Source: Gelidibacter pelagius
GTDB lineage: Bacteria; Bacteroidota; Bacteroidia; Flavobacteriales; Flavobacteriaceae
Assembly: GCF_017581925.1 (NCBI RefSeq)
Contig: NZ_JAGEVG010000004.1
Span: forward strand, 124,001-188,000
Reading direction: 5' to 3'
DNA: 64,000 bases
Shown: piece by piece, positions 1 through 64,000 of the stretch
How positions within the stretch are numbered: position 1 is the first letter of the stretch
Layout of the letters: every line of letters begins with the position of its first letter
Position numbers and translations under genes: made by a program
Notes under the pieces: generated by a model
What the model saw: only the letters and a program-made list of their open reading frames with translations
Told to the model about the DNA's origin: nothing
Database searches by the model: none

Positions 1-522
1 TCCGAGGTTGCCAGTTGACGCAACACCAATCTGACGTTTGCTGAAAAATTCCTGGAATTTAGGAGCGGTCAAAATACTGTAATTGTCCTCTTTTTTCAAT
101 AGGCCCGATTCAAGAGCTAATGTTTCTGCGTAGGTCATGATTTCAAAAAATCCGCCACGAGCTTTGATAGACCCGCAAATAGGTAGTGCATTGTCACATT
201 TTAAAAACAGTCGCCCCTTAATATCTTCTTTGTTATCATTTAAAAGCGATTTCATATTTGGGATTTCAAGGAGAGGAGATTCTAAAATTCCGCGACTTTC
301 TTCCGTTTCGGGAAAAGCTTTTACGAAAAATGGTGCAAAACGCGTCCATAATTGCTCGGCTGCTCTCATATCTTCTAGGTTTATGGAAAATTTGGGAGCA
401 TCCTGCACAGACTGTAACTCAGGGTTCAGCCAAGACACGGGTTTAGCTTTTATGATCTCCTGTAGAATGGGAGCGACTTCCACAAAGGATTCTATTTTCT
501 TTTTTGAATACATGATCAACAT
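1..522 (-). CDS. dsdA: D-serine ammonia-lyase (D-serine dehydratase), 5' part; runs off the left edge
   Basis: Reading the minus strand from 522 to base 1 gives about 174 residues with no stop. The family converts D-serine to pyruvate and ammonia using PLP. The translation contains the segment CDNALPICGSIKARGGFFEI, which matches the PLP-lysine block of DsdA (SIKARGG), and it ends at the window edge in GVASTGNLG, the start of the conserved glycine-rich phosphate-binding loop. An ATG at 522 and a second at 513 are both possible starts; no clear ribosome site separates them. The C-terminal half lies outside the window. The DsdA family is clear from these two motifs; the exact start is not. Confidence 0.88.
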   Translation of the reverse strand, partial: MLIMYSKKKIESFVEVAPILQEIIKAKPVSWLNPELQSVQDAPKFSINLEDMRAAEQLWTRFAPFFVKAFPETEESRGILESPLLEIPNMKSLLNDNKEDIKGRLFLKCDNALPICGSIKARGGFFEIMTYAETLALESGLLKKEDNYSILTAPKFQEFFSKRQIGVASTGNLG

Positions 523-616
523 TATTTAGGCTGACAAGACTTGTCAAATGTGAAAAATTAATAGCTAAGGCTGTTACATACATTTCAAACACATATTCAC
601 TAAAGATATATTCGGT

Positions 617-2185
617 TTAGTCCTTTTTCTTAAAATCTAAATCTTGAAAATCATAACTAAAATCAGTCAATGGCGAAATTGGGCTCATTTTAAACCCATT
701 CGCTTTGCCTTCGGTGTCCAAACTGAAATTCACAAAAGCATCAGCTTTAAGCGATGCGTCATTCCAACGTACCACATAAGTCGTACCCTTATAAAAAGTC
801 ATTGTTCCAGTTAAATCCGAGGATTTCAAAGATTTGAAATGAAGGCGGCCATTTTGATTGGTGATGGCTACCTTACCAAACCAATTGTCTATGTAAGTTC
901 CTGTATAATCTGTAGGATTGGGTTTTTGAGATTTACTTTTAAGCTGCGCGTCAATACTTTTTTCTAAAGCAGCAATGATACTATCTTCTTTTTTTTCGCC
1001 CGCCAATCGCCGTTCGTTGTACTCATCTATTCTGTCTTTATTTTTGATGCCAAAATAGGCGTCCTTGATGGAATTTGTAACAGAGTTAAACGCCGCACCG
1101 CTCTGTTGATTGGTGAGCACAATAATTCCCAAATCCATTTCTGGAATAAGTGTCACCTGACTCACAATTCCGATCAAGCCACCAGTGTGGGTCACTTGAA
1201 AATGGCCGTTGACATCACTCAAAAACCATCCCAGGCCATAAGCTAAGAAATGCGTATTGTACGGACCTTTCCCGGTTTTTATAAGTGTTTGTGGGGTCCA
1301 CATTTCGTTGAGGGTTTTAGTACTGAAAAGACTATCCTTTAGTTTTTCGCCGTATTTGCCTTCGTTTAATAATGCTTGTACCCAAGTGGTCATATCGTTG
1401 ATAGACGCAAAAATCCCTGCCGCGGGAGTAGAGATTTGAGTGAAAGAATCTCCAGTCAATTCCAATTTCCCATTTACAGGTGCGTGGCCGTCAATTCTAT
1501 TATTGTCTGCTTTTATTTCAGCTAATGAAAGTAATGAACGATCCATTTTTAATGGTTTAAAAAAGTTTTCTAAGATATAATCGTCAAATGACTTTTCTGA
1601 AATCCTTGAAACGACTTCGCCCGCCACAATATAGAGCAAGTTGTCATAATCAAACTTACTTCTGAAAGAGGATACTGGTTTTAGATATCTAAGATTATGG
1701 ATCATTTCATCTTTAGTAGTGGTATTGGAGGCGGGAAAAACCATCAAATCTCCAGCGCCAAGACCCAAGCCGCTACGATGGGTGACGAGGTCACGAACCG
1801 TGAATTCTCGCGTCACGTAAGCGTCGTAAAGTTGAAATTCCGGGATGACGTCTATGACTTTCGTATCCCATGTAAGTTTGCCTTGGTCTACAAGTTGCCC
1901 CATAGCTGCTGTTGTAAATGCTTTGGTGTTTGAAGCCACACCAAAAAGTGTGTTCTCATTGACTTCTGCATTTGTTTTTAACGAGCTTACACCATAAGTG
2001 TTTTTATGATAAGTTTTACCATCCTTCAAAACGGCAACAGCCATTCCGGGAACATCAAATGTGGTCATCGTTTTTTGGACTAAACTGTCAATCTGTGCAC
2101 CGCTCAAGACCTGAGCGTTTATGGAAAAATTGACCAAAAGGAAAAGCGCCGCGAGGCATATACTTTTATAGATAAGTGACTTCAT
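617..2185 (-). CDS. Secreted beta-lactamase-family serine hydrolase with DUF3471-like C-terminus
   Basis: This 522-residue protein starts with a signal peptide (residues 1-24, ending NAQ). It has the class C beta-lactamase/esterase fold motifs in order: SxxK as SNTK near residue 86, YxN as YDN near 180, and HTGG, the counterpart of KTG, near 335. The last ~100 residues (TGTYIDNWFGKVAITNQNG onward) look like the DUF3471 domain often found after such hydrolases. Substrate is unknown; relatives cleave esters, D-amino-acid peptides or peptidoglycan stems. It lies about 95 bp downstream of the D-serine lyase gene on the same strand. A D-amino-acid link between the two is only a guess. Confidence 0.85.
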   Translation of the reverse strand: MKSLIYKSICLAALFLLVNFSINAQVLSGAQIDSLVQKTMTTFDVPGMAVAVLKDGKTYHKNTYGVSSLKTNAEVNENTLFGVASNTKAFTTAAMGQLVDQGKLTWDTKVIDVIPEFQLYDAYVTREFTVRDLVTHRSGLGLGAGDLMVFPASNTTTKDEMIHNLRYLKPVSSFRSKFDYDNLLYIVAGEVVSRISEKSFDDYILENFFKPLKMDRSLLSLAEIKADNNRIDGHAPVNGKLELTGDSFTQISTPAAGIFASINDMTTWVQALLNEGKYGEKLKDSLFSTKTLNEMWTPQTLIKTGKGPYNTHFLAYGLGWFLSDVNGHFQVTHTGGLIGIVSQVTLIPEMDLGIIVLTNQQSGAAFNSVTNSIKDAYFGIKNKDRIDEYNERRLAGEKKEDSIIAALEKSIDAQLKSKSQKPNPTDYTGTYIDNWFGKVAITNQNGRLHFKSLKSSDLTGTMTFYKGTTYVVRWNDASLKADAFVNFSLDTEGKANGFKMSPISPLTDFSYDFQDLDFKKKD

Positions 2186-2376
2186 GAAATTTATTTTAAT
2201 AAAGAGAGATTAAAGGTATTAATTTTTTAGCTTTAAAATTATTGCTGATCGATTAAAACGCGTTGTATTTCGCATCACGTTACCTAAATAAAGTGTTTTA
2301 ATGGTTAAGTTTTTTAATATCCTTCTTTTCTTGTTTACAAGAAGCGTTAATACAACATAAATTTTAAAGTGTTTTT

Positions 2377-2952
2377 TTAGAATATTTCGAAAGCAGTTTG
2401 GTAGGTCACCACGGTATCATTCTTTATGAAATTTAAACTTTGGTTTTGATAGGTTATTTCAGAAGAGAATTGATGATTTTCATATTTGGCCGTTTTAAAA
2501 GTGAAGTCGTGAATGTCCAATTGCGGACTGTCAATTTCAAGTTGTGCTGAGTTCAATAAACCAACCGTTTTTTGCATCACATAAATCCCTTTTGCTAACT
2601 CTTCCGAAAGGAAACTCACTGTTGGCTCTAAATTGAATAATGGATACAAAACCAATTCATTGAACAATTCATGGGATGGAATTTTTAAAACTTTCCGACG
2701 GTCAAACCAAATTTCTATTTGGCTTTTAGGAGTGTTGAGCATTCCGGAAATGAGATTGGCGTTAATATCTTCCAGTTGATTTACTTTCTTGTCTTTAAGA
2801 CTATAATAGAAAAAAGGATCTAAAATTAAATCAGGGACGGTGCGATTCTTTTTAGCGGCAATTGTTTTCCAATGCTGATAGGTGTCTGAATCTAAATGCA
2901 ATCGCCTTATTTCTATGCCTTCACCGAACGTATTAATCTTTATTTTAGGCAT
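2377..2952 (-). CDS. Hypothetical protein, 191 aa
   Basis: I do not recognise this protein. It is soluble-looking, without signal peptide or membrane segment. It begins with a basic, beta-rich stretch (MPKIKINTFGEG) and carries a WFDRR motif near residue 85. Codon use is like the neighbouring core genes and the frame is long and clean. It follows a smaller gene on the same strand after about 46 bp, so the two may be co-transcribed. No catalytic motif is visible. Confidence 0.6.
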   Translation of the reverse strand: MPKIKINTFGEGIEIRRLHLDSDTYQHWKTIAAKKNRTVPDLILDPFFYYSLKDKKVNQLEDINANLISGMLNTPKSQIEIWFDRRKVLKIPSHELFNELVLYPLFNLEPTVSFLSEELAKGIYVMQKTVGLLNSAQLEIDSPQLDIHDFTFKTAKYENHQFSSEITYQNQSLNFIKNDTVVTYQTAFEIF

Positions 2953-2998
2953 TGGAGTATAGTTTCAAATGACTTTATTACGAAAAATGATTTCCTAA

Positions 2999-3205
2999 TT
3001 AAATGATTTCGCATGTCATGTCACCCAGATCCAATTCGCCATTCCAGTTTACCAAAAATGAAGTTTCGGCTGGGAATGCTTCCTCTAAGATTATCGAAAA
3101 GCCAGAGAATGTGCCATGCTCTAAATTATTTTTACTTCGATCCTGTGATTTTACAATTAGTTTTGCATGTCGTTCATCGGTAAGTTGGATGCAAATTTGT
3201 TTCAT
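2999..3205 (-). CDS. Small hypothetical protein, 68 aa
   Basis: The open frame extends to 3268, but the ATG at 3205 (MKQICIQLTDERHAKL) looks like the better start, giving 68 residues. The protein is beta-rich and acidic, with no transmembrane segment. It sits 46 bp upstream of the 191-residue unknown gene on the same strand, which suggests a two-gene unit. Function is unknown, and its small size makes the call less certain. Confidence 0.45.
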   Translation of the reverse strand: MKQICIQLTDERHAKLIVKSQDRSKNNLEHGTFSGFSIILEEAFPAETSFLVNWNGELDLGDMTCEII

Positions 3206-3563
3206 GGTTTTAAAGTTGGTTTGGTATTCATCTGTTTTTCGAAGATATGCAAAACTATTAGGATTCAAAGTTTATAAATCTATAATTGTGTTGATTCCTT
3301 ATTGGGTACATTTTTAGGATGTTTTTTAAGTAGTGTCCTGTGAAAAAATAAAAATTCAATCAACCATTTTATAGAACGGGACGTTACGAGGTTTTCAAAA
3401 TAACCGCTTGTTTTCAAAAATTATTTATAGGAGAGTGCTTGGGCAATTTTAAATTAAACAAGTGTTTTAATCAAATCCCGATTGTTCAAGGGAACACAAA
3501 TTATTTAGTGTATTTTTCTATTCTTTATCGGACAATAATGGAAGTTCTTTTCTGTGGTAGGGA

Positions 3564-4253
3564 TTATAAGTGGCTGATTTCAATTTTTCTGAACTCCATT
3601 TCGGCACCTTCTGCCTGGAGTGCAATTTGACCTCTATCGGTGGTTGCATTGAAACCTTCATTCACCAGATCTCCATTGACCCAAACCTTAATGGTATCAC
3701 CGCGACATTCAATAACCATGGTATTCCATTGTCCCAAAGGGGATTCAGAGCCAGTGGTCAAATTTTGGACTCTTCGTTCCTTACCATCGGTGGTACCCCA
3801 GTTTTCTTTTGGACCACGTCGTTTTTCCATATTCGGGACTTCAATATCCTCTACGATACACCAAAAATCCCCGGCATTTTTATGCTCCATTTGCACTTCG
3901 ATTGATTTTGGAAACATGCCGTACAGCGCTCTTGGATTGGAAGTATGGACCAAAACACCGCCATTGCCTGGTTGACTCGGAAATCGGTAATCAATTTCCA
4001 GTTTATAGTCCTGATAAATACGGTCTGTGATGAGGTGCCCGCGTGGTTCACAGAGAGTGACGAGCATGTTGTCGCGAACAATAAAGGGACTTTTTGCATA
4101 AGCGTCGTTGTCCATGTCGGGAACATCAACGTGCCATCCCGTAAGGTCTTTTCCGTTGAATAAGCTACATGGCACTCTTTCTTTGTTTAGATCGGAAACT
4201 TGACCGGATAGCAGCAAAAACGAGAAAATAAAAAATGGAATAAGTGTTCGCAT
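3564..4253 (-). CDS. Secreted DUF1080 (3-keto-disaccharide hydrolase-type) protein
   Basis: The 229-residue protein has an N-terminal signal peptide (about residues 1-18, MRTLIPFFIFSFLLLSG). It then shows the DUF1080 hallmark LFNGKDLTGWHVD, followed by the family's lectin-like jelly-roll strands (DYKLEIDYRFPSQPGNGGVLVH and NTMVIECRGDTIKVWVNGDLVNEG, split here at the conserved blocks). DUF1080 proteins in Bacteroidota bind or hydrolyse 3-keto-glucosides and related sugars in the periplasm. Length is normal for a single-domain member. It stands alone, flanked by unknown genes. Confidence 0.82.
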   Translation of the reverse strand: MRTLIPFFIFSFLLLSGQVSDLNKERVPCSLFNGKDLTGWHVDVPDMDNDAYAKSPFIVRDNMLVTLCEPRGHLITDRIYQDYKLEIDYRFPSQPGNGGVLVHTSNPRALYGMFPKSIEVQMEHKNAGDFWCIVEDIEVPNMEKRRGPKENWGTTDGKERRVQNLTTGSESPLGQWNTMVIECRGDTIKVWVNGDLVNEGFNATTDRGQIALQAEGAEMEFRKIEISHL

Positions 4254-4342
4254 TGAGACTGGTTTTTCAATTCAACCACAAGATAAGATTATTAGTTGAT
4301 GATTATCTTTTGCCATAATCTGTAATTATAAATAAAAACATT

Positions 4343-4978
4343 CTAAACCTCTAAATCATCTAAATCATCAATTGAAATAACACCCCAACCTTGGGTATGG
4401 ATGAACACCCAGATCACATCTTTTTTGACCTTAAAATGACTAATGATAAAATTTTCAACATTCCCCATGATTGAAATGTTTTTTGTGGCTTTGAGATCTG
4501 ACGCCAACTTCGTGTTGATAAGCTCAATTTTCTCCTGTAATAAGGGCATTAAATCAATGCTTAAGGTATTGATGATTCTTTTGTAAATAAACGTGTTGAG
4601 GACAGATTTTAGAAGGGTGTTCGCAATCCAACTTTCACCGCTACTGTTAATGTTGTAAGCTTCAACATATAATTTTTGGGTCTCGATGTCCAGTCTTAAT
4701 TCCGCCAGAATCGACACTTCAATTTCTTTCTTGTGGAATAGAAGAGTGAGGGTTTTTAGTTTGAGCCTTAATTGTAGATTATACGGTTCGGTTTGACTTT
4801 CGGTTAGATCAAGATCCAGTATTATAAAGTATTGAGATGCTTTTCCTTTAGCGTCGTTTTTACTGATAATGGTACCGCTGAATCTTTTTTTCAGAAAGGC
4901 TTCAATGACATCAAAGCCAATTCGTACCGGCAATGTTACTGAAATATCTTGATCGGATGTTGATAGATTGGAGTTCAT
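4343..4978 (-). CDS. Hypothetical protein, 211 aa, possible lipid-binding-like beta fold
   Basis: I do not recognise a specific family. The sequence alternates hydrophobic and polar residues in long strands (ISVTLPVRIGFDVIEAFL, LQLRLKLKTLTLLF), with a helical central section. This pattern recalls DUF4403/YceB-like tubular lipid-binding proteins, but the likeness is by eye only. It has no signal peptide. It is the last core gene before the integrated element. Confidence 0.55.
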   Translation of the reverse strand: MNSNLSTSDQDISVTLPVRIGFDVIEAFLKKRFSGTIISKNDAKGKASQYFIILDLDLTESQTEPYNLQLRLKLKTLTLLFHKKEIEVSILAELRLDIETQKLYVEAYNINSSGESWIANTLLKSVLNTFIYKRIINTLSIDLMPLLQEKIELINTKLASDLKATKNISIMGNVENFIISHFKVKKDVIWVFIHTQGWGVISIDDLDDLEV

Positions 4979-5169
4979 AGATACTGAATTGTGAGCATAT
5001 TCGTAATTTAAGATAAATTTTGAAGGAATTATATCTTATAACGATTTTAAATGTGCGCTAAAAGATTGATGGGGTTTTGATGCGTAGAGATTAACTCCGA
5101 TGTTCACTATCACTCCAATCCTGCAACTACAACTGGCTGTCCTTGCAGTCCAGGTGCTTTAAAACAACA

Positions 5170-5198
5170 AAATCCGTTCAAGCGAGCTTGACGGATTT
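5170..5198 (-). terminator. Rho-independent terminator, probably the original ssrA terminator
   Basis: The arms AAATCCG...CGGATTT and CAAGC...GCTTG form a stem with a short loop. Read on the minus strand it is followed by a T-rich run (TTTTGTTGTTTTA). It lies about 37 bp left of the 13-bp ssrA-end duplicate, where the terminator of ssrA would have been before the element inserted. Confidence 0.6.
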
Positions 5199-5234
5199 CT
5201 TATGTTTTAAATCGTAACGAAGTTACGCATAATT

Positions 5235-5247
5235 GTGGAGTCGGAGA
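5235..5247. repeat. Left attachment core (duplicate of ssrA 3' end)
   Basis: The sequence GTGGAGTCGGAGA matches the end of the tmRNA gene at 28984-28996 exactly and in the same orientation. After these 13 bases the two sites diverge. This is the direct repeat expected from site-specific integration. Confidence 0.75.
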
Positions 5248-5365
5248 CTATACTTTAGTCTATAGTTGGTTATTTAGATTTATTTATTATGTTGCTATAG
5301 GACAGTGGTTTACGGCTGTTTTTTATGTCTTATTATAAAATTTAGTAGTAATGAGATATAACAAA

Positions 5366-5389
5366 ATTGTCAACCATTTTGTCAACGCA
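5366..5389. repeat. 24-bp direct repeat, left copy (candidate integrase arm site)
   Basis: This 24-bp stretch is identical to 28918-28941. It contains an internal 8-bp direct repeat, TTGTCAAC, separated by CATT. It ends 28 bp before the integrase start codon and lies 118 bp inside the left core. Its position inside both ends, rather than at the junction, suits arm-type recombinase binding. An alternative is that this repeat itself is the crossover core. Confidence 0.65.
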
Positions 5390-5417
5390 TCATTTTAACT
5401 AAATCTTTTCAAAAATT

Positions 5418-6653
5418 ATGAAGTATTCTTTTTACCTACGTAAACCAAAATCTGAAAGCGAAACTTTAATTTTATTTTCATGTTATTTCAATGAAGAAAA
5501 AAAGAAGTTCGTGTATTCTACAAAAAAGACAATTCTACCTGAGCATTGGGATTCTAAAAATAAAACCCCTAATAATAAAGGGAAGTTGGTTTCTGATCAT
5601 CAAACTCAAATTACAAAACGGTTACATGAGTTTGCTACAGAATTCCAAAAAATCAAATCGCGTTCGGAATTAGGGGAGCAAACTTTTAATAGCATTATCC
5701 TAAAAGAGCATTTTGATCAAGTTTTTGAAAGGGTCACCAAAGTAAGCTCCTTTTTTGACGTTTATGACAGTTTTACGGAGGAGAAAATTAAACTCAAAGA
5801 GTGGTCGAAATCTACCATCAAACGTTATAAGAACATTAAAAACCTATTGGAGGAGTTCGAGATTGTCAAAAACTATAAATTGACTTTTGGAAAAGTGAAT
5901 AAAAAATTCTTTACAGAGTTCACAGATTTTTGTTATGAACACAAAGATCATTATACTAATACATTCAGTCGGAATGTCGGGTTATTCAAAACCTTTATGT
6001 TCTGGTCAGTTAAGAATGGATATGCTTTTAATTCCGATTTTATGGATTTCAAAAAGCCACAGCGTGTATTAACACGTCAAGAGGCTCTAACCATGGAGCA
6101 GGTGAAAGCATTATATGAATTTAAGTGTGCAACAGAATCTCATACAAAGGCGAAGGATGTTTTTGTTTTTCAATGCCTTACCGGTTTGAGGTATGGCGAT
6201 TTAATGCTCGTCAATAAACGTATCGTTACAGCTGATGGTTGTTTGTTTCTGAAAGAAGGAAAGGATCATACAAAACCAGATAGAGAAATTCCATTATATA
6301 GAATAGCCATGGAAATTCTACAGAAGTACGATTATGACTTACCATTAAGTACAAATCAAGAACAGAACAGAGCAATCAAGAAGATATTAAGAACGATGGG
6401 TTATGTACATGAAGTAGAGTATTCACGTACAAAAGGAGTAGAACAAGAAAGGTTTGTAGAGCCGTTCTGTGATCGTATCACAACCCATACTGCTCGTAGA
6501 ACCTTTGTGACGATCCTTAGGAATGCTGGACTTGCCGATAAAGTTATCATGAGTGTGACAGGACATAGAGATATTAAAACGTTCAATATGTACCACCAAG
6601 TGAGTTCCATGGCAACCGTTAATGCGATAAACAGGATTTTTAGTGCTATTTGA
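5418..6653 (+). CDS. int: Tyrosine recombinase / integrase
   Basis: This 411-residue site-specific recombinase of the phage-integrase family probably catalyses integration of the element into ssrA and its excision. It has an N-terminal arm-binding domain (residues 1-105), a SAM-like core-binding domain (about 110-215) and a C-terminal catalytic domain. The visible active-site residues are R258 (LTGLRYGD), H357-x-x-R360 (HTARR), H383 (TGHRDIKTFNMY) and the nucleophile Y392. The length and the SAM_5-type core-binding region are typical of Bacteroidota integrases. It reads inward from the left attachment site, with the 24-bp repeat directly in front. A full catalytic set suggests it is active. 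Confidence 0.93.
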   Translation: MKYSFYLRKPKSESETLILFSCYFNEEKKKFVYSTKKTILPEHWDSKNKTPNNKGKLVSDHQTQITKRLHEFATEFQKIKSRSELGEQTFNSIILKEHFDQVFERVTKVSSFFDVYDSFTEEKIKLKEWSKSTIKRYKNIKNLLEEFEIVKNYKLTFGKVNKKFFTEFTDFCYEHKDHYTNTFSRNVGLFKTFMFWSVKNGYAFNSDFMDFKKPQRVLTRQEALTMEQVKALYEFKCATESHTKAKDVFVFQCLTGLRYGDLMLVNKRIVTADGCLFLKEGKDHTKPDREIPLYRIAMEILQKYDYDLPLSTNQEQNRAIKKILRTMGYVHEVEYSRTKGVEQERFVEPFCDRITTHTARRTFVTILRNAGLADKVIMSVTGHRDIKTFNMYHQVSSMATVNAINRIFSAI

Positions 6654-6659
6654 AATTTA

Positions 6660-6741
6660 TATGTAATTGCATATAGTTATTTATTTTTGATAGAAATTGT
6701 ATGTTAATGCATATAGTTTTGTAAATATACGTAAAGACATA
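6660..6741. promoter_or_regulatory. Three operator-like palindromes before the HipB-like gene
   Basis: TATGTAATTGCATA (6660-6673), TATGTTAATGCATA (6700-6713) and a looser TATACGTAAAGACATA (6726-6741) share the inverted TAT...ATA ends. The first two differ at only two bases and are 40 bp apart; the third reaches almost to the start codon at 6744. This is the expected layout for an autorepressing XRE regulator. Confidence 0.6.
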
Positions 6742-6743
6742 CA

Positions 6744-6962
6744 ATGGAAGAATTGGCGGAATTTGTAAAGAAACGACGGAAAGAAGTTAATCTCACTCAA
6801 GAAGAGTTTGCCGATAGAGCAGGAGTGGCATTGACCGTCATCCGGAAAATAGAACAGAACAAAACAAATTTGAATCTTGAAAAAGTAAATCAAGTTTTAA
6901 AAATGTTCGGGCATCAATTGGTGCCTGTTAGGATTAAAGATACTAAGGAAGGTCTAGGATAA
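6744..6962 (+). CDS. XRE-family HTH regulator, HipB-like, without HipA
   Basis: The 72-residue protein is almost entirely one XRE helix-turn-helix: LTQEEFADRAGVALTVIRKIE spans the two recognition helices and is split here as LTQEEFADRAG and VALTVIRKIEQN. The tail (NQVLKMFGHQLVPVRI) resembles HipB antitoxins. HipB normally precedes the HipA kinase toxin; no HipA follows here, so it is either an orphan or simply the element's regulator. Three palindromes upstream suggest autoregulation. It follows the integrase by 90 bp and may also control it. Confidence 0.8.
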   Translation: MEELAEFVKKRRKEVNLTQEEFADRAGVALTVIRKIEQNKTNLNLEKVNQVLKMFGHQLVPVRIKDTKEGLG

Positions 6963-7082
6963 AATTCTATATTACAGATTGGAAAAATGTTAATATCTTG
7001 TTGCTTACTTTGAACATTAAATTTATACTATTTCTTTAAAAGAGTTAAATTTGTCCAAAAAATAAACCTACAGGTTGATTTA

Positions 7083-7634
7083 ATGAAAATAATTGATACA
7101 TTTGCAATAGTAAAAGAGAGTTTATATTCAGTTCAATACGATACTGAAGCGTTAAATGAATTTGCTAAATGTTTTGAATTATGGAATGATCCTATTTATT
7201 TAAGAGAGTTTTTCGAACAGCACAAGGAAGATTTAGACAATAAGTTTTGGAATGGCATATCAATTGAACAAGCTATTATAAAAACAAGAGAAGACGCAAG
7301 ACTTTTCGAAGAAGAAATATTATACATAGCCGAATCTGGAAAAACTGAAAGACTTGAAACATTATCTACATTATTTGAACCCTTATCACAAAGAGTTATC
7401 GGCGAGAATCTCGAACGAGACAAAGCCAAAGGAATGAACAGGCCTAGCTGGCTTCGTATCTATGCAATAAGAATAGAAGCCAACTTATTTGTTGTTTGCG
7501 GTGGAGCAATTAAACTTACACCTACAATGAATACAAGAGATCATTTAATTTTGGAATTAGATAAACTGAAATTCACTCGAAATTACCTACAAGAGGAAGA
7601 TGATGACAACTTAGAATTCTTTGAGTTAAATTAA
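7083..7634 (+). CDS. Probable toxin of a toxin-antitoxin-chaperone operon (HigB/RelE-like)
   Basis: The 183-residue protein is the first gene of a tight three-gene unit. Its C-terminal half (WLRIYAIRIEANLFVVCGGA, then a helix with HLILELDKL) has the strand-strand-helix pattern of RelE/HigB-type mRNA interferases and the phage Gp49-like relatives. The N-terminal ~90 residues are helical and acidic and are not recognised. It is followed after 20 bp by an HTH protein and then a SecB-like protein, the order toxin-antitoxin-chaperone known from Mycobacterium tuberculosis higB1-higA1-secB. The toxin role is inferred mainly from this context and weak fold likeness. Confidence 0.6.
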   Translation: MKIIDTFAIVKESLYSVQYDTEALNEFAKCFELWNDPIYLREFFEQHKEDLDNKFWNGISIEQAIIKTREDARLFEEEILYIAESGKTERLETLSTLFEPLSQRVIGENLERDKAKGMNRPSWLRIYAIRIEANLFVVCGGAIKLTPTMNTRDHLILELDKLKFTRNYLQEEDDDNLEFFELN

Positions 7635-7654
7635 AAAAAGACCAATACATACCG

Positions 7655-8131
7655 ATGAGTATTAACAACATAAAAAGCAGACTTAAAAATTCTTCAAAAC
7701 AAGATAATACTTGGATTGAAAGAGCGAAATATCGTAAAGAAAATAAAGCTTGGCTTGATATTTCTTTTGCTATTGCTGTAAAAATAATGTCTGCAATTAA
7801 AGCAAACAAGACCTCTAATATTTTTCCGAAAACTCAAAAGGAATTAGCGGAAGCAATGAATTGTTCACCACAATACGTTAATAAATTATTGAAAGGAACT
7901 GAGAACCTTCAATTAGAAACCATTGTTAAAATTGAACAGATCTTAAATGTTCATTTAATTGAAGTGCCTGAATTTCAAACAACAATTCAAGTTCAAGTTG
8001 AGCAATATAGCAGTTACACTAAACCTGATGAATTAGTAAGTGTTGCGTCCAGTCTTTCAAATTATGATGAATTATTTAGTTCATTTTCTTATGAAAGTGG
8101 ACCGGATAACTGTCTTAAATTAGTTGCATAA
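7655..8131 (+). CDS. XRE-family antitoxin (HigA-like) with C-terminal chaperone-addiction-like tail
   Basis: The 158-residue protein has an XRE helix-turn-helix in the middle (about residues 62-105: TQKELAEAMNCSPQYVNKLL, then LETIVKIEQILNV). The ~50-residue tail after it is polar and hydrophobic-spotted (VEQYSSYTKPDELV). In TAC systems the antitoxin carries such a tail, the ChAD, which is aggregation-prone and bound by the partner chaperone. Its stop codon overlaps the start of the next gene (TAATG at 8129-8133), so translation is coupled. Antitoxin role is inferred from the HTH and the operon. Confidence 0.72.
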   Translation: MSINNIKSRLKNSSKQDNTWIERAKYRKENKAWLDISFAIAVKIMSAIKANKTSNIFPKTQKELAEAMNCSPQYVNKLLKGTENLQLETIVKIEQILNVHLIEVPEFQTTIQVQVEQYSSYTKPDELVSVASSLSNYDELFSSFSYESGPDNCLKLVA

Positions 8132-8589
8132 TGACTGAAGAGAAAAATAAAATTGGTTTTGCTTTAAAAAAAATAACTACAGAACAGTTTGCTATTATTG
8201 AATCTTCTTATAAAGAAGGTGATTTAGTAGATTTAAAGGCTGGATTACGGTTTGGGATGAATTATGAGAATAAGATAATCTCTGTAATATTTTCAACAAG
8301 TCTCATTCAAGAAAAATCACCTTTTTTATTAATAGAGGTTGGTTGTCACTTCAATATAACAGCAGAAGCTTGGGGTAGTTTTTATAACGAATCTAAAACT
8401 GAATTAGTAGTTCCTAAAGGATTTATTGGTCATTTAGTCATGTTAACTATTGGAACTACAAGAGGCGTTTTGCATAGCAAAACGGAAAACACTCCGTTTA
8501 ATAGTTTTTTACTTCCAACATTGAATGTTAATGAATTAGTCAAAAAAGATGTTGTGTTTAAAGTAGAAGGCATCGAGGAAAAAGGTTGA
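8131..8589 (+). CDS. SecB-like chaperone of the TAC module
   Basis: The 152-residue protein matches the SecB fold in strand order: an N-terminal basic strand (IGFALKKITTEQFA), a long central strand pair (FLLIEVGCHFNITAEAW), and the C-terminal helix plus proline-rich segment (SFLLPTLNVNELV), which recalls the P-x-N-hydrophobic ending of SecB proteins. SecB-like proteins in TAC operons protect the antitoxin from degradation. Translation is coupled to the antitoxin gene by a one-base stop-start overlap. Identity is low by eye, so this rests on pattern plus context. Confidence 0.65.
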   Translation: MTEEKNKIGFALKKITTEQFAIIESSYKEGDLVDLKAGLRFGMNYENKIISVIFSTSLIQEKSPFLLIEVGCHFNITAEAWGSFYNESKTELVVPKGFIGHLVMLTIGTTRGVLHSKTENTPFNSFLLPTLNVNELVKKDVVFKVEGIEEKG

Positions 8590-8645
8590 TTTTATTAAAT
8601 ATAGTTTATCAAAACTATCTTTATAGTAAACTGTTTTTAAATCAG

Positions 8646-8675
8646 AAGCCCTAGGCGATAGCCCAGGGCTTTTTA
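8646..8675 (+). terminator. Rho-independent terminator after the TAC operon
   Basis: The arms AAGCCCT and AGGGCTT enclose a short GG/CC-rich inner stem and are followed by TTTTT. The site lies 57 bp after the chaperone gene stop and overlaps the 3' end of the convergent gene. Confidence 0.8.
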
Positions 8676-9320
8676 ATTTAATTTGGTATTTACGTATTTC
8701 AAAATCTCTGGTCTAAAGTAATCACTTGAAAAACCAGAGCTTGGATGCTTAATGCAGAACATTAGTGGTCTATATTCTAACTTTAATCTATGTATATTAT
8801 GATTTTTATTAAAAGTAGTTTTTTCGTGAATTTCAAAATCAAATTTTCTCCAAATATTTTCCCAAAGCGTATACCCTAAAACAACAATAATTTCTGGCTT
8901 TAAGAAATCTAAAGTTTTTTTTGCTGCTGGAAAAGATAAATCCCAATCGTCTTTTTTTGGTCGCTCTCGTGGTTTTTCTCCTACTGAACCTTGTACATAA
9001 TTGAAATATGCCACAGAATGCCAAAAGTCTATTTTGTTTTCGTTAGTCGCTGGCTTTTCATTGAATGCGTTGAAAATATTAGTGTGAAATGCCTTTTTGT
9101 AAAACTTACCTTCTTCTCCATTTGCTTCTCCAATTTTCTCTTGGATTGATAATCTTGTCAGATTTTCGTTGAACCAAGCATCTTTGTCAGTTCCATAATG
9201 TGACTCTCCAAGAATGAGTATCTTTTTATTAAATATTCCACCATTCTCATAATTGTTTCCTATCCAAGGAAACCAAGTTAATCCATTATCCTTAAAGTCT
9301 TTTTTTTGGGAATCTGTCAT
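8673..9320 (-). CDS. Uracil-DNA glycosylase superfamily-like protein
   Basis: The 215-residue protein has the outline of the UDG superfamily: ILILGESHYGT near residue 30 (the place of the catalytic-loop motif), a central strand EIIVVLGYTLWENI near 145 and a C-terminal IKHPSSGF motif (the H-P-S of motif B) near 190. Proteins of this subgroup are commonly annotated as hypothetical or UDG-family and their substrate is unknown. The start ATG overlaps the stop of the upstream DUF6140 gene by one base, so they form one translational unit. Whether it removes uracil or serves phage defence is open. Confidence 0.65.
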   Translation of the reverse strand: MTDSQKKDFKDNGLTWFPWIGNNYENGGIFNKKILILGESHYGTDKDAWFNENLTRLSIQEKIGEANGEEGKFYKKAFHTNIFNAFNEKPATNENKIDFWHSVAYFNYVQGSVGEKPRERPKKDDWDLSFPAAKKTLDFLKPEIIVVLGYTLWENIWRKFDFEIHEKTTFNKNHNIHRLKLEYRPLMFCIKHPSSGFSSDYFRPEILKYVNTKLN

Positions 9321-9541
9321 TAGTTTATCTGCTCAAGTTCAAGATATGAAGAGGATAGCCTTCCAGCTCTTTTAATATCTACGCCATAAATTCTCATAAA
9401 AGCATCAACAACTTCTTTTCCACCGTTCGTCGATATTGGGTTATATGCAGTTCTGGTGGCAACTTGAACAGACATTCCTTTCTCTAATCTAATTCCATTT
9501 GTCGTAGAAGAACTTTTAACTGTAATTTTGTATAAAGCCAT
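9320..9541 (-). CDS. DUF6140-like small protein
   Basis: The 73-residue protein has the pattern I associate with DUF6140: MALYKITVKSSS at the start, then LEKGMSVQVATR, NPISTNGGKEVVDAFMRIYG and a short C-terminal strand-helix. No enzymatic motif is visible. It is followed immediately by the UDG-like gene (one-base overlap). The pair is probably accessory cargo; function is unknown. Confidence 0.7.
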   Translation of the reverse strand: MALYKITVKSSSTTNGIRLEKGMSVQVATRTAYNPISTNGGKEVVDAFMRIYGVDIKRAGRLSSSYLELEQIN

Positions 9542-9576
9542 AATTAATTGATTGTTTCTTGGTTTGTTTTAATTAT

Positions 9577-9764
9577 TGTTAACGTCTCGTATATGAAAAG
9601 TAGCGCTGAAAATAAGCGATAAATTTCGGATTATACACAAGCCAAATTTTTAAATTTTATTAATTATTTTATTTTTTGGAATTTGTCAAATTTAAAAATT
9701 TGGCGACTTCCTAAAAATGCCCAAGCCTTCGTGTTAGCAAGGACTTGCGCTATTTTTTATATAC
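9577..9764. repeat. Large nested imperfect palindrome (dispersed-repeat or attC-like element)
   Basis: Perfect 17-bp arms beginning GCCAAATTTTTAAA lie at 9641-9657 and 9688-9704. Around them sit TAGCGC (9601-9606) with GCGCTA (9747-9752), and GTATAT (9589-9594) with ATATAC (9759-9764). The whole could fold into one long hairpin. It fills the gap between the DUF6140 gene and the next gene. I recall similar repeats from flavobacterial genomes, but cannot verify copy number here. Confidence 0.7.
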
Positions 9765-9768
9765 ATTG

Positions 9769-10251
9769 TTAGCACCAGTTTTTATTCCACTTTGCGAATC
9801 GTTCGTCAATTACTTTAGCTAATTTATGATAGTTTTCCCAATTGTTTTGAACTCTAAAAATATCAGGGTCATTCGAAGCTAAAGTCAGTTCATAGTCATT
9901 TACATATTTTCCATTTTCAAAATCAAAATAATCGTTTGTGAAATTATAACCAACTTTATTCAAGAGTTCTCCAATTAATACTCCGTCCCAATTCATATAC
10001 AACTCGGAAGGTAACATTTTTTCATTTTTAGTCAGTTCAATTTCTTCGCGATTTTCTTCCATAAAGAATTCGCTATACAAATCATTTTTTATTATCCACG
10101 CAAAAAATAATCCAGTATGAATATATGCTTGTTCCTCATCAAGTCCCGCCTCAGATATTGTTTCAAAATGATATTTCGCTTTATCAAACACAAAACTTTC
10201 GTCAACTTCTTTTAATTCAGTCTTTTTTTTCTTAAATAATCCTCCGAACAT
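9769..10251 (-). CDS. DUF7832-like hypothetical protein in a cassette-like setting
   Basis: About 160 residues from the ATG at 10251 (a TTG four codons upstream is also open). After a basic N-terminus (LFKKKKTEL) it has KAKYHF near residue 28 and EEQAYIHTGLFFAWIIKNDL near 45, the signature of the DUF7832 domain, some members of which look like immunity proteins. The rest is acidic and helical. It is bounded by an inverted repeat, GTTAGCACCA (9768-9777) against TGGTGCTAAC (10266-10275), as if moved as a unit. No partner toxin is adjacent. Confidence 0.6.
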   Translation of the reverse strand: MFGGLFKKKKTELKEVDESFVFDKAKYHFETISEAGLDEEQAYIHTGLFFAWIIKNDLYSEFFMEENREEIELTKNEKMLPSELYMNWDGVLIGELLNKVGYNFTNDYFDFENGKYVNDYELTLASNDPDIFRVQNNWENYHKLAKVIDERFAKWNKNWC

Positions 10252-10265
10252 ATTTTTTTTCAAAT

Positions 10266-10292
10266 TGGTGCTAACTTGTTTATACCAGCACC
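10266..10292. repeat. Inverted repeat bordering the cassette-like gene
   Basis: GGTGCT (10267-10272) and AGCACC (10287-10292) form a small hairpin. The 10-mer TGGTGCTAAC at 10266-10275 is also the reverse complement of 9768-9777, beyond the other end of the gene. Confidence 0.6.
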
Positions 10293-10530
10293 AAACCTAC
10301 CGGTAAGACCTCTTTGATAGTGTATCAATAGTTTTAATGCCCTTAATTGAGTTAGCAATATAAATCTAATTTTAAATTTTTTTATAGTTTGATTAACCTT
10401 AATCCATTTTTGGAATGAAAACCTAAAAGAAATAGCTTGATTGATTTTTGGCTAACCTGAATACGTATTCGTCTTTATAATTACTTACATTAAATACTCA
10501 TATCTTCGGAGAGGTTTGTACAATTATTTT

Positions 10531-13500
10531 TTATTTCCCCGCAAAAAACGCCGCCAAGTTCTCACTCTGTGCTAACACCTTATCAGCTTCCAATTTTGCT
10601 AAATCTGGTGGATAGCCGTAACGCATTAAAATCTTTTTAACGGTGAGCCTTAATTTGGCGCGAACGTCATCTCTGTTTTGCCAATCTACCGTGGCATTGT
10701 TTCTGACGACATCAACGATGGTATGAATGAGTTCTCTCATCTTTTCATCGTCCAGCATTTTCGTGGAGTCGTTTTGAGACAGCACGGTGTAAAAGGCGTA
10801 TTCTTCAGGAGTCAAATTGAGATCTACGCTCTTTTGATCTTCCAAACGCATTTCTTTAGCCATTTCAGAAAGCTCTGCGAGGACTTGTGCTGAATCTATT
10901 TGATTGTTGTGGTATCTTTTAACGATAGATTCTAACATCTCTGAAAAACGCTTCCCTTGTGCAATGTTCTTGACTTTACGTATCCTTACTTCATCGCTCA
11001 ATAACTTTTTAAGCAATTCGTAAGCAACGTTTTTTTGTTGCATGTTTTTTACTTCCAATAAAAACTCATCTGAAAGAATGCTTACCGACGGACTTTCTAT
11101 TCCTGCGGCTTGAAATATATCAATGATGCCATCACTGCCCAACTTATCGTCAATAATCTGTTTGATGGCGGTTTCAACTTCGTAATCTGAAATAACGGTA
11201 TTTCCAGAAAATTTATTGATTCGGCTTTTAATGGCTTGGAAAAAAGCCACATCATCTTTGATTTTATTGGCTTCTGCACTGGGAACAGACATAGCATACA
11301 ATTTAGACAATAGCGTCACTTCTTTTAAGAAACGATCTTTAAGTTTTGGCGTTGCTAAAATAAAGTTCTGCGCTCCTAAAATAATTTGTAAACGCCTGGA
11401 AACTTCTGATGTGAAATAACTCCGATAATCAAAACCTGGAAACATTTGATCCACCACTTCATATTTCTCAAGCATGCCTGCAATCGCTTCTCTAATATCA
11501 ACAACAGGACTGCCTTCGCCACCGCTTTGTAAATAAACCGCCATGGCATTACGCAAATCTTGACCTATTCCAATATAGTCGACAATTAAACCGCCGGGCT
11601 TATCGCCGTAAACACGGTTCACTCTTGCAATGGCTTGCATTAAGTTGGCTCCTTGCATTTTTTTATCCACGTATAAGGTGTGCAAACTTGGCGCATCAAA
11701 ACCTGTGAGCCACATATCACGGACAATGACCAATTGTAACGGATCGTTTTTGTCTTTCATTCGCAAAGCCAATTCCTTGCGTTGTCTTTTGGTGGTGTGG
11801 TGTGGTTGAAATATTGGAAGATCATCAGACGAACTAGTCATGACTACTTTTATATTTCCTTGGGTTAAATCCTCGTTATGCCATTCAGGGCGAAGTGCAA
11901 CGATTTCATTATAAAGCAAAACACAAATTCTGCGTGTCATGCCCACAATCATAGCCTTGCCCACAAACACTTCTTGCCGTGCTTCAAAATGTGCTACTAA
12001 ATCTTTTGCGATATCTTTGATGCGCTCTGGATGTCCAATAACCGCTTCAATAGTTGCCGTTCTCTTTTTTACGTACTCTAATTGTTCTTCAGAAACATGC
12101 GCAATGGCATTGATTTCTTCATCTATGGTGGATGCCGTTTGTGCATCGAGTTTAATTTTTACCAAGCGGGATTCATAACTTATTGGTACTGTGGCACCAT
12201 CATCTACGGCTTGTTTGATATCGTAAACGTCAATATAATCCCCAAAAACGGCTGGTGTTGACTTGTCTTCTTTTTCAATGGGTGTTCCTGTAAAACCGAT
12301 GTAGGAAGCATTGGGTAGCGCATCTCTCAAATATTTGGCATTGCCATAACGGATTTCACTTCCTTCTTCCGTTTCGACTTCACGCGCTTTAAAACCGTAT
12401 TGGCTTCGGTGGGCTTCATCGGCAACGACGACGATGTTCGTGCGTTCTGATAAAGTATCAAACACATTGCCTTCGTCGGGTGAGAACTTTTGGATGGTGG
12501 TGAAAATAACGCCACCGCCACTCACATTTAATAGTTCTTTGATATGATCTCGGTTTTGCGCCTGTACCGGAGTTTGACGTAATAATTCTTTACAGTTTCC
12601 AAAGGTGGAAAAGAGCTGATCATCCAAATCGTTTCTATCGGTAAGGATAACGATGGTCGGATTGCCCATGGCGGGATGGGTTACTATTTGTCCACTATAA
12701 AACACCATCGACAGTGATTTTCCTGATCCTTGTGTATGCCAGACCACACCAATTTTACGGTCGCCAACTTCGGCGTGTGTGGCTCTTACGGTTTGGTCTA
12801 CCGCTTTTTGAACGGCATAATATTGATGGTAAGCCGCTACTTTTTTAATCTTGACTTGAAATATTAAGCCTGTGTTTTTATCCTTTTTTTCTTCTTGCTC
12901 AAAAACAGTACAATAGCGAATGAGTTCGACCAGTGTTTTTTTATTGAGCATGTGCTCGGTTAATATTTGTAAATCTGTGCGCGGATCATTGGGCAGTGGA
13001 GTAGGGGCTTTCCAACTTAAATATCTCGAAAACGGTGCGGATAAACTCGAAGTTTTGGCATCAATACCATCACTGATAATGCAAATGCTGTTGAAATAAA
13101 AAATACTGGGTGTTGCCGTTTTGTAATTCTGAATTTGTTGGTGCGCTCTGATCAAAGTGGCTTGCTCGTCGGTGGCATTTTTAAGTTCGGCAAAAACCAA
13201 AGGCAAGCCGTTCACGAAAATGACCACATCAAAACGTTTTTCGTTATTATTTTCTTTAACCACTAGTTGATTGACTGCCCAAAAACTATTGTTCTCTGGC
13301 TGAACCACATCTAATAATTTTATATTGATACCGCGAGTTCTGCCGTCTTTGTAATATTCTACAGTAACGCCATTGGAGAGGTAGGTATGGAAACGCTCGT
13401 TGTTTTCCATAATGTCCAAAGTGCCCAAGTTGCGTACTTTTTGAAAAGCTTCTATTCTGGCTACCTCTGGCACCTCAGGGTTAAGCTTTTGAATGGCGTT

Positions 13501-13656
13501 TTTTAATTGCTGTTCCAATAACACCGACTCAAAACTCTCACGTTGCGGATTATTGCTGTAAGGTGCAATATCTGGACCATAATGACACGTGTAGCCTTGC
13601 CCAACTAATTGCTCTATAAAAGATTGTTCGATGGTGTTTTCGGTGATTTTAGTCAT
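10531..13656 (-). CDS. hsdR: Type I restriction enzyme, R (endonuclease/translocase) subunit
   Basis: About 1041 residues from the ATG at 13656 (the frame also opens at a TTG, 13668). It cuts DNA after ATP-driven translocation, together with HsdM and HsdS. The N-terminal nuclease domain shows the PD-(D/E)xK core (LPLVFAELKN, then an IQNY helix). SF2 helicase motifs follow: HTQGSGKS (Walker A), VVADEAHRSQYG (DEAH box), GFTGTPIEKED (motif III), VIVRDMWLTGFDAP (V) and QAIARVNRVYGDKPGG (VI). The C-terminal ~250 residues form the helical subunit-binding region. Length and motifs are complete. Its start overlaps the end of the ApeA-like gene by 8 bp. Confidence 0.96.
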   Translation of the reverse strand: MTKITENTIEQSFIEQLVGQGYTCHYGPDIAPYSNNPQRESFESVLLEQQLKNAIQKLNPEVPEVARIEAFQKVRNLGTLDIMENNERFHTYLSNGVTVEYYKDGRTRGINIKLLDVVQPENNSFWAVNQLVVKENNNEKRFDVVIFVNGLPLVFAELKNATDEQATLIRAHQQIQNYKTATPSIFYFNSICIISDGIDAKTSSLSAPFSRYLSWKAPTPLPNDPRTDLQILTEHMLNKKTLVELIRYCTVFEQEEKKDKNTGLIFQVKIKKVAAYHQYYAVQKAVDQTVRATHAEVGDRKIGVVWHTQGSGKSLSMVFYSGQIVTHPAMGNPTIVILTDRNDLDDQLFSTFGNCKELLRQTPVQAQNRDHIKELLNVSGGGVIFTTIQKFSPDEGNVFDTLSERTNIVVVADEAHRSQYGFKAREVETEEGSEIRYGNAKYLRDALPNASYIGFTGTPIEKEDKSTPAVFGDYIDVYDIKQAVDDGATVPISYESRLVKIKLDAQTASTIDEEINAIAHVSEEQLEYVKKRTATIEAVIGHPERIKDIAKDLVAHFEARQEVFVGKAMIVGMTRRICVLLYNEIVALRPEWHNEDLTQGNIKVVMTSSSDDLPIFQPHHTTKRQRKELALRMKDKNDPLQLVIVRDMWLTGFDAPSLHTLYVDKKMQGANLMQAIARVNRVYGDKPGGLIVDYIGIGQDLRNAMAVYLQSGGEGSPVVDIREAIAGMLEKYEVVDQMFPGFDYRSYFTSEVSRRLQIILGAQNFILATPKLKDRFLKEVTLLSKLYAMSVPSAEANKIKDDVAFFQAIKSRINKFSGNTVISDYEVETAIKQIIDDKLGSDGIIDIFQAAGIESPSVSILSDEFLLEVKNMQQKNVAYELLKKLLSDEVRIRKVKNIAQGKRFSEMLESIVKRYHNNQIDSAQVLAELSEMAKEMRLEDQKSVDLNLTPEEYAFYTVLSQNDSTKMLDDEKMRELIHTIVDVVRNNATVDWQNRDDVRAKLRLTVKKILMRYGYPPDLAKLEADKVLAQSENLAAFFAGK

Positions 13657-15046
13657 TGTTATTATCAAATATTAGACTATTATGAAAAGTAATATGTAAT
13701 TGCTTATTTATAACTTCGTGATCAAAACCAAGTTCAAACATTAAAATTGCCTGAATAACCACTCTAAGCTTTTTTGTCATTCTACTTAATTCGATAACAT
13801 CAGTAATTACAAGCTCTTTATTTTGAACCTTTTCATGAACATGAAAGTGTCTTGTTTCTACAACATTATCAATGAATTTTTCAACGTCATCGACAAGACC
13901 ATTTAAGCTTTGGTTATGAACTTCAAACAAATGTTCTAATCGTTGCTTTAGGCTATTCTCAGTGTGTTTTCTTAATCTTGATTCTAACCATTGAATATGT
14001 CTTTTGTTGTGAATTTGATCCAAAATCTCTTTTCGAATCTTAAGGTAGTTTTCGTTTTTATGATTGAATCCACCATACTTAGTACGATGATAAACCTCTA
14101 AACCAAAAACATAATTTAAGAATTTATCTTCAGTATAAAGAAAGTCGTTATAGAGCGTGCCAAAAAAGTTGTTTATGGTAAATTTGAGATCATCGTATTT
14201 ATCAAACCAATTTTGAAAAACCTGATGTACATTGTCCTTTAGAAAGTCATAGCCTAATAACATTTGCATTGAGTTATGTATTTTTATAGGGTTATTAAAA
14301 TTGTTTTGAAATTTATCTTTCCATAAATAATCAAAATAAACACCCTCACTATTTTGCCAACCAACACTAATCCTTCTTATTTTTATAGGTGTTCCAATAG
14401 CTAGAGTAAAAAAATTTCTAATCTTTTTAGAAGTTTCTCTTATTTCTGTCAAACTTTTCTGTTCTAAAAACTCTAATTTTAAAAATGCTGATTGACTACA
14501 GTTAAAATGTGAATTTGTCGGATGTTTATATGAAATAACTGTGAGTAGTTTTAATGTGAAATCTTGGTTCTCAAATAAAATAATTGGTTCCGGCTGTTTG
14601 TAACGAAGAGAGAAATTATGAAGTTTATTATTTTGTTCGTTTGGGTATGATATATCAAAACTATTAGTATCTATCCATTCATTCAGAAATTGAGGGTCTA
14701 GTATAATGCTATCAAACTTAAGAGTATCACTTAGCTCAGATGAGACGGATTTTAAGATGAAACTTGCATGAAGCTTATAGTATGTTAATTTATTTAGTGA
14801 ATTACTTACAACTATTGAGTTTAAAAGTTTAAAAGAATAATCGTAATTTGAGTCCTCCTCTCTTGCAATACCTATAATTAATTCGAACTCTCTGATGGTT
14901 CGAAAATTTACTATTACACTACCGCTTTTGAAAGTATCAAGTAATTGTAAAATGTAATCTCCATTATTATGAATTGTTAAGGTGCCGGGTATGCTGTTTT
15001 TTTCATGTCCTGGTAACCACCAATAACCTATATAAGCTTTTGTCAT
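13649..15046 (-). CDS. ApeA-like HEPN anti-phage protein
   Basis: The 465-residue protein starts with GYWWLPGHEKNSIPGTLTI, which matches the beta-rich ApeA N-terminal domain 1. The C-terminal helical region carries an R-x4-H HEPN ribonuclease motif, RHFHVH, near residue 400. ApeA proteins are single-gene anti-phage systems that probably cleave RNA upon infection. Here the gene lies between hsdS and hsdR on the same strand and overlaps hsdR by 8 bp, so it is part of the restriction operon. The family assignment is by recognised start motif, length and HEPN motif; activity is inferred. Confidence 0.75.
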   Translation of the reverse strand: MTKAYIGYWWLPGHEKNSIPGTLTIHNNGDYILQLLDTFKSGSVIVNFRTIREFELIIGIAREEDSNYDYSFKLLNSIVVSNSLNKLTYYKLHASFILKSVSSELSDTLKFDSIILDPQFLNEWIDTNSFDISYPNEQNNKLHNFSLRYKQPEPIILFENQDFTLKLLTVISYKHPTNSHFNCSQSAFLKLEFLEQKSLTEIRETSKKIRNFFTLAIGTPIKIRRISVGWQNSEGVYFDYLWKDKFQNNFNNPIKIHNSMQMLLGYDFLKDNVHQVFQNWFDKYDDLKFTINNFFGTLYNDFLYTEDKFLNYVFGLEVYHRTKYGGFNHKNENYLKIRKEILDQIHNKRHIQWLESRLRKHTENSLKQRLEHLFEVHNQSLNGLVDDVEKFIDNVVETRHFHVHEKVQNKELVITDVIELSRMTKKLRVVIQAILMFELGFDHEVINKQLHITFHNSLIFDNNND

Positions 15047-15053
15047 GTTCCCT

Positions 15054-15158
15054 TTAGGTTTTATATTCAGGATTTGACCACTCTAAAAGCGATGCTGTGA
15101 ATGCATCTTGACTTAACTCACTGCCAGCATGTTTAAATATATTCGGCGTTTCTATCAT
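15054..15158 (-). pseudogene. Remnant of a PD-(D/E)xK nuclease-superfamily gene (N-terminus only)
   Basis: A 34-codon frame from ATG 15158 to TAA 15054 encodes MIETPNIFKHAGSELSQDAF and ends ASLLEWSNPEYKT. This closely recalls the N-terminus of PDDEXK_10-type nuclease-superfamily proteins (F-x-x-A-x-SELSQDAF...LLEWA). The rest of that gene is absent; the ApeA-like gene begins 7 bp after the stop. It may be a deletion scar or a kept leader peptide. Confidence 0.55.
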
Positions 15159-15164
15159 GATTGA

Positions 15165-16325
15165 TTATAATTTCACTCTTAATTCCCCACTCATTAATTT
15201 TGATAATAAAGTGTCTCTGGTTTTACTTAAGGATTGGATTTGTGAAATATTGAAATTGATTTTTGTATAAAATGAACTAATTATATTATTGAATTCGTTC
15301 ATTATATTGTTTTCTGGAATAATTAGTGGAATCTGATTTAATACGTTTGTTGTTAGACTCGGAACCGCGGAACCAACATTCATTGCCGATAGATCAATTG
15401 ATTTTAAAAATAAATAAATAAATCTTCCTTGAATTGGATTTTTTATTTTACTATAAAACATTGTATCAACAGACCAGAAAGGTTGATTTAAATAAAACAA
15501 ATTAGTTAATGTACCTTTTCGAGGAATTAGGATAGACTCTTTTTTATAAAGCGGTTTTTCAACATATCGCATAATTCCACCAGAACCATATAGCGGATAA
15601 TCTCCATCTTGTAAATGTTTATGGTCTTTGCCATATTTAATATCTAATAAATCTGACAACTTCCCAACCCGCCATCCCTCAGGCAATTCATCTTCTAACT
15701 GATATTTCCCAAACCATTCGTTAAAAATAGTTTGTGCGGTTTGCTCTAAGGTGTCATTTTGAGCACGTAGATTTTCTATTTTATCGTCAAAAGCGGTTAA
15801 GACATTGGCTATGGCTTTTTGTTCTGGGCGAGGGGGGAGATTAATATTTATATAATCAAAAGTTTTTGTGGTAATGGTGTCAAATACTGCTCCATAGGTG
15901 TTTTGGTTAATCTGTTTTAAACTGAATTTTAGTAAATAAAATATAAAATCTATTTCGGAGAGGTTTTCAATGTTTCTTATTCCATAGCAAGATTGATTAA
16001 AAGTCATTTCTCTTTTTAATTGTGCCATCGCACCAACCGTTCCTCTTGCAGAAATTATGATGTCGCCTTTATTCAAAAGTTTTGTTGAACTTTTTTCAAG
16101 TCCTAAAGAAGTTATCGTTTTTTCTGTGGAGCTCACCCATCTGTTATCGTCATTAAAATCAACTACAGATAACCAAGGTATCTCACCATTCCAATATTCG
16201 GGAACGGAAGTTTTGGGTGTTCCGCCACCTATAATTTTAATGACTTTGCCTAAAGTGGTCTCCACCCATCCTTCAGAAATACTTCGGCTGCGCTCAGCAC
16301 TAGTTTTATTTTTCACTTGACTCAT
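15165..16325 (-). CDS. hsdS: Type I restriction-modification specificity subunit
   Basis: The 386-residue HsdS sets the DNA target. It shows two target-recognition halves: the first begins GWVETTLGKVIKIIGGGTPK and ends at the central conserved helix LPPRPEQKAIANVLTAFDD, and the second begins GWRVGKLSDLLDIKYGK and ends SKLMSGELRVKL. Its start overlaps the hsdM stop (ATGA). Residues 8-17, SAERSRSISE, come from a CTTCGGCTGCGCTCAGC-type stretch that looks like a dispersed flavobacterial repeat read in frame before the first domain. Both halves are intact. Confidence 0.93.
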   Translation of the reverse strand: MSQVKNKTSAERSRSISEGWVETTLGKVIKIIGGGTPKTSVPEYWNGEIPWLSVVDFNDDNRWVSSTEKTITSLGLEKSSTKLLNKGDIIISARGTVGAMAQLKREMTFNQSCYGIRNIENLSEIDFIFYLLKFSLKQINQNTYGAVFDTITTKTFDYININLPPRPEQKAIANVLTAFDDKIENLRAQNDTLEQTAQTIFNEWFGKYQLEDELPEGWRVGKLSDLLDIKYGKDHKHLQDGDYPLYGSGGIMRYVEKPLYKKESILIPRKGTLTNLFYLNQPFWSVDTMFYSKIKNPIQGRFIYLFLKSIDLSAMNVGSAVPSLTTNVLNQIPLIIPENNIMNEFNNIISSFYTKINFNISQIQSLSKTRDTLLSKLMSGELRVKL

Positions 16326-17836
16326 AATTCAAATCCAATATTAGCCAATTGTGTTTTAATCTCTTGGTTTAACGCCTCCTCTTGTTCCATTTGTGCTTTT
16401 AGCAAGGTTGTTAACTCTTCCATCTTAGTTTCAAACGAAATGCCATCGTCAATTTCATCTTCAATTCCTACATAGCGCCCTGGTGTTAATACATGGTTGT
16501 GTTTGCGAATCTCTTCGAGAGTTGCGGACTTACAAAAACCTTTAATATCGGAGTAGAGTTCGATTCTCTCTGGTTTTCTCCAATTGTAATAGGTGTCACG
16601 AATGGTGGCAATATCCGCATCGCTAAAGTCACGGTTCACACGGTTAATCATATGTCCCATTTCGGAAGCATCAATAAATAAAACTTCTTTACTGTGGTCA
16701 CTTTTCTCACGACGTAAAAACCAAATACAGGCAGGAATACCAGTGTTATAAAACAGTTGTTTTGGCAATGCCACAATACATTCTACCAAATCATTTTCTA
16801 CTAATGCTTTGCGTATTTCGCCTTCGCCAGAGGTGTTAGAACTCAACGAGCCATTAGCCAGTACAGTTGCCATCACACCATTGGGTGCCAAGTGGTATAA
16901 CATGTGTTGCATCCATCCAAAGTTGGCGTTGCCATTGGCAGGAATACCATATTGCCAACGTGCATCGTCTTGTAAAATATCAATACCCCATTCCTTTTGG
17001 TTAAAGGGAGGATTGGCAAGAATATAATCGGCTTTTAAATCGGGGTGTGCATCTTTTAAAAACGTGCCTTCGGTATTCCATGCCACAAACTGGGAGTTGA
17101 TATTGCGAATGGCAAGGTTCATCCGCGACAGTTTCCACGTGGTTTGGTTGCTTTCTTGTCCGTAAACGGTAATGTCTTTAATGTTTCCGCTGTGTTCAGT
17201 GACGAATTTTTCCGACATCACAAACATACCACCAGAACCACAGGCAGGATCATAAACACGTCCTTTGTAAGGCTCAATCATTTCCACCATCAGTTTTACA
17301 ATGGCTTTTGGCGTGTAGAATTGTCCCCCTTTTTTACCTTCGGCATTGGCGAATTCGCCTAAAAAGTATTCATAAACACGTCCAAAAAGATCTTTAGAGT
17401 TTTCGTTTTCTACTTGCAGCTCGGTGTTGGAAATCAAGTCAATCAATTCGCCTAAAGACGTTTTGTCCAGATTGGCTTTGCCATACACTTGCGGAAGTAC
17501 GTTTTTGAGTTCTTTGTTTTCTTTTTCAACAACTTCCATCGCTTCGTCAATGGTTTGTCCGATGCTTGGTAGTTTGGCGTTGGCGTGAATATGTTCCCAA
17601 CGTGCGAGCTTCGGCACAAAGAAACAGTTTACGGCAATGTATTCATCGCGATCTTCAGGATCGCTCCATTCGTCAGCTTCCAATTTATGGTATAACTCGT
17701 TAAAGGATTCTGAAATGTATTTTAAGAAGATGAGCCCTAACACCACGTGTTTGTATTCGGCTGCATCGATGTTTTTACGCAATTTATCTGCTGCTTTGAA
17801 CAGGTCTTGTTCAAAGGTATTTTTACTTTTTGCCAT
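16322..17836 (-). CDS. hsdM: Type I restriction-modification methyltransferase subunit
   Basis: The 504-residue N6-adenine methyltransferase has an N-terminal helical domain (residues 1-150), the SAM-binding motif I DPACGSGGMF near 200, and the catalytic motif IV NPPF near 278. It methylates the host site and forms the M2S core for restriction. It is the first gene of the hsdM-hsdS-(remnant)-apeA-hsdR unit and overlaps hsdS by 4 bp. Length and motifs are those of an intact HsdM. Confidence 0.96.
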   Translation of the reverse strand: MAKSKNTFEQDLFKAADKLRKNIDAAEYKHVVLGLIFLKYISESFNELYHKLEADEWSDPEDRDEYIAVNCFFVPKLARWEHIHANAKLPSIGQTIDEAMEVVEKENKELKNVLPQVYGKANLDKTSLGELIDLISNTELQVENENSKDLFGRVYEYFLGEFANAEGKKGGQFYTPKAIVKLMVEMIEPYKGRVYDPACGSGGMFVMSEKFVTEHSGNIKDITVYGQESNQTTWKLSRMNLAIRNINSQFVAWNTEGTFLKDAHPDLKADYILANPPFNQKEWGIDILQDDARWQYGIPANGNANFGWMQHMLYHLAPNGVMATVLANGSLSSNTSGEGEIRKALVENDLVECIVALPKQLFYNTGIPACIWFLRREKSDHSKEVLFIDASEMGHMINRVNRDFSDADIATIRDTYYNWRKPERIELYSDIKGFCKSATLEEIRKHNHVLTPGRYVGIEDEIDDGISFETKMEELTTLLKAQMEQEEALNQEIKTQLANIGFEL

Positions 17837-18163
17837 GTAAATGTATTGACTGTTTGGTTTAACGCTTTAAAAATAGCAAAACCGAGTGAGTATTGATGTG
17901 TAAAGCTATAATTATATAAATGTATAAATATAGAATTGTATGAAAAGTAGATTGTGCGATTTGGAATTTAGCATATTTGATGACAAACCAGTGTTAATAA
18001 CCTTGTGGACATTGATTTACAGGCTGGTTGGTTTTTTTTGTGAAAAAAGTATATGTTTGATAATTGTCAAATTAGAGATGCATTTTAGAATTTAGATCAT
18101 CAAAAGGGATGTGTGTGCATATCTTCGTTTCCCATTTTATGAAAATAGAACAATTAAGGAGTT
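17837..18163. other. Divergent intergenic region between hsdM and the NACHT gene
   Basis: This 327-bp AT-rich region should hold both promoters. A purine-rich stretch (AATTAAGGAGTT) a few bases before the ATG at 18164 is a plausible ribosome site. I see no long inverted repeat or ORF in it. Confidence 0.5.
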
Positions 18164-20554
18164 ATGAGTAAAGAGACTTTAACAAATAAAACTTTCAAAA
18201 ACGTCAAGGACAAACTTGAATATATTCAAAAAGAATGCAACGAAACTGAACTGTTTGGTGATTTATCAGTTCTATTCAAGAACAAAGGATTTCAAAATGT
18301 AAAAATTACGCATGGAAATAAAGAATATGGGAAAGATTTAGTTTTTTCAAAATATGATGAAACTTTTGAAGAAGATAAATGGTATGCGGTTATTGTTAAA
18401 AATAAACCTGCTAGACAAAATGATTTTATGGTTGGGGGTGAGATTGCAAATCAAATTCTTCAAGCCATAAATAAACCTTATAGAACGCCTAAAGGTGAAG
18501 AAAAGAATGTTTCAGGACTATTCATTGTCATAAATGGAAATGTTACTGAAAACTCAACTGATATGCTAGTTGAATTCGTTTCTAAAATCATTTTACCTAA
18601 TATTAAAATATATGATTATCAAGATTTAAGAAATCAAATAGAAGAATATTCTAAAGAATCTTTTTTAGATAATATCGAGCCTTCATTAAGTATTTTTGTT
18701 AAAGAACAAACTAAGATTTTATCTGATATAAGCCTTTCAAATTCTATTTTTGATTTAAAATTAAATGATATTAATGAGATTTTTATTAATGTTCAAACGA
18801 CTTACACAAGAGAACTAAAAAAGATAAATAATTATGTAACTTTTGATGAATCTGACAAGAAATATAAAGAAGAGGATGTTGAAGGTTCAAATGAAATTTT
18901 AAATTCAAACAAAAACTTTATTATTCATGGTATTCCCACTAGTGGTAAAACTCTTTTTTTGAAACGTATAGGGTTAAAAGCCTTATGCGAAGATACTATC
19001 AAACAAAATGCAGTTTTTTATTTTGATTTACAGAATCATACAAGAAATGGTTTAGAAATCAAATTATTAATTGATGAACAGTTTTCGAAATTAACTAAGG
19101 GAGAGGTTTTCAAAGAAGAAGAATTTAATAAAGTGATTATACTGTTTGATTCCATAGACTTTATTAAAGATGATTCAATAAAAATAAATATTTTAAAATC
19201 AATCGAAAAAATATCGAAAGAGAATGAGAAATTCCAAATTATCCTTGCAACAAGAAATTATAATTTTATTAAAGGTGAGAAAATATTAACTGAATTTAAA
19301 GATACTGAATTACTTCCATTTAATTTCGGTCAAGCACTAAGTTTAGTAAAAAGAATTATACCAAATGATAAACTAAAGACGAATCATTTCTTATCTGCTT
19401 TAAAAAGCTCGATGTTAAATACCTCATTGCAAAGAACTCCTCTTTCTTTAACTCTATTAGCGATTTTATATAGAGATGATAAAATTGATTTAAAAGAGTT
19501 GCCAGCAAATATTTTTTCTTTATATGACTTATTTACTGATGTTTATTTGGATAAATGGGATGCTACAAAAGGAATTACGCAACTATATAAATATGAACAA
19601 ACAAAAAATATTTTGGCGTTCATCGCTTTTCAACTTCATGAAAAGGGTTCTAACTCAATATTAGAAGATGACTTGAAATTATTTTTATTAGAACTGCGCA
19701 AAGATTATAATTATGATGAATTAAACAATATTGAAGATTTTGTTGAACACTTGAAATCGAAGAATGGAGTATTTAATTATGATAACTCAAATAAATCCTT
19801 CTATTTTTTCAACCATTATTTTCAAGAATACTTTGCAAGTTTATGCATAGAAGATGATGCTGATTCTATTTTGATTGATAATTTCTTTAATGATTGGTGG
19901 AGTAATTCAATCGTGTTTTATTGTGGTAAAAAACCAAGAAGCAATAGGTTACATCACGAAATAAATTCGAAAATAATTCCTATCGGTAGTCGCCAAAAGG
20001 CGATGTATTTAGTTAATCATTCAAAATGTTTACAAGCAAGTCATTCTATCTCAATCTCTAATAGAGAAATGGTAGTAAGGAAATTAATTTTTGAATTTAA
20101 TAACTTATTCATTTCTATTTTAGAAGAAAGCCAAAATAATTCAGAGTCTCTATTTAATAAAATGCCTTTTGTTACAATACTTAATTATAGCAAAAATCTT
20201 TTTGATGATATCTTTTCCTCAAAGCACATAGCTACTTCCGAAACAATTAAAATTTTCGAAGAAATTTTGCTTGATTATGAAAATGATCTTTCAGAAATAA
20301 CAATTTACAATATTGCCTATTTTCTAGCATTTCTTAATCATACCGCCTTTCCGTTCGAAGTTTCTGGTAACAGATTAAAGAATAATATTGTTTGGAATAG
20401 AATTTTATTTGTGGACATTAATTTACTTAAATTAAAAAAGAAAATTGATGAAAAGCAATTTATAAGAATAAAACGTAGAATGAATAAGAATAAATTTCTC
20501 ATTCAGAATTTGCTGAATAATAGTTATTTAGAAATGAGTAAAAATAAAAAATAG
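18164..20554 (+). CDS. Mrr-like nuclease fused to a NACHT/STAND-type NTPase (probable anti-phage protein)
   Basis: The 796-residue protein has an N-terminal restriction-endonuclease-like domain (about residues 25-180): LFGDLSVLFKNKGFQNVKI, then EYGKDLVFS and WYAVIVKNK, the G-x-D...x-V-K pattern of Mrr nucleases. A P-loop NTPase follows: FIIHGIPTSGKTLFLK (Walker A, about 252-267) and KVIILFDSIDF (Walker B, about 324-334), then ATRNYNF and a helical RTPLSLTLLAILYRDD segment as in NACHT proteins. The last ~250 residues are helical without visible repeats. Nuclease-NACHT fusions (Avs, bNACHT) act as phage sensors that kill or cleave on infection. It stands divergent from the restriction locus. 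The sensor role is inferred. Confidence 0.78.
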   Translation: MSKETLTNKTFKNVKDKLEYIQKECNETELFGDLSVLFKNKGFQNVKITHGNKEYGKDLVFSKYDETFEEDKWYAVIVKNKPARQNDFMVGGEIANQILQAINKPYRTPKGEEKNVSGLFIVINGNVTENSTDMLVEFVSKIILPNIKIYDYQDLRNQIEEYSKESFLDNIEPSLSIFVKEQTKILSDISLSNSIFDLKLNDINEIFINVQTTYTRELKKINNYVTFDESDKKYKEEDVEGSNEILNSNKNFIIHGIPTSGKTLFLKRIGLKALCEDTIKQNAVFYFDLQNHTRNGLEIKLLIDEQFSKLTKGEVFKEEEFNKVIILFDSIDFIKDDSIKINILKSIEKISKENEKFQIILATRNYNFIKGEKILTEFKDTELLPFNFGQALSLVKRIIPNDKLKTNHFLSALKSSMLNTSLQRTPLSLTLLAILYRDDKIDLKELPANIFSLYDLFTDVYLDKWDATKGITQLYKYEQTKNILAFIAFQLHEKGSNSILEDDLKLFLLELRKDYNYDELNNIEDFVEHLKSKNGVFNYDNSNKSFYFFNHYFQEYFASLCIEDDADSILIDNFFNDWWSNSIVFYCGKKPRSNRLHHEINSKIIPIGSRQKAMYLVNHSKCLQASHSISISNREMVVRKLIFEFNNLFISILEESQNNSESLFNKMPFVTILNYSKNLFDDIFSSKHIATSETIKIFEEILLDYENDLSEITIYNIAYFLAFLNHTAFPFEVSGNRLKNNIVWNRILFVDINLLKLKKKIDEKQFIRIKRRMNKNKFLIQNLLNNSYLEMSKNKK

Positions 20555-20596
20555 AAGATTAAAGGCATATTTGCTGCCGAAATGAGCTATTCTGTA

Positions 20597-21178
20597 TTAA
20601 TCACAAAGCTTCCATCCATCCGTAGTTTTCCTGAAAGTTAGTGTTCTAATAATTTCTTTTTTATTGTTCTTTTCAGAAACCTCAGTAAAAAATGGGGTTT
20701 CGTTGCTTCTTATTAATTTAGCCTTTACCGAAGCGATGTTTTTATCTGGAATAATATGAACTTCAGTGACGCTGTCAAAAAGATATTGAAAGATCTTGAA
20801 CTTAGCAGTTATCACATCATCTAATGTGTCGCGCGATATAATGTGTTCGGATGCCTTTGGGGTGAGTTGAATCTGAAATGCTTCGACTTTCCTTCCCCAA
20901 CTCCCTTTTGTTATGGTGGGCAAAGTATCAATTGTTACAAGTCCCATGTCTCTGTATTTAATATACGGTTCCATTTTAGAGTCGTGCCGGGTATTCATGT
21001 AGGATACAACTTCGACACGACCATAACTGATGGAACCTGTTTTAATAGCTGGTTTGCCTGTTTTTTCTTCGCAGGCTCTAATAATTTCTTCTGCTTTAGC
21101 TTTAGTGAGTTCGCCTGAACTCATGATTGGTAAAATAATACTAAGGACAAGGGCGAGATGGATAGTTATGAATTTCAT
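20597..21178 (-). CDS. Secreted hypothetical protein, 193 aa
   Basis: The protein opens with a signal peptide or single N-terminal membrane segment (FITIHLALVLSIILPIMSSG). The mature part is mixed alpha/beta with one pair of cysteines: C36 (RACEEKTGK) and a near-terminal C192 (GWKLCD). I do not recognise a family. It follows the next upstream gene on the same strand after 26 bp and is convergent with the NACHT gene, from which 42 bp separate it. Confidence 0.6.
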   Translation of the reverse strand: MKFITIHLALVLSIILPIMSSGELTKAKAEEIIRACEEKTGKPAIKTGSISYGRVEVVSYMNTRHDSKMEPYIKYRDMGLVTIDTLPTITKGSWGRKVEAFQIQLTPKASEHIISRDTLDDVITAKFKIFQYLFDSVTEVHIIPDKNIASVKAKLIRSNETPFFTEVSEKNNKKEIIRTLTFRKTTDGWKLCD

Positions 21179-21204
21179 GTTTTTTTTTATTTATATGATT
21201 TCGT

Positions 21205-22245
21205 CTATTTGTTCAGTCTTGGATTGGCTTTTAAATAATCTTCAATTTGTATTCTAAGCTCGATGGGTAGTAAGTGTAATGCTATTTGAGCGGGCAATTT
21301 TTTAATGCTTTCTAGAGACGCTATTTTTAGATACATTTCTCCATTTTCTGAATGATACAAGTGGCACACAAATTCATCTCCTGGTTTGAGTGTTACTTTT
21401 TCTTTCACCGTAAACAATGATGTGTACTGAGGGTTGTTGGGGTTTTCATCATCAATGTTACTTGTAAGCTTTAAGTTTAATTCGTTGGTTTCCTTTTCAG
21501 ATGCCACATTTGAAACTTTATCTTCAATTGTAATTTGTGTCTTTACATATTCATACTCATCCTTCAATCTATCCAGAAATCCATAATTTTTTATGATATT
21601 TTTATCGTCTAAATCCACATCAAGAAATAGCAGTTTTTCAGCTTCTAGGAGTCGCAATACGGTAAAGAGCATTTTGTAGCTTTGAGATCCTTGACCATAA
21701 TAATATCTTTTTAATTCTACGATACTATCTAATTGTATAGCGTGTTTTAGTACGGTGTTCTCAAATTCTGAAAGGTTGTTCCATGCTTTAGCATCAATTG
21801 CCTTATTAGAATCCTTTATCAGCTGCATTACCATTTCCCTTTGTGCTTTTTGTTTTTCATCTTGTTCTGATACTATTCTATTTTGTCGTTGCTCAGCTTC
21901 ATTGGTTTTACATTGCTCACATTTATGAGGATTCTTTCTCTTAAGGTGGTATATAGTATCTGTAAATCCTGTCTGACTGGTGATAGGTAAGGGCTCTGTT
22001 TTTTTGCACGTGCCACAGTAGATATGGAGGATTAGCTTAGAGAATTTATTTATCGTAGCATTTAATTCTTTCTGCTTCAAACGATATTTGAATCTAATCT
22101 GTGAAGGAATTTCGCTGAATTTATAATTGGAATCGTGATCCCAATATTCCTGAATAAGTTCTTTTGTTTTATCAGGACAATCATCTGATATTAGTAATTC
22201 AATCTTTTGAAGTTTTTCATTTAAATGTTTCATACGGTTCGGCAT
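21205..22245 (-). CDS. Hypothetical protein with zinc-ribbon-like cysteine pairs, 346 aa
   Basis: The first 75 residues are basic and helical. CGTC near 76 and CEQC near 105 then form a C-x2-C...C-x2-C zinc-ribbon-like pair, followed by a charged coiled-coil-like stretch (EQRQNRIVSEQDEKQKAQRE). The C-terminal ~100 residues look like a beta domain (FTVKEKVTLKPGDEFVCHLY). No known family is recognised; nucleic-acid binding is a guess from the zinc ribbon and basic helices. A nested hairpin lies directly upstream of its start, so it may be controlled in cis by that structure. Confidence 0.6.
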   Translation of the reverse strand: MPNRMKHLNEKLQKIELLISDDCPDKTKELIQEYWDHDSNYKFSEIPSQIRFKYRLKQKELNATINKFSKLILHIYCGTCKKTEPLPITSQTGFTDTIYHLKRKNPHKCEQCKTNEAEQRQNRIVSEQDEKQKAQREMVMQLIKDSNKAIDAKAWNNLSEFENTVLKHAIQLDSIVELKRYYYGQGSQSYKMLFTVLRLLEAEKLLFLDVDLDDKNIIKNYGFLDRLKDEYEYVKTQITIEDKVSNVASEKETNELNLKLTSNIDDENPNNPQYTSLFTVKEKVTLKPGDEFVCHLYHSENGEMYLKIASLESIKKLPAQIALHLLPIELRIQIEDYLKANPRLNK

Positions 22246-22268
22246 AAAAAAAGCGTGGAACTGAACCT

Positions 22269-22389
22269 ATTAGTTTTAGAGGTATCGCCAGACACCCATC
22301 GACCAAATAAGAACAGCCCACGCCGAAACGTGGGCGTCTTAACTACGATTTGGTCGATTTCAAAAACTGGCGATTTTCTAAAACCTAAT
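22269..22389 (-). other. Nested three-level hairpin (structured RNA or single-strand DNA element)
   Basis: Three sets of complementary arms nest inside each other. The outer arms are at 22269-22291 and 22366-22389 (TCGCCAG against CTGGCGA, and TTTTAGA against TCTAAAA). The middle arms are CGACCAAAT (22300-22308) and ATTTGGTCG (22348-22356), perfect. The inner arms are GCCCACG (22316-22322) and CGTGGGC (22329-22335), perfect, with a 6-base loop. There is no T run, so it is not a simple terminator. It could be a leader of the downstream gene, a small RNA, or an origin hairpin. Confidence 0.7.
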
Positions 22390-22565
22390 CAGAAGCTAAA
22401 CGCTTAATATGTTAATATTTATTTATCTATCTATATTTTTCTTTTTTATTTCTACAACATTACAAATTTAAGGAATTTTATATTTTGTAGATACTGTTTT
22501 CTATCCTAAAGCTTGGATTGAGCCATTTGAAAAGTATTTACCGCCATTCTACTTTGATAAAAGGC

Positions 22566-22796
22566 TCAATTTACTTCCAAGTATAGTTCTAAAGCCTTAT
22601 TGATAATGGTCTTTATCTTTTCATCCTCTTTCAAGGCTTTTAATTTTACCTTTTTCAAAAGTTGTTTGGATAAGTAGAATGAAAACTGGACTTCCTCATT
22701 CTGGCTGCTCTTGACGGGAATAACCTTCTGTACTGTTTTACTTTGATTGCTTGCCTTGGCTTTGCTAATCAACTCATTGATACTTTGTTTTTCCAT
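22566..22796 (-). CDS. Small ribbon-helix-helix protein, likely ParA partner
   Basis: This 76-residue protein has a polar N-terminal tail (residues 1-35) followed by a strand-helix-helix (FSFYLSKQLLKKVKLKAL, then IKTIINKALELYLEV) typical of ribbon-helix-helix DNA-binding proteins. It lies 50 bp downstream of the parA gene on the same strand, the normal place for a ParG/ParB-type partner that binds a centromere. It is probably the DNA-binding part of a partition pair, but a regulator role is equally possible. Confidence 0.65.
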   Translation of the reverse strand: MEKQSINELISKAKASNQSKTVQKVIPVKSSQNEEVQFSFYLSKQLLKKVKLKALKEDEKIKTIINKALELYLEVN

Positions 22797-22846
22797 TGTT
22801 GTAGTTTTATATAATTATAGATGTGTATAATTATGAGTTTATATAT

Positions 22847-23437
22847 TTATATGAGATTATTTAATAGCTCACGAGTTAGGTTATCGAGTTGCTTTTGAGC
22901 ATTTTTATCACTTTGCACACCGCCAACCAAAACAGAACGTGTAAAAGAGACCAAATCTGAAATGTGAGTTTCTGCAATTTTTACATTATACTCTGCCAAT
23001 CCTATAAGAATATCCAATGTTAATGTAGTGTTGGCTTTTATCATATTGAATACCACTAGGGTGCTGTCCATTTTATTTTCGTTTTCTATAAGCTCTATTG
23101 TGCTTTTTATGGCTAAGAGATCCAGTATTCCTGCTTTTGTAGGTATAATGATCAAATCAGCCATCTGGATCAAACCCGGTAAATGGTTTGATAGGTAAGG
23201 GGGCGTGTCAATAAAAATGAAGTCGTAAGGGAGCTCTCTAATGTCTTCAATTGTATTTTGATAAGGGATGATGTCAAAATTGGACACCAAGTCTTTAAGT
23301 TGAGCTAAACTACCTTGCAGATCCATGTCAAGCATCGCCACCGTGGCATTAGCAGAAATGTTTTGAGCCAGATTAAAGGCGAGTGTTGATTTTCCAACGC
23401 CACCTTTTTGATGTGTAATTAAAATAATTTTTGCCAT
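22847..23437 (-). CDS. parA: ParA-family partition ATPase
   Basis: The 196-residue protein begins with the deviant Walker A motif HQKGGVGKSTLAFNLA (residues 9-24), continues with MLDMDLQGSL (A' motif) and IFIDTPPYL (Walker B, near 75). It is a short ParA of the plasmid/ICE type. The role is segregation or stabilisation of the extrachromosomal form. It lies 6 bp after the relaxase gene on the same strand, inside the mobilization operon. Confidence 0.88.
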   Translation of the reverse strand: MAKIILITHQKGGVGKSTLAFNLAQNISANATVAMLDMDLQGSLAQLKDLVSNFDIIPYQNTIEDIRELPYDFIFIDTPPYLSNHLPGLIQMADLIIIPTKAGILDLLAIKSTIELIENENKMDSTLVVFNMIKANTTLTLDILIGLAEYNVKIAETHISDLVSFTRSVLVGGVQSDKNAQKQLDNLTRELLNNLI

Positions 23438-23443
23438 AATAAA

Positions 23444-24184
23444 TTAGCGTGATCTACTCTTATTGAAAGTGAGTTCTTGATGGTTATAACTTAAAAGGGT
23501 TTCAATTCCCTTTAAGGATAGTTTTCTGTCAATTTCTGAACCTTTTTTACTTACACCGTTTCGATCTACAAATGAAATACCCCGACCAATTTTGGTCTTG
23601 ATTTGTTGATTTTTGAGGTGGAAAACGACATCTTCAATGGAGTCTGAAACGGAGATGGCAGAAAAAATAGCCTCTTTTAAGTCAACTGAACGTTTATCCG
23701 TAGGGATAAACTCTTCTTGAATCTTTATCTTTTCAAGTTTACGCTCCACTTTTCTCAATTCGTATTCTTTTTCTATGTCACGGCAAAAATCGAGATTCTT
23801 GTAATGCGTATAATTATCCGGCACTGCCAAGTTGTTCTCCATAATCCGACTGGCGACTATATGGATATGTTCTTTCTCGGTGCCTTCCTCATGTATATAA
23901 ACCGCATACATATTTTTCTGAAAACCAATCTTGTTGGCATAGGCTTTTGAGATGTCAATCCAGTTTTGGCTATTCAATTTGCCTTTATCTTCGGGAGCTA
24001 TCCTTATTTTTATATGGAAGGCTTTCTTTACACAACGATCATTTCGATTCTCCAACTCTTTCATTTGTGCGTAAATTTGGTTGCCATTACCCAAGCATTC
24101 ATTAGACGTTAACAGTTGACCGCCCTTTTCACAGTATAAAAGCGCGTTGCTGGTATAGGATATGGACTGTAGTTTTGCTATCAT
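23444..24184 (-). CDS. mobA: Relaxase / mobilization nuclease (MobA, MOBP-like)
   Basis: The 246-residue protein nicks oriT and leads the strand into the recipient. It shows SNALLYCEKGG near residue 12 (Bacteroidota relaxase start), and the metal-binding motif as H...EKEHIHIVASRI near residue 110, the HxH core of relaxases. Length is short but typical of IME relaxases that carry only the nuclease domain. Its start overlaps the upstream gene by 4 bp (ATGA). A catalytic tyrosine is likely one of the N-terminal ones (Y10 or Y17), which I cannot decide. Confidence 0.85.
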   Translation of the reverse strand: MIAKLQSISYTSNALLYCEKGGQLLTSNECLGNGNQIYAQMKELENRNDRCVKKAFHIKIRIAPEDKGKLNSQNWIDISKAYANKIGFQKNMYAVYIHEEGTEKEHIHIVASRIMENNLAVPDNYTHYKNLDFCRDIEKEYELRKVERKLEKIKIQEEFIPTDKRSVDLKEAIFSAISVSDSIEDVVFHLKNQQIKTKIGRGISFVDRNGVSKKGSEIDRKLSLKGIETLLSYNHQELTFNKSRSR

Positions 24185-24783
24185 TCCTGTAGTTTTTGTA
24201 GTTCTGCTTTGAGATTTTCCTTTTTCAAATGGGTATCGTACTTAGAGTGCAGCCGATCTACATAATTGAGGAAAGCTGAATCCTTAGTTTTGATGATGTT
24301 AAATGTTTCAATTAAGTCTGTAGGAACTGTTTTCCTATTATCAAAAGCATTTAGAAAAACATAATCATGGAAGAGTTTATAATTATCTCTTTCTTCGGTG
24401 ATTCTGTTTTTTTCATTCACATAAGTTGGAATGTATTTAAACATCGGAATGCTTAACAGGATCACAGCAATTATGGACAATAATAGTTTAGAAGAAAAAG
24501 GGGTGTCCTTGCCAAATATTATGTATTCGGTTTTATGGCTTTGATTAATTATCGAAGGTTTTTCTTCTAGCGCATTGCCTAAATCCTTTATAGTTTGATA
24601 CAATCTGTCGTAGTAATTTTTTTGCGTTTGGATAAGTTTTTCGAGATTTTCATCGGTGTTGGATAAAGTCTCTTGATCTTTACTTTGTGATTTTATTTCG
24701 CTGATATCAGTCGAAATCCCGTCTAATCTATCTGATACATTTTGCATCAGTTCCAAGATATATTCATTGTTTTTATCTGACAT
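24181..24783 (-). CDS. Mobilization-operon membrane protein with coiled coil, 200 aa
   Basis: Residues 1-85 are charged and look coiled-coil (ISEIKSQSKDQETLSNTDEN and so on). A single transmembrane segment follows at about 99-116 (LLLSIIAVILLSIPMF), then a charged helical tail. It sits between mobC and the relaxase gene, overlapping the latter by 4 bp, so it probably belongs to the transfer machinery, perhaps anchoring the relaxosome to the membrane or a helper coupling protein. I do not recognise a named family. Confidence 0.65.
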   Translation of the reverse strand: MSDKNNEYILELMQNVSDRLDGISTDISEIKSQSKDQETLSNTDENLEKLIQTQKNYYDRLYQTIKDLGNALEEKPSIINQSHKTEYIIFGKDTPFSSKLLLSIIAVILLSIPMFKYIPTYVNEKNRITEERDNYKLFHDYVFLNAFDNRKTVPTDLIETFNIIKTKDSAFLNYVDRLHSKYDTHLKKENLKAELQKLQE

Positions 24784-24793
24784 AATTTTAGTT

Positions 24794-25129
24794 TTATAGT
24801 TGAGATTTTATTTCTAAAATATGATTCTTTAAGGATTCTATATCTGTTAATACTTTGTGCTGATCTGCAATTTGGAACTTGGCATCAGCGTTTAATTTCT
24901 TTGCAATTTGATTTAAATTGACGCCGATCTTTAAAAGTAAACCAAGGTAATTTTGTATTTCTAAATCTCTTTTTTTGACTTCAAAAATGGGTTTGCCCAA
25001 TTTCTCTAAGACGCTATTTCTTATAAATGACGATGCTTTTATTTGTAGCAATTCACATTGATTTTCGAGGAGTTCTTTGTCTTCTGAGTTTAAATAAAAA
25101 ACTACTTTAACTTTATTATTTGATTTCAT
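24794..25129 (-). CDS. mobC: MobC-type relaxosome accessory protein
   Basis: The 111-residue protein has a ribbon-helix-helix-like N-terminus (KVKVVFYLNSEDKELLENQC) and the MobC signature GVNLNQIAKKLN near residue 73. MobC binds oriT and helps the relaxase melt and nick it. It is the first gene of the mobilization set, 52 bp downstream of the oriT-like hairpin and 10 bp before the membrane-protein gene. Confidence 0.85.
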   Translation of the reverse strand: MKSNNKVKVVFYLNSEDKELLENQCELLQIKASSFIRNSVLEKLGKPIFEVKKRDLEIQNYLGLLLKIGVNLNQIAKKLNADAKFQIADQHKVLTDIESLKNHILEIKSQL

Positions 25130-25181
25130 TTTGTTTCAATTTTTATAGGTTTTTAAACTATGAGCAGCTTTTGCTGCGAAT

Positions 25182-25233
25182 AGCCAGGCTTGGGTAAAAG
25201 GGCACGAAGTAGGCACGTTACCCACGACTGGCT
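25182..25233. other. Candidate origin of transfer (oriT)
   Basis: Nested arms AGCCAG (25182-25187) with CTGGCT (25228-25233) and GGGTAA (25192-25197) with TTACCC (25218-25223) enclose two direct copies of GGCACG (25201-25206, 25212-25217). A further small hairpin, GCAGC...GCTGC, lies just to the left. The position next to mobC and the relaxase gene is where Bacteroidota mobilizable elements carry oriT. The nick site is not identified. Confidence 0.65.
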
Positions 25234-26083
25234 AAGCTCTCCATCGTTTATTTTTCGAACTTTGGAGGTAGTCATTTAAATCATTGTATTCTGTATAGTG
25301 AACACTACAATCTATGACTTCATGTTGTGCATTATCTTGTATGAATTTTAAAGCAGTATATCCAGATTCATCGTTGTCAAAGAACACTTTTAACGTGGTG
25401 TATTTCTGTAACAATTCTTTCGTCAGTTTAACAAGAGCTGTACTATTAAGGACGATAAAATCTTCGTGAGGAATTTCGTTTTTAAGAGTGAGATAGGATA
25501 GGAAATCTGACCAAGATTCGAATAGACAAACCGTGTTAGACTTGTTCGAAATGGTGCTGATATATTTTCTTCCGTAGCATCCTTTAAAAAATTTGTTCCG
25601 GATTTCAAAGTTTCCCAAATTGTTCATGAAGCCAATTCCATAATATTCTTTTTTGTTGTCGAAGGTGTAGTGTATCTGATGGCAGTATTGCCTAACAAAA
25701 TCAATATTTAATTTCCTTTCCTCGAGATACATTAATAGATTTTTGTTCTCTATTTCAACCAATTTAAGGACGGAAAACTGTGTTTCCTTTTTCACAGGTT
25801 TTATAGGCTGATGAAATAAAAAAGAATCATTGGAAAGAATTTTGAGTGCTTCCTTTGCCGAACAATTATGTAGGTACATTATCAGATCAATAATAGTTCC
25901 TCCGATGCCAGCACCGAAATCATACCATAGATTCTTCTCGATATCCACTTTAAAAGAGGCTGTTTTTTCGTTTCGAAAAATGGAGATAAACCAAACATTA
26001 TTCCCTTGTGTTTTTTCAGGTTCCTTACCGCGTTTTTTGAGGTATGAAACGATGGCTATTTTCTTTGCTGTTTCGTAGTTCAT
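25232..26083 (-). CDS. Toprim-domain primase-like protein (zinc-finger cysteines lost)
   Basis: The 283-residue protein resembles the N-terminal part of DnaG-type primases of mobile elements: a CHC2-like region (residues 1-85, with SFKVDIEKNLWYDFGAGIGG) followed by a toprim domain with the metal motifs VCLFESWSDFLSYL (E) and VFFDNDESGYTA (D-x-D). The zinc ligands expected in the CHC2 finger are not seen, so the region is a degenerate finger. It probably makes primers or helps replication of the excised element. Its stop codon touches the oriT-like hairpin. Confidence 0.78.
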   Translation of the reverse strand: MNYETAKKIAIVSYLKKRGKEPEKTQGNNVWFISIFRNEKTASFKVDIEKNLWYDFGAGIGGTIIDLIMYLHNCSAKEALKILSNDSFLFHQPIKPVKKETQFSVLKLVEIENKNLLMYLEERKLNIDFVRQYCHQIHYTFDNKKEYYGIGFMNNLGNFEIRNKFFKGCYGRKYISTISNKSNTVCLFESWSDFLSYLTLKNEIPHEDFIVLNSTALVKLTKELLQKYTTLKVFFDNDESGYTALKFIQDNAQHEVIDCSVHYTEYNDLNDYLQSSKNKRWRA

Positions 26084-26119
26084 ATTGAGTATTGTATAGA
26101 GTTATAAAATCTTCAAAAC

Positions 26120-26327
26120 TTGATGATTTGATGATAATCTTCTTGTAGCTCAATAGTAGAGCGAGTTTCGTCCGTCATCAAGTTGTCATCAAGTCATCAA
26201 CATTTTGCTTTTTTCATCATCAAGACTTTTCTTGATGATGCTTTGATGACGTCTTTGATGACGGCAACTTCCCTTACTATTACTGGAGTTAAAGGGTATA
26301 AAGGTTACTCCGTCATCAAGTCATCAA
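26120..26327. repeat. Cluster of 11 iteron-like heptamers (TCATCAA / TTGATGA)
   Basis: Eleven copies of the 7-mer occur in ~208 bp: 26120, 26128, 26175, 26186, 26194, 26217, 26232, 26243, 26255, 26313 and 26321 (start positions). Some are in direct tandem and others inverted. The cluster fills the gap between the primase-like and helicase genes and reaches into the helicase 3' end (KNFDDLMTE). It looks like a replication origin or binding-site array. Confidence 0.72.
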
Positions 26328-27510
26328 AGTTTTTGAGTAAAAAACTTTTTGTAACCGTAAAGTATCGTCCTTTTGAGTCTATAAGAATGATTTCTCCATC
26401 ACTTAAAATGGTGAATTTGCTATAGGCAAAAGAGTTGTTTTTTCGTTCAATTTTCCAGTCATTTTGGAGCAGATTGCGTAGCTGTGTTATGTCTGTTTTT
26501 ATCCTTGTTTTGTTTAAATTATAAAGGAGATCCATAATGCTAAAATTAATTTCATCTAAGTCAAATTTCTCCATAACACTAAAGAGCAGATGCGCAATTT
26601 CTTTCTGTACTCGATTTCTGTTATTGTTAACGAGCTTAATTAGAGCTGTAGTCCGAATTTGTTCAGGAGTGAACCACATTCTTGTTTTTCTTTCATAGGT
26701 AAACTTTCTTTGTAAAGTGTAATTTAGAAAGGCCGGGATCTCCTTAATTAATTTATCTAAGAAGGCAACATCGTCAAATGACAACGTCGGCACTTTGATT
26801 ACCCAAAATCGCGTTTCGTCCGAATCAATTTTTATAAATGAATCTTCTTTGTTACTACACATTATGAATTTCCCGAAGAAATCCACCTCAAAGCGTTCTT
26901 TGCCTTTTGCTTCGATTTTATTTTTATTTGTGGTTGACAGGTATTTTATTTTTTCGGTGATTTCTTCTTTCTGAAGAAATGCCTCATCCATACCCATTAG
27001 AAGTTTATTGCCCCAATCAAGGTTGAAATTGCTGTTAAGCGAATGGCTATCTAAATAGGTCATGTTATGACCAAAAACCTCCTTGAGATATTTTAGAAAA
27101 GTACTTTTCCCGGTTGACCTTTCTTTACTGACCAAGCATAACACTGGCAAGATTTGGGTAGGCAAAACATATAGAACTTTGAAATAATCCAATCCAATCT
27201 CTATTTGTCTACCAAATATGTGCTTAAAGAATTTTAAAGTGTTTTTTATGTCTCCTTCTTTTGGCTTATGATCAATAGGAGAGTAAGTATTGTAAAAGCC
27301 ATGCTTTTCTTTTGTAAAATTAATATGATTAGGAAAACAGATGCTACCATCATATTTTGGGATATCGGACAGGTATGGTCTTCCGTGGTCTTGAATGATT
27401 GTTGTGATATCCCATTTCACAAGGGATTCATTAAACTGATCATGTAAAGTTGGCACTTGTACAACTTTATAGTAGCTGGTGCCGATTCGTAAATAGGGAA
27501 TTTTGCTCAT
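26305..27510 (-). CDS. DUF5906-type superfamily 3 helicase (replication protein)
   Basis: About 401 residues from ATG 27510; a GTG at 27543 and an ATG at 27516 are also open. The core is a P4/D5-like ATPase: VSKERSTGKSTFLKYL (Walker A), LLMGMDEAF (Walker B), then FIMCSNKED (sensor-like) and DETRFWVIKVP. DUF5906 proteins act as helicases in the replication of plasmids and integrated elements. The C-terminus is a winged-helix-like tail. Its 3' end overlaps the heptamer array. With the primase-like gene it would make a minimal replication module. Confidence 0.8.
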   Translation of the reverse strand: MSKIPYLRIGTSYYKVVQVPTLHDQFNESLVKWDITTIIQDHGRPYLSDIPKYDGSICFPNHINFTKEKHGFYNTYSPIDHKPKEGDIKNTLKFFKHIFGRQIEIGLDYFKVLYVLPTQILPVLCLVSKERSTGKSTFLKYLKEVFGHNMTYLDSHSLNSNFNLDWGNKLLMGMDEAFLQKEEITEKIKYLSTTNKNKIEAKGKERFEVDFFGKFIMCSNKEDSFIKIDSDETRFWVIKVPTLSFDDVAFLDKLIKEIPAFLNYTLQRKFTYERKTRMWFTPEQIRTTALIKLVNNNRNRVQKEIAHLLFSVMEKFDLDEINFSIMDLLYNLNKTRIKTDITQLRNLLQNDWKIERKNNSFAYSKFTILSDGEIILIDSKGRYFTVTKSFLLKNFDDLMTE

Positions 27511-27597
27511 GGACATAAGAATATTCCGTATATTCGCATACACGGTTGTTAATACTGTGTTTGGTGAAAATTATAAAAGCATAAAGCGGTGGTAGCT

Positions 27598-27888
27598 TTA
27601 TGCTTTTCTTTTATACTTAAGTTCTTTAAGAGTGTTGTCTTTATTGAAGATCTGATAATGGTGTATAAGCACACCTTTAACACCGAAGTTTTCTGTTTTA
27701 ATCTGACCTCTACTGATATAGTTGTCCACAGTTTGGACGGAACAGCGACAAATTTCTGCTACCTCTTTGCGTGTGTAGTATTTAGTAGTATAATCTTCTT
27801 TAGGTAGGTCTCTGATGTCTAAAACTATTTTCTTAAGTTCTGACATTTGCTCGAGTAGAGCGTCGTAAGGATTGTAAATAGATCTCAT
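27598..27888 (-). CDS. HTH protein of the excisionase/MerR-like type
   Basis: The 96-residue protein has a helix-turn-helix with the sequence TRKEVAEICRCSVQTVDNYI and the following wing (RGQIKTENFGVKGV), typical of the HTH_17 proteins found beside Bacteroidota element replication genes. It may be the recombination directionality factor (excisionase) or a regulator of the helicase gene 55-90 bp downstream. No direct evidence separates the two. Confidence 0.78.
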   Translation of the reverse strand: MRSIYNPYDALLEQMSELKKIVLDIRDLPKEDYTTKYYTRKEVAEICRCSVQTVDNYISRGQIKTENFGVKGVLIHHYQIFNKDNTLKELKYKRKA

Positions 27889-27931
27889 TGTGTATTGTTT
27901 TAATAGGTTTCAATACAGCAATATTATCCAG

Positions 27932-28846
27932 TTAGATATGCCTTTTACTCGAATCACTCAACTGTTGAGTTGATTTATTTCTAATAAGACTTAAATCATT
28001 AAATAAATAATTATTTTCAATGTCTGGAAGTAGCCTAATGTTGAAGTCCTGCCAGTTATTTGAATGTAAGTCTCTTTCTTTTATGTTGAAATGTGAATTA
28101 AATATTCTAAACATTGCTGAATAAGTCTTGTCTTGAGGAACATCATAATTTCTTTTGAAAAACTCGACCAAAGTTTGATAGCTCTGTAATTCTGTCAATT
28201 CAAATTTCTTGTAATCTATAGTTTTCTCTTTGGCATTATAATCTGGGAAGGATTCCAATTCTGAAATGAATAATTTAAAACCAGCTTCAATTTTATCAAT
28301 TCTTTGTTGTCTTTTTTGAGACTCCCGAGGTTTAACAATTGTTTTCTTTTTTAAATCTTCAACCTCTTTTTCTATTTTATGAGTGTTTTCACTGGTTTTA
28401 ACTAATTCCTCTTTAGTAGATTGAATTTCCTTTTTTAGGATATCCTTATTATTTGAAATCTTGTCGTATAGTATTCCCAGAGGATTACTTGGATTAAAAT
28501 CTTCCTTGAATTTATCAGACCAAAGTTTGTAATGATGTACGTAAGTAAAATACCCTGCAAGAATTATAAAAATAATCAAGACAACATTATGTGACGAGAC
28601 ATTGTCAAATTTAAATTCGGCATATAGATTATATAATAATATTGGAGCGATCAAGAAGGGAATTGAAATAATGGTTCTAATAAAATCTCTTCTTTTAGAG
28701 TGACCAGGAGAAATGTTGATTTCGGCTTCTTTGTTATCGGGAGATTTAAATGAAATAATTGATCCCCAAACATTTTTAACTAACAATCCAGAATGAAAGA
28801 AAGTAATTAGAATGAAAAGTAGTAATAAGAAGAATGTGTAATCCAT
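27932..28846 (-). CDS. Membrane-anchored coiled-coil protein of unknown function, 304 aa
   Basis: There are two or three N-terminal hydrophobic segments (residues 2-22, 55-74 and 82-102), then a charged coiled coil (about 130-180: KEIQSTKEELVKTSENTHKI) and a helical C-terminal domain that I do not recognise. It is the last gene before the right end of the element, transcribed toward the HTH gene. It may be cargo, for example an exclusion or defence factor, but nothing in the sequence decides this. Confidence 0.6.
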   Translation of the reverse strand: MDYTFFLLLLFILITFFHSGLLVKNVWGSIISFKSPDNKEAEINISPGHSKRRDFIRTIISIPFLIAPILLYNLYAEFKFDNVSSHNVVLIIFIILAGYFTYVHHYKLWSDKFKEDFNPSNPLGILYDKISNNKDILKKEIQSTKEELVKTSENTHKIEKEVEDLKKKTIVKPRESQKRQQRIDKIEAGFKLFISELESFPDYNAKEKTIDYKKFELTELQSYQTLVEFFKRNYDVPQDKTYSAMFRIFNSHFNIKERDLHSNNWQDFNIRLLPDIENNYLFNDLSLIRNKSTQQLSDSSKRHI

Positions 28847-28917
28847 GCTAAATTAGGGCTAATTAGCATAAAATTACTAAATTCGTACCAAGTAGCAAAA
28901 CATAATAGTTTGTCGAG

Positions 28918-28941
28918 ATTGTCAACCATTTTGTCAACGCA
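28918..28941. repeat. 24-bp direct repeat, right copy (candidate integrase arm site)
   Basis: Identical to 5366-5389, with the same internal TTGTCAAC pair. It ends 42 bp inside the right core at 28984. Confidence 0.65.
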
Positions 28942-28946
28942 AAATG

Positions 28947-28979
28947 AAAAGCCCCGTAAACACTGGGCTTACGGGGCTT
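28947..28979 (-). terminator. Rho-independent terminator now serving ssrA
   Basis: The arms AAGCCCCGTAA and TTACGGGGCTT enclose a short loop, and on the minus strand a TTTT run follows. It begins 5 bp after the 3' end of ssrA and lies inside the element, so the element appears to supply a new terminator for the tmRNA. Confidence 0.82.
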
Positions 28980-28983
28980 AAAA

Positions 28984-28996
28984 GTGGAGTCGGAGA
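28984..28996. repeat. Right attachment core (3' end of ssrA)
   Basis: GTGGAGTCGGAGA forms the end of the tRNA-like domain of ssrA and is identical to 5235-5247. Confidence 0.78.
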
Positions 28997-29378
28997 GAAT
29001 CGAACTCTCGTCCAAACAAGTTACCAAAGGGCTTTCTACACGTTTATTCTTTTCTTGTTTTTTCGATTGCAAGCTGGTTAAAGACAACCTACTTACAACT
29101 TAGCTTCTTTAGTTTCAAGAGCAAATCAAAGCGCTTTGCTCCCTATGTCAACATTTACGATGTCTCTGAGCTGACCGCCGCTGACCAGGGCTTTCAAGAG
29201 ACATTTAGCTTCCCTACCTAGTAGGGATTAGCAAAATCCTACTGTAATTCGGATTACGCAGCTAAAGCGTAGTTATTCTCGCCGTTTAAAAGTTTGAAAT
29301 AGTCTTTTACGTGTTTCAATTTCATTACACGACGTGCTTACCATCTAATAAATCTCGCTGTCAAAACCAGTCGACCCC
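28985..29378 (-). ncRNA. ssrA: Transfer-messenger RNA (tmRNA)
   Basis: The one-piece tmRNA is ~394 nt. On the minus strand it starts GGGGTCGACTGGTTTTGACA, and ends CGAGAGTTCGATTCTCTCCG followed by ACTCCA. The 5' GGGGUCG pairs with CGACUCC near the 3' end (one G-U pair), and the T-arm with its GTTCGAT loop is visible. The 3' CCA is not encoded. The tag frame (29283 down to 29254) reads GENNYALAA then stop, so with the charged alanine the tag is AGENNYALAA. It rescues stalled ribosomes with SmpB. The gene is intact although an element is inserted at its 3' end. Confidence 0.96.
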
Positions 29379-29381
29379 ATA

Positions 29382-29401
29382 ATTCCTGCGTAGGCAGGAA
29401 T
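29382..29401. repeat. Short perfect hairpin just upstream of ssrA
   Basis: ATTCCTGC (29382-29389) and GCAGGAAT (29394-29401) with a 4-base loop lie 3 bp before the tmRNA 5' end. The sequence resembles short palindromes scattered through flavobacterial genomes. It could affect 5' processing of the tmRNA precursor. Confidence 0.6.
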
Positions 29402-29809
29402 CTATTTATAAAAAAGATAATATTCAATATTTATGCGCTTGCCTAATCATAAGCATGTTCCCTTTCAGGTCGCGCTCTCGGCAGTCGCTCTTTTCAAGGA
29501 GCTCCAACAATGCCTCCATCGCTAACGCAGCTTGCAAAGTTACCAAAAAGTTTCTTTTAACCTTGCAACTCTGTCCAACTTATTTCAAAAATTATGCCAA
29601 CACAACTATTCATCTTGAAACATGCCATAATGACCTTAAGTATTAGAAAACTGGAAAGACAATCTAATATAATGGTAATATTTTCTTCAAACACTATAAA
29701 ATTAGAGAATTTGTAGGATAATATAGTATTGAAAATAGCTAATTTAGTATAATGAAGTAATGGGCATTAAAGACTACTTTTGCACACTTTAAACTTAAAG
29801 CTTAAAACC
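29402..29809. other. Intergenic region between ssrA and the EamA gene
   Basis: This 408-bp gap has no convincing gene. On the minus strand a promoter-like pair is visible at 29535-29568. Downstream of it, 29440-29530 is GC-richer than its surroundings and contains small inverted stretches (GCGACTGCCGAGAGCGCGAC). It may be a leader of ssrA or a degenerate repeat. Toward the right end, TACTTTTG near 29774 may be the EamA gene promoter. Confidence 0.5.
29535..29568 (-). promoter_or_regulatory. Bacteroidota-type promoter reading toward ssrA
   Basis: On the minus strand TTG (29568-29566) is followed after 23 bases by TAACTTTG (29542-29535), matching the TTG...TAnnTTTG pattern. The spacing is at the long end of the usual range. 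It would give a transcript that starts about 150 bp upstream of the tmRNA 5' end. Confidence 0.5.
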
Positions 29810-30679
29810 ATGACAAAACCAAGAGTTGCGCTTGCGATTGGTATTATTTGTATTTCAATATTTCCAATTTTGGTGAAGTTGAATTTAACACCCGGACTTA
29901 TTTCTGCGTTTTATAGAATGGCCATCGCCTCTGCTATTCTTTTGCCCTATGTGATTATCACTAAGCAGTTTAAGGTGACGTCGCGAAAAGCCTTTTGGCT
30001 CGCAGTAATTTGTGGGGTCGTTTTTGGTTTGGATGTTGGCGTCTGGAATATTGCCATTCAGGAATCGACCGCGACGCAGGCAACACTCTTGACTAATTTA
30101 TCGCCAGTTTGGGTGGGAATAGGTGCGTTTCTATTTCTAAAAGATAAACCAAAACAGAACTTTTGGACGGGTACGGTGGTGGCAATTATAGGCATGGTGC
30201 TCTTGGTAGGCTTTGAACTCTTTCTCAACTTGGATTTTAATTTGGCCTTCATTTTCGGAATCCTATCGGGAATGCTCTATGCCATTTATATGTTGACCAG
30301 CAAACGGATTTTAGGAGAACTGGAAGTCATGACATTTATGACCATTAGTTTGCTTTCTTCCGTCGTGGCATTGGGGATCTTGAGTTATGCTTTGGGAGAG
30401 CCTTTTGGTGGCTTTTCAAATGCTGGGTGGTTGGTGTTGGTTATCCAAGGCGTGGTATGTCAGCTTTTGGCATGGCTGCTCATCAGTTTTGCGACAAAGC
30501 ACATGCGAGCCACGAGAGTGTCCGTGAGTTTGTTGGGACAAGCGGTATTGGCTTCAATTCTGGCGTGGTGGTTGCTTGATGAGGAGATTTCATTACAAAT
30601 GGTAATTGGTGGATTCGTTCTGCTTTTTGGAATTAGACTAACTTTTTATGAACGGCCTTTCTTTAAAATAAATAAATAA
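29810..30679 (+). CDS. EamA/DMT-family membrane transporter
   Basis: The 289-residue protein begins at ATG 29810 (MTKPRVALAIGII); the open frame extends 10 codons upstream but lacks support. It has ten hydrophobic segments arranged as two EamA repeats of five, with the conserved YRMAIAS in the first repeat and QLLAWLLISFA in the second. Such drug/metabolite transporters export amino acids or small metabolites; the substrate is unknown. It is a single gene with a TACTTTTG promoter element about 30 bp before the start. Confidence 0.87.
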   Translation: MTKPRVALAIGIICISIFPILVKLNLTPGLISAFYRMAIASAILLPYVIITKQFKVTSRKAFWLAVICGVVFGLDVGVWNIAIQESTATQATLLTNLSPVWVGIGAFLFLKDKPKQNFWTGTVVAIIGMVLLVGFELFLNLDFNLAFIFGILSGMLYAIYMLTSKRILGELEVMTFMTISLLSSVVALGILSYALGEPFGGFSNAGWLVLVIQGVVCQLLAWLLISFATKHMRATRVSVSLLGQAVLASILAWWLLDEEISLQMVIGGFVLLFGIRLTFYERPFFKINK

Positions 30680-30862
30680 ATCTTTTTTTGATTAGCATTG
30701 AAGCTCTGTTGGATTATGTGATAGGATGGAATGGGTTTGATCTTAGATAATAAATTAAGAATAACTGATCTATAAACTAATAGAATTATAATTGGATTTA
30801 CGCAAGTGTGTAGTATACAACAAAATTAGTCACATTTCATAAATATTTTAATTAGGGAATGC

Positions 30863-30893
30863 TTGTGAAAGCTTTCAAATCGACTTATTTTCG
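30863..30893 (+). promoter_or_regulatory. Promoter for the dehydrogenase gene
   Basis: TTG (30863-30865) and, 20 bp later, TATTTTCG (30886-30893), which is one base off the TAnnTTTG consensus. A small palindrome, CCGATAACTATCGG, lies in the leader at about 30920-30934. The start codon is at 30965. Confidence 0.5.
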
Positions 30894-30964
30894 TGGAGTT
30901 ACAAAATAATAGTTTCCCTGCCGATAACTATCGGGATCGTGGAAATGCCTAATTCCATTTTTCT

Positions 30965-32167
30965 ATGAAATTTGCTCTTATCAAAGAACGTAAAAATCCG
31001 CCTGACAGACGTGTCGTATTCTCACCGGACGAATTAGTAAAGGCCCGAATGCAATTTCCACAGGCAGAGTTTATTGTGGAGTCGAGTGATATTAGAGTGT
31101 TTCCAGATTCGGCATATAGAGCCTTGGGATTTGAAGTTACTGATGATGTTTCAGATGCAGATGTCATGCTGGGAGTAAAAGAAGTACCGATGGAGGCTCT
31201 AATTCCGAATAAAAAATATTTTTTCTTTTCACATACCATCAAAAAGCAATCGTATAATCGGAGCCTGCTCCAGACGATTTTGGAAAAGAACATCGAATTG
31301 TTTGATCACGAAACCATCGTCAAACAAAGTGGCACCCGCTTGATCGGCTTTGGAAGGTACGCTGGATTGGTCGGAGCCTACAATGGATTCAGAGCCTTGG
31401 GGTTAAGAGATGGATTGTTCAATTTGCCAAAAGTTGAAACTCTAGATGATCTGAATGCTGTGAAGAGGGAATTGGATAAAATAACTATTCCACCGATTAA
31501 GATATTGCTTTCCGGGACAGGCAAAGTGGCTTATGGCGCCAAAGAAATTATAGATCACTTACAGATAAAAGAGATAAGCGATGCGCTCTATCTGACCTCA
31601 AAGTTTACAGAACCAGTATACTGTATGATCGATGTTATGGATTATAACAAACGTAAAGACGGAAGAGTAGGCTCTAAACAACAATTTTATAAAGACCCAT
31701 CAGGGTATGAAAGCAATTTCATGCCTTATGCCAAGCAGACCGACTTATTTATTGCCGGGCATTTTTATGGCAACAATGCGCCATATTTATTTACTCGAAA
31801 GGATGCAAAGTCGCCAGATTTTAATATTAGCCTCATAGCGGATATCAGTTGTGATATTGATGGACCTGTAGCATCAACCTTGAGGGCTTCAACCATTGCC
31901 AATCCTTTTTATGGCTATGATGCCCAATCGGAAAAAGAAGTGGTTTTTGATGCTGAAGATGCCATCACTGTTATGGCGGTGGACAACTTGCCTTGTGAAC
32001 TTCCAAAAGATGCCAGTGAAGGTTTTGGTGAGATGTTTTTGGAGCATGTTATTCCTGCGTTTTTCAATAATGATGAACGCGGCATTCTTAAGCGCGCCAG
32101 AATGTCCCAAAATGGGCAACTCACAAAACGGTATGAATATCTACAGGAATATGTGGATGGGAAATAG
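30965..32167 (+). CDS. Saccharopine dehydrogenase / alanine dehydrogenase-family NAD(P) oxidoreductase
   Basis: The 400-residue protein has the alanine dehydrogenase/PNT fold of lysine-forming saccharopine dehydrogenases: an N-terminal catalytic part (FALIKERKNPPDRRVVFSPD, with the conserved KERK...R), the block IGFGRYAGLVGAYNGFRALG near 120, and a nucleotide-binding region with LLSGTGKVAYGAKEI near 180. The reaction is probably NAD-linked interconversion of an amino acid adduct with a keto acid. The exact substrate (saccharopine, alanine or another) cannot be read from the sequence. It is monocistronic and complete. Confidence 0.75.
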   Translation: MKFALIKERKNPPDRRVVFSPDELVKARMQFPQAEFIVESSDIRVFPDSAYRALGFEVTDDVSDADVMLGVKEVPMEALIPNKKYFFFSHTIKKQSYNRSLLQTILEKNIELFDHETIVKQSGTRLIGFGRYAGLVGAYNGFRALGLRDGLFNLPKVETLDDLNAVKRELDKITIPPIKILLSGTGKVAYGAKEIIDHLQIKEISDALYLTSKFTEPVYCMIDVMDYNKRKDGRVGSKQQFYKDPSGYESNFMPYAKQTDLFIAGHFYGNNAPYLFTRKDAKSPDFNISLIADISCDIDGPVASTLRASTIANPFYGYDAQSEKEVVFDAEDAITVMAVDNLPCELPKDASEGFGEMFLEHVIPAFFNNDERGILKRARMSQNGQLTKRYEYLQEYVDGK

Positions 32168-32170
32168 GTA

Positions 32171-32233
32171 GTCTTCAGTTGGCAGTCTCCAGTCCTCAGG
32201 TACCAGTTGCCTATTGGCAGTTTTCAATTCTTA
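32171..32233. repeat. Degenerate heptamer array (nine units)
   Basis: Nine consecutive 7-mers of the form NNTNNCA can be read: GTCTTCA, GTTGGCA, GTCTCCA, GTCCTCA, GGTACCA, GTTGCCT, ATTGGCA, GTTTTCA, ATTCTTA. It begins 4 bp after a stop codon and ends before a terminator. Confidence 0.7.
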
Positions 32234-32248
32234 GATTAATACAAATAA

Positions 32249-32281
32249 AAAAGCCTAAAAAATTGAATTTTAGGCTTTTAT
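32249..32281. terminator. Bidirectional terminator
   Basis: The arms AAAAGCCTAAAA and TTTTAGGCTTTT surround a short loop, with A and T runs on both sides. It separates two convergent genes and can serve both. Confidence 0.85.
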
Positions 32282-32301
32282 TTATGGATCGAATCTGACG
32301 A

Positions 32302-34206
32302 TCAAGATTTTAAAATGTCAATCATAATATCCATTTCCGTAACCAATCTTTCGATAGAACCGCTGTAGCCCACCGATTTGAATTTCATTCGCCCATCAGG
32401 TCCAATGATCACTTTGGTAGGAATTCCGGTAATGTCATATTTTGAAGCCACTTCAAAGTCATTGCTGCCTTCAATTATTGGGTCATAAACCACATGAAAC
32501 GTGTACTTGTTGCTTTTGATAAAATCTTCAACCATTTTTTCCCGGGTTGGACCTCTTTCAAAAGTGTCTATAAATAAGAGCGCCACAGAATCATCGTCCT
32601 TATATTTTGTCACGACCTCCTGCATACCGGGAAATGATGCGATACATGGTCCACACCAAGTTGCCCAGAAGTCTAAGATCACTGTTTTTCCTTTCAAGGC
32701 TTCCAATGAGACCTCTTTTCCATCCATGTCCTTTAAGCTGAAACTTGGTGCTTCTTCATCAAGCATTGTTTTTTTGATTTCTGCAACCTGTGTCTTGTAA
32801 GCTTCTTCATCAAAAGCGGCTATTTTCGCATCCACATCTGTAGCAGACGGATCCTTTTTCAGATAAGCCGTTTTATAGGCCTCTTTTATGTCTTTAGTGG
32901 CATGGCCCAACTTCATAAAGTGTTCGGCTTTTTCTTTTACCTTTTCATATTGATTGTCTGCCATCAAGTAGTCAATATAGCGTTGGTTAACATCAGCGTC
33001 GCTAGCCTTTGCATCTATGGCTTTTTCTTGGTAAGCAATGGCTTCTTTCGTTTTGCCTTGTTTGAATAATATCAATGCATAGGTATCCGCATACATGCGA
33101 TATTGGGATTCCAAATATCTTTGATATTGTTTTTTACTGAAGTAATCAGGTTTGTCTTCTTGATTTTTTTGTAGGGAAGTGATCAAATCGAGTGATGTTT
33201 TTGACATTTTTTCTGCCTGATCCAGACTTTCTCCACTTTCGGCCAATGGCCAAGCCAAATTGTTCATGGTTGATGCTCTGCGACTGTTATCATCGATCTG
33301 GGAAATATATTTTTCAAAATTGACCATGTCTTTTTGTTGATAATAGGTCCCGGCTAAGGCACCCGCCATATAATTCCCAATCGATCCCAATTTGGGATTG
33401 GCATCGGCAAAAGTCTTAAAAATCTCAGCTTTTTTATTTAAATCACGTTCTTGTTGGAATTGATCTACCAGTTCATAATTGGCGGTGTTGCCTTTTGGAA
33501 ATTTCTCCAGTGCTACTTTTTTTATCGAATCAAATTTGGATCTATCGCCAGTCAAAGAATAAGTTTCCATTAATGCTGAGTATTCTTTTTCAGGTATATC
33601 GGACCGTGATTTAAAGGTTTCGGCGTAGGCATCAATAAGTTTCTTACCTTCTACTTTATCATTTCTATAAGCCATTTGCAAGTATGAACTGTTCCAGTCC
33701 GACTGAAGTTCAGGATGGGCGCTCACTTCAGCATGGATAGTCTCAAAGGCGGCTTTTGTATCCATTTTAATACCATAATCACTTCCTTGTCTTAGAGCAT
33801 AAAAAGCAATAGCAGAATTACCTCCTTTCATTTTCTCGCTATTCTCATTGTAAAGCGGCAGGAAATACCCTTTTTTATCATTATGGTCAAACTGGTCGTC
33901 TACCTTAATAAGAAATGCCATCGCTACTGCAGAATCCGGGACTTTTATGGACGCATGCTGTTCGCCATCTATTTCTGAGAAGTCGATGTCAACGGGATAA
34001 TTTTTGTCGCCTACCAGGTATAAGTAAAAGGCCTCGACTTCTCTATCGCTATCATAAATAATGTCTAAATCGTCTCCCGGCATAGGCTGTCCATTGGAGA
34101 GGGTCAATTGACCCATAGTCAGTGGTTGGGCTATTTTTTCTGATTCCTTCTTACAGGAGAATAGTGCCAAAAGCATTAGCAATGAATACAGTGTGATTTT
34201 TTTCAT
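32302..34206 (-). CDS. TlpA-family thioredoxin lipoprotein with helical repeat region
   Basis: The 634-residue lipoprotein has a lipobox (MLLALFSC, residues 12-19). The central region (about 60-470) is helical, with TPR-like stretches such as TYALILFKQGKTKEAIAYQE. The C-terminal thioredoxin domain (about 490-634) contains the redox motif WATWCGPC, near 520. TlpA-type proteins reduce disulfides in the periplasm, often for cytochrome or copper-site assembly; in Bacteroidota many have long N-terminal extensions. Its promoter region is AT-rich. It is convergent with the dehydrogenase gene and shares its terminator. Confidence 0.87.
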   Translation of the reverse strand: MKKITLYSLLMLLALFSCKKESEKIAQPLTMGQLTLSNGQPMPGDDLDIIYDSDREVEAFYLYLVGDKNYPVDIDFSEIDGEQHASIKVPDSAVAMAFLIKVDDQFDHNDKKGYFLPLYNENSEKMKGGNSAIAFYALRQGSDYGIKMDTKAAFETIHAEVSAHPELQSDWNSSYLQMAYRNDKVEGKKLIDAYAETFKSRSDIPEKEYSALMETYSLTGDRSKFDSIKKVALEKFPKGNTANYELVDQFQQERDLNKKAEIFKTFADANPKLGSIGNYMAGALAGTYYQQKDMVNFEKYISQIDDNSRRASTMNNLAWPLAESGESLDQAEKMSKTSLDLITSLQKNQEDKPDYFSKKQYQRYLESQYRMYADTYALILFKQGKTKEAIAYQEKAIDAKASDADVNQRYIDYLMADNQYEKVKEKAEHFMKLGHATKDIKEAYKTAYLKKDPSATDVDAKIAAFDEEAYKTQVAEIKKTMLDEEAPSFSLKDMDGKEVSLEALKGKTVILDFWATWCGPCIASFPGMQEVVTKYKDDDSVALLFIDTFERGPTREKMVEDFIKSNKYTFHVVYDPIIEGSNDFEVASKYDITGIPTKVIIGPDGRMKFKSVGYSGSIERLVTEMDIMIDILKS

Positions 34207-34563
34207 GTGATGTTTTTGAGTTTATAGGACAATAAAAATAGAGAATAATCAGTGAAAGATAAAATTTTATAGAATGATGTTCAATTGGATCTTGCGTTTT
34301 TAAAAAGATATAACAACCTTGATTTCCTCCTAAAGTTGAGTTTAGTTTTAATTATGGAAGGTGTCGATCTTTGGTCTTAATACGTTGTGCCCTTGTAAGA
34401 TCCAATAGCCTACGCTTAGGAAAATGCTGAAAGTCAAAGAGAATATCCATGCCGTCAGATGTGGACTGGAATACCATATGATATTAGGAATGGCTTTGAA
34501 AAACGAATATACTTAAATGCTAAAAGCCATAAAGACCTGAACCCAGTTATTATTTTGAACTGA
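34207..34563. other. Gap of ~357 bp with a likely gene fragment
   Basis: Apart from the minus-strand fragment at 34348-34512 described separately, this region is AT-rich with no ORF or hairpin that stands out. It probably holds the promoter of the 34206 lipoprotein gene. Confidence 0.4.
34348..34512 (-). pseudogene. Possible fragment of a membrane-protein gene
   Basis: On the minus strand, a frame without start codon encodes a hydrophobic stretch (VYSFFKAIPNIIWYSSPHLT and then AWIFSLTFSIFLSVGYWIL) ending at TAA 34348. It is preceded by an in-frame stop at about 34515. It reads like the C-terminal transmembrane part of a lost gene. The family is not recognisable. Confidence 0.35.
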
Positions 34564-34962
34564 TTATTGAGTAGAACTTTTATATGTTCCATGTGAATTG
34601 AATTTGTGTTCGATGAAAAGAATGGTTGAAATTCCGAGAGTATATGCGAGTAAATCACCAAATTGAAAAGTGTTGCCAAAAATGAGCGTTGCTGCGGTAC
34701 TGTTGCTCAGATTAAGATGTTCCAGAAAATTAGAAAGCTGTAAGAACTCGATGGCATAAGCAATGAGCAGTACGAAGATACCTGCAGTGAGAGGTTTGGT
34801 GTTCCAAAAACTTTTAATAAAGCAATATATAAGAATGACCACTAAAAAATCGCCGAACGTATGTCGAATAAAACCGGTTTTCAAAAATAGGGCGATTGCG
34901 ATTTCCGTTGCCAATAGCAGCAAAAACCATAGAAAGTAAATGCTGTTAAATGTGATATTCAT
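34564..34962 (-). CDS. DUF2809-like small membrane protein
   Basis: The 132-residue protein has four hydrophobic segments. The combination IALFLKTGFIRHTFGDFLVV near residue 25 and the later FLQLSNFLEHLNLS fits DUF2809, a family of small membrane proteins with unknown function. It follows the SanA-like gene with a two-base gap, so the pair is an operon. Confidence 0.72.
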   Translation of the reverse strand: MNITFNSIYFLWFLLLLATEIAIALFLKTGFIRHTFGDFLVVILIYCFIKSFWNTKPLTAGIFVLLIAYAIEFLQLSNFLEHLNLSNSTAATLIFGNTFQFGDLLAYTLGISTILFIEHKFNSHGTYKSSTQ

Positions 34963-34964
34963 AG

Positions 34965-35594
34965 TTATTCTATCTGTATTTTTTCACCTAAAAACTTCGG
35001 TTGGACATTAAATAACACATCAATAGAAGCTTTTACTCTTGCCAAATATTCTCTTCCTCTTGTTCTTAGTCCGTAAAGATTACCGACATCTTTGGCATTA
35101 AAGGCAATGGCGTCAATCTTAAAGTTTTTCGCTAAATAGATGGCTCGTTCATTATGGAATTTCTGGGAGATTATGGTAAAAGCGTCTTGTCCGAAAACTT
35201 CCTTAGCTCTCACCACAGAATCCAAAGTTCTAAATCCCGCAAAATCTAAAACAATTCTGTCTTCTGGAATCCCTCTTTTGATGAGGTCGTCTTTAAATGT
35301 TGTGGGTTCGTCATAGTATTCACTTCCATTATCACCGCTCACAAGAATATAGTCAATTTTACCAGCTTTAAATAGGGCTACGGCAGCATCAATACGATAG
35401 GCGTAATAGAGGTTGATGCCTCCTTTGGCCATATATTTACTAGTGCCAAGAAGTAAACCCACTTTGTTTTTTGGAAGATCATTGATTTTTGAATATACAT
35501 CCTCTTTTGCCTTATAAATCACCCAATAGTTGGTTGATACCAATGCAACGACTCCAAGGACTACGATAAGCAATATGAATTTTAGAAATTTCAT
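34965..35594 (-). CDS. SanA/ElyC/YdcF-family (DUF218) inner-membrane protein
   Basis: About 209 residues from the ATG at 35594 (MKFLKFILLIVVLGVVAL); the frame is open for another 17 codons upstream, but the later start gives a clean N-terminal membrane anchor. The DUF218 domain shows GLLLGTSKYMAKGG, AVALFKAGKIDYILVSGDNG and the later VLDFAGFRTLDSVVRA. In E. coli the relatives SanA and ElyC affect envelope integrity and vancomycin tolerance. Here it heads a two-gene operon with the DUF2809-like gene. Confidence 0.83.
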   Translation of the reverse strand: MKFLKFILLIVVLGVVALVSTNYWVIYKAKEDVYSKINDLPKNKVGLLLGTSKYMAKGGINLYYAYRIDAAVALFKAGKIDYILVSGDNGSEYYDEPTTFKDDLIKRGIPEDRIVLDFAGFRTLDSVVRAKEVFGQDAFTIISQKFHNERAIYLAKNFKIDAIAFNAKDVGNLYGLRTRGREYLARVKASIDVLFNVQPKFLGEKIQIE

Positions 35595-35764
35595 AGGCTG
35601 GAATGAACAAGAAGTGTTTTGAAATATTTCATAGTATAAGTTCAAATATCAGGCATAACGATGCCCCTTAATTGTTTTGATGAAAAGATAGCTTCTAGAA
35701 AATGATCAACGGCCACTTTTAACAAAAATTATTGAAAAATATGAAATAGTTTATAAATTGGAGA

Positions 35765-36148
35765 TTATTGACATGTTTTCATCACATGGGTTCTTTTGAG
35801 AACCAGACCCATGAAGGTGGTCATGAAGGCAGACGTAAAGAATGCGATCATATAAAATTCGAAATTACTTAAAAAAATGCCGTAAACGCATAGACTGAAT
35901 GCAACTATAGCGTAAAACGGGAAAAAGGTATTAAAGACCGCTTTTTTGTCGAAAGCTTTTGTTTCAAACAAGCTAAAAAATGGATATATGGTTAAAGCGA
36001 TGGTAACGACACAACCTACAAATACAGGGATCATTGAAAGGAGAACAAAGAGCAGCATCTTTACCTCAAAACTTTTAGGACTGGTGATCATCCAAAAAAT
36101 GAGTGTGGCCAGAACAGTCGATTTACAAAAATTTAGAAATACATTCAT
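35765..36148 (-). CDS. Hypothetical membrane protein, 127 aa
   Basis: There are four predicted transmembrane segments (about 8-20, 28-55, 70-90 and 95-115) and few charged residues outside a short loop (FETKAFDKKA). No family is recognised. It stands alone between the SanA-like gene and a GNAT gene. Confidence 0.55.
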   Translation of the reverse strand: MNVFLNFCKSTVLATLIFWMITSPKSFEVKMLLFVLLSMIPVFVGCVVTIALTIYPFFSLFETKAFDKKAVFNTFFPFYAIVAFSLCVYGIFLSNFEFYMIAFFTSAFMTTFMGLVLKRTHVMKTCQ

Positions 36149-36270
36149 CGGTCAAATTTTTTGCTAATCAAAAGCAGCTATGAGATTAAAAATCACCTTG
36201 CGACCTTATCGAAAAACCATTGCTATTTGCGTTGAAATAGGCTAATGCGAATTAATTATTTTTATCTTAG

Positions 36271-36347
36271 AAACGAGAAACGAGAAACGAGAAACGAGAA
36301 ACGAGAAACGAGAAACGAGAAACGAGAAACAAGAAACAAGAAACAAG
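36271..36347. repeat. Tandem 7-bp array: (AAACGAG)8 then (AAACAAG)3
   Basis: Eleven exact heptamers run for 77 bp, the last three with G to A at the fifth base. The array ends 6 bp beyond the stop codon of the GNAT gene on the minus strand. Exact tandem copies of this length can change number by slippage. Confidence 0.92.
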
Positions 36348-36353
36348 CGTTTT

Positions 36354-36818
36354 TTACAATTCCTTATACACCTTAAAGATTTCAAATGCCAGACCTTTAT
36401 AGTTCTTCTTCTGTTTCTTTTCAACGATGTAATATTGGTCTTCAAAAAAAGGTAGAGCCGTGATACTTACATCAGCTTTGATAACCTCGTAGCCCTTAGC
36501 CAGCGCTTGAGATTCTATAATACGCATCAATTTAATGCCAAAACCTCTTCGTAAATAATCTTTATGCACAAAGAGACCATCAAAATCGTTGCCTTTGCTG
36601 AGGTATGCAAAACCCACGATAGTATCTTTTAATTCGGCGACAATAAAATAGGAATTCGCAATACGGTCTTCCCATTTATCAACGTCCAAAGCCCCTGATG
36701 CCCAGATACGAATTTGCTTTTCAGAATAATCCTTTACATTGACATGCGTGATCGTATCCCTAAAAATTGTAGTGATAAAAGGAATGTCTTCTAAAGTTGC
36801 TTCTCTAATTTCAATCAT
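36354..36818 (-). CDS. GNAT-family N-acetyltransferase
   Basis: About 154 residues from the ATG at 36818 (MIEIREATLEDIPFI). The frame opens 7 codons earlier but then would overlap the upstream gene. The GNAT acetyl-CoA motif A appears as VHKDYLRRGFGIKLMRIIE (R-R-G-F-G near residue 90). The substrate is unknown. It follows the outer-membrane-protein gene with a one-base gap, so they are probably co-transcribed. A tandem heptamer array lies immediately after its stop. Confidence 0.83.
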   Translation of the reverse strand: MIEIREATLEDIPFITTIFRDTITHVNVKDYSEKQIRIWASGALDVDKWEDRIANSYFIVAELKDTIVGFAYLSKGNDFDGLFVHKDYLRRGFGIKLMRIIESQALAKGYEVIKADVSITALPFFEDQYYIVEKKQKKNYKGLAFEIFKVYKEL

Positions 36819-36819
36819 A

Positions 36820-37683
36820 CTAAATTCTAAATATACCACCTAAGTTAAAAACACTCTGGGCAAAGAAAAAATGTTGTGAAGCGCCTTCGCTTGGGTTGCG
36901 GGTTGTTCTAATATTGCCCATATTGATATAACCACCTTTCAGATCACCTTGTATAAAAAAGTGTTTGAAGAAGGTAAAGTTCAAGCCTGCCCCAACTGAA
37001 AGGCCATAGCCTGAAATATGAAACTCGTCATAGCGATCTCTATCAAAAAGCGTCGTGTTGGTTTTTGGATAAAGAATCCCTGCGCCAATTCCTTCTGTGA
37101 TGTTTATCTGAAATTTATCGGTATTCTGAATGTTGAATAGTGAAGAAATATCATCACGTCGTGCCAATTCAAGATACACAAAATTTAATCCATCAGTATG
37201 TTCAAATTGCAAAAATTCTTCTGAAACCAAAAAGTTCTGTTGGTCATAAACACCATTAAAAACAGATCCTACATCATCTGATGGTAAATTAATATAGCCG
37301 TCAACCACTCTGTTCTTGTTTCTCGTCATGACATACTTCATGTGGTCCATACCAAGTGCTAATGAATATTTTTCTGAAAAGAAATAACCAAGTTTAAAGT
37401 TGGTCTGAGGGATGGTAATACGTGCAGGGTTTACATAATCAATATGCCAACCTTTAGGTTTATCCTTTGCAGTCGCGTCTTTAATGGTAAACTCGTAATC
37501 CTCTCCTTTAAATGTGATATCAGATTTTGAAAATGCTGCCCTGTTGCCACCCCAACTCACAAAAAACTTACCTTTGTTGGTCGCTGTGTATCTTATTGGT
37601 TCTGTGATATCTTGTGAATAACTGTTGAGTGTGAGCAAAAAAAGTAGTGCACCAATAATTGGTGCGTGAATTTTTTTAAACAT
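36820..37683 (-). CDS. Secreted outer-membrane beta-barrel-like protein
   Basis: This 287-residue protein has a signal peptide (residues 1-24, ending SYSQ). The mature part is rich in alternating beta strands with aromatic residues (YSLALGMDHMKYVM, FFIQGDLKGGYINMG) and ends in a strand terminating GGIFRI, as in outer-membrane barrels. No specific family is named. It stands between kdsA and a GNAT gene, all on the same strand. Confidence 0.68.
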   Translation of the reverse strand: MFKKIHAPIIGALLFLLTLNSYSQDITEPIRYTATNKGKFFVSWGGNRAAFSKSDITFKGEDYEFTIKDATAKDKPKGWHIDYVNPARITIPQTNFKLGYFFSEKYSLALGMDHMKYVMTRNKNRVVDGYINLPSDDVGSVFNGVYDQQNFLVSEEFLQFEHTDGLNFVYLELARRDDISSLFNIQNTDKFQINITEGIGAGILYPKTNTTLFDRDRYDEFHISGYGLSVGAGLNFTFFKHFFIQGDLKGGYINMGNIRTTRNPSEGASQHFFFAQSVFNLGGIFRI

Positions 37684-37694
37684 TTAAAAATGGA

Positions 37695-38513
37695 TTATAA
37701 AGTATTGATTGTTTTTCTAATCGCCACCAAATTAGTGAGTAGTTTTTCCAAATTGTCCAAGTGAAGCATGTTGGCACCATCACTTTTGGCATTGGCAGGA
37801 TCAAAATGTGTTTCAATAAACAAACCATCAACATGATTAACAACACCAGCTCTGGCTATAGTTTCAATCATATCTGGCCTACCGCCGGTAATACCTATGC
37901 TCTGGTTGGGTTGTTGTAAAGAGTGGGTGACGTCCAATACAGTTGGCGCATACTCACGCATAGTAGGAATACCCCTAAAATCAACAATCATATCCTGATA
38001 GCCGAACATCGTGCCTCTGTCGGTAATCCATACTTTCTGGTTGCCTGCGTCCTTCACTTTTTGAACCGCATGCTTCATGGCTTCCGGGCTCATAAACTGT
38101 CCCTTTTTGAGGTTGACCACTTTTCCGGTTTCTGCCGCTGCAACAACCAAATCGGTTTGTCTCACCAAAAAGGCCGGAATCTGCAAAACATCTACATATT
38201 GGGCTGCCATGGCTGCATCAGAAACTTCGTGAATATCGGTGACTGTTGGAATGTCAAAGGTTTCAGAAACCTTACGTAGTATTTTAAGAGCTTTCTCATC
38301 GCCGATTCCTGTAAAACTATCAATTCTACTGCGGTTCGCTTTTTTGAAACTCCCTTTGAAAACATAAGGAATATGCAACTTGTCAGTGATTGATACGACT
38401 TTTTCAGCAATGCGAAGCGCCATCTCTTCGCCTTCAATGGCACATGGTCCACATAATAAAAAGAAATTATTGGCAGTTGTATATTTTAATTTTGGAACGT
38501 CGTTAAGAGTCAT
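37695..38513 (-). CDS. kdsA: 3-deoxy-8-phosphooctulonate synthase (KDO-8-P synthase)
   Basis: The 272-residue enzyme condenses arabinose-5-phosphate with phosphoenolpyruvate to make KDO-8-phosphate for lipid A-core. The motifs are LLCGPCAIEGEEMAL at the start, FKGSFKKANRSRIDSFTG, and TDIHEVSDAAMAA, all as in KdsA. Its substrate is produced by KdsD, whose gene is cut by the right edge of the window (63783). Length is normal. Confidence 0.95.
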   Translation of the reverse strand: MTLNDVPKLKYTTANNFFLLCGPCAIEGEEMALRIAEKVVSITDKLHIPYVFKGSFKKANRSRIDSFTGIGDEKALKILRKVSETFDIPTVTDIHEVSDAAMAAQYVDVLQIPAFLVRQTDLVVAAAETGKVVNLKKGQFMSPEAMKHAVQKVKDAGNQKVWITDRGTMFGYQDMIVDFRGIPTMREYAPTVLDVTHSLQQPNQSIGITGGRPDMIETIARAGVVNHVDGLFIETHFDPANAKSDGANMLHLDNLEKLLTNLVAIRKTINTL

Positions 38514-38798
38514 TTGCTTATTAATTTAAGAATGCAAAGTTACGGAAAATTATGCACGAAGTTATGCTTGTTGAATATGGAATTTCAATGATGGTATTGA
38601 CGCTATTTCTCTAAAGGAACTCGAAGATTCAATTCGTCAGCGATGAGAGGTTTCTTTAAAACAAATATTTAAAACTTTTAAGGATACTAAGCTTGTTCTA
38701 TAAGACGACATCCAAAAATCGAAATACGATTGAATCCAATCTAACCTTCTTCTCAGCCCGATAAAACCAAGCAGCGAAGCAATCTAATATCTATTTGC

Positions 38799-39158
38799 CT
38801 AAAACACCTTCTTGATGCTATTGCGAATCATCCAGAGTGCCATTACAAAATTGCCAATAACGAAAAACCCTCCCATAATTAGAAAGCGTTTGGTTTCATA
38901 AGAAATGCTCACGATGTTTAGGTGATCAAATAAATAAGCCAGTATCATATAAGATGAGAGGCAAACGAATGTGATTCCCAAAGAAAAATTGAGTTTTTCA
39001 TTTGGCTTAATCAATTGCCATAAAAAAGGAATTCCAAACAACAATATAGGATAGGCTGTAAGACCTTCGCTTCTGTTAACGTCAGTAAACCAATAGATGA
39101 TTACTGCAATGAAATAGAAGTAGGGAATATATTTTGAGTATGTTCTAAGTGCTTTCAT
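38799..39158 (-). CDS. Hypothetical membrane protein, 119 aa
   Basis: The protein has four hydrophobic segments (about 12-27, 35-50, 60-78 and 90-110), with the short motif YWFTDVNRSEGL between the first two. I do not recognise a family. It precedes the typA promoter region divergently. Confidence 0.55.
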   Translation of the reverse strand: MKALRTYSKYIPYFYFIAVIIYWFTDVNRSEGLTAYPILLFGIPFLWQLIKPNEKLNFSLGITFVCLSSYMILAYLFDHLNIVSISYETKRFLIMGGFFVIGNFVMALWMIRNSIKKVF

Positions 39159-39557
39159 CTGTAAATTTTGAATTTTTTAATCACTGCACCTCTCAAAAAA
39201 AACAATAGTTATTTTGTTTTCAATATACAGATGTTATAATTACTAAACTGTCAGATGTAAATTGCCAATGAATTCATTAAGTTGGTGGGAATGGCCTTTT
39301 ACTATTAATCAATTCTTAAACGAAAGATACAAATTGAAAGTATAATTATTTTCAACAATAACATTTTATTAACTGTCTGAAATTCGGGAAGCTCTTGGAT
39401 TATCCCACTAATTTCGTGGGCTTCAATAGCTTGTATAAGTGATTAATTATTGTTATTATAAACGCTTAAAGAATAAATCATAAAATATAGAAGCTGTGAG
39501 AAAGCTTGTAAAAAATAAATAGCGTACATTTGCACGCTGAAAAAAAGCACCATATAT
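39159..39557. other. Intergenic region with the typA promoter
   Basis: This AT-rich region of ~399 bp is between divergent genes. TACATTTG (39525-39532), with TTG 16 bp upstream (39506-39508), is a good match to the flavobacterial promoter and lies 25 bp before the typA start. Nothing else stands out. Confidence 0.55.
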
Positions 39558-41357
39558 ATGGCGAAGATAAAAAATATTGCAATTATTGCACACGTTGACC
39601 ACGGCAAAACTACCTTGGTTGATAAAATTATGTACTACTGTCACACGTTTCGTGAAAACGAAAATACGGGTGACTTATTCCTTGACAATAACGACTTGGA
39701 GCGTGAAAGAGGTATTACAATTACCTCTAAAAACATTGCTGTAACTTACAAGGATACTAAAATTAATGTTATTGACACACCAGGTCACGCGGATTTTGGC
39801 GGTGAAGTGGAGCGTGTATTAAACATGGCTGATGGCGTTTTGCTTTTGGTCGATGCCTTTGAGGGGCCTATGCCACAAACTCGATTTGTGCTTCAAAAAG
39901 CACTTGATTTAGGTTTGAAACCTTGCGTTGTGGTCAACAAGGTTGATAAGGAGAACTGTACCCCAGATGAGGTGCATGAGGCTGTTTTTGATCTGATGTT
40001 TGAATTGGGCGCTGAAGAATGGCAATTGGACTTTCCGGTGGTTTATGGATCTGCCAAAAATAATTGGATGAGTACCGATTGGAAAAAACCAACCGATTCC
40101 TTGGAACCTTTATTGGACATGGTAATAGAACATGTTCCGTCAATGGAAGTTGAAGAGGGAACTACTCAAATGTTGATCACTTCTTTAGACTATTCATCAT
40201 TTACCGGTAGAATTGCTATCGGACGTTTACAACGTGGTGTTTTAAAAACAGGAATGAACATTTCTTTGGTTAAACGCGATGGTAAAATCGTGAAATCCAA
40301 AATTAAGGAACTTCATGTGTTCGAAGGTGTAGGCCGTAGAAAAGTTGAAGAGGTCCAGGCTGGAGATATTTGTGCTTTGGTAGGACTTGACGGATTTGAT
40401 ATTGGCGACACCATTGCCGACTATGAGAATCCAGAAGGATTGGAATCTATTGCTATTGATGAACCAACGATGAGTATGTTGTTCACCATTAACGATTCGC
40501 CGTTTTTTGGTAAGGATGGAAAGTATGTAACCTCCAGACATATCAAAGACCGTTTGACAAAAGAACTCGAGAAAAACTTGGCATTACGTGTTAGTGAAAC
40601 GGACAGTGCTGATAAATTTATGGTATTTGGTCGTGGCGTTCTGCATTTGTCTGTATTAATTGAAACCATGCGTCGCGAAGGCTATGAGCTTCAAATTGGT
40701 CAGCCTCAAGTAATCATTAAGGAAATTGATGGCGTTAAATGTGAGCCAGTTGAAGAAATGACTATTGATTTACCAGAATCAGTTTCTGGTAAAGCCATAG
40801 AAATGGTGACCATGCGTAAGGGTGAAATGTTAAGTATGGAAGCTAAGGGCGATCGTATGGTATGTAAGTTCCTAATTCCTTCTCGTGGTATTATAGGGTT
40901 GCGTAACCAATTGTTGACTGCTACGGCTGGTGAAGCGATTATGACCCACCGTTTTACTGAATACCAACCGCTAAAAGGTGGGATTCCAGAACGTCAAAAT
41001 GGCTCTTTGGTTTCCATGGAGAAAGGTCAAGCCATTCCGTATTCTATTGACAAATTACAGGATAGAGGAAAGTTTTTCATCGATCCGGGAGAAGATATTT
41101 ACGAAGGTCAAGTGATTGGTGAAAATTCACGTGGCGATGACATGTCGGTTAACGTCACTAAAACCAAGAAAATGAGTAACGTTCGTTCGTCAGGTGCAGA
41201 TGACAAAGCGCGCATTGTTCCAGCGATTAAATTTTCGTTGGAAGAAGCTTTGGAATACATCCAAAAAGATGAATACGTCGAGGTCACTCCGAACCATATT
41301 CGTTTGCGTAAAATTTTATTGACGGAAGTTGAGCGTAAAAGAAATAAGTCGATCTAA
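39558..41357 (+). CDS. typA: GTP-binding ribosome-associated protein TypA/BipA
   Basis: The 599-residue translational GTPase has the G motifs HVDHGKTT (G1, residues 12-19), RGITI (G2), [14 protein letters not shown] (G3) and NKVD (G4, near 128), followed by domain II, EF-G-like domains III and V, and the BipA-specific C-terminal domain. It binds ribosomes and helps in 50S assembly, mostly at low temperature or stress. The length is typical. A terminator follows at 41380. Confidence 0.96.
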
Positions 41358-41379
41358 TAAAATTAATTTGAAACGTAAT

Positions 41380-41412
41380 AAAAAAGGAATTCCATATGGA
41401 GTTCCTTTTTTT
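41380..41412 (+). terminator. Rho-independent terminator of typA
   Basis: The arms AAAAAGGAATTCC and GGAGTTCCTTTTT form a stem with a short loop, followed by T bases. It lies 22 bp after the typA stop. Confidence 0.8.
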
Positions 41413-41422
41413 ATTCCCAACA

Positions 41423-41453
41423 GTGGATTTTAATACCTCGAGATTCTTGGTTT
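41423..41453. repeat. Degenerate copy of a 31-bp dispersed repeat
   Basis: About 24-25 of 31 bases match the copies at 48659 and 59723. It lies between the typA terminator and the polysaccharide cluster. Confidence 0.6.
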
Positions 41454-41487
41454 CTGCCGATGAATTCCGCATAGTAACCTCTGTAGA

Positions 41488-42564
41488 GTGGTGAGAATAA
41501 TTAGAGCCAAACGAGATGCCTTCTATAAAAATATTGTATTTTGGATGCCAATTTCAATCATAGAACTTTATAATCCACTTCGTCTGTTGAAAGCGTATTC
41601 AATTGAACAATATCAACCAAAATTCAAGTCGGTTTGGAATGCTTTTGTGTCCAATTCCAAAAATGCGACATTCTTGTTCCATCGTGATTTTATGGAGTAT
41701 CACCAGGATCGTTTTGAAGACTTTTCCTTGATGGTTTATAAGAAGGAGAAATTGGTCGCTTTATTACCTGCCAATAGAGTAGGAGATGAAGTTTATTCAC
41801 ATCAGGGCTTGACTTATGGCGGATTGGTATTGCCAAAAAACATTAGGTTTGAAAATGTTCTGCAGAGCTTTGAAATGCTTTTAAAATTTCTGCATGAACA
41901 AAATATCACATCACTTCATATAAAGGAAATCCCTTCCATTTATCATCACCTTCCTTCAGAGGAAATTCCATATTTGAATTTTATTCTCAATGCCGAATTA
42001 ATACGAAGGGATACACTTTCAGTTATTGATAACCACAACCAGCTAAACTTTTCGAACAGCAGACTTGAGGGTATCAAACGTGCTCAGAAAAATGAGCTAA
42101 GGATTGAAAATAATGATGATTTTGAAACGTTCTGGAATGCGATTCTAATTCCTAATTTGACTAAAAAACACAACGCAAATCCAGTACATTCTTTGGAAGA
42201 TATTTTATATCTAAAGCAGAGGTTTCCTAAAAATATTAAGCAATTCAACGTGTATCATGAAGGTCAGATTGTTGCTGGTGCCACAATATTTGAAACTAAA
42301 AATGTGGCACATTGCCAATATATTTCTGGCAATGAAGATAAAAATACCTTAGGGAGTTTGGATGGCTTGCACGATTATTTGATCAATACCGTTTATGTCA
42401 AGAAGCGTTATTTTGATTTTGGCACGTCTAATGAAAATAACGGAAAAAACATTAATGAGGGACTGCAATTCTGGAAAGAAGGATTTGGTGCCAGAACCAT
42501 AACGCAGGATTTTTATAGAATTGACCCCAAAAACTATAAAGCATTGAAAACGGTTCTCAAATGA
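41488..42564 (+). CDS. FemAB-like GNAT acyltransferase
   Basis: 358 residues if the GTG at 41488 is used; the ATG at 41545 (MPISIIELY) gives a shorter and perhaps more likely protein of 339. The fold is a double GNAT: the conserved [10 protein letters not shown] near 105 and the later [20 protein letters not shown] with [17 protein letters not shown] are typical of FemAB-like transferases in polysaccharide clusters. Such proteins may acylate an amino sugar. The end overlaps the aminotransferase start by 4 bp, so both are coupled in one operon. Confidence 0.75.
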
Positions 42565-43685
42565 TAAAGTTTTTAGATCTCCATAAAATCAATGCGCGTT
42601 TTGAAACGGATTTTCAAGAGCGGTTTAAGAGTTTTTTAAATTCAGGACATTATATTTTAGGAAGTGAAGTGGAACGTTTTGAAATGGATTTTGCAGCATA
42701 TTGTGGCACTAAATACTGTATTGGTACGGCCAACGGACTGGATGCTTTAACATTGATTTTTAAAAGTTATATCCATTTGGGAAAGCTGGAAATTAATGAT
42801 GAAGTTATCGTCCCAGCGAATACATATATTGCCTCAATCCTTTCTATTATCAATGCAGGTTTAAAACCAGTTTTGGTAGAGCCTGATCTTGAGACCTATA
42901 ATCTTTCTGCTGAAGAAACAATAAAACATCTTAACCCAAACACAAAAGCTATATTGGTGGTACATCTCTATGGTCAGTTGGCTGATATGCACGCGATAAA
43001 TACCATTGCAAAGTCTAAGGGATTGCTGGTAATAGAAGATGCGGCACAGGCACACGGAGCGGTAGAAAGTTCAAAGTTTGAAGTTCAAAGTTCAAGGTTT
43101 AAGAAAGCTGGAAACTTGGGTGATGCAGCTGCATTTAGTTTTTATCCGACTAAAAACTTAGGTGCTTTGGGTGATGCCGGAGCGGTGACCACCAATGACA
43201 GGGATTTAGCGGAAACCGTAAAACTGATGCGTAATTATGGCAGTTCAAAGAAGTATGTCAATGAGATTATAGGTGTCAACAGTCGATTGGATGAACTTCA
43301 AGCGGCATTCTTGAATATCAAATTAAAACAGCTTGATAAGGACAATGATATGCGCCGAACGATGGCAAAACGCTATCTTCATGAGATTAAAAATAAAAAG
43401 TTGACCTTGCCGTTCTATAGTGGAGAGGATGATCACGTGTTTCATGTTTTTGTAATACGAGTAATTGATCGCTCAGGTTTTGAAACTTATTTACAGTCAA
43501 AAGGTGTAGAGTATTTGATCCATTATCCAGTTCCACCCCACCAACAAAAGGCCTTGTCAATGTTAAACGAAAATAAATATCCTATTACGGAAGAGATCCA
43601 TAAAACTGTCGTCAGTATTCCAATGAGTCCAGTTATGGCAGCGGATGAAATTTTCACAGTTATTAACGCTCTAAACGCGTATTAA
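42561..43685 (+). CDS. DegT/DnrJ/EryC1-family sugar aminotransferase
   Basis: The 374-residue PLP enzyme has the family blocks [38 protein letters not shown] and, with the PLP lysine, [18 protein letters not shown] near residue 200. It probably transaminates a dTDP-keto-sugar at C3, like FdtB/QdtB; the FdtA-like cupin at 50951 is the natural partner. Unusual: residues about 169-181 ([13 protein letters not shown]) are encoded by a tandem heptamer stretch and sit in a loop where relatives have a shorter sequence. The frame is intact. Confidence 0.9.
43066..43100. repeat. Heptamer array inside the aminotransferase coding sequence
   Basis: Five units: AAAGTTC, AAAGTTT, GAAGTTC, AAAGTTC, AAGGTTT. 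It encodes part of a polar loop between the AHGA block and the PLP-lysine block of the DegT enzyme. Confidence 0.85.
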
Positions 43686-44993
43686 GTGGGGAAGTTCAAT
43701 AACTATATCAATGAGCATGTGCTGTTCAAGGTGGCCAATCTCAATACCGTAACCATAATCACTAAGATTATTGCTGGAATTTTGACCTCAAAGGCCATAG
43801 CCGTGTTTATTGGGGTGGAAGGCATGGCACTTATCGGAAATCTCCGGAATTTCCTCGGTGCAATCCAGACTTTTTCAATTTTGGGGTTTTACAATGGTTT
43901 GGTCAAATCCATTGCGGAGGTTAAAAATGACGTTTTTAAACTAAGTCAAACCCTATCTACAGCGTATTATTTGGGGTTTTTGTCAACGCTGTTGATTGCA
44001 TTTTTAAGTTATTATAATGCAGAATCCATTAATAATTTCTTGTTTGCTGCCCATTATAATTATGCTTATGTCATTAAGATCATGGCGCTGGCATTACCGT
44101 TCTATGCGTTGAACATGTTCAGTTTTGCGATAATTAATGGTTTTTCAAAGTATAAGATTTTACTGATCATCAATATTATTGGTCAGGTTTTAGGCCTATC
44201 CATCACCTTGCTTTTAATATATCAATACAATATTGATGGCGCCATGATAGCGGCGGTTATCGCGCCTTCACTTATTTTCTTTATTACTTTTATTGGCTTT
44301 TTAAACCAGCGCAGTTTGGTAGCTTCGGTAAAAATATCAAATGTCAGTATTGGCGTATTAAAGAAATTTGCGCCCTTTGCAACGATGGCTTTGGTGACTG
44401 CTATTGCCATCCCAGTGGTGTCTATTGTGATCAGAAATTATATAATTGATGAGATTGGTATAAAAGAAGCAGGACATTGGGAAGCCATGCAGCGTATTTC
44501 AGATTATTATTTGATGTTTATCAATTCGTTGTTGACTTTGTACTTCTTACCGCGATTTAGTGAGATTGAGAGCAAGGAGGAGTTTAGGAAGGAAGTCTTC
44601 AGTTTTTATAAAACCGCCATGCCCATCTTTGGAATAGGACTGATCGTCATTTATTTGTTGCGATCTTTATTGGTGCCCCTTATGTTTTCTGAGGCCTTTA
44701 AACCTACTGAAGATTTATTTTTATGGCAACTTTTGGGAGATTTTGTAAAGGTGCTTTCTATAGTAATTGCCTATCAATTTATCGCTAAAAAAATGTTTAC
44801 GCATTTTATCATTATCGAAATCTTTTTGGTGGTCATCATGTATTTGTCGAGTGTTTATTTGATTGATATTTTTGGCGTTAAAGGTGCGGTCATGGGCCAT
44901 TTTGTGAGCTACTTAATGCATTATGGTATTATTTTGTTGATATTTGGAAGTTCGCTATTTGGGGTGATATCCGAAAAGACAGATAACGAATGA
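43686..44993 (+). CDS. O-antigen translocase (Wzx-like flippase) 1
   Basis: The 435-residue protein has about twelve transmembrane segments, typical of the MATE-like/Wzx polysaccharide flippases. It moves the lipid-linked repeat unit across the inner membrane. The likely start is a GTG directly after the stop of the aminotransferase gene (TAA then GTG at 43683-43688). It is followed by a second flippase gene with a 15-bp gap. Residues such as KIIAGILTSKAIAVFIGVEGMAL are the usual first two helices. Confidence 0.87.
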   Translation: MGKFNNYINEHVLFKVANLNTVTIITKIIAGILTSKAIAVFIGVEGMALIGNLRNFLGAIQTFSILGFYNGLVKSIAEVKNDVFKLSQTLSTAYYLGFLSTLLIAFLSYYNAESINNFLFAAHYNYAYVIKIMALALPFYALNMFSFAIINGFSKYKILLIINIIGQVLGLSITLLLIYQYNIDGAMIAAVIAPSLIFFITFIGFLNQRSLVASVKISNVSIGVLKKFAPFATMALVTAIAIPVVSIVIRNYIIDEIGIKEAGHWEAMQRISDYYLMFINSLLTLYFLPRFSEIESKEEFRKEVFSFYKTAMPIFGIGLIVIYLLRSLLVPLMFSEAFKPTEDLFLWQLLGDFVKVLSIVIAYQFIAKKMFTHFIIIEIFLVVIMYLSSVYLIDIFGVKGAVMGHFVSYLMHYGIILLIFGSSLFGVISEKTDNE

Positions 44994-45008
44994 CGCTCAG
45001 GTAAACAA

Positions 45009-46493
45009 ATGTCAGAAACTCAAAGTTCATACAGGCAGGTTCTAAAGTCCACATCATTGTTTGGTGGTGTTCAAGTTGTTAATATTGTCATTTCAATAAT
45101 CCGCTCAAAATTTGTAGCGATTCTTTTGGGACCCATGGGTATGGGAATTGCGGGGCTTTTAAACTCTACAATTAATGTTGTGAGTGAATTGACCAAAATT
45201 GGTTTGGACACAAGCGCGGTAAAGGAAATTGCCTACTTTAAAAATAAAGACGAAGAAAGACTCATCATAATCATTAATTCATTAAAACGAATTGTTTGGT
45301 TTACTGGATTTCTGAGCGCAATTCTCACCATAATTTTCTCATCATTTTTAAGCCAATTGACATTTGGAAACACAGATTACACCTGGTCTTTTGTTTGGAT
45401 TTCTGTAGCGTTATTGTTTAAACAGCTCACTTACGGAGAATTGGCGATTCTGCAAGGTTTAAGAAAGTTGAAGTTTTTGGCAAAATCCAATTTATATGCC
45501 AGTTTTGTCGGACTTTTTGTAGTCATTCCGCTGTATTATATTTTTGGAATTGACGGAATTGTGCCCGCCATTATTATTAGTACGATCCTCAGTTATGTGT
45601 TTAGCAAATATTTTACTCATAAAGTAAAAATAAAACCACTTAAACTATCCAATAGAGACGCATTTCGAGAAGGCAAACCCATGTTGAAATTGGGCCTCAT
45701 GTTGAGTATTAGGAGTTCTATTACCTTGTTAAGTGCTTATGCCGTTCAGATATTTATCAGTCATGTTGGAGGTATAGATCAGGTGGGGTTTTATTTGGCA
45801 GGTTTCGTCATCATCAACTCTTATGTTGGTATTATTTTTAATGCAATGCAAACGGATTATTTCCCTCGTTTGTCCGCAATGGCAAATAATACTGAAAAAT
45901 TAAGGCATACCGTACTTCATCAAGCGGTTATAGCGTTGCTCATTATAACACCGATTATTGTGATCTTTTTTATGGTGGCACCTCTCGCCATTCAGCTACT
46001 TTATAGCAAGGAGTTTTTATTGATTACGGTTTTTGTGAGCTGGGGAATGTTTGGAACACTTTTTAAGGCGGTATCATGGTCCATGGGTTATGTGATTTTG
46101 GCAAAGGGCGACTCAAAACTATTTATAAAAACAGCTGTTTTATTTAATTCTATATTTGTAGGCTCAATGGTTTTTGGCTATTACTTTTACGGATTGTTTG
46201 GTGTGGGCATCGCTTTTTTTGCTTACAATATTTTACATCTCATTATCGTAAAGTTGATTACCTTTTATAAATATGATTTGTATTTTAATAAAAATTTTAA
46301 TTGGCTGTTTGTAGTTTGCTTGTTGATCTGTGGCGTTTCATTTGCGTTTAGCCATTTAAATACACCACTATTAAAATATAGTCTGATGCTTTTGATGGTC
46401 ATTATTTCTTTAACATTCAGCGTATATGAAATAAATAAGAAAATAGACCTCAGAGGATTAGTACAGCAGTTCTTAAAAAGAAAAAATGATTAA
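45009..46493 (+). CDS. O-antigen translocase (Wzx-like flippase) 2
   Basis: The 494-residue protein has about twelve to fourteen transmembrane helices and the same family look as its neighbour: FVAILLGPMGMGIAGLLNST near residue 30 corresponds to KAIAVFIGVEGMAL in the first protein. The two proteins are similar in plan but clearly diverged, so this is an old duplication or two separately acquired flippases. The C-terminus overlaps the acyltransferase gene by 8 bp. Confidence 0.87.
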   Translation: MSETQSSYRQVLKSTSLFGGVQVVNIVISIIRSKFVAILLGPMGMGIAGLLNSTINVVSELTKIGLDTSAVKEIAYFKNKDEERLIIIINSLKRIVWFTGFLSAILTIIFSSFLSQLTFGNTDYTWSFVWISVALLFKQLTYGELAILQGLRKLKFLAKSNLYASFVGLFVVIPLYYIFGIDGIVPAIIISTILSYVFSKYFTHKVKIKPLKLSNRDAFREGKPMLKLGLMLSIRSSITLLSAYAVQIFISHVGGIDQVGFYLAGFVIINSYVGIIFNAMQTDYFPRLSAMANNTEKLRHTVLHQAVIALLIITPIIVIFFMVAPLAIQLLYSKEFLLITVFVSWGMFGTLFKAVSWSMGYVILAKGDSKLFIKTAVLFNSIFVGSMVFGYYFYGLFGVGIAFFAYNILHLIIVKLITFYKYDLYFNKNFNWLFVVCLLICGVSFAFSHLNTPLLKYSLMLLMVIISLTFSVYEINKKIDLRGLVQQFLKRKND

Positions 46494-47274
46494 ACATCTT
46501 AAAGCAATTTACTATTTCTTTAGACTTCAATATGAGAAGCTCAAATTCTTTTTTTCAATAAATTGGATCAAAACGCTTTATTTTAATTTTAAAATGCTGC
46601 CTTATGAGACGGCAAAAAAACTGCCTTTTTACTTTTATGGAAGTGTCAAGTTTACAAGCTTAAAAGGAAGTGTCCAGATTGAAGCCCCAATCAAAAGAGG
46701 GATGATTGGATTTGGACAGGCTTACGAGATGACGACACGTTCAAGCAAAATGGCCGAGATTGTATTGAAAGGCCAAATTATTTTTCGGGGCTACGGCCAG
46801 TTTGGAAAAGACTGTTTCTTAATGGTGGGCAACAATGCCGTTTTAGATTTTGGAAATATGGCTGGTATGGCTTCCCGCGGTAAGTTGATTTGTACCGATG
46901 AAATCACATTAAAAACTTATGCAAGGATTGGTTCTGAATGTCAAGTGGTGGATACGGATTTTCATCAAATGATCAATACGGAAACAGGCGAACGCTATGA
47001 GGTGACAAAACCGATAACCATTGGCGCCTATAATTATGTTGGCAGATGGACTTCACTATTGAAAGGTGCTGTGACACCAGATTATTGTACGATTGCTTCA
47101 AATACACTATGCAATAAAGATTATTCACATCTAGGTAGCAATATACTTATAGGTGGAATTCCCGCGAAACTTCTTAAAACAAATATCTCACGCGATTGGG
47201 AAGGTGAAAGAGCGATGTTGGAGAAAAGCCTGTTGTTGGAAAACAGATTTAAAGTTACCAAAGGCAATCATTAG
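46486..47274 (+). CDS. Hexapeptide-repeat acyltransferase (LbH family)
   Basis: The 262-residue protein carries a left-handed beta-helix: irregular hexapeptide turns such as FGKDCFLMVGNNAVLDFG and ITIGAYNYVGRWTSLLKGAV, then GGIPAKLLK near residue 225, the usual end of acetyltransferases of the WbbJ/Maa type. It probably acetylates a sugar of the polysaccharide, possibly an FdtC-like step. It overlaps the preceding flippase gene by 8 bp and the convergent HTTM-like gene by 20 bp. Confidence 0.84.
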   Translation: MIKHLKAIYYFFRLQYEKLKFFFSINWIKTLYFNFKMLPYETAKKLPFYFYGSVKFTSLKGSVQIEAPIKRGMIGFGQAYEMTTRSSKMAEIVLKGQIIFRGYGQFGKDCFLMVGNNAVLDFGNMAGMASRGKLICTDEITLKTYARIGSECQVVDTDFHQMINTETGERYEVTKPITIGAYNYVGRWTSLLKGAVTPDYCTIASNTLCNKDYSHLGSNILIGGIPAKLLKTNISRDWEGERAMLEKSLLLENRFKVTKGNH

Positions 47275-48610
47275 TGCCGGGTTTTGGAAGTTTTCGAAAC
47301 TGGATGTAGCGGTACCACCATTTTACCTTGCTGAATTCTGAAAGCTTTAAATCAGGAATGTGGTGCAATTTATCTTGATATCTTATAATTATTTCTATAG
47401 GTCTATCATGCTTCCTTACCCATTGATCTGCTTGTGTTTTAAATTCTATCAAAGGAAGTTGAAAGGATTTAAGGGGTTCTGCATTTTCCCATTTAAGAGA
47501 GTCAGCAATGTCCACTATAGTGACAATATCTTCTTCAAATGACCAAATCTTCGTTCTTTTGGTATCGATCAAATAATGGTTACTCCGGCTTTTTTCTGTC
47601 AACAGATTACTGAACATGGTCAGATTTCCAGCATTTGATAGGCCAACATAAGCTTGTCCTCCCCACATCACAATAAATATCACGAATATTATGGGTATTA
47701 TTTTAAGGCTTTGTTGCTCTTTTATAAAGGTAGATTTCTTTAATAGAATAGCAAAGAAAACCAACCATCCCATATTGAATATGATGCCATTATAGACTCT
47801 TATATGTGTTTTGTCAAAAAGACCTAAACGACTTACGGCAAAAGAGATCAGTACGGATAGGATACAGAAAAAAATATAATATCGCAATCCTCGGATAATA
47901 GATTGATAGTAGGGTTTTTGATGGTCAAAGTTGATGATGCACCCACAAATCAGAAAACCTGCAAAAGCACTAAAATTTGAAAATCCATATAGAGACATGA
48001 AAAAATGAAAAGCAATCAATAACCAAGTGGTAATTCTGCGTGTATTATGAAACAATAACCCAAATGGAATTACCATCTCAAATAGGATCGTTAATATTTG
48101 AGATGTTCTTACGGCCATTGGCGGAAGCCTATAACTTTCTCCGAACAAAAAGCTGGTAAAATTTGAACTTACATAATTGGTGCAACTGGAAGTGAGATCA
48201 AAGAAACCGGCATTCAATTTATGAAACCCCGAAACAAAATATATAGTGATTAAGGAGTAGATAAAAATATTGGCAATCATTTTATGGTCTAATCTGTTTT
48301 CTTTTATTTTTCTAAATTTTAGAATCACAAAAAGAACGAACAAGATGCCAATAAATACCTGTAGATTTCCGTGATTGGTACTTCTTGGAAATATGGGAGC
48401 ATAGATAAAATAATAAGGTATGCAGGATAAGAATGTCGTGAACCAAAATTTCCGACTCAAAAACTGTAGCCCTATCATGCAAATAATAAACGCCGTCACT
48501 TTTGGATATTCCCAACCACCAGCGCCAATGCTCAATAAAAGCGCACAATTATACAGCGTCAGCAAAATATAATAACTGTCATTGGGCAGAGTGAAGTTGT
48601 ATTTTGGCAT
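47255..48610 (-). CDS. HTTM-like polytopic membrane protein
   Basis: The 451-residue protein has about ten hydrophobic segments. GFHKLNAGFFDLTSSC near residue 130 and the following region resemble HTTM (vitamin K-dependent carboxylase-like) proteins, which often have this K-L-x-x-x-F motif in a loop. The last ~110 residues are soluble. Its role in a polysaccharide cluster is unknown. It is transcribed against the cluster, and its 3' end overlaps that of the acyltransferase gene by 20 bp. Confidence 0.62.
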   Translation of the reverse strand: MPKYNFTLPNDSYYILLTLYNCALLLSIGAGGWEYPKVTAFIICMIGLQFLSRKFWFTTFLSCIPYYFIYAPIFPRSTNHGNLQVFIGILFVLFVILKFRKIKENRLDHKMIANIFIYSLITIYFVSGFHKLNAGFFDLTSSCTNYVSSNFTSFLFGESYRLPPMAVRTSQILTILFEMVIPFGLLFHNTRRITTWLLIAFHFFMSLYGFSNFSAFAGFLICGCIINFDHQKPYYQSIIRGLRYYIFFCILSVLISFAVSRLGLFDKTHIRVYNGIIFNMGWLVFFAILLKKSTFIKEQQSLKIIPIIFVIFIVMWGGQAYVGLSNAGNLTMFSNLLTEKSRSNHYLIDTKRTKIWSFEEDIVTIVDIADSLKWENAEPLKSFQLPLIEFKTQADQWVRKHDRPIEIIIRYQDKLHHIPDLKLSEFSKVKWWYRYIQFRKLPKPGTNDCLW

Positions 48611-48658
48611 TTTATAAATTATAAAAATTATGTATTGATTAAATCATTATCTCACCAG

Positions 48659-48689
48659 TGGGTTTTAATGCCCCGAGGTTCTTGATTCT
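48659..48689. repeat. 31-bp dispersed repeat that overlaps the end of a glycosyltransferase gene
   Basis: Identical over 31 bases to 59723-59753. Here it supplies the final codons (ESRTSGH and stop) of the glycosyltransferase gene at 48665-49822. Confidence 0.85.
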
Positions 48690-49822
48690 GATTTCCAGAC
48701 AGCTAAATAGTTCTCAGCTATATCCTTATAATTATGTTCTCTCTCAACAAAGGCTCTTGCCTTTTTAGAAATCTCCATAATCTTTTCAGGATGTTCAATC
48801 AGCCAGCTCAATTTCTGGACTAAATAGTCAATGTCTGGTAGGGCGTTGATCACGATGGTATCTTCCTCCACATCGTAATAATCCAACCATTCCTGCTCAG
48901 CGCCTGTAAACACAACTTTACCTTTGGCCATCGCTTCAAGTGCGTTGTAACCTTGGTCAAAAGAATAGATTTGGTCCATTAAAATATGGCAGTCGTCATA
49001 AACCTTTATGTATTCATCGTAGGGCAAGCTATGGGTATATGTAATCTCTACTTTGTCGCCATATTTAGTGGCGATTATTTTTAAGGCTTCGGTGAAATAA
49101 TCATTTCCTTTTCTAATAACGGATGCGGTATTGATACCATGGAATATTTTAATTTTTCCGCTTATTTCCATCGGAATATATTCAATGACGTCAGTTTTTA
49201 TCGGGTTTGGAATCAGTCCTAAATAGGATTTATGACCCAATAACGGAATGTGATAGTCCATATCTGTGGCAATGACACCTTGAACATTCTTGTAAATGAA
49301 ATCGTGAAGTTTTTTGAAATCGTCAGTGAGATATTGTAACTGATATTTGTATAAAGATTTAAGGGAAGGGTCTTTTAGATAAGGAGTCATCACACTATAC
49401 CTGAGTTTTCCATCCATCATATATCGCATGCATTGGTAGTCAATGCCAGTAGAAAGTAAAAAAAGCTTGCTGTTATGTTTTAAAAGATGCTTTATGAATT
49501 TTATTTCTAAGCGAGGCGTAGATTTTATTGAAAACTCATTGATCAACTGCACCACGTCAAATCCTTTTAATTTTTTCGAAAGGAATCGACCTCTCAAATA
49601 GATTTCAAAAGCCCCTAAATCAAAAGAAGTCAACTTATAAAAACCCACTTTAATTTTTTTCAGGATCGGACTGTGAAACGAGTGGTCAATTTTAATATCA
49701 ACCGGATAATTTTTAAAACCATCGCCACTGCCAATAATGAGAACATCATGGCCAAGAGACTCTAATCCTTTTTTTAGAGAATTGTGAAGTCCACTGTATT
49801 CGCCAATTAGTAATATTCTCAT
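48665..49822 (-). CDS. Glycosyltransferase, GT-B fold
   Basis: The 385-residue protein begins with the nucleotide-sugar fold strand MRILLIGEYSGLHNSLKKGL and ends with a GT4-like region: DQIYSFDQGYNALEAMAKGK, VVFTGAEQEWLDYY (E-x7-E type) near 290-310. It probably adds one sugar to the repeat unit. The last six residues are encoded by a dispersed repeat (SRTSGH). It is divergent from the next glycosyltransferase gene, with 32 bp between their starts. Confidence 0.82.
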   Translation of the reverse strand: MRILLIGEYSGLHNSLKKGLESLGHDVLIIGSGDGFKNYPVDIKIDHSFHSPILKKIKVGFYKLTSFDLGAFEIYLRGRFLSKKLKGFDVVQLINEFSIKSTPRLEIKFIKHLLKHNSKLFLLSTGIDYQCMRYMMDGKLRYSVMTPYLKDPSLKSLYKYQLQYLTDDFKKLHDFIYKNVQGVIATDMDYHIPLLGHKSYLGLIPNPIKTDVIEYIPMEISGKIKIFHGINTASVIRKGNDYFTEALKIIATKYGDKVEITYTHSLPYDEYIKVYDDCHILMDQIYSFDQGYNALEAMAKGKVVFTGAEQEWLDYYDVEEDTIVINALPDIDYLVQKLSWLIEHPEKIMEISKKARAFVEREHNYKDIAENYLAVWKSESRTSGH

Positions 49823-49854
49823 TTAAGCTATATTTGCGATAAAGATACTAACTG

Positions 49855-50958
49855 TTGAAATCAAAAGTAAAAAAGATATGTATTGTTGTATCATCATTAG
49901 GTGAAGGTGGTGCTGAGAAATCCGGAGCTTTATTATCAGTTATGCTTCATAATCTGGGTCATGATATTTATATTGTTTCTGTTTTGGATCATATCGATTA
50001 CCATTACGAAGGTACATTATATAATCTTGGAGCCTCAAAGAAAAAAGATGATTCTATTCTTGGCAGAGTCTCCCGATTAAACAAATTTAAAGCATTTTTA
50101 AAAGCTAAGGGTATCGAAATCATAATAGATAATAGAACGCGTGTGCAAGCCTATCGGGAATTTATCATTACGAAATTTATATATAAGGTACCGACGATTT
50201 ATGTGGTTCATAATTTTAATGAAAAGTCAGCATTTACACCTTATAATCGGTTGAACAAATGGTTGTATCGGAATACGTATATGACCGCAGTTTCTGAAGC
50301 CTCCAAATTAAAATACCAAAACTTGTTTGGTCTTGAAAAAATTAGAACTATTTATAATGGATTTGATTTTGATGATATTAAGAATAAAGCGAATCAACAG
50401 ATTGAGGTTGCTAAAAAATCATATATCATATTTTATGGAAGATTAGATGATAGGCACAAGAACATAAAGTTGCTTTTAAAGGCCTATAAACTTTCTAAAT
50501 TACCTGAAAATGAGATAGATTTACTTATTTTAGGAAGTGGTGATGATGCTGAAAAGTTGCAATCTTATGCTGATGAACTGGCGTTGAATAAGCAAGTTAT
50601 TTTTAAACCCTTCACTTCTAATCCCTATCCGTATGTCAAACAAAGTAAATTTATGGTATTGAGCAGTAGGTATGAAGGTTTTCCGATGGTCATACCGGAA
50701 ACCTTATCTTTAGGAGTTCCTGTGGTTTCGGTGGATTGTGAGTCTGGCCCCCGAGAAGTGATTGTTGAGGCTAAAAATGGGTTGCTTGTAGAGAATCACA
50801 ATCCAGAAAAGTTATCGGAAGCTATGAATGCTATGGCTTTTACTCAAGATTTATATAATATCTGTGCAAGTAATGCTTCAGAAAGTGTCGCCCATCTTTC
50901 ACATACTGAAATTGCAAAGGAGTGGAATAATTTAATCCAAGAAGTATGTAATGAATAG
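49855..50958 (+). CDS. Glycosyltransferase family 4
   Basis: The 367-residue GT-B enzyme starts at a TTG (49855) with KKICIVVSSLGEGGAEKSG, the usual GT4 donor loop G-G-A-E. The retaining-type motif appears as SSRYEGFPMVIPETLSLGVP (E-x7-E) near 275-295. A TATATTTG promoter element is seen at about 49829-49836. It overlaps the FdtA-like gene by 8 bp. Confidence 0.9.
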   Translation: MKSKVKKICIVVSSLGEGGAEKSGALLSVMLHNLGHDIYIVSVLDHIDYHYEGTLYNLGASKKKDDSILGRVSRLNKFKAFLKAKGIEIIIDNRTRVQAYREFIITKFIYKVPTIYVVHNFNEKSAFTPYNRLNKWLYRNTYMTAVSEASKLKYQNLFGLEKIRTIYNGFDFDDIKNKANQQIEVAKKSYIIFYGRLDDRHKNIKLLLKAYKLSKLPENEIDLLILGSGDDAEKLQSYADELALNKQVIFKPFTSNPYPYVKQSKFMVLSSRYEGFPMVIPETLSLGVPVVSVDCESGPREVIVEAKNGLLVENHNPEKLSEAMNAMAFTQDLYNICASNASESVAHLSHTEIAKEWNNLIQEVCNE

Positions 50959-51358
50959 AATTAAAGACATTGTAATCATTGATATACCAACCATAAATGA
51001 GGTTAGGGGGAATTTGGCAATTTTGGAAAAAGATACCGTCCCTTTTGAGTTCAAGCGCGTTTATTATTTATATGATGTGCCAAGTGATGCTTTTAGGGGA
51101 GGACATGCCCACAAAGAACAGAGCGAGCTCTTGATAGCGCTCAGTGGTAGTTTTGAAGTGGTTTTGGACGATGGTTTTGAAACTCGAAGAATCATGTTGA
51201 ACAAACCAAATAAGGGCCTATTCGTTCCCACGATGATGTGGCGTGAACTTGATAATTTCTCTTCTGGAGCGGTCTGTTTGGTGTTGGCTTCAGACACATT
51301 TGATGAAGCAGACTACATTAGAGATTATGACGAATTTAAGCTATTTAAAAGCACTTAA
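50951..51358 (+). CDS. FdtA/QdtA-like cupin (dTDP-keto-sugar isomerase)
   Basis: The 135-residue cupin has the WxcM-like pattern: GNLAILEKDTVPFEFKRVYY near residue 20, the metal/substrate motif FRGGHAHKEQSELL near 48 and GLFVPTMMWRELDNF near 92. These enzymes isomerise dTDP-4-keto-6-deoxyglucose to the 3-keto sugar, which a DegT aminotransferase then aminates (compare 42561). The start overlaps the preceding glycosyltransferase by 8 bp, and its 3' end overlaps the convergent GT2 gene by 18 bp. Confidence 0.9.
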   Translation: MNRIKDIVIIDIPTINEVRGNLAILEKDTVPFEFKRVYYLYDVPSDAFRGGHAHKEQSELLIALSGSFEVVLDDGFETRRIMLNKPNKGLFVPTMMWRELDNFSSGAVCLVLASDTFDEADYIRDYDEFKLFKST

Positions 51359-52270
51359 ATGAATTCCTAAATGCTGCATTCGTTTTTTGAAGAAATGAAA
51401 ACACCGAATTACACTTGTTGGTTGTTTTAATAAAAACTGCTGTTTTTTATTCAAATTGTTATAATCGATTTCTTTTTCGAATCTTCTGAAACTATCTTGA
51501 TCATTTTCCAATTTCGATAAAACGGCCATCGAAAATCTATTTAAGTCTATAAATTTTTTCAAGCCTGGATTGCCCGATTCAAATTTGATGTAATTATCAA
51601 ATTTCGGTTTATCCGCACGTTTTGTTCTATTGGAAAGACTCTTTTTTTCGTAGCGATAGGTTGCAAGCACATCATTAATGAAAACAACCTTGTAGTGCAG
51701 TCCAATACGGATCCATAAGTCTGTGTCTTGTCCACTTTTCAGGGAAGTATCATAAGTGCCGATTTTGTCGAAAACGCTTTGGTGAACAACAGTGCTAGAG
51801 CTTGTCAGCACTGTGTTGATATAACTGGATTCAAAATAATCAACGATATAGATGTCTTTGTCTCTGATATCTTTGATAGAGTAAACTGAGCGGATGACAC
51901 CATTTGACGTTTCTATATTTACTGCGGCCGCAAATACCTGATGGTCAGGATGAGATTTAATAAGCTGACTTATAGTTTCAAGATAGCTTTCTTGCCAAAG
52001 ATCGTCCGCATCCAAAAGCGCAAGGTATTGCCCGCTCGCTTTTGAGATGGCGGCATTTCTAGCTGCAGAGGCACCTTTATTGTCTTGTTTAAAATACTTT
52101 ATTCTATGGTCTGAAATTGAGTTTACCACAGCTTCACTGCCATCTGTAGAGCCATCATTGACCACAATAATTTCAAAGTCCTGAAACGTTTGTGCCAATA
52201 CACTCTCAATCGTGCTTTTAATATGTGTTTCCTTATTGTAAAGTGAAATAATTACTGAAAAATAAGCCAT
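51341..52270 (-). CDS. Glycosyltransferase family 2
   Basis: The 309-residue inverting-type GT-A enzyme shows FSVIISLYNKETHIKSTIES at the start, VVNDGSTDGSEAV near 37, and the metal-binding ALLDADDLWQESY near 90, as well as KSGQDTDLWIRIGL near 190. It probably transfers one sugar of the polysaccharide repeat. It is convergent with the FdtA-like gene, with an 18-bp overlap. Confidence 0.93.
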   Translation of the reverse strand: MAYFSVIISLYNKETHIKSTIESVLAQTFQDFEIIVVNDGSTDGSEAVVNSISDHRIKYFKQDNKGASAARNAAISKASGQYLALLDADDLWQESYLETISQLIKSHPDHQVFAAAVNIETSNGVIRSVYSIKDIRDKDIYIVDYFESSYINTVLTSSSTVVHQSVFDKIGTYDTSLKSGQDTDLWIRIGLHYKVVFINDVLATYRYEKKSLSNRTKRADKPKFDNYIKFESGNPGLKKFIDLNRFSMAVLSKLENDQDSFRRFEKEIDYNNLNKKQQFLLKQPTSVIRCFHFFKKRMQHLGIHLSAFK

Positions 52271-52329
52271 GATTAAACTTTAATGCATTTAAATGAAATC
52301 GTGCAGATGAATATCTTAAATTTGTTTTA

Positions 52330-53442
52330 ATGACTCTTACAAAGCTACAAATTGTGTCCTTCAATAATCCATATCCTGCAAATTATGGTGGTGTGATTGA
52401 TGTTTTTTATAAGATTAAACATTTGCATAATCTTGGAGTTGAACTATATCTACATATCTTTTTTGATGATCGTTTTGATACCGAAGCCTTAAAGCCCTAT
52501 TGCAAAAAGATTTTTGTGTATAAAAGAAACAAATCATTTTTTAAGCTTTTTAATGCTTTGCCATTTAGAGTCGCTTCAAGAACATCCAAACAAATTTATA
52601 ATAATCTGACTCAAGTCGATGCCCCCATTTTATTTGAAGGTTTGCAGACAACCCACGTGTTGCTGAACCATCAGTTCAAATGTAAGATTTTTATAAGGGT
52701 TCATAACATTGAGCATTCTTATTTTTATGGTCTGGCCAATAGTGAAAAAAATCTATTGAAAAAGTTGGTGTACAGGATTGAAGGTAACAAATTCGAGAAC
52801 TACGAGAAAGTTCTCAATAAATCTGACGGAATTTTGGCACTTTCAAAAATCGAATTTGATTATTTCCAAAAGAAGTACAATTCAAAAGCATATTATCTAC
52901 CTGTTTTTCATGGGAATGAGGTTATTCAAAAACAAATTGGCAATGGTAAATACGCCTTATACCATGGCGATTTATCCACTGCAGACAATATTGCATCCGC
53001 AACATATATTCTATCGTTATTTAAGAAATTGAAATACCCATTAATCATTGCGAGTGCTGTCATGCCTGCTAGTTTGGGGAAACTGATCGAAAAATATGAG
53101 CATATTCGTTACGTCCAACTTGGTGATGATGAGCAAGTAAATCAATTGATTGCTGAGGCCCATGTGAATGTGTTGTATTCCAATCAAGCCACAGGCACAA
53201 AGTTGAAAGTGTTTTATTCTTTGTACAATGGACGCTTTTGCATTGTAAATAATAACATTGTTGATGATGATCGGATCTTAAAAATCTGTGAGGTAGCTAA
53301 TACCACCGAGCAATACCTTCAAAGGATCCAGGATGTGTTTAATAAAGATTATAAATTTCCACCTGAAAGAGCGCGTGTTTTGGAACAATTCCATCCAGCT
53401 TTAATGGCGAAAAAACTACAGCAAATTGTGACAGAAGTTTAG
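52330..53442 (+). CDS. Glycosyltransferase, GT-B-like
   Basis: The 370-residue protein opens with KLQIVSFNNPYPANYGGVID, a GT4/GT1-type donor-loop region (P-x-x-Y-G-G-V). The C-terminal half contains ALYHGDLSTADNIASATYIL and VLYSNQATGTKLKVFYSLYN near 280, as in GT-B enzymes of Bacteroidota. The acceptor and sugar are unknown. It starts 59 bp from the divergent GT2 gene. Confidence 0.82.
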   Translation: MTLTKLQIVSFNNPYPANYGGVIDVFYKIKHLHNLGVELYLHIFFDDRFDTEALKPYCKKIFVYKRNKSFFKLFNALPFRVASRTSKQIYNNLTQVDAPILFEGLQTTHVLLNHQFKCKIFIRVHNIEHSYFYGLANSEKNLLKKLVYRIEGNKFENYEKVLNKSDGILALSKIEFDYFQKKYNSKAYYLPVFHGNEVIQKQIGNGKYALYHGDLSTADNIASATYILSLFKKLKYPLIIASAVMPASLGKLIEKYEHIRYVQLGDDEQVNQLIAEAHVNVLYSNQATGTKLKVFYSLYNGRFCIVNNNIVDDDRILKICEVANTTEQYLQRIQDVFNKDYKFPPERARVLEQFHPALMAKKLQQIVTEV

Positions 53443-53641
53443 GGTAATAAAAGCCCATTATTTTTCATGTTTTTTGTGGGATTGTATAATTCGACGGGAA
53501 GTCCACAGACCTGTCGTTAGAAATTAGCACCGAAATAATACCACGTAAATAGAAGTTTAGAAATGCGATTTATGAAGGTTTAAAAGAGGTCTTCGGTATA
53601 AAAGATTTAAATTGCATCAAATCCATAAATACCGTATTACT

Positions 53642-54469
53642 ATGAATGTTTCAGTGTCGGATGAAATTTCAGAATACATCTATGCTAAAATAAAAAGTGA
53701 GCAAAAAGCTTTGACGGCTGCTTATAACAAGACCAAATCTCAAATTGGTTTTTTTTATATTGATGATATTTTGCCTGAAGCCATCGCGCAAAAATGTTAT
53801 GAGGTTTTTCCTGATCCTTCAGAAATGCGCTGTCTGAAAAGTATGAGAGAATACAAGCACGTATCGGCACAAATGGATAAACACGAACCATTTTTAGAAG
53901 CTGTTATCTACGCCTTTCAAGACCGCAAGATTGTAACACTTATTGGCGCAATTTGTGGTATTGATTCGCTTTATGCTGACGAATCGCTATATGCAGGAGG
54001 CTTATCATTAATGGCGAAGGATAATTTTTTACATCCCCATTTAGATAATTCGCACGATGCCGAACGTGAGCGTTGGAGGGTTTTGAATTTGCTCTATTAC
54101 GTTACACCAGATTGGAAATTAGAAAACGGTGGGCATTTGGAAGTGTGGCCTGATGGTCCAAAACAAAAACCTGTGCTCATTGAAAGTAAGTTTAACAGAT
54201 TGGTGATTATGGCCACACACGATACGTCTTGGCATTCCGTAAATAAAGTCACTGATAATGGGAGCAGATGTTGCATTTCCAATTATTATTTTAGTGATTC
54301 GCCCTTAAAACCTACGGATAAGTTCCATGTAACCAAATTTAGAGGAAGGCCAGAAGACACTTTTACAAATGTCGTTTTGAACCTTGATGCGAGTTTAAGA
54401 ATGCTGCTCAGGAGAATCTTTAAAAAGGGGATTCGTAAAAATCCGCATGTTTATAAGAAAAAATCCTAA
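53642..54469 (+). CDS. 2OG-Fe(II) oxygenase-family protein
   Basis: About 275 residues from the ATG at 53642; an earlier in-frame codon at 53612 is less likely. The iron-binding triad is visible: H-x-D in FLHPHLDNSHD near residue 135, and the distal H in THDTSWHSV near 195, then RCCISNYYF (R for 2-oxoglutarate). Members hydroxylate prolines, sugars or small molecules. It is the last gene of the polysaccharide region, so a sugar or lipid substrate is possible but unproven. Confidence 0.82.
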   Translation: MNVSVSDEISEYIYAKIKSEQKALTAAYNKTKSQIGFFYIDDILPEAIAQKCYEVFPDPSEMRCLKSMREYKHVSAQMDKHEPFLEAVIYAFQDRKIVTLIGAICGIDSLYADESLYAGGLSLMAKDNFLHPHLDNSHDAERERWRVLNLLYYVTPDWKLENGGHLEVWPDGPKQKPVLIESKFNRLVIMATHDTSWHSVNKVTDNGSRCCISNYYFSDSPLKPTDKFHVTKFRGRPEDTFTNVVLNLDASLRMLLRRIFKKGIRKNPHVYKKKS

Positions 54470-54622
54470 TTAAATCAGTTGCTGCTGTAGTCAAAATCAG
54501 GGTAGGTTTATCTCTAAATATACTCTTGCGAACTTCGGGGTGTTTATTATTGAGTTTCAAAGTGTAGAGCGTTCAGAAAAGAAATTACCGTTGTTCAAAC
54601 GCTTATTTGATTGGTTAGGAAT

Positions 54623-55306
54623 TTAACCTTTACGCTGTACCACTTCAAAAACCTTATTTTCATCACACTTTAGGGTTTTGCTTGGATAACGTAATAGAAG
54701 TGCATAGTCGTGGGTGGCCATTAAGATGGTATTGCCGTTTTTGTTGATTTCACGCAAGACTTCCATAACCTCAATACTGGTCTGTGGATCTAAATTTCCT
54801 GTAGGTTCATCGGCCAAAATAAGTTCAGGGTCATTCAATAAGGCCCTTGCAATGGCAATACGCTGTTGTTCACCGCCCGAAAGCTCATGTGGAAATTTAA
54901 AGCCTTTGGTTTTCATGGCGACTTTATCGAGAACTTTTTCAACACGTTCCTTGATTTTGCTTTTGTCCTTCCAACCGGTTGCTTTCAAGACGAACTCCAA
55001 GTTGCCATTAACCGTCCTGTCCGGCAACAATTTAAAATCCTGGAAAACGATACCTAACTTTCTTCTTAAAAACGGAATGTCCTTTTCTTTTAACGTTCGC
55101 AAATCGAAATCGACAATATGGCCTTCCCCAGTGGTCAGTTCCAGATCGCCATAGAGTGTTTTCATAAAACTACTTTTTCCGCTTCCTGTTTTCCCAATGA
55201 GATACACAAAATCACCCTTTTTCATTTCGACGTTAACTTCAGACAACACCATGCTGTCTCCTTGATATATCGAGACATCCTTTAATTCTAAAACAGTTTC
55301 AGACAT
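54623..55306 (-). CDS. ftsE: Cell-division ABC transporter ATP-binding protein FtsE
   Basis: About 227 residues from the ATG at 55306 (MSETVLELKDVSIYQG); the open frame reaches 55462 without support. ABC motifs: LIGKTGSGKSSF (Walker A), LSGGEQQRIAIARAL (signature) and LILADEPTGNLDP (Walker B). The FtsE-typical GIVFQDFKLLPDRTV Q-loop region is present. FtsE with FtsX regulates peptidoglycan hydrolases at division. ftsX is not adjacent, as is normal for Flavobacteriaceae. Confidence 0.9.
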   Translation of the reverse strand: MSETVLELKDVSIYQGDSMVLSEVNVEMKKGDFVYLIGKTGSGKSSFMKTLYGDLELTTGEGHIVDFDLRTLKEKDIPFLRRKLGIVFQDFKLLPDRTVNGNLEFVLKATGWKDKSKIKERVEKVLDKVAMKTKGFKFPHELSGGEQQRIAIARALLNDPELILADEPTGNLDPQTSIEVMEVLREINKNGNTILMATHDYALLLRYPSKTLKCDENKVFEVVQRKG

Positions 55307-55462
55307 TTTTTTACGTATGTTTTTAAGAGTTGTAAATGTATTGTTAAAATAATCAAATATCAAATATTTTAAAAATGAGTCGGTAGTCAACAGCAGTTCC
55401 TTTATAAGACTTGACATCAGAATACTTAGGATGTCAGAGAACTGAAAAGCAGTAATAAGCAT

Positions 55463-55494
55463 AAAAAAAGCTGCAATAAATTTGCAGCTTTTTA
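55463..55494. terminator. Bidirectional terminator
   Basis: AAAAAGCTGCA and TGCAGCTTTTT form a perfect stem around a short AT loop, with A and T runs on each side. It lies between ftsE and the azurin gene, both on the minus strand; it terminates azurin transcription. Confidence 0.82.
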
Positions 55495-55581
55495 AATTAA
55501 AGTACTTTAATGGGCACTTTAGTTTTTATTCTTTTTTAGAACTTCAAGTGTACTACTTGGTCCTAAGTAACTCGTGTTTAA

Positions 55582-56082
55582 TTATTCCACGATAAATTTA
55601 CCTTGCATCAAAGCGTAGTGCCCTGGGAAAGTACACAAATAAGTGTAGGTTCCTGGAGCAGGAGCGTCAAATTCAATAGTTGTAGTTTCTCCACCACCAA
55701 TCATTTTTGTATGAACAATAAACTTGTCGGTCATATCAGCAGGGATATAATCGTTGTCTTTTGCCATTGCAGCAGCATTTCCTACTGTAGCTACATCAGC
55801 ATCTTGGGTAAGTAAAGCCCAGTTATGACCCATAACTTGTATATCCATTTTACCAACATGCTTTAAAGTAAGTTTCACTTTTTGACCTGCTTTAACTTTA
55901 AGTTCTTTTTTGTTAAATTGCATTTGGTCATTACCCTCTATGGTCAAAACGGCCACATTTGGATCTTCAGCAGGTGCTTTTTTCTCAACTTTGGTATCAG
56001 TTGTAGCTGCAGGTGTTTCTTTTTTCTTGTCGCCACAGCTAAATGCTAAGGCTACTAAAAATACTAAGATTAACTTTTTCAT
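55582..56082 (-). CDS. Azurin-type blue copper protein, lipoprotein
   Basis: The 166-residue protein has a lipobox (ALAFSC, with C16) and a low-complexity charged linker to about residue 40. The type 1 copper site is complete: H86 (GHNWAL), C150, H155 and M159 (YLCTFPGHYALM). It is an electron carrier anchored in a membrane facing the periplasm, in many Bacteroidota linked with a cytochrome chain or nitrite/nitrous-oxide reduction. It is monocistronic with a terminator downstream at 55463. Confidence 0.94.
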   Translation of the reverse strand: MKKLILVFLVALAFSCGDKKKETPAATTDTKVEKKAPAEDPNVAVLTIEGNDQMQFNKKELKVKAGQKVKLTLKHVGKMDIQVMGHNWALLTQDADVATVGNAAAMAKDNDYIPADMTDKFIVHTKMIGGGETTTIEFDAPAPGTYTYLCTFPGHYALMQGKFIVE

Positions 56083-56383
56083 TGTTATTTAGAATTTAAA
56101 TTTATTTATTGCAAAATTAACTGCTATTTATAGGATAGCAAAATCATTTGTGTCATTTTTTTTCTAAAACACTGTAATTCCGTACCATTTTAAGGTTTTG
56201 TGATACTCTTCAGAAGGACATTAAGTATTGCTATTTTGAATTATTTGGATGGATAGTTGCAAGTCATTAGTCTACAGCAGATTAACGATAGGGGGAGAGT
56301 TGATTTTTATTTTTGAATACTGGTCTATCTGTTTATAGGTTTGTGCATTACTTTAAAGTAGGATTTTTAAAAAACTAAGTCGA
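56083..56383. other. Intergenic region between lnt and the azurin gene
   Basis: About 300 bp, AT-rich, with no convincing gene. It should carry the azurin promoter (minus strand). I see no hairpin or repeat. Confidence 0.4.
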
Positions 56384-57973
56384 TCAAGACACCCTGCTTT
56401 TTCTATACATCGTAATCAAAAACACAAAAAGCGCAATAAACATCGCAATTCTCGCAATATAGTCACCAGCCCAAGTGTAAAATGTTATTTTTTCGTTAGT
56501 TGTGACGGTTCCGGACAAAGCACCTTGCGTATCATAGGCTAATGACGATGTGATATCTCCTTTGGCATTGATCAGTGCAGAAATACCAGTATTAGCGCTT
56601 CTCACGATATCTCTTCGTGTTTCTATTGCGCGCAGTCTTGCGTAACTTAAATGTTGTTTATGGCCCTGTGTTTCACCCCACCAAGCATCGTTGGTGATAA
56701 TGGCCAATACGTTGGCATTATTTCGAATGTACCCTGTTACAAATTCCCCATATACCGATTCATAACAAATAATGGGACCAACCTTTAGATCGGGATTAGT
56801 GGTTGTGAATGCCGTGCGTTCTTCTTGGGTGGTTTTCATGGCCAATGTACCGCCCAGGTCAATCATGAAATCGCCAATTAGAGGTTTTATAATGGTTTGA
56901 TAAGGCAGCGTTTCTACGCCTACAACCAATTTTGATTTGTGATAGAGTTGTACATCATCGCTCGCGTTGAGCATCATGGCCGAATTGTAATCGTCATACC
57001 AAAATCCGCTTTTGTGGTAATTGGACTGTTTCTTGACAAGTGATTTGTCTGTGATGAAATTGATAAACGAAATCCCTGTTAAAATATTTAGATTGGGATG
57101 TTCAGAAATATAGACATCCAGTTTTCTTTTGAAATAGGCGTTTTCCAACTGGGTGATTTTCACATTGTCCGCAAACACCGTTTCCGGAGCTACGACAAGG
57201 TCTGTCTGTGCATTGATTTTAGTGTCTGCCAACTTTAGCAACATATCGGCAATTTCTTCATTGGACACATTGTACTTTTCAGAATAGGGATCGATGTTGG
57301 GCTGTAAAGCAATTACATTTATCTGTTCGCCTTCAATATTGTAAGTGTAATAGATGGTTAAGGAGATTAAAATCGGCAAAATGATTACAGCCAAAATAAT
57401 GATGCCATTTGATTTAACGCTATTTATGGATTTCTGAATCTGATATTTCACAATCAATTTATAAATCAAAATGTTCACAAGCCAAACCCATAAGGTACCT
57501 CCAAAAGTTCCGGTGTATTCATACCATTGGATCCAAGTGAAATATTCTGAGAATCCATTACCCAAATTCAGCCAAGGCCAAGAAAAATCCCATCCTAAAT
57601 GCAACTTTTCAAAAGCTATCCATAAGCACATCAAAAACAAAAGACTAATGTTGACGGTAGCACGTTTTGCAATGCTGTGATAAACCACCATTAGGATGGC
57701 CATGAGCATGGAATTCACTAAAATGGCAAAGCTGGCACCAAATACATCGGCGTATTGGAGCCAATTGGTGGTGATGAAATTCCAGATGACAAAACTGATG
57801 TAGCTATATCCAAAAATCGATATTTTTTTCCATTTGATATCGGAAAGTCGGACATGACGCTCCACGAATAGAATCGGCACAAACCCAATAAAGAGCAAGA
57901 TTGGGAATCCGTAGGTAGGCCATGCAAAAGCTAAAAGTAATCCTGAGAGTATGGCAAAAAGGAAGTTTTTCAT
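56384..57973 (-). CDS. lnt: Apolipoprotein N-acyltransferase
   Basis: The 529-residue inner-membrane enzyme adds the third acyl chain to lipoproteins. The first ~190 residues hold six hydrophobic helices. The nitrilase-like domain has the catalytic triad in order: E (VVAPETVF near 265), K (YHKSKLVVGVETLP near 345) and C (GPIICYESVYGEF near 400). A last helix is at the C-terminus. Length is typical. Many lipoproteins in this window are potential substrates. Confidence 0.94.
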   Translation of the reverse strand: MKNFLFAILSGLLLAFAWPTYGFPILLFIGFVPILFVERHVRLSDIKWKKISIFGYSYISFVIWNFITTNWLQYADVFGASFAILVNSMLMAILMVVYHSIAKRATVNISLLFLMCLWIAFEKLHLGWDFSWPWLNLGNGFSEYFTWIQWYEYTGTFGGTLWVWLVNILIYKLIVKYQIQKSINSVKSNGIIILAVIILPILISLTIYYTYNIEGEQINVIALQPNIDPYSEKYNVSNEEIADMLLKLADTKINAQTDLVVAPETVFADNVKITQLENAYFKRKLDVYISEHPNLNILTGISFINFITDKSLVKKQSNYHKSGFWYDDYNSAMMLNASDDVQLYHKSKLVVGVETLPYQTIIKPLIGDFMIDLGGTLAMKTTQEERTAFTTTNPDLKVGPIICYESVYGEFVTGYIRNNANVLAIITNDAWWGETQGHKQHLSYARLRAIETRRDIVRSANTGISALINAKGDITSSLAYDTQGALSGTVTTNEKITFYTWAGDYIARIAMFIALFVFLITMYRKSRVS

Positions 57974-58021
57974 TGGGGAAATTTACGAACAAAAATATTA
58001 ATTTGGTAGTATGAAATGAGG

Positions 58022-58070
58022 AATAAGAAATAAGTATTAAGTATCAAGAACCAAGAACCAAGATTCAAGA
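58022..58070. repeat. Heptamer array (seven units)
   Basis: Units: AATAAGA, AATAAGT, ATTAAGT, ATCAAGA, ACCAAGA, ACCAAGA, TTCAAGA. The shared core is AAG at positions 4-6 of each unit. Confidence 0.75.
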
Positions 58071-58342
58071 CTGCGGTTCAAAGCTGAGGATTAACGATTG
58101 ATGATTCAATGGTGTCCGATTAAAATTCAATGATCCTCTAAAAGTCTGACCACTAAAGTCTCTCGGAGAGTTTCTTTAGGATAACTGTCATTATATCTGT
58201 TTAGAAAAAAACACAAAATTATGCTAATTCCGTCGAGCTTTAAATTTTAAAATCCACAATTTAAATGCTTTAAGTTTTTTAGGTTTGGTTCTTGATTCTT
58301 ATAGCGCAGCGGTCTTGACTCTTATATCGGACGCTATTGATT

Positions 58343-58377
58343 GATGATTAACGATTTAAGATTGCTGATTGTTGATC
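58343..58377. repeat. Heptamer array (five units)
   Basis: Units: GATGATT, AACGATT, TAAGATT, GCTGATT, GTTGATC, with GAT at positions 4-6 in each. Confidence 0.7.
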
Positions 58378-58460
58378 GTGTTCAGTCATTGAGAATAGAT
58401 GATCGAAGGTTGATAGTTATGGCTAAACCTCAAAACGAGAAACAAGAAACGACTCCCGGA

Positions 58461-59558
58461 TTACCTAAAAACACTGAAATCCAATTTTAAAGAAAATACG
58501 TTGGAATATAAGGCGGCACTTTGGTCGCCAATATCAGTAAATGCATAATCTATTTGGATGCCACGATATTTAAAACCGACGCCAAAATTAGGTTGAAAGG
58601 TCAAGTTTTCTGAATTGTCAAGTTGGAGTTCATTTTGGAAATTGCCGACGCCAGCTCTTAAAAACACCAAGTCAGTATAACCAAATTCGAATCCTAGGGA
58701 AGGCGTAATACTTGCAAAGGAAGTAGAGAGGACATCATTGTTTTGCTCAAATCGTACATTGAGATCCAAAGCAGTTACCAGAGAATAGTCATAATGGAAA
58801 ATGAACTTTTTGGACATGCCCAATTGAAGTTTTGGGATGGTCAATTCAGTCGATTCCGGAACTTCCTGATTTTGACCGGCCACAGCATCTTGAATGTCCG
58901 CCAGTTTATCTTTATCAAAAGTCCACGCGTTAAAAGTAGTCGTAATATCCCGAGCCATCAATCCGAATTTCCAATTGTTTTGCGATTCGAATTGGATGCC
59001 CAAATCGAGACCAAATCCCCAAGACGAGGCAAAATCACCAATAATCCTGCGGATGACTTTCGCATTAACACCATAACTAAACCCATCCAAAGGAATTTTT
59101 CTGGCATAAGAAAACGTCAAACCATAATCGGCAGCTGAGAAGAGACTGATTCTGTCGTAATTAATATTGCCTTGAGCATCAATCAATTGTGTCGTGTCCA
59201 GAATATCATCGACACCGAATCGGATCAACGAAATTCCCACAGCGCTTCTATCATCAAGAGACATGGCAAAGGCTGCGTAATTGTAATTGGCTATGTTGGC
59301 AAAATAACTGGAGTGCATTAAGGCGATTTGACTGTCTTCAAGCATGACCAGTCCCGCTGGGTTCCAATAGCCTGAGTTCACGTCGGAAGATTGCGATACA
59401 ACGGCATTGCTCATTCCTAAGGCAGCGGCGTCAACTCCAATATTCATAAACTCATTGGAGTATTTACGCGTAGTTTGACCATAGGCAAGTATGGACAAGA
59501 GGAAGAACGCAACAACTATATTCGTTTTCAATCGCAAAATTTTTACAAAGATGCACAA
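58461..59558 (-). CDS. PorV/PorQ-family outer-membrane protein
   Basis: About 365 residues; no ATG is found near the start, and TTG at 59558 or a TTG a few codons later are candidates. A signal peptide ends near residue 28 (ILAYGQ). The mature protein shows the PorV/PorQ hallmark: GVDAAALGMSNAVV, SGYWNPAGLVML and the later YDRISLFSAADYGLTFSY, with the many beta strands of an outer-membrane barrel. PorV/PorQ work in the type IX secretion system. The specific member cannot be fixed. Confidence 0.8.
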   Translation of the reverse strand: MCIFVKILRLKTNIVVAFFLLSILAYGQTTRKYSNEFMNIGVDAAALGMSNAVVSQSSDVNSGYWNPAGLVMLEDSQIALMHSSYFANIANYNYAAFAMSLDDRSAVGISLIRFGVDDILDTTQLIDAQGNINYDRISLFSAADYGLTFSYARKIPLDGFSYGVNAKVIRRIIGDFASSWGFGLDLGIQFESQNNWKFGLMARDITTTFNAWTFDKDKLADIQDAVAGQNQEVPESTELTIPKLQLGMSKKFIFHYDYSLVTALDLNVRFEQNNDVLSTSFASITPSLGFEFGYTDLVFLRAGVGNFQNELQLDNSENLTFQPNFGVGFKYRGIQIDYAFTDIGDQSAALYSNVFSLKLDFSVFR

Positions 59559-59722
59559 AAAGTTGAACTAATTTCGCTTTTTTGGCGGGATCTCAAGTTT
59601 AAAACTTCGACAATTAAGGGCGAATTTGCCTAAGTATAACTTCTTTTAGTTAAACTATAAATCTCTGTAGATATTGTGTTTATCAACGATTTGACGAATG
59701 GATGTTGTATTAATTTCCACCG

Positions 59723-59753
59723 GTGGGTTTTAATGCCCCGAGGTTCTTGATTC
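59723..59753. repeat. 31-bp dispersed repeat
   Basis: Identical to 48659-48689; a degenerate copy is at 41423. It lies in the gap before pssA with no gene. Confidence 0.85.
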
Positions 59754-59850
59754 CAATGGCGCCAGAAAATTTCGGCATTTAAGTTTTCAATATTCGCTTA
59801 TGAGCATATTCTTATAAAAATAGTTTGTTATTTTTACACAAACTTATACC

Positions 59851-60612
59851 ATGGCCATAAAGAAACATCTTCCCAATATCATTACACTACTCAATTTGTT
59901 TTCCGGTAGCATTGCAGTTGTATTAGCCGTGCAAAACTATTTTGTGGCGGCAGCTTTATTCATGTTTTTAGGAATATTTTTTGACTTCTTTGATGGTCTA
60001 GTCGCCAGGAAATTGGATGTACAGAGCGCGTTGGGACTTCAATTGGATTCTTTGGCAGATATGGTCACCAGTGGTTTGGTGCCAGGGATTGTTATGTTCA
60101 AATTACTGAATTGGGCCATAGGTCATCCAGTTGCAGAAAATGCCGATACACTTTGGGACTCCTCAAATATATTTGAAGGTCTACATCATTATTCACCATT
60201 GGCCTTCATTGGCTTTTTTATCACACTGGCTTCTGCATATCGGTTGGCAACATTTAATCTTGATGAGGAGCAACAGGCCTCCTTTAAGGGATTGCCAACG
60301 CCTGCAAATGCGCTGATGATTATTTCATTGCCGTTGATCATGGAGTTTCAAAACAGTGATACCATAAATACGATCATCTTGAATCCGTGGTTTTTGGTTG
60401 CAGTAACTGTTTTAAGCTGCTATTTACTGAATTCAGGCATAAATTTGTTCGCATTGAAATTCAAAGATTGGAGTTTTAAAACGAATGCGGTGCGTTATGT
60501 TTTCATCATTATGAGCATCATATTTATCGTTCTTTTCAAGTTTTTGGCGATTCCATTGATTATTGTTTTTTATGTTTTGTTATCTCTGTTTTCAAAATCG
60601 CTAACAACATAG
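59851..60612 (+). CDS. pssA: CDP-diacylglycerol-serine O-phosphatidyltransferase
   Basis: The 253-residue inner-membrane enzyme makes phosphatidylserine for phosphatidylethanolamine. The CDP-alcohol phosphotransferase motif D-x2-D-G-x2-A-R-x8-G-x3-D-x3-D is complete at about residues 47-72 (DFFDGLVARKL, GLQLDSLAD). Several transmembrane helices follow. It is 57 bp upstream of the DUF808 gene on the same strand. Confidence 0.93.
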   Translation: MAIKKHLPNIITLLNLFSGSIAVVLAVQNYFVAAALFMFLGIFFDFFDGLVARKLDVQSALGLQLDSLADMVTSGLVPGIVMFKLLNWAIGHPVAENADTLWDSSNIFEGLHHYSPLAFIGFFITLASAYRLATFNLDEEQQASFKGLPTPANALMIISLPLIMEFQNSDTINTIILNPWFLVAVTVLSCYLLNSGINLFALKFKDWSFKTNAVRYVFIIMSIIFIVLFKFLAIPLIIVFYVLLSLFSKSLTT

Positions 60613-60668
60613 ACCATCATTATTATTTAAATTAACGGCGTATCGTCGTAACTAATTCTTTCAAACTA

Positions 60669-61544
60669 ATGGGATCAGGTTTTTTTGCACTTTTAGATGA
60701 TATTGGCGCCCTAATGGATGATGTGGCTTCCATGGCTAAGATTTCAACTAGAAAAACCGCTGGTATTTTAGGCGATGATTTGGCAGTAAATGCCGAAAAG
60801 GCATCTGGATTTGTTGCTTCGCGAGAAATCCCGGTGCTATGGGCCATTACGAAAGGTTCTTTTATCAATAAACTTATCATTTTACCGGTGGCCTTTTTAT
60901 TAAGTGCTTTTTTTCCAGTTGCCGTGACAGTGGTGTTGGTGTTGGGCGGAATTTATTTGGCATACGAAGGTGCTGAGAAGGCTTATGAATATTTAGTGCC
61001 TCATCATCATTCTCCAGCCATTGAAGATAAAGGTGGCATGAGCCCAACCGAGATTGTGGAACTTGAAAAATCCAAGATTAAATCCGCCATCGTCACCGAT
61101 TTTATTTTATCCGTAGAAATCGTCATTATTGCCTTGGGTACTGTTATGGGTCTCCCTCTTCTTAATCAGATTTTGGTGGTCTCCATTGTGGCGCTTATTG
61201 CAACCGTGGGTGTGTATGGGATTGTCGCACTTATTGTCAGAATGGACGACTTTGGGTACAGTCTGATTAATTTCAATGACAAGGATAAAAGTATTTCCGA
61301 TTTTTTTGGTCATCTTCTGGTCAATGCCTTACCTTGGGTTATCAAAAGTTTAGGTGTTATTGGTACGATTGCCCTATTGCTTGTGGCCGGTGGAATTTTT
61401 GTACATAATCTGGACTTCTTTCATCATTTTTTAGAAACTTGGCCTTCTCTTCTTCGAGAATTTATTGTGGGTGTCATTTTTGGATTTGTAGCCTTATTAA
61501 TTTTTAATGGGATAAAAATGTTGGTTGGCATGTTGAAGAAGTGA
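60669..61544 (+). CDS. DUF808-family inner-membrane protein
   Basis: The 291-residue protein starts with the family signature GFFALLDDIGALMDDVASMA and KTAGILGDDLAVNAEKASGF. It has about six to seven hydrophobic segments (near 75-100, 140-165, 170-195, 225-250 and 265-285). The E. coli homologue is YedI; the function is unknown. It lies 57 bp after pssA on the same strand and may share its transcript. Confidence 0.9.
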   Translation: MGSGFFALLDDIGALMDDVASMAKISTRKTAGILGDDLAVNAEKASGFVASREIPVLWAITKGSFINKLIILPVAFLLSAFFPVAVTVVLVLGGIYLAYEGAEKAYEYLVPHHHSPAIEDKGGMSPTEIVELEKSKIKSAIVTDFILSVEIVIIALGTVMGLPLLNQILVVSIVALIATVGVYGIVALIVRMDDFGYSLINFNDKDKSISDFFGHLLVNALPWVIKSLGVIGTIALLLVAGGIFVHNLDFFHHFLETWPSLLREFIVGVIFGFVALLIFNGIKMLVGMLKK

Positions 61545-61770
61545 TTTTTGTAGCAGGAAGGACTTCAACAGTTTTTCTTCTGCTGAAGTTTGCTGAGTCT
61601 AAAAGATTAAGTTTTTTAATTTATATTTACAAGTTGTGTTGATAGGGGGAATTCTTGGTGGGAAACACCAACAATAACGTAGTTAGTCTATGAGGTAAAA
61701 GAAGTTGATTCAGAGATTATCGTGTATTCAGTCTTCAACACGCATCAGGATCCAAATAAGAAAATCAAAT

Positions 61771-61791
61771 AAAAAAGAGCTTCAAGCTCTA
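61771..61791 (-). terminator. Terminator overlapping the lptB stop codon
   Basis: AGAGCTT and AAGCTCT pair around one base. The stem begins in the last codon of lptB (stop at 61789-61791) and is followed by T bases on the minus strand. Confidence 0.75.
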
Positions 61792-62529
61792 AAAAAGTAT
61801 CTTCTTCTTGCGCAATTCAAAATTCTGGCCTAAATATACTTTTCGCACCATTTCATCCGCAGCCAATTCTTCTGGAATTCCGGCTTTTAAGATATTGCCT
61901 TCAAACATTAAATAGGTTCTGTCCGTAATAGCCAGCGTTTCCTGTACGTTGTGATCAGTGATTAAAATCCCAATATTTTTTTTGGTCAGTTGGGCTACAA
62001 TCCGTTGAATGTCTTCCACGGCCACTGGATCCACTCCTGCAAAAGGCTCATCCAATAAAATGAAATTAGGATTTGTAGCTAAGGCACGCGCAATTTCAGT
62101 TCGGCGGCGTTCACCACCAGATAATAAGTCGCCTCTGCTTTTACGAATATGTCCCAGTCCAAATTCGTCAATTAAGGATTCCATTTTATCAAGTTGCTCT
62201 TTTTTAGAGAGTTTTGTCATTTGCAATACGCTTAAAATATTGTCTTCAATGCTCAACTTTCGAAAAACGGATGCTTCTTGTGCCAAATAACCAATCCCAT
62301 GTTGGGCACGTTTGTACATTGGATATTTGGTGATTTCTTTATTGTCCAAAAAGATTTTGCCGCCATTGGGCTTGATTAAGCCAACAATCATATAAAAAGA
62401 GGTGGTTTTGCCAGCACCATTTGGGCCGAGCAAGCCCACAATCTCACCCTGATTGACTTCTAAAGAAACATCCTTGACCACTTGACGTCCACCGTAGGAC
62501 TTCATTAAATTTGTTGCGCTTAACTTCAT
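61789..62529 (-). CDS. lptB: LPS-transport ABC ATPase LptB
   Basis: The 246-residue ATPase energises lipopolysaccharide extraction with LptFG. Motifs: [13 protein letters not shown] (Walker A, residue 33 on), [13 protein letters not shown] (Q-loop, LptB-typical), [15 protein letters not shown] (signature) and [13 protein letters not shown] (Walker B). The length is typical. It is downstream of the small Cmd gene in the order kdsD-tatC-cmd-lptB that is common in Flavobacteriaceae. Confidence 0.94.
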
Positions 62530-62603
62530 AGCTTCATTTGTAAGGCTAAAAATAGTAAAATCATAGAGGACACCTAATAATCCAATTCCTTTTTATAAAA
62601 AGT

Positions 62604-62954
62604 TTAACCTTGAGCTTCTAAAGCTTCCCAAAATTCGTAAGCCCTACGAAGATGCGGAATCACAATGGTGCCGCCCACCAACGTGGCTATGCCGAGTGCT
62701 TCGTTGATTTCAGCTTTGGTAAGTCCTTGTTTGTAGCTTGTTTCCAAGTGGTATTTAATGCAATCATCACATCGCAATACTGTAGAAGCCACCAAACCCA
62801 AGAGTTCTTTGGTTTTGACGTCCAATGCACCTTCTGCATAGGCATTGGTGTCGAGATTAAAAATCCGCTTGATGATCTTGTTATTGCCATCGCCTAAAAT
62901 TTTATCGTTCATTTTGGTGCGATAGTCATTAAACTCATTTACAATATCAGACAT
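62604..62954 (-). CDS. Carboxymuconolactone decarboxylase-family protein
   Basis: The 116-residue protein has the AhpD-like redox motif C-x2-C with H: RCDDCIKYHLETSYKQG near residue 58, and the family helix KAEINEALGIATLVGG. Such proteins may act as small alkylhydroperoxidases. It overlaps tatC by 8 bp and is followed by lptB after 74 bp. Confidence 0.88.
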   Translation of the reverse strand: MSDIVNEFNDYRTKMNDKILGDGNNKIIKRIFNLDTNAYAEGALDVKTKELLGLVASTVLRCDDCIKYHLETSYKQGLTKAEINEALGIATLVGGTIVIPHLRRAYEFWEALEAQG

Positions 62955-63783
62955 GTTTCTTGTTTTTACGTTTTTCTTGTCGCTTTTGGTTTCTCACCAC
63001 GATGGCGGAAATATAGATACTTACTTGATACAATACTAAAATAGGAATGGCGACAATCACCTGACTTGCCACATCTGGAGGTGTGATGACTGCAGAAATA
63101 ATCAGAACGCCCACCAAAGCGTATTTTCTATATTTTTTAAGAATCTGTGGGGTAACGAGGCCAACCTTGGTCAGAAAATAGATAATGATTGGCAATTCAA
63201 ATACAAATCCTGCCGCAATAGAGGAGGATCTCACTAAGCTGATATAGGAACTGATATCAAATTGGTTTGTAATTTCACTACTTACAGAATAGGTGCCTAA
63301 AAAGTTGATGGATAACGGGGTAATGACATAATAGCCAAACAATACACCCATAAAGAACAATAAAGATGATACGACAATAAAGCCACGGGAGTTTTTGCGT
63401 TCATTTTCCAAAAGTCCAGGGCTAATAAAGCTCCAGAGCTGATAGATGATATAAGGGAATGCAATGATGAACCCAGCAAAAATAGAGGTCCAGATATCGG
63501 CGGAAAATTGGCCACCCATCGTTCTACTTTGAATGGTAAACGGAAATGCATCCGCACAAAATGTAGAATCGATATTTAAAAACGTTGATAGTTTACACAG
63601 ATATTTATACGTAGGGAAATCCATGCTTTTCGGACCGAAAATAATGACATCGAAAATCCATCGTGAAAAAATGAATGCAACTGATCCTGCAATAACAATG
63701 CTTAAAGTAATCCGGATGAGGTGCCAGCGTAAGTCTTCGAGATGGTCTAAAAAGGACATCTCATTGGAAGTTGTTTTTGTCAT
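62947..63783 (-). CDS. tatC: Twin-arginine translocase subunit TatC
   Basis: The 278-residue inner-membrane protein begins MSFLDHLEDLRWHLIRITLS, the TatC E-x-R signature (H-L-E-D-L-R) near residue 11. It has six transmembrane helices, with the conserved IYQLWSFISPGLLENERKN near 115. A basic C-terminal tail follows. It recognises twin-arginine signals of folded exported proteins. Its start overlaps the kdsD stop by one base. Confidence 0.95.
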   Translation of the reverse strand: MTKTTSNEMSFLDHLEDLRWHLIRITLSIVIAGSVAFIFSRWIFDVIIFGPKSMDFPTYKYLCKLSTFLNIDSTFCADAFPFTIQSRTMGGQFSADIWTSIFAGFIIAFPYIIYQLWSFISPGLLENERKNSRGFIVVSSLLFFMGVLFGYYVITPLSINFLGTYSVSSEITNQFDISSYISLVRSSSIAAGFVFELPIIIYFLTKVGLVTPQILKKYRKYALVGVLIISAVITPPDVASQVIVAIPILVLYQVSIYISAIVVRNQKRQEKRKNKKHV

Positions 63784-64000
63784 TAGATAATTCCTTCTTT
63801 GATAAGATCATGTAGATGCACTACACCAGCATACTTGCCTTCATTTTCTACCAAAAGTTGTGAGATTCCATTAGTTTCCATTTGCTCCAATGCATCGACG
63901 GCCATCGCATTTTCATCTATTGTTTTGGGGTTGGAACTCATGATGTCTTTTGCGGTCAAGTGAATAAAGGCGTCGCTCTTGGTGAGCATTCGTCTTAAAT
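63783..64000 (-). CDS. kdsD: Arabinose-5-phosphate isomerase, C-terminal CBS part; cut by the right edge
   Basis: The last ~72 codons are present. They encode a CBS-domain half (DIMSSNPKTIDENAMAVDAL, then EQMETNGISQLLVENEGKYA) with the final GVVHLHDLIKEGII, typical of KpsF/KdsD. The frame runs without a stop to the edge. KdsD makes arabinose-5-phosphate, the substrate of KdsA (37695). The N-terminal SIS isomerase domain lies outside the window. Confidence 0.85.
   Translation of the reverse strand, partial: LRRMLTKSDAFIHLTAKDIMSSNPKTIDENAMAVDALEQMETNGISQLLVENEGKYAGVVHLHDLIKEGII

Follow-up and report, generated by a model that had tools for sequence, protein, structure and literature searches.

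The RNA described here is, as comparative analysis of its homologues leads us to conclude with good confidence, a cis-acting transcription attenuator of a class absent from Rfam. Covariation shows that two mutually exclusive folds of the same letters are under selection in many Bacteroidota. In our best reading, the RNA is a leader with a riboswitch-like layout that in this case sits on a mobilizable element of Gelidibacter pelagius, within a window (the whole stretch of DNA analyzed) of 64,000 nucleotides. Attenuators are generally recognized by mutually exclusive terminator and antiterminator structures in a 5' leader, and covariation and predicted folding energies point to such a pair here.

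The original prediction had drawn attention to a hairpin of about 120 nt with three nested levels of arms at 22269..22389. All three arm pairs are found, and the fold lies far below shuffled controls: folded as RNA, 22249-22409 reaches -59 kcal/mol against -28.4 +/- 3.6 in shuffles (z -8.5, 0/200 as good), and the minus strand in a 251-nt frame gives a z of -4.3 (0/200 as good). The size holds for the hairpin, but the full element is larger, extending over about 22246-22406 with its outer strands, terminator and U-run, or over 22246-22458 when counted from the predicted transcription start. Neither the minus strand as the relevant one nor the second, incompatible fold of the same letters had been part of that prediction. 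The features, with the kind of evidence in brackets, are:

22463..22470, minus strand: TAAATTTG, which matches TAnnTTTG, the promoter box of Bacteroidota, with a predicted transcription start near 22458
22246..22458, minus strand: predicted leader RNA of about 213 nt, from the start site (placed from the box) to the end of the U-run
22384..22406, minus strand: region 1, 5' strand of the OFF hairpin 1:2 (swap test)
22327..22355, minus strand: region 2, partner of region 1 (OFF) or of region 3 (ON) (swap test)
22303..22325, minus strand: region 3, partner of region 2 (ON) or of region 4 (OFF terminator) (swap test)
22252..22272, minus strand: region 4, 3' strand of the terminator stem (swap test, column counts)
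22246..22252, minus strand: U-run completing the predicted intrinsic terminator
22377..22384 and 22273..22280, minus strand: rod helix P1, 5' and 3' strands (covariation)
22367..22374 and 22284..22291, minus strand: rod helix P2, 5' and 3' strands (covariation)
22351..22358 and 22298..22305, minus strand: rod helix P3, 5' and 3' strands (swap test)
22316..22335, minus strand: tip hairpin P5, the innermost of the predicted arms (22316-22322/22329-22335, 7 bp, perfect, 6-base loop)
22298-22308/22348-22358: middle arms, 11 bp, perfect
around 22273-22291/22367-22384: outer arms
22281..22296, minus strand: small hairpin GGTGT/ATACC in the terminator loop (OFF) (coordinates by counting)
22375..22377, minus strand: conserved AAA facing ACC, flanking P2; candidate binding core
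21205..22245, minus strand: downstream zinc-ribbon gene, 346 aa, whose first ATG touches the U-run; the next in-frame ATG is at 22233

In the mechanism that we propose, RNA polymerase would start on the minus strand near 22458 and copy a leader of about 210 nt with four competing regions. In the OFF state, region 1 would pair with region 2, the hairpin 3:4 would form ahead of the U-run, and transcription would stop just before the gene. In the ON state, a rod of P1, P2 and P3 tipped by 2:3, which corresponds to the hairpin first picked out, would leave region 4 without a partner, so that no terminator would arise and the zinc-ribbon gene would be transcribed. Since region 3 is unable to pair with regions 2 and 4 at once and, on geometric reasoning, the full rod should exclude either OFF hairpin, the RNA would be bistable. 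The choice would be biased by a cue from the cell that touches the conserved loops next to P2 or region 1; a small molecule or a widely shared protein is the likeliest. Transcription, termination, the direction of control and the cue are all four what we infer.

The RNA belongs to a family that recurs across the Bacteroidota. A BLAST search of 397 genomes of the taxonomic family, its own included, found some match at E <= 0.01 in 29 genomes, from which re-alignment retained 13 loci beyond the window (172-187 alignment columns, 65-84% identity). A covariance model (R1) built from these 13 loci and the window copy has matches in 78 of the 397 genomes at E <= 0.1, and a second model (R2), built from 98 sequences, matches 65 of 395 genomes drawn from the whole phylum at E <= 0.001. 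Copy numbers are lower bounds, with six candidates per genome scored in the family and phylum scans; in the genome of G. pelagius itself BLAST recovers a single copy, to which the structure model adds three diverged ones. A motif scan of genome contigs, in which loci were picked by GCGTGG, TGGYGRTACC and CACGCTT, returned at least 120 stretches, and 118 of the 120 listed have a model match (94/96, the weakest at E 0.0023, and 24/24); because these motifs picked the loci, the invariance of the same letters there proves nothing. Going by their record names, the listed matches come nearly all from Bacteroidota. Copies in otherwise-named metagenome-assembled genomes (MAGs), namely Ignavibacteria L096, Chlorobiota L128, Oscillospiraceae L144 and Merdenecus L094, may be real transfers or binning errors. 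Pattern matches in an archaeal and a Polaromonas MAG (L046, L092) lack a model match and were set aside as chance, and R2 had no match at E <= 0.01 in 200 genomes of the phylum of that Polaromonas MAG, in a search run without an internal positive control.

Known families do not account for it. Against Rfam 15, the whole window gave tmRNA as its sole match at the gathering threshold, 22200-22570 matched no family at E up to 5 (JUMPstart RF01707, 6S and T-box included), and nine related loci had no match at the gathering threshold. Plasmid and phage collections searched by blastn gave no match. A literature search found no description of the RNA in the available portions of the sources, although it could be among the candidates listed in PMC8040213 or in the six-member family of PMC11697453.

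The comparative tests rest on two sets of loci. Alignment A4 comprises 98 sequences; it omits 28 of 126 non-redundant matches, namely those of at least 212 nt, and the window takes the place of the copy L169. A set of 52 loci obtained other than by the motif scan (the non-pattern loci) joins the window copy and 24 other A4 rows to 27 loci of a further alignment (A6), and of these 52 just the 27 A6 loci stood outside the models. These held-out loci are the listed loci among the best phylum matches, a non-random choice in which one clade is dominant; L206 was dropped as it occupies the same place as L193. A recognizable A4 relative exists for 25/27 of them, at identities of at least 80% for 19/27 and at least 90% for 1/27. 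Their alignment was fitted to the ON structure, and in all the swap tests kinship among rows can inflate the z-scores.

Covariation among homologues, the check that the original prediction had itself proposed, turned out in favor of an RNA, and of two mutually exclusive folds rather than one. The swap test compares the pairing of each strand with its own partner and with the partner from another sequence, over the 98 sequences and 2000 permutations. The rod P1-P3 reaches a z of -42.8, and hairpins 1:2, 2:3 and 3:4 reach -17.7, -15.2 and -17.6, at mean energies of -15.6, -19.6 and -22.0 kcal/mol, with 0/2000 permutations as good in all four cases. The separate pieces behave likewise (P1 -38.9, P2 -13.5, P3 -34.1, P4 -14.9, P5 -8.7, P6 -13.5), where P4 is part of 1:2, and P5 and P6 make up 2:3. 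In the 27 held-out loci the z-scores are -18.5 for the rod, -7.9 for 1:2, -5.0 for 2:3 and -7.9 for 3:4, against -0.7 to +0.8 for four negative pairings, and 30 of 39 rod pairs are standard pairs that differ on both sides. Most other pairings tried across the 98 sequences lie between -2.8 and +2.3. Weak signals were seen between region 1 and the linker that precedes region 4 (-2.8, 4/2000), between the U-stretch and AAA (-2.8), between AGC in region 1 and the tip strand (-3.2), and for a small stem within region 1 (-3.4). The pairing of GCGTT with AACGC (-6.8) is part of 1:2, and an intended control, the post-tip strand with the linker before region 4 (-10.9), was later recognized as part of the terminator stem. 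A closing helix of 5' AAGCG and 3' CGCTT, present in the minimum-energy fold, is not claimed (z -1.7, 125/2000).

Column counts tell the same story for both states. In the ON fold 83.1% of cells form standard pairs, against 32-45% when the partner is slid by 1-3 columns, and 32 of 39 pairs have two-sided changes; in the OFF fold the figures are 82.8% against 38-58%, with two-sided changes in 25 of 31 pairs. P1 shows two-sided changes in 8/8 pairs (92.1% of cells paired) and P2 in 7/8 (95.9%), including the replacement of a whole block, ATCGCCA/TGGCGAT by ACTGGTA/TACCAGT. P3 has low counts (44-62% of cells); as it does pass the swap test, we attribute these to misalignment. The tip hairpin P5 has 95.5% of cells paired, with G-U variants on its 5' strand, and the small OFF hairpin GGTGT/ATACC has 90.9% (z -8.0). 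Region 3 tracks its two partners simultaneously, on the side of the 3' strand with ACGTGG/CCACGT in L199 and GTGTGG/CCACAC in L197, and the GC-rich terminator stem 3:4, of 17 bp in the window, has a median of 18 bp and a range of 9-22 over the 98 rows. On the minus strand, the wobbles of the ON helices are G-U in 300 cells against A-C in 40, as expected for RNA transcribed from that strand.

The surroundings of the element point the same way. The box TAnnTTTG, a promoter consensus of Bacteroidota according to PMC9723704, typically lies on the RNA strand 20-60 nt ahead of the model start. Over 84 loci, the pair of 20-nt bins covering this stretch contains 59 boxes, where about 1.1 per bin is expected and the other strand has 1-2 per bin. 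In the 52 non-pattern loci, the box is on the RNA strand in 32 (expected 3.7; other strand 3), and a T-run follows the 3' strand in 41, against 10 in an upstream control stretch. The downstream gene in these loci lies on the same strand in 46, on the opposite strand in two and is missing in four, while the upstream gene is on the same strand in 14 and on the opposite one in 36. In the larger set of 126, a same-strand ORF begins within 80 nt of the terminator strand in 85 of the 111 loci with room and within 260 nt in 99, leaving 12 with no qualifying ORF; the start codon falls 50-64 nt past the terminator strand in 48/103 loci, and upstream neighbors are on the same strand in 59 and on the opposite one in 46 of 107. 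In a clade linked to SusC-type receptors the gene starts about 190-700 nt beyond the RNA, a distance that suits a leader less well than a spacing of 50-64 nt.

When growing prefixes of the window leader are folded, a 1:2-type hairpin appears at 120-144 nt, and the rod displaces it stepwise at 156-192 nt, before region 4 is complete. At full length the rod beats the two-domain fold by 11.9 kcal/mol on average, and by more than 3 in 94% of the 98 rows. Accordingly, the unassisted RNA should end in the ON state at equilibrium, and the OFF state would be reached either kinetically, by rapid termination, or with the help of a bound factor holding hairpin 1:2.

One of the closest precedents for such competition is the trp-type attenuator, in which hairpins 1:2 and 3:4, the latter a terminator, compete with an antiterminator 2:3. 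Our RNA resembles it in its four competing regions and in the U-run just before the gene. It differs in an extra rod, P1-P3, that spans both hairpins, in targets other than the biosynthetic operons of one amino acid, and in lacking a conserved leader peptide: a short ORF occurs in 31/82 loci against 29.5 +/- 4.0 in shuffles, with a weak excess of ORFs of one or two codons (22 against 11.1 +/- 3.1). T-box leaders, which are marked by an unpaired UGGN in the antiterminator bulge, were considered and rejected: there is no Rfam match, region 3 keeps its conserved UGG paired whichever fold is formed, and the UGG of P2b is swapped out by compensatory change in one clade.

The suggestion that the hairpin could be a regulatory leader for the zinc-ribbon gene is thus supported as to class, given the minus strand, promoter box, terminator-like stem, U-run and compensatory changes, but not as to specificity. 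The RNA lies beside only 3 of 13 relatives of the zinc-ribbon gene in the 397 genomes, from which it follows that the RNA and the gene are separable modules. The zinc-ribbon protein has a C-x2-C ... C-x2-C pattern invariant in 4/4 aligned relatives, no match in Pfam, PADLOC or NCBIfam at E up to 0.001, no match in the plasmid collection and no confirmed relative in viral contigs; a structure predicted from two sequences (mean pLDDT 51) was set aside. More generally, the genes downstream of the RNA come from many families, with exported proteins overrepresented among their products. A family scan of the window protein with 97 of the 103 downstream proteins gave 58 Pfam families among these 98, the largest of which is found in 8 members; they include LRR/BspA proteins, outer-membrane barrels, polysaccharide export proteins and response regulators. 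Matches to a type III methylase, LeoA-like proteins and a sigma factor were found as well. By a simple signal-peptide rule, 58/103 downstream proteins are positive, against 105/468 other ORFs of the same loci (Fisher p 4.7e-11).

Within this diversity, the clade with the ACTGGTA-type P2 often has a SusC-type TonB-dependent receptor downstream (5/5 loci scanned, picked from 28 loci, others of which have different downstream genes), and a small divergent upstream ORF with an HTH match in 5/5 (three above the Pfam cut-off). In L193, L204, L217, L221, L222 and similar loci the RNA lies between a small divergent HTH gene and a SusC-type receptor gene, and the HTH genes appear to differ from locus to locus. 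By eye, L217, L221 and similar loci of this clade have TGCGATTCTTCA where the RNA begins and, about 50-70 nt past the RNA, a similar ...TTTTTCATAGTCTCGCA; these flanks carry an inverted pair TGCGA/TCGCA that would be either an additional outer stem or the termini of a mobile unit. Other variants were also seen. In L082, L089, L135, L147 and G000:C20, two copies of the RNA lie on the same strand, about 80 nt to 1.8 kb apart, and are perhaps tandem attenuators. In copies from Bacteroides and Parabacteroides, such as L097, L090 and L167, an apparent extra hairpin, noticed by eye, adjoins the downstream side of the promoter box, and in some of them GGACATA-like letters come next; it was not seen in flavobacterial copies.

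As to what operates the switch, two answers are each sub-cases of the attenuator explanation. The first, to which we give a little under an even chance, is a ligand-binding riboswitch in which the unpaired letters beside P2 and in region 1 would form an aptamer for one metabolite or ion and the rest the expression platform. One mark of riboswitches is a structured domain, conserved and placed ahead of genes, in which certain unpaired letters are conserved as well, and this is found here: in the rows picked without the motif scan, AAA, ACC, a U-stretch above P2 and U.GCU in region 1 are conserved while unpaired in the ON fold, with the three letters of AAA beside P2 present in 23, 25 and 25 of 25 such rows. 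Neighbors from many gene families could suit a sensor of a common metabolite; however, the downstream genes share no pathway that would name a ligand, and the conserved ACC is also accounted for by the small OFF hairpin. The crcB and pfl motifs overlap with intrinsic terminators, as stated in PMC2864571, and our RNA resembles these riboswitches in a fold that excludes an intrinsic terminator, in its position in the 5' UTR and in serving several gene types. Its targets are more diverse than theirs, and it is almost wholly confined to Bacteroidota in the data searched.

The second answer, possible yet in our view more likely to fail than to hold, is a protein-controlled leader, on whose region 1 or rod an RNA-binding protein or a NusG/RfaH-like factor would set termination. 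JUMPstart/ops and LoaP-type leaders are a model for this: a single motif stands ahead of unrelated, often mobile or surface-related operons, and an RNA-binding or NusG/RfaH-like factor sets termination. The diverse, often exported targets of our RNA and its carriage on mobile elements recall the operons of JUMPstart and RfaH, as does the sharing of one leader motif by unrelated operons. Against this stand the want of an Rfam match, JUMPstart included, the larger size and bistability of our RNA, and the gene context of the 13 close relatives and the window, where a gene cluster accompanies the RNA in at most 6 of 14 loci.

It is unlikely that the RNA acts in trans as an independent small RNA, with a promoter and terminator of its own, and that the gene is transcribed separately. 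The promoter box and terminator suit this reading, as do the 190-700 nt to the gene and the divergent HTH gene upstream in the SusC-linked clade, and we keep it alive because terminated leaders would themselves show up as small RNAs. Nevertheless, such an RNA needs neither the placement of the gene (46 loci on the same strand against 2, with the start codon 50-64 nt away in 48/103) nor a second conserved fold in which its own terminator is lost. PMC11697453 describes GibS and FopS as multicopy small RNAs of Bacteroides, with FopS acting in trans by binding the start regions of susC mRNAs, and also a six-member RNA family beside transposases and invertases. Set against GibS and FopS by their description alone, our RNA shares the multicopy habit in Bacteroidota, housekeeping-type promoters and links to SusC. 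In L077, L108 and L116 (Bacteroides), genes that by eye resemble serine recombinases lie 52-429 nt upstream of the RNA, which could connect it to the family beside invertases (PMC11697453).

The attenuator in the window stands at the end of the core of a mobilizable element, made up of genes for an HTH protein, a DUF5906 protein, a primase-like protein, a NikA-like protein, a relaxase and ParA; the small neighboring protein earlier called RHH has no Pfam match. Beyond the RNA come a protein whose weak NACHT match falls short of the Pfam cut-off and a type I restriction system; an integrase lies farther out. HsdR, HsdS and HsdM are encoded at 10531-20554 with an ApeA/HEPN gene between HsdR and HsdS, and an opposite-strand protein with the weak NACHT/STAND match adjoins these restriction genes; together the restriction, ApeA and NACHT/STAND genes would be defence cargo of the element. 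A tmRNA gene (28982-29378, minus strand) lies beside the element and may be its attachment site, and a tyrosine integrase lies at 5418-6653. Close relatives often have different genes following this position. The earlier proposals of a DNA element, whether a ParA/RHH partition site, or a single-strand, lagging-strand or rolling-circle origin, and the further reading as a recombination site, draw on ParA, RHH and relaxase genes that adjoin the RNA here and in 3 of the 13 close relatives, but are very improbable, as 10 of the 13 (including L040, with almost no upstream sequence) have none of these genes in the fetched flank, and the minus-strand bias of wobbles, the promoter box and the T-run all oppose them.

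Attenuators and riboswitches are known kinds of regulator; this RNA would be a new class among them, in which a rod competes with two hairpins. Changes in its helices can be compensated separately in either state, which yields predictions at the level of single mutations. We suggest, tentatively and with more doubt than conviction, that the copies make up a phylum-wide regulon of a new riboswitch class, a portable bistable leader present in several copies in many genomes. If so, genes for the envelope, capsule, SusC-type receptors and sigma factors, along with defence genes and mobile cargo, would come under a single intracellular signal of the Bacteroidota. These bacteria figure prominently in the human gut and in many marine habitats, and to our knowledge few of their leader RNAs are understood. 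A leader with two alternative folds, present in 65 of 395 genomes across the phylum, would offer a direct handle on how they switch surface and horizontally acquired genes, and may be a new natural sensor.
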